9,407 nucleotides of DNA from an uncultured Clostridia bacterium. GTDB lineage: Bacteria; Bacillota_A; Clostridia; Oscillospirales; Oscillospiraceae. Positions 1 through 9,407 of this stretch are shown here, one piece after another; position 1 is the first letter of the stretch; each line of letters opens with the position of its first letter. A program made the position numbers and the translations under genes. The DNA is taken from assembly GCA_949289625.1 (NCBI GenBank), contig CASEPH010000297.1, forward strand, positions 1-9,407, written 5' to 3'. The notes under the pieces were generated by a model that saw only the letters and a list, made by a program, of their open reading frames with translations, ran no database searches and was not told the origin of the DNA.

Positions 1-308
1 TCCTTGTTCAGGAGCCGAACGCGAACCTTAATAGGCTTCGCATAGGTGGCGTCCCGCTCGCGGCATTCTTCCACAGAATACTTAGGAGGCTCGTTCATGG
101 TAAAGTCCAGGAAGCTCAATTCCAGATTGCCCGTATAGTCCTCGATGGTTCCCACGTCCCGAAAGACCTCCTGGAGGCCGGTTTTCAGGAAGTTGTCGTA
201 GGACTCCTTTTGGATGCGCAGCATATTGGGCATCTTGAGGATATCATCGTGCTTCTGATAAGACTTGCGGAGGGTTTTGCCGTAGTATACGTCTTTTACC
301 ATCGCCAT
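1..308 (-). CDS. rpoB: RNA polymerase beta subunit, N-terminal part (runs off left edge)
   Basis: This is the beta subunit of the core RNA polymerase, of which only the first 102 codons are present; the gene continues beyond position 1. The translation begins MAMVKDVYYGKTLRKSYQKH and continues through KMPNMLRIQKESYDNFL and FLDFTMNEPPKYSVEECRERDATYAKP, the conserved N-terminal protrusion-domain sequence of bacterial RpoB. The start could be the ATG at 308 or the in-frame ATG at 302. A modest AAAGG lies about 15 nt ahead of the first ATG, so the choice is not settled by the ribosome binding site. The gene has its own consensus promoter (488-516) and a leader of about 170 nt. The usual upstream neighbour rplL is absent; the next gene upstream encodes an unrelated small membrane protein. 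Confidence 0.96.
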   Translation of the reverse strand, partial: MAMVKDVYYGKTLRKSYQKHDDILKMPNMLRIQKESYDNFLKTGLQEVFRDVGTIEDYTGNLELSFLDFTMNEPPKYSVEECRERDATYAKPIKVRVRLLNK

Positions 309-332
309 TGGAACATCACACGACCTTTCTTG

Positions 333-375
333 CCCGGATATCCGGGAAAATCACCGGGGGTGTTGATACACCCGG
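333..375 (-). promoter_or_regulatory. Two tandem GC-rich hairpins in the rpoB leader
   Basis: Reading the minus strand, the rpoB leader carries a hairpin at 354-375, with arms around CCGGGTGT and ACACCCCCGG, a 4-nt loop and a small bulge. The perfect 14-bp palindrome CCCGGATATCCGGG follows at 333-346, and both lie just before the ribosome binding site. No U-tract follows, so they are not intrinsic terminators. They may affect mRNA stability, translation initiation or autoregulation of rpoB; that role is inference. I do not recognise the structure as a known leader class. Confidence 0.45.
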
Positions 376-487
376 CAGAGTTGTTGCATTTTCGCCATAT
401 TGCTTGATTCCATTCCCCATTCGTGGTACAATACCATCAGATAACATGGGGTGTTATGCGAACCTCGCAATGGCATACTGGATGGCT

Positions 488-516
488 ATTTTACCACATT
501 CGCCACAAGATGTCAA
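488..516 (-). promoter_or_regulatory. Sigma-70/SigA promoter of rpoB
   Basis: On the minus strand there is a perfect -35 TTGACA (511-516), a 17-bp spacer and a -10 TAAAAT (488-493). A TGG sits directly before the -10, giving an extended -10 character. The predicted transcription start is near 481, which leaves about 170 nt of leader before the rpoB ATG. This is the best promoter match in the window and explains how rpoB is expressed without the usual ribosomal-protein operon upstream. Confidence 0.85.
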
Positions 517-749
517 CTCTTTTTAGTTCCCAAAATGGGGGCTTTTTCTTTTTTTACAATCCCCTGCACCAATAATTAGGGTGATAAACAGGATTCACCC
601 CATTCCATAAAGCCTTCAGGGCCAGAGATCAGAACTTTTTTCGATCTCTGGCCCAATTTTTCTGATTCTTTTCGATCTCAATTCACGTTTATGTAATTTC
701 TTTATTCTCCTCAGCAAAGCCAGGGGTTGTCGTTACGCTAAAGCGAGAG
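517..749. other. Non-coding spacer between the small-protein operon and the rpoB promoter
   Basis: No credible gene is visible here. The spacer is AT-rich and holds the hairpin at 619-660 (listed separately). A weak 4-bp hairpin at about 529-539 is followed by a plus-strand T-rich run at 542-555. An 11-bp direct repeat TTTTCGATCTC occurs at 639-649 and 668-678. The purpose of the spacer is unclear; it may simply insulate the rpoB promoter. Confidence 0.5.
619..660 (+). terminator. Terminator-like hairpin facing plus strand
   Basis: A perfect 12-bp stem has arms GGGCCAGAGATC (619-630) and GATCTCTGGCCC (643-654), with a 12-nt loop, and is followed on the plus strand by AATTTTTC. In the minus direction the hairpin is not followed by a U-tract, so as an intrinsic terminator it faces plus-strand transcription. 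No plus-strand gene leads into it. It may stop antisense transcription or mark the 3' end of an unannotated small RNA. Confidence 0.5.
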
Positions 750-797
750 CAATAAAAAATCGGGTGTGATGCAAATTTTTGATTTTGCATCACACCC
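750..797 (-). terminator. Rho-independent terminator of the lipoprotein/small-protein operon
   Basis: On the minus strand a perfect 14-bp stem GGGTGTGATGCAAA (arms 784-797 and 762-775) has an 8-nt loop and is followed by CGATTTTTTATT. It lies about 45 nt beyond the stop codon of the 68-aa gene at 842 and so closes that operon upstream of the rpoB promoter. The weak T-run on the plus side (ATTTTAAAA) makes bidirectional function possible but less likely. Confidence 0.9.
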
Positions 798-841
798 AAA
801 TTTTAAAACCTATCCCATCAAAGTGCACGAAGAACAGGCAG

Positions 842-1048
842 TCAAACCAATACCACAACCACCGCAGCAATTCCTATAATGGTACCGAGCAGCTGACACT
901 TTGTCCCTTTTGCCGGTTGGGCCAGGCGCTTGCCGCCTTTATTCTGGTCATCATTGTCGCTTTGGGGCTGGGTAAATCTACGCTGATCCTCACGAAACTG
1001 GGTTTGTACAGACTTGGCTGCGGTAATACCGACTCTTTCGTTTGACAT
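842..1048 (-). CDS. Small (68 aa) putative tail-anchored membrane protein
   Basis: I do not recognise the family. The first 50 or so residues are polar and charged, rich in Q, R, K, D and N. The last 16 residues (about 53-68) form one uninterrupted hydrophobic stretch, LLGTIIGIAAVVVVLV, that runs to the C-terminus, so the predicted topology is a C-terminal tail anchor with a cytoplasmic N-terminal domain. The gene is supported by a strong GGAGGA site 7 nt before its ATG, and this site overlaps the TAG stop of the lipoprotein gene. The genes are 11 nt apart, indicating one transcript and possible translational coupling, and a strong terminator follows. There is a single cysteine just before the anchor (residue 51). 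It may partner the lipoprotein at the membrane, but nothing in its sequence shows a function. Confidence 0.75.
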   Translation of the reverse strand: MSNERVGITAAKSVQTQFREDQRRFTQPQSDNDDQNKGGKRLAQPAKGTKCQLLGTIIGIAAVVVVLV

Positions 1049-1059
1049 GTATATTCCTC

Positions 1060-2634
1060 CTAGCGATAATGGTCCAAAGCTTCCTGCAACAAATCCATCG
1101 CTTCTTCAAGGCCCATCTCCCGAATTTTCTCCTGGACTTCTGCGATTTCTTCAATGGCCATTTCACCACGGATAAGCCGGGCCACACAGCCATCCACATA
1201 GGTCCCCACATCCAGCATGATCTCCTCATAGGTGTAGCGCTGATCCTCATCCAAGCATACCGGGGGCAACATATCCGCAGTGTCCTTCTGCTGATTCCAT
1301 ACCGACAGTAGCACAGTATCCTCCGATAACATCCACTGGATCCGGTCGATTTGCAGGGTCCCCTGTAAATCCGTCGTATACAGTTCCCAGTCCTCTAGCG
1401 TCATTTCGGCAAAGGCCGACACATCGTCCTCCCCGGGTGTCGTTGCCGCACCGTAGTTGCCAATTTGAATGGCCTCCTCGGAATAAAACCAATCTGCCGC
1501 CTGCATAACCAGCTCTGGATTCTCACAGGTTTGGGGGATGGAAAGGCCGGACGCATAGATGGAGGTAGCTCGACTGTTGGCCAAATGGGTCACATCGCCG
1601 GATTCCCGTACCGGATCCATGGCCGGAGAAATGGGAAATTCACACATTCCCTCCAGCGTATGATAAGCGCTGACCGGTACAAAGAACACGCCGCTTGCAC
1701 CGGTGCTGAGATCGATCAAATAACTGTTGGACCCGAGTTCCACCGTGTCCGTATAAGCCGACGTAATGATTCCCTGGTCATACCAATCCCGAATCAACGT
1801 GATATAGTCCGTAAAGCCCGGTTCTAAGGCCCCAAACTTCACCACCCCGTCCTGCTGAAAAAAGCCCTGAAACGCGCTGCTTGTCCCTAGGGAAATACCA
1901 AATCCAGCGGTAAAAAGATCCCCGGAAATCACACCTTCCGGCAGCATCCGAAAGGGCAGGTCAGGATCATACCGATTTTTCATGGCGATTAGCAGCTGAG
2001 CATAGTCATCATAGGTTTCCGGGAGATCCATGCCCAGTTCCATCAGCCAGTCCTCCCGGATGACCGTGCCTAACCCGGGCGTCATCTGCGGTTCCTCATA
2101 AAATCGGTACAGCTGCATGATCTCTCCGGATTCCTCGATCAGTGAAAGCACGCCGTCATAGCAATTGTTAGCCACTCGAATGTAGTTGGGGGCATACGCC
2201 TCGATCAGATCATCCAGGGGAATCAGGTTTCCTGACAATTCGGTGTTTGTCATATAGGCGGGCGCTGACAAAATCAAATCCAGTGGTTCGCCGGATGCGA
2301 CCAGCAGCTCGAGTCCCTCCAGGTAGGTTTCGTTGGGAAAGGCGTCGTAATCCAAGGAGATCCCTGTAGTTTGCGTAAAGGCGGAGAACAAATCCTGTAT
2401 CCCCGCATTGGGTTCTTGGCCTGGAACAGGCATCACAAGTCGGATTGTAGTGGGCTCTGTGACCAGCGGATATTCCGGCAGCAGAGGCGACGCATCAAAG
2501 GGCATCTTCAAAACCTCCGGCGATGGGTCTGTAACAGCTTTAGCGGTTTTCTGGGTCGAGACAGAATCGCCAGTGCCCTCACAGGCGGACAAAAGAGTCA
2601 GGAGAATCAGAAATGCTGCAACGATATGTTTCAT
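1060..2634 (-). CDS. Extracellular solute-binding lipoprotein (family 1, LplA-like)
   Basis: This 524-residue protein begins with a lipoprotein signal peptide, MKHIVAAFLILLTLLSAC, in which L15-S16-A17-C18 is the lipobox and Cys18 the lipidation site, so it should be anchored to the outer face of the membrane. The mature part resembles large family-1 ABC substrate-binding proteins of the LplA type. It has a segment around residues 95-125 (YDAFPNETYLEGLELLVASG, then DLILSAP) and a later LIPLDDLIEAYAPNY. REDWLMELGMDLPETYDDY follows near 193-211 and RYDPDLPFRML near 222. Such proteins usually bind oligosaccharides or related solutes, but the ligand cannot be read from sequence. No permease or ATPase gene is adjacent, so it is an orphan binding protein that either shares a distant transporter or acts as a sensor. 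GAGGTGA precedes the ATG by about 6 nt, and a promoter is visible upstream. Confidence 0.9.
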   Translation of the reverse strand: MKHIVAAFLILLTLLSACEGTGDSVSTQKTAKAVTDPSPEVLKMPFDASPLLPEYPLVTEPTTIRLVMPVPGQEPNAGIQDLFSAFTQTTGISLDYDAFPNETYLEGLELLVASGEPLDLILSAPAYMTNTELSGNLIPLDDLIEAYAPNYIRVANNCYDGVLSLIEESGEIMQLYRFYEEPQMTPGLGTVIREDWLMELGMDLPETYDDYAQLLIAMKNRYDPDLPFRMLPEGVISGDLFTAGFGISLGTSSAFQGFFQQDGVVKFGALEPGFTDYITLIRDWYDQGIITSAYTDTVELGSNSYLIDLSTGASGVFFVPVSAYHTLEGMCEFPISPAMDPVRESGDVTHLANSRATSIYASGLSIPQTCENPELVMQAADWFYSEEAIQIGNYGAATTPGEDDVSAFAEMTLEDWELYTTDLQGTLQIDRIQWMLSEDTVLLSVWNQQKDTADMLPPVCLDEDQRYTYEEIMLDVGTYVDGCVARLIRGEMAIEEIAEVQEKIREMGLEEAMDLLQEALDHYR

Positions 2635-2679
2635 GCAATCACCTCACCGCATAACCAAAAAATTGGAAAATACAGATTA

Positions 2680-2708
2680 ATCATACCATATAACGGATTT
2701 TTTAGCAA
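2680..2708 (-). promoter_or_regulatory. Promoter of the lipoprotein operon
   Basis: On the minus strand there is a -35 TTGCTA (2703-2708), a 17-bp spacer and a -10 TATGAT (2680-2685), with TGG immediately before the -10 giving an extended -10 element. The predicted start near 2673 leaves a leader of about 39 nt before the lipoprotein ATG at 2634. Confidence 0.65.
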
Positions 2709-2850
2709 GCGGTATACGAAAAAATGGGGCTTTTGGCATATGACATCGAATCAATATCTGCATTGCCTCCTTTCATTGTTCCATCAGATGCAGTCCCTAT
2801 CTACAAGAACCACGGCTCCCAGCAACACCGGGGCCCCTGCAAGCTGTCAA

Positions 2851-2887
2851 AGGACCCCTGCTTTCACGTGTTGAAAGCAGGGGTTCT
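2851..2887 (-). terminator. Strong hairpin, probable terminator of the Na+/phosphate symporter gene
   Basis: A perfect 13-bp stem ACCCCTGCTTTCA (2854-2866) pairs with TGAAAGCAGGGGT (2872-2884) around a 5-nt loop. It can be extended three more pairs including one wobble. It lies about 65 nt past the symporter stop codon and upstream of the lipoprotein promoter. The U-tract on the minus side is poor (CCTTTG), so efficiency is uncertain. Between it and the promoter (about 2709-2850) I see no gene. Confidence 0.6.
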
Positions 2888-2952
2888 GACCCTATATTAA
2901 GGATAACAGCAAAAACAAAGTAGAAAATGCGGAATCTCCTCCAGCAAGCAGC

Positions 2953-4713
2953 TTAAGTAGGGCTACCCAGCCGATATTTTTGCTGAAAATGGGCAAATTC
3001 CCGAACAAAGTTGGGGGTCTGATCCGCCTTGAGCTCCGTCAGATAGTCGTGGACCTCAAAGGTACTGTCCTTGATCTGGATGATGCACACCCCCACGTTG
3101 GAGCAGTGATCGGAGACTCGTTCGCAGTTGGTGAGAATATCCGTCAGAATCAGACCAATGCCGATGGCGCAGTCTCCTTTCTGGAGCCGGACAATATGCC
3201 GGTTGCGGATGTCCACCGTTAGATCGTCGATAACCTCCTCCAGAGGTTCTACCCGTCCCGCCAAGTCCGGATCATCCTTGGCAAAGGCATCTACAGTGAT
3301 ATTCAGGATCTCACTGAGGGCGGCAAACAGGGTGGATAGCTCTGCTTTTGCAGCATCAGAAAAGCTGTATCCGTTTTCATGGATGCTCAGGGCGCTTTCC
3401 GCCAGATTGGTGGCGTGATCGCCAATGCGCTCAAAATCCCCGATGGCATGGAGCAGTTCAAAGACCTCGTGGCTGTCCTCCACCCGCAGTTCCCGGGCAG
3501 AGAGCTTTACCAATGCCGTGGCCAGCTCGTCATCCAGCTTGTCCAGAGCCTGTTCCTTTTGCTCCACCGCGTCATAGGCAGCCTGGTCGAACTGTGTCAC
3601 CAAGCGCATCGCGTCCTGCATGGCGCTTTTGGCCAGTTCCGCCATAACCACGGTTTTCTCCCGGCACTGCTCCACTGCCAGCATAGGTGCATTCATAATC
3701 CGCTCGTCCAAAAAAACAGTCGTCTCTTTGGTTCCCTTTTTATCCGGCACCAGAATTTTGGCCAGCTTGACCAGTTGCCGGGAGAAGGGCAGAAGCATCA
3801 GGGTGGTGACAATATTGAAGATGGAATGAACGCCGGCAATCGCCACAGGATTGATGGGCTGATTCACAATGGAAAAATGCAGGAAGAAATTGAGCCCATA
3901 GAACACAATCAGCCAAATTACCGTACCGATGAAGTTAAAGCTGACATGGATGGCAGCCACCCGCCGGGCGTTTTTGTTAGTCCCGATGGAGGAGAGCAAT
4001 GCAGTGACACAGGTGCCGATGTTCTGCCCCATAATAATGGGAATGGCCATACCATAGGTCACTGAACCGGTGAGGGACAGAGCCTGAAGAATACCCACAG
4101 AAGCAGCAGAAGACTGAATGATACCGGTAAACACCGCCCCCACCACAACGCCAAGAATAGGATTATTGAACCGGGTGAGCATGCTCTCGAACTCTGGCAT
4201 TTCCGCCAACGGAGCAACAGCATTTTTCATCAGGTCCATGCCAAACATCAGCACGGCAAATCCACAGAGGATGGCGCCGGTATCCTTTCGCTTATCGCTT
4301 TTGCAGATCATGATCATGATCACGCCAATGAGGGCCAGCACCGGCGAAAAGTTCTCCGGCTTGAGCAGGGAGATCAGGATACTGTCGGTTTCGATGCCGG
4401 TCATACTGAGGATCCAAGCGGTGAGGGTGGTTCCGATATTGGAGCCCATGATGACGCCTACGGTCTGGGGCAGTTCCATAATGCCGGAGTTTACCAGGCC
4501 CACCAGCATGACAGTCAGGGCCGAGGACGACTGGATGGCAATGGTGATGCCGGCGCCCAACAGCAGGCTTTTAAACGGATTGGATGTCAGTTTTTTGAGG
4601 GTCAGTTCCAAACGGCCACCGGCAATCTTTTCCAGACTGGAGGACATGATATGCATGCCAAACAGGAAAAATGCCAGCCCGCCGCACAGCGTAAACAAAG
4701 AAAATAAATCCAT
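2953..4713 (-). CDS. Na+/phosphate symporter with C-terminal PhoU-like domain
   Basis: This 586-aa inner-membrane protein belongs to the Na/Pi-cotransporter II family (NptA/YjbB-like). It has two inverted membrane repeats, each with the signature QSS motif: QSSSA at residues 61-65, with GSNIGTTLTAW following at 90-100, and QSSAA at 200-204, with GQNIGTCVTALL at 229-240. The C-terminal part, about 340-550, is a PhoU-like helical domain with both metal-binding-type motifs, ERIGDHATN (428-436) and ERVSDHCSN (531-539). The expected activity is Na+-driven Pi import, or export as shown for some family members. The start is the ATG at 4713, with AAGGAGG 9 nt upstream. An in-frame ATG at 4767 would add 18 residues but lies upstream of the predicted Pho-dependent transcription start. 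The gene follows phoR directly and carries Pho-box-like repeats, so control by phosphate starvation is likely. Confidence 0.94.
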   Translation of the reverse strand: MDLFSLFTLCGGLAFFLFGMHIMSSSLEKIAGGRLELTLKKLTSNPFKSLLLGAGITIAIQSSSALTVMLVGLVNSGIMELPQTVGVIMGSNIGTTLTAWILSMTGIETDSILISLLKPENFSPVLALIGVIMIMICKSDKRKDTGAILCGFAVLMFGMDLMKNAVAPLAEMPEFESMLTRFNNPILGVVVGAVFTGIIQSSAASVGILQALSLTGSVTYGMAIPIIMGQNIGTCVTALLSSIGTNKNARRVAAIHVSFNFIGTVIWLIVFYGLNFFLHFSIVNQPINPVAIAGVHSIFNIVTTLMLLPFSRQLVKLAKILVPDKKGTKETTVFLDERIMNAPMLAVEQCREKTVVMAELAKSAMQDAMRLVTQFDQAAYDAVEQKEQALDKLDDELATALVKLSARELRVEDSHEVFELLHAIGDFERIGDHATNLAESALSIHENGYSFSDAAKAELSTLFAALSEILNITVDAFAKDDPDLAGRVEPLEEVIDDLTVDIRNRHIVRLQKGDCAIGIGLILTDILTNCERVSDHCSNVGVCIIQIKDSTFEVHDYLTELKADQTPNFVREFAHFQQKYRLGSPT

Positions 4714-4777
4714 ATGCAGCTTCCTCCTTACAAAGTAAAGTTTAGCAAAGGTTTGTAAAGTCTGCATATGGATTTAT
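4704..4777 (-). repeat. Perfect 16-bp inverted repeat bracketing the symporter promoter and start codon
   Basis: ATAAATCCATATGCAG at 4704-4719 is the exact reverse complement of 4762-4777, with 42 nt between. In minus-strand RNA the downstream arm contains the symporter start codon (4711-4713) and its first codons, and the loop contains the ribosome binding site. RNA that starts upstream of 4777, such as read-through from phoR, can fold and hide the start codon. RNA started at the internal promoter near 4732 lacks the 5' arm. The functional reading is inference; the repeat itself is directly visible. Confidence 0.8.
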
Positions 4778-4793
4778 GTAAAATTTGTGTAAA
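4739..4793 (-). promoter_or_regulatory. Pho-box-like repeats and internal promoter of the symporter gene
   Basis: On the minus strand TTTACA occurs at 4788-4793 and 4777-4782, exactly 11 bp apart, the spacing of PhoP/PhoB direct repeats. A third TTTACA lies at 4754-4759, with a degenerate TTGCTA unit 11 bp further on. The third unit is 9 bp from a -10-like TAAACT (4739-4744). The predicted start near 4732 gives a leader of only about 19 nt. The layout matches the phoP promoter, which strongly suggests control by the neighbouring PhoP. Confidence 0.72.
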
Positions 4794-4800
4794 ATACAGC

Positions 4801-6111
4801 TTACGATGGAAATGTCACCGTAATGGAGGTACCCACCCCCACGGTGCTCTCCAGATGGATTTTTGCCCCGTGGTGCTCTGCCACATGTTTGACGATAGAC
4901 AGGCCCAGGCCGGTACCTCCGGTGGAACGGCTGTGGCTCTTGTCCACCCGGTAGAACCGCTCAAAAATTCGGTCCTGATGTTCCGGCGGGATGCCGATGC
5001 CGGTGTCGGAAACGCAGATGGATCGTTCGGTCAAAATTACACGAATAGAGCCATTGGGCCGGTTATACCGGATGGCGTTGTCAATGAGGTTGTAGATCAG
5101 CTCCCACAATTCTCCCTTGTCACCATGAACCGTGCAGGCCGGCCCCTCAATCGAGAAGGAAATCCCGTTTTTCTTGGCCACAGGAATCAAGGAGTCCATA
5201 CACTCTGTAGCCAGATTCCGAAGATCCACCGGCTCATGGGGGGCAGGTGCATCGTTCTCATCCAGCTGGGACAGCCGGATGATGTCGCTGATGAGGGCCA
5301 GCAGCCGGCCGGATTCCCGGCGAATGGTGGAAGCAAACCGTTTTACATCCTCTTCCCGAGCCATGCCACTTTCGATCATCTCCGCGTAGCCGGAGATAGA
5401 GGTCAGCGGGGTCTTCAGTTCATGGGATACATTGGCGGTAAATTCCTGCCGCATACTGTCCCGCTCCCGACGCTGCTTCTGGATCTCCAAGATAAAAGGA
5501 CGCAGCTCCGGATAGACCCGATTCCGGTCCTCCGCCAGGGTGGGATCGTCCAGCTGTTCCGGCAGACGCTTGATGGGTACCAACAGCCGCCGAGTCAACA
5601 GCACCGCAAAGGCCACAGCCAGCACCATCAGCACACAGACCGCAGCCACAAGATATGGAACGGTCTGCCCATAGATCTGATAAATGCTGCTCACCGCCTG
5701 GCTGATCCGAAGCACATTTCCGTCGGACAGCCGAAGGGCGTAATAGTAGTCCTCAGATCCCAAGGTATCAGAGGTTCGCTGGTCCCGGCCGGACCCATCC
5801 TGCAGAGCCTCCTGAACCTCAGGTCGGTCCAGATGGTTCTCCATATCATCGGGATCGGCGGCGCTCTCATAGAGCACACTGCCGTCACTTTGGATCAGGG
5901 TAATCCGCAGTCCCGAATCTGAGAACTGGGACAGATCCTCAGGCTCCTCCAATGTCTCGTACGCCTCGGCAATAAGCTGCCCTTGGGCGGTGAGATCCGC
6001 CTGAACCTGCTTCTGGTAGGCCCGGTAGAAGGTCAATCCGGAGCAGATTACCGCCAGAATGGCGGAGATCAAGCCCATGTAAAACAGATTTAATGTAATT
6101 TTTTCTTCCAC
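4801..6111 (-). CDS. phoR: PhoR-type sensor histidine kinase
   Basis: This 436-aa membrane kinase autophosphorylates on histidine and passes phosphate to the response regulator encoded just upstream. A first membrane helix (about 8-29) is followed by an extracytoplasmic sensor region (about 30-150) and a second helix (about 151-173). A linker follows, then the HisKA domain with FTANVSHELKTPLTSISGYAE, in which His230 is the phosphoacceptor. The ATPase domain shows the N box NLIDNAIRYN (341-350), the G1 box DTGIGIPP (369-376), the F box FERFYRVDKSHSR and the G2 box GGTGLGLS (398-405), so all catalytic boxes are intact. It starts with GTG at 6111; GGAGG lies 7 nt upstream within the end of phoP, and only 4 nt separate the two genes. 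Naming as PhoR rests on family resemblance plus the Pho boxes and the adjacent phosphate transporter. Confidence 0.92.
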   Translation of the reverse strand: MEEKITLNLFYMGLISAILAVICSGLTFYRAYQKQVQADLTAQGQLIAEAYETLEEPEDLSQFSDSGLRITLIQSDGSVLYESAADPDDMENHLDRPEVQEALQDGSGRDQRTSDTLGSEDYYYALRLSDGNVLRISQAVSSIYQIYGQTVPYLVAAVCVLMVLAVAFAVLLTRRLLVPIKRLPEQLDDPTLAEDRNRVYPELRPFILEIQKQRRERDSMRQEFTANVSHELKTPLTSISGYAEMIESGMAREEDVKRFASTIRRESGRLLALISDIIRLSQLDENDAPAPHEPVDLRNLATECMDSLIPVAKKNGISFSIEGPACTVHGDKGELWELIYNLIDNAIRYNRPNGSIRVILTERSICVSDTGIGIPPEHQDRIFERFYRVDKSHSRSTGGTGLGLSIVKHVAEHHGAKIHLESTVGVGTSITVTFPS

Positions 6112-6115
6112 ACCT

Positions 6116-6796
6116 TTACGCCTCCAAACGCTCCAGCTTAAAGCCCACGTTGCGGATAGTCTGGACCATAGCGCCCTTGGCCCCCAGCTTCTGTCGCAGG
6201 GTCTTGACGTGCATATCCAGGGTCCGACTGGACAGGGCGTAATCGTAGCCCCAGATCCGCTCCATAATCACATCCCGGGTAAAAGCAGTGCCCGGAGCGG
6301 AGAGCAGCAGCTTAAGCAGTTCAAATTCCTTATATGTAAGCTCTACCGGCGCCCCGTCCACGGTGACTTGATGCTTTTCGTCGGAGAGTGTGATACCGCC
6401 ATATTGATACTGGACCGGCGTATGGGCTCCAGGGGTACTCCGAAGTCTAGCCTTGACTCGGCTGATGAGTTCCATAATTCCAAAGGGCTTGGCCACATAG
6501 TCGTCGGCTCCCAGATCCAGACCCCGAACCGTGTCCAGTTCGGACGCCTTGGCAGTCACCAGAATCACCGGCGTCTCTCTGGTTTCCGGCTGGGTGCGAA
6601 GCCGCCGAAGAATGGTAAGGCCATCCTCTCCCGGCAACATAATGTCCAAGAGCACTAAATCCGGTACAGCTCGGGCAACGGCGCTATAGAAGGGCGTTGC
6701 ACTTCCAAATGCCTCAACCTGAAAGCCACTGCTTTCTAAGGCATACTGTTCCAATTCTCGGATCTCTGCGTCATCCTCTACAATATAAATCTTCAT
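6116..6796 (-). CDS. phoP: PhoP/PhoB-type response regulator (OmpR family)
   Basis: This 226-aa regulator has a receiver domain at about 1-118 with acidic residues D8/D9 (VEDD), phosphoacceptor Asp51 (LLDIMLPGEDG), Thr81 (LVTAK) and Lys103 (AKPF). It is followed by a winged-helix DNA-binding domain (about 126-224) containing ELTYKEFELLKLL, the recognition-helix segment SSRTLDMHVKTLRQKLG and the terminal RNVGFKL. It should bind the TTTACA direct repeats upstream of itself and of the symporter, activating them when phosphate is scarce. I chose the ATG at 6796, which has AGAGGTG about 6 nt upstream. A GTG at 6805 is in frame but would sit only about 5 nt from the predicted transcript start and lacks a ribosome binding site. 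It is co-transcribed with phoR. Confidence 0.93.
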   Translation of the reverse strand: MKIYIVEDDAEIRELEQYALESSGFQVEAFGSATPFYSAVARAVPDLVLLDIMLPGEDGLTILRRLRTQPETRETPVILVTAKASELDTVRGLDLGADDYVAKPFGIMELISRVKARLRSTPGAHTPVQYQYGGITLSDEKHQVTVDGAPVELTYKEFELLKLLLSAPGTAFTRDVIMERIWGYDYALSSRTLDMHVKTLRQKLGAKGAMVQTIRNVGFKLERLEA

Positions 6797-6816
6797 CCTG
6801 TTCACCTCTTATTCTC

Positions 6817-6870
6817 AGTATAGCAAGCCTGCGTAAAAAACAAAGGCCATCCATGTAAAAAATATGTAAA
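6817..6870 (-). promoter_or_regulatory. Pho-box-like repeats and promoter of phoP-phoR
   Basis: On the minus strand TTTACA occurs at 6865-6870 and 6854-6859, 11 bp apart, and TTTACG lies at 6832-6837, 22 bp (two periods) further on. This last unit is 9 bp from a -10 TATACT (6817-6822). No good -35 is present, as expected for an activator-dependent Pho promoter. The segment TTGCTATACT closely matches TTGCTAAACT in the symporter promoter. The predicted leader is about 14 nt. Autoregulation of phoPR is the expected consequence. Confidence 0.75.
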
Positions 6871-6873
6871 AAA

Positions 6874-6917
6874 CGAAGCGGCGGAAAACAGGCCGCTGCC
6901 CGCTTGCCGCCGCTTCG
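6874..6917 (-). terminator. Rho-independent terminator after the SASP gene remnant
   Basis: A perfect 11-bp GC-rich stem CGAAGCGGCGG (6874-6884) pairs with CCGCCGCTTCG (6907-6917), with a 22-nt loop. On the minus strand it is followed directly by TTTTTTACATATTTTTTAC. It lies 14 nt beyond the SASP stop codon. Its U-tract overlaps the Pho repeats of phoP, so the terminator and the regulator site share bases. Confidence 0.85.
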
Positions 6918-6931
6918 TATGCAGAATGAAT

Positions 6932-7054
6932 TTACTTCATGCCGCGCTCGTAGGCCTCGATCATCTTTTTGACCATCTGACCGCCCACGCTGCCGGCCTC
7001 ACGAGAGGTCAGGTTACCGTTATAACCCTGCTTCAGGTTGACGCCAACCTCCCT
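6932..7054 (-). pseudogene. 3' half of an alpha/beta-type small acid-soluble spore protein gene
   Basis: The reading frame ending with TAA at 6932-6934 encodes EVGVNLKQGYNG, then NLTSREAGSVGGQMVKK and MIEAYERGMK. This is the highly conserved C-terminal half of alpha/beta-type SASPs, the DNA-coating proteins of dormant spores. The family is usually about 60-70 residues with an N-terminal half of the A-E-A-L-x-x-F-K-x-E-x-A type, and that half is absent. Upstream of the Glu-Val codons the frame becomes unrelated (GGGTPR) and meets a stop at 7073-7075. There is no start codon in the frame before the conserved part. Homology stops about 75 nt from the end of the serine recombinase gene, so the gene was split by that element. 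If the element can excise, this is an interrupted gene rather than a dead one. The remnant still has its terminator. Confidence 0.88.
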
Positions 7055-7126
7055 TGGTGTTCCTCCACCATATTAAAGGTGATATTTTTGTGCAAGCCAT
7101 ACAGATTCATGTTAAAATTCGCATCA
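7049..7126. other. Left end of the recombinase element and proposed attachment junction
   Basis: The SASP homology ends at about 7049-7054, and the recombinase stop codon is at 7127-7129. The intervening 75 bp is non-coding and somewhat AT-rich, with a small inverted repeat (TGGTG at 7056-7060, CACCA at 7066-7070). Serine recombinase genes commonly lie right beside one attachment site, so the crossover is expected within or next to this stretch. The exact core dinucleotide cannot be fixed from one end. Confidence 0.5.
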
Positions 7127-8821
7127 TTATGCCGAAGAATTTTCCTGGTTCGAGATGGAGACGTCAAGGGGGAAGTCCCGAGTCGGCTCCGATTCCAGTT
7201 CTCCAATAAACCGATAGAAGATTCGGATGCTCTGCCGATAGGGCTGGTTTCGATGGGTGGTGGCCACTGTACCCTCCGGAAGGAGCTTAGGACCTATTTC
7301 AATCCGCTCCACAAACGTGACCAGTGTATTCCGGTCCAGCACATCGATATGGGTGAACTGTTTTGCCAGGGCGAAGAAGTGCCGGTAACGCGACTCCTTT
7401 TCCAGCCCTGGATTTTCTATATCCAGTTCAGCAATGCTTTTGGTGAGTCCTGTTGCCTCCCGTTCCAGCTCAGAAACCATCCTGGCCAGTCGGTCATCAT
7501 CCAGCTTTCCTTCGGCATTATCGGTGTACAGCTTGCCGATGATCCGGTCGATGGTGACAAGCCTTGTTTCCGCCTTTTCTCGCTTCATCTGCATGGCTCG
7601 AAGGTGTTCCGGCTGGGACTCCTGTTCCACCACGCGGTTGACCAGTTCAGATATTTCCTCGTCCGTCATGGACAGCAGGCTGTTGAGGTCCTGCCGCACC
7701 ACCTCCAGCAGATCGGAATATCGGATTCGCACGCCTTCGCACGGGTTTACGATATCCTTGCGCTGATGGGTACAGGAGAGAAACCAGTATTTTTCCCGCT
7801 GGCCCTTATAGACGGTACCGCAGGAGCACAGGGAATAACCGCATTTACTACAGACCGCGATCCCGGAAAAGATGCTTTTTCGAACATGGTCGTAGGCACG
7901 GTAATTGCTTGCACCTCTGCCTATGTTGAAGGCAGCTAGGTTGAAGGTATCCTGGCTAACCAAAGGTTCGTGGGTGTTTTCGGTAACGGCCCAATCCTCC
8001 TTGGGGATCTTCACTTTTTTCTTGGACTTGACGCTGACCTTTTTACTCTTTCCCAGTATGGTGTGACCCAGGTAGACCGGGTTTTTCAGGATCCGCTTCA
8101 CAGTCGTGTAGTTCCAGAGATCCGAAGCCCGGGCGGCTCCCGCCTCGCTAAATTCGTCTCGGAATAAGACACGGTATTTCAGCGGCGGTATAATCCCATC
8201 GTTATTCAGATCCATCGCTATTTTTCTGGAAGAATCTCCAGCCACCGCCCTGGAAAAGATGCGCTGTACAACAGGGGCTGTTTCTTCATCGGGAACCAGA
8301 TGGTTCTTGTCTCCCTTTTCCTTTTTGTAGCCGTAGGGAGGACAAGCGCAGTATTTTCCCTGGGCCCGCTTATGCTTCAAAACGTCTTTTACCTTCCGGG
8401 AACCGTCCCGCAGATATACTTCGTTCATCGCAAATTGAAAGGGCGCCATGATATTATCTTGTTCCGTATCGAAGTTGTCCGAGATGGTGAAATAGTGGAT
8501 GCCGTTTTCAGGAAAGTATTCTTCTGCGTAATAGCTGGATTCCCGCATCGTTCGGCCCAGACGAGACAGGTCTTTTGTGATAACAGTATTTGCCTTGCCC
8601 TTCTTCAGTTCCGTCAGCATCTCCTGAAAGGCCGGCCGGTCAAAGTTGCCCCCTGACCATCCGTCGTCCACAAAGGTACGAAGCAGGACATAACCATGCT
8701 GTTTACAATAGTCCTGAATGATCGAACGCTGATTGGCAATACTGGAGGATTCTCCGGCCAAAGCGTCCTCGTCGGACAGGCGAAGATATGCGTATACCAG
8801 TGTTTTCTTGTCGGTTATCAT
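7127..8821 (-). CDS. Large serine recombinase (TnpX/TndX-like site-specific integrase)
   Basis: This 564-aa recombinase cuts and rejoins DNA through a serine-DNA intermediate at short attachment sites. The N-terminal resolvase domain (about 8-150) has the nucleophile Ser16 in AYLRLSDEDA, and TKDLSRLGRT at 82-91 supplies the conserved arginines. The 'recombinase' domain follows (about 155-300) with PPYGYKK and WNYTTVKRILKNPVYLGH. A zinc ribbon has candidate ligands C324 and C327 (CSKC) and C350 and C361, with extra cysteines at 332 and 334. A coiled-coil region lies at about 405-465. Length and order fit TnpX-type transposases of Clostridia, and all catalytic features look intact. The ATG overlaps the stop of the upstream 63-aa gene (ATGA), with AGGAGG 4 nt before the start. 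It lies beside a split SASP gene, so it is probably the enzyme responsible for the insertion and perhaps for excision. Confidence 0.93.
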   Translation of the reverse strand: MITDKKTLVYAYLRLSDEDALAGESSSIANQRSIIQDYCKQHGYVLLRTFVDDGWSGGNFDRPAFQEMLTELKKGKANTVITKDLSRLGRTMRESSYYAEEYFPENGIHYFTISDNFDTEQDNIMAPFQFAMNEVYLRDGSRKVKDVLKHKRAQGKYCACPPYGYKKEKGDKNHLVPDEETAPVVQRIFSRAVAGDSSRKIAMDLNNDGIIPPLKYRVLFRDEFSEAGAARASDLWNYTTVKRILKNPVYLGHTILGKSKKVSVKSKKKVKIPKEDWAVTENTHEPLVSQDTFNLAAFNIGRGASNYRAYDHVRKSIFSGIAVCSKCGYSLCSCGTVYKGQREKYWFLSCTHQRKDIVNPCEGVRIRYSDLLEVVRQDLNSLLSMTDEEISELVNRVVEQESQPEHLRAMQMKREKAETRLVTIDRIIGKLYTDNAEGKLDDDRLARMVSELEREATGLTKSIAELDIENPGLEKESRYRHFFALAKQFTHIDVLDRNTLVTFVERIEIGPKLLPEGTVATTHRNQPYRQSIRIFYRFIGELESEPTRDFPLDVSISNQENSSA

Positions 8822-9009
8822 GTTACCTCCTTCTCGATAACCGATCCACTACTGGCATTATACCCTATGGTTTGCGTCACAGTCAACGGCACCATTTGAC
8901 AATTCTTGTTTTTTGCCAAACAGGCTCCAATAACCTCCACCTTGGACTGACTTCCTGTAAAAACGCGGTGAATTTCGTAGGTTGCCTGATTTAGTTTTAT
9001 GGTATTCAT
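8818..9009 (-). CDS. 63-aa protein coupled to the serine recombinase (possible TnpW-like or directionality factor)
   Basis: The small soluble-looking protein starts MNTIKLNQATYEIHRVFTGS and ends with GYNASSGSVIEKEVT. The N-terminal pattern (short strand, 'ATYEIHRVFTGSQS', then a helix) recalls small proteins annotated as TnpW family in Clostridial transposons, but I am not certain of this. The ATG at 9009 has GGGAG 8 nt upstream; an in-frame TTG at 9039 is a poorer choice. Its stop codon overlaps the recombinase start in ATGA, and the recombinase ribosome binding site lies inside it, so the two are translated together. That makes an accessory role in recombination plausible, such as a recombination directionality factor, but this is inference. 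Upstream is an AT-rich stretch (9036-9062) with no clear promoter match. Confidence 0.72.
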   Translation of the reverse strand: MNTIKLNQATYEIHRVFTGSQSKVEVIGACLAKNKNCQMVPLTVTQTIGYNASSGSVIEKEVT

Positions 9010-9089
9010 AAACTCATCTCCCAGAGTAGTTTGGGCCAATTTTCAATTTAATATACAAAAATTCCCAAGTATAGGACAGCAGAAACGGT

Positions 9090-9407
9090 CTACAGTTCCA
9101 GGAAATACTGGGCCGACTTTTTTCTGAGATAGAACTCAGTCACCTCACCCAGATCCGAGGTCACAGGGATTTCCGGCAGTGCCTCCATCAACGCCTTGTG
9201 GTACCGTTGACCGGGAATACAGCGTTCGTCCAGCACGGCCACTACGCAGGTGTCGGTCTCCGTACGGATGGCCCGGCCAAAGCCCTGGCGAAGTTTGATC
9301 TGCATCTCCGGAACAATAACAGCTTGAATAAAATCATGAAGAGAGCCGTACCGTTCCTTCTGCTTTTCCTTCAGTTCGTCGGGAAACGCAAAGGGCAGCT
9401 TGGGAAT
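9090..9407 (-). CDS. DinG/XPD-like ATP-dependent helicase, C-terminal part (runs off right edge)
   Basis: The last 105 codons of a superfamily-2 helicase of the DinG/XPD type are present; the gene begins outside the window. Visible are the segment LPFAFPDELKEKQKERYGS (4-22) and the helical region FIQAVIVPEMQIKLRQ. Helicase motif VI appears as QGFGRAIRTETD (41-52), with the Gln and the two Arg residues that contact ATP, followed by VAVLDERC and RYHKALMEALPEIPVT. These match the HELICc2 C-terminal domain. Such enzymes unwind DNA or DNA-RNA hybrids in repair. The stop TAG lies 80 nt upstream of the 63-aa gene. Whether this is a chromosomal gene or part of the recombinase element cannot be decided here. 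Confidence 0.9.
   Translation of the reverse strand: MPKLPFAFPDELKEKQKERYGSLHDFIQAVIVPEMQIKLRQGFGRAIRTETDTCVVAVLDERCIPGQRYHKALMEALPEIPVTSDLGEVTEFYLRKKSAQYFLEL

Follow-up and report, generated by a model that had tools for sequence, protein, structure and literature searches.

TndX/TnpX-like serine recombinases beside split alpha/beta-type SASP genes in Oscillospiraceae and related bacteria

Sporulation genes split by an element whose recombinase lies beside the junction are known from skin (sigK), SPbeta (spsM), vfbin (spoVFB), vrin (spoVR), gin (gerE) and yin (yabG), and these elements rejoin their genes exactly and in frame. The accessible sections of two papers on such intervening elements name sigK, spsM, spoVFB, gerE and yabG as targets and do not contain the word SASP (PMC10747680; PMC5595907). 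The accessible part of a third source adds spoVR and states that SPbeta acts only in the mother cell, which avoids altering the inherited chromosome (PMC4191935).

The clostridial elements Tn5397 (TndX) and Tn4451 (TnpX) resemble the locus described here in another way, having a large serine recombinase with a DUF4368 domain and a GA core. A large survey, as far as its text is accessible, describes DUF4368 as the mark of a serine recombinase clade that includes TndX-like enzymes and is multi-targeting, and neither 'spore' nor 'SASP' appears in that part of its main text (PMC10083194). TndX itself reportedly favours sites in Fic-domain DNA in C. difficile; in B. subtilis it asks for little more than a GA (PMC4430133, in part). 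According to the available portion of a review, the Tn4451-family enzyme needs no directionality factor, and excision by TndX/TnpX enzymes reportedly requires no helper (PMC5704250; also a title cited in PMC4430133). The ICEs and IMEs of Firmicutes that use serine recombinases offer a third comparison, with an attB inside a gene, a conserved recombinase and variable content. The same portion of the review presents such IMEs as disrupting genes dispensable for the host (PMC5704250), whereas the target in our case is usually the only SASP gene. A full-text literature search that covered few subscription papers and no supplements returned no SASP-interrupting element in the titles and abstract openings listed. 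A SASP gene recurrently split by an element therefore appears, as far as this search shows, to be undescribed.

The window analysed here is a stretch of 9,407 nucleotides from an uncultured Clostridia bacterium (contig CASEPH010000297.1). The original prediction had placed in it the C-terminal half of an alpha/beta-type SASP gene with its stop codon and terminator, an abrupt end of homology at about 7049-7054 and a complete large serine recombinase gene some 75 bp from the break, and all of this was borne out (Table 1). The minus-strand translation of positions 6920-7129 reads ...GGTPREVGVNLKQGYNGNLTSREAGSVGGQMVKKMIEAYERGMK followed by a stop. The half gene matches positions 21-59 of the 59 in PF00269 (Pfam, E 7.7e-19), has its stop codon at 6932-6934 and is followed by the inverted repeat at 6873-6918. 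Homology to SASP ceases at the core dinucleotide, inside the predicted range, and the gap between half gene and recombinase measures 75 bp. The reading frame of the half gene meets a stop upstream, with no start codon between that stop and the SASP part, and no SASP N-half was seen within the window. Pfam finds the Resolvase, Recombinase, Zn-ribbon and DUF4368 domains in the recombinase, to which genes annotated tndX are about 33% identical. We consider it very likely that a site-specific, probably conjugative or mobilizable element occupies what is usually the only SASP gene, that its attL lies in the window, and that conservative excision would rebuild the gene in frame.

Table 1. Features of the window at the split SASP gene and the adjoining recombinase.
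Feature	Position	Strand	Remark
Inverted repeat with 21-nt arms, then a T-rich stretch; probable SASP terminator	6873..6918	-	
3' half of alpha/beta-type SASP gene (GVNLKQGYNGNLTSREAGSVGGQMVKKMIEAYERGMK + stop)	6932..7051	-	spans crossover to stop codon
Crossover dinucleotide GA, inside the Glu codon of EVGV	7050..7051	-	placed via paired halves of relatives
Element-side attL arm (ttaatatggtggaggaacaccaagg); resembles attP left arm of relatives	7052..7076	-	
Large serine recombinase, 564 aa, TndX/TnpX-like with DUF4368, complete	7127..8821	-	
Small ORF, 63 aa (MNTIKLNQATYEIHRVF...); no Pfam match	8818..9009	-	
Sigma-A-type promoter TTGACT-18-TATAAT ahead of recombinase; relatives with similar sites	8857..8886	-	predicted
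3' part of gene with Helicase_C_2 domain, element side	9090..9407	-	

Beyond the SASP half, the window encodes a response regulator and histidine kinase, a Na/Pi cotransporter with PhoU domains, an extracellular solute-binding protein and a further gene that we take to be the start of rpoB. On the element side, the helicase-domain gene at 9090-9407, presumably of the DinG type, may be cargo or a host gene. A host-like gene also adjoins the recombinase in the relative G030 (a NUDIX gene), and the elements of G030 and the window may be small or rearranged. The window holds no tRNA that could provide an attachment site. Many related recombinases have a similar-looking short ORF directly upstream; Pfam gave no match for that of the window and one sub-threshold match to TnpW (E 0.13) for that of a relative.

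A TTGAC-17/18-TATAAT-type promoter with at least 10 of 12 matches precedes the recombinase in 22 of 24 sequences, a count made without a shuffle control on the relatives; it was missed in G001 and G236. This sigma-A-type promoter suggests that the recombinase is likely expressed in vegetative cells. A separate, sporulation-controlled excision factor may exist besides it. Between promoter and start codon, 14 of the 24 sequences carry the motif GGGTCGGTT or close variants, a possible candidate for an operator or recombinase-binding site. The window is outside those 14 and reads ggatcggtt in the motif's place (8822-8856).

The same junction recurs in relatives. A search of genome contigs returned one locus, in the rumen Oscillospiraceae MAG RGIG8009, where a recombinase 68% identical to that of the window is directly followed after its stop by a SASP C-half cut at the same codon. 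This same-codon cut beside the recombinase is found in the window, in L001 and in others. At least 19 of 400 family genomes and at least 11 further order genomes (n = 394) carry a relative of the recombinase (E 1e-100 or better in the family), both counts being minima because no more than three candidates were scored per genome. The recombinase is followed by a C-half in 10 of the 19 family carriers and, on the opposite strand, by an N-half in four (G381, G370, G302 and G236). The element end in G087 and G368 is joined to other, non-SASP DNA with an intact SASP elsewhere (L012, L028), probably through off-target insertion. Only a remnant near an intact SASP persists in G015, and G285 and G392 have recombinases 37-38% identical, an intact SASP and a junction that our script did not locate, and were dropped before counting. 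Ten of the order carriers have a C-half after the recombinase and G517 does not; the match in G699 was reported with one internal stop.

A tree of 30 recombinases, built without the incomplete ones of G015 and G274, has 28 in-group members, 25 of which abut a SASP half. The exceptions (G368, G087 and G517) show that the specificity for SASP is not absolute. Element orientation changed several times on this tree. In-place inversion was considered for the reversed elements and set aside, as the strand on which the attP core lies would set the orientation (according to the title of a Bxb1 paper). Because the same cut beside a recombinase of the same kind recurs in so many other genomes, the junction in the window is not due to chance. 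Metagenome proteins also contain it: among the best 120 matches to the junction peptide of the window, a script classed 40 as starting with element-derived TPREV-type residues, 51 as intact and 29 as neither, a split that is no frequency as the query favours junctions. Three metagenome SASP proteins (P0121, P0122 and P0123) have a tandemly duplicated C-half, perhaps from repeated integration or assembly error. G370 has an extra C-half at G370:C1:1360889-1360999 (L056), 28 kb further on from the copy at 1332947 and with the same residues, which lacks the usual attL arm and is perhaps an older or tandem insertion.

If the gene was split by integration, its N-half should persist elsewhere in the same genome, as the original prediction had proposed. 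Such orphan N-halves are present in 12 of 17 relatives that have only a split SASP gene, 11 of which also have the C-half with a matching core. The paired genomes are G030, G208, G250, G283, G302, G370, G381, G186, G031, G035 and G245, where halves were located by PF00269 searches and by reading the loci, the N-half of G302 scoring below the Pfam cut-off. A C-half alone was found in G072, G274, G378, G385 and G318, and an N-half alone in G236. The halves share their core dinucleotide in 11/11 pairs (GA in ten, CA in G250) and join in frame in every one. All ten joined products tested in Pfam match PF00269; seven reach its end, and three match only to position 49-52 because of a foreign 3' tail.

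GA is also the core of 26 of the 28 attL sites (the window plus 27 genomes), and CA that of the other two. The two CA elements are sisters on the recombinase tree (98/82), the pattern to be expected from an attP that tracks the host codon GAG/CAG, with the host N-half found in G250 only. The element-side arms form an inverted repeat around the core in all 11 pairs. None of 1000 shuffles reached the score of this repeat in ten pairs, and 14 of 1000 did in G186. Furthermore, the SASP joined from two separate contigs of G283 is identical over 64/64 residues to the intact protein P0241, found on 160 contigs under the source name Candidatus Avoscillospira sp. LCP25S3_F1 (Oscillospiraceae). By its sequence, P0241 represents the empty site that the insertion model predicts, and we infer that the G283-type insertion is polymorphic in or near one species. 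The orphan N-halves, matching cores and in-frame joins in relatives thus strongly support the first reading of the original prediction, in which a mobile element uses a SASP gene as its integration site, and site-specific insertion into SASP is well supported. By comparison with these relatives, the window would hold attL, one end of an integrated element, with the far end and N-half lying beyond it.

SASP is usually single-copy in the family sample. A SASP match was found in 307 of the 400 genomes, with exactly one match in 269 of the 307 by our reading of the table, and 93 genomes have none. No match spans both halves (best E worse than 1e-20) in 20 of the 307, comprising 13 of the 19 carriers and 7 of the 288 others (Fisher 7e-14, genomes taken as independent). 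Four of these seven non-carriers show the split at the same core; the remainder (G093 and G269, with a half cut by the contig end, and G273, with a different match) gave no information and were dropped before counting. In three of the split four (G031, G245 and G318), the stretch preceding the junction resembles, by eye, the last part of a recombinase locus truncated where the contig stops. Only a split SASP gene is present in 17 of the 307. G001 has one split and one intact SASP together with gpr matches on three contigs, possibly because of contamination. These copy counts cover the family genomes; junctions were read in ten order-level carriers.

The elements themselves vary in content. The element of G370, with both halves on one 1.5-Mb contig, spans 31.4 kb and encodes a T4SS coupling protein and a TraG P-loop protein. 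It is conjugative like Tn5397 and Tn4451, and as in those elements no phage genes were noticed. The 11.9-kb element of G302, also with both halves on one contig, has neither conjugation nor phage genes by eye. ParB-domain proteins lie at the far ends in G250 and G381. Upstream of the recombinase in G378 (L071:302-5601, L071:10353-11273) we also identified a ResIII-domain restriction subunit, a DNA methylase and a tyrosine recombinase; integrase-like ORFs occur by eye in the same place in G208 and, as a fragment, in G283. Scans of viral contigs (single-protein, attL-pattern and alignment) found no relative, and the eight recombinase records in the phage collection and 16 in the plasmid collection are all below 60% identity. 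The best record in the phage collection, L145 (MT836041.1, a 13.6-kb 'Bacteriophage sp.' scaffold), encodes a recombinase of the group and a reverse transcriptase and also contains a SASP N-half. It is probably not a phage, and a phage origin of the element draws no support from it.

We read these elements as ICE/IME-type. The 25 of 28 recombinases at SASP, the paired halves and the element content together indicate that an ICE/IME family uses the SASP gene as its main attB, in contrast to the many targets of TndX and the DUF4368-rich clade. The proposed mechanism is that a TndX/TnpX-like group largely dedicated to codon 26-28 of the alpha/beta SASP gene, of which these Oscillospiraceae and their relatives usually have just one, would integrate by recombination at the GA dinucleotide within the Glu codon of EVGV. 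The 3' half would then flank one end of the element, and the 5' half with its promoter would flank the opposite end. Since the recombination is conservative, excision would restore an exact, in-frame SASP gene. With expression from its housekeeping-type promoter, the recombinase could excise the element unaided, and carriers would be SASP-off and excised cells SASP-on.

The halves show little sign of decay. In all 28 C-halves the reading frame runs through from core to GGQMV motif, free of stops and frameshifts, and 20 conserved sites changed at 6/560 positions in split genes and at 6/520 in 26 other genes. Measured against the nearest of these 26, the ratio of nonsynonymous to synonymous codon differences is 43:144 in split and 25:109 in intact genes (p 0.41), a test of low power that cannot tell recent insertion from function. 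The original prediction had considered that the half gene might be decayed debris; the open frames and the lack of a clear excess of amino-acid changes are at odds with this. gpr, the SASP protease gene, is kept by every split genome but G385 (16 of 17), compared with 18 of 20 SASP-bearing controls picked by hand in list order and 8 of 20 taken from the 93 SASP-less genomes, a set whose count may be lowered by low completeness. Open C-halves and a kept gpr fit recent or reversible SASP loss alike.

Upstream of the SASP genes we scanned for GCATA-N17-CAAACTA, which we take to be a sigma-G-like forespore promoter. With this motif fitted by eye, best scores were 8-12 of 12 in 12 split genes and 7-12 in 24 others, and 5/12 and 4/24, respectively, scored at least 11. 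Many lower scores were matched by shuffles, which makes the scan descriptive.

The 3' end of SASP has a second junction, where the last eight or so codons after GGQMVKK/N are replaced by a tail like xPVRTxxFxRxxRTAxGHxxxxxYxxxxxx-stop (loci L107-L126 except L110 and L114, and L011, L031, L039, L052, L084 and L134). The tail occurs in 18 of 20 genomes with an intact N-part chosen for low SASP scores, and in G274 its peptide is also found at a non-SASP site, so the SASP 3' end is possibly used by a second mobile-element family. Six of the 28 C-halves carry the tail (G030, G208, G274, G302, G245 and G682), where excision would not give a normal SASP.

That chimeric assembly or binning joined recombinase ends to SASP fragments is extremely improbable. 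The relatives are assemblies of unstated completeness, several of them clearly fragmented, with several contigs ending inside the recombinase or soon after a half, yet the same junction appears in 28 sequences and in metagenome proteins, and G302 and G370 hold both halves on one contig. A developmentally programmed element like skin in sigK, whose excision is triggered by sporulation and serves SASP production, was the other reading of the original prediction and was not borne out. It would account for a sporulation gene as target, usually the only SASP, and for conserved, in-frame halves and a retained gpr; the small ORF beside the recombinase could be its directionality factor. Alpha/beta SASPs, however, act in the forespore. 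Excision in the mother cell therefore cannot supply SASP to the spore, and excision in the forespore would alter the chromosome that is inherited. In the known cases, in the accessible part of the source, the rearranged genes are those of the mother cell and the event is confined to that cell, which later dies (PMC4191935). Here, by contrast, the split gene encodes a forespore DNA-binding protein, 22 of 24 sequences have a sigma-A-like recombinase promoter and no prophage genes were noticed in the element stretches read. The conjugative element of G370 and the identical uninterrupted allele P0241 also argue against programming, which we regard as decidedly unlikely; skin-like mother-cell excision is not supported.

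The insertion, though not its reversibility, is shared by an explanation in which integration is a dead end: SASP is inactivated, its loss is tolerated, and the halves are intact since the insertions are recent. Such a dead end is consistent with the 93 SASP-less genomes, the foreign tail on 6/28 C-halves and an uninterrupted allele of one split gene that is common in the protein database. Against it stand the 28 open C-halves, codon differences in which split and intact genes are not separated at the low power of the test, the retention of gpr and the helper-free excision described for TndX/TnpX enzymes in the sources cited above. We hold a dead end to be possible rather than probable. Our preferred reading, a mobile element that excision would remove cleanly, could extend to a reversible switch of a spore gene in the germline, which we propose only tentatively. 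Driven by its housekeeping-type promoter, the recombinase alone would keep the population mixed, SASP being off in cells with the integrated element and on in those that have excised it. The forespore, where SASP is needed, holds the chromosome that is inherited, so proper spores could come only from excised cells, and the element would either be lost at sporulation or travel with the spore as a circle and reintegrate when it germinates. If this switch operates, element and host sporulation would be in direct conflict, unlike skin, whose rearranged genome dies with the mother cell.

An element family in a SASP gene departs from the pattern in which sporulation-gene rearrangements affect mother-cell genes. 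It also offers codon-specific integrases with putative attP/attB pairs inside a clade described as multi-targeting. In C. difficile, deletion of both main SASPs is reported to prevent spore formation (PMC8452069, in part), so the effect on a host with a single SASP could be large. An element family that repeatedly enters the usually single SASP gene would tie horizontal gene transfer to the quality of spores or to sporulation itself. SASPs protect spore DNA, and spores are a main route by which strict anaerobes of the gut pass between hosts. SASP-splitting elements could help explain variable spore resistance or failed sporulation among Oscillospiraceae.
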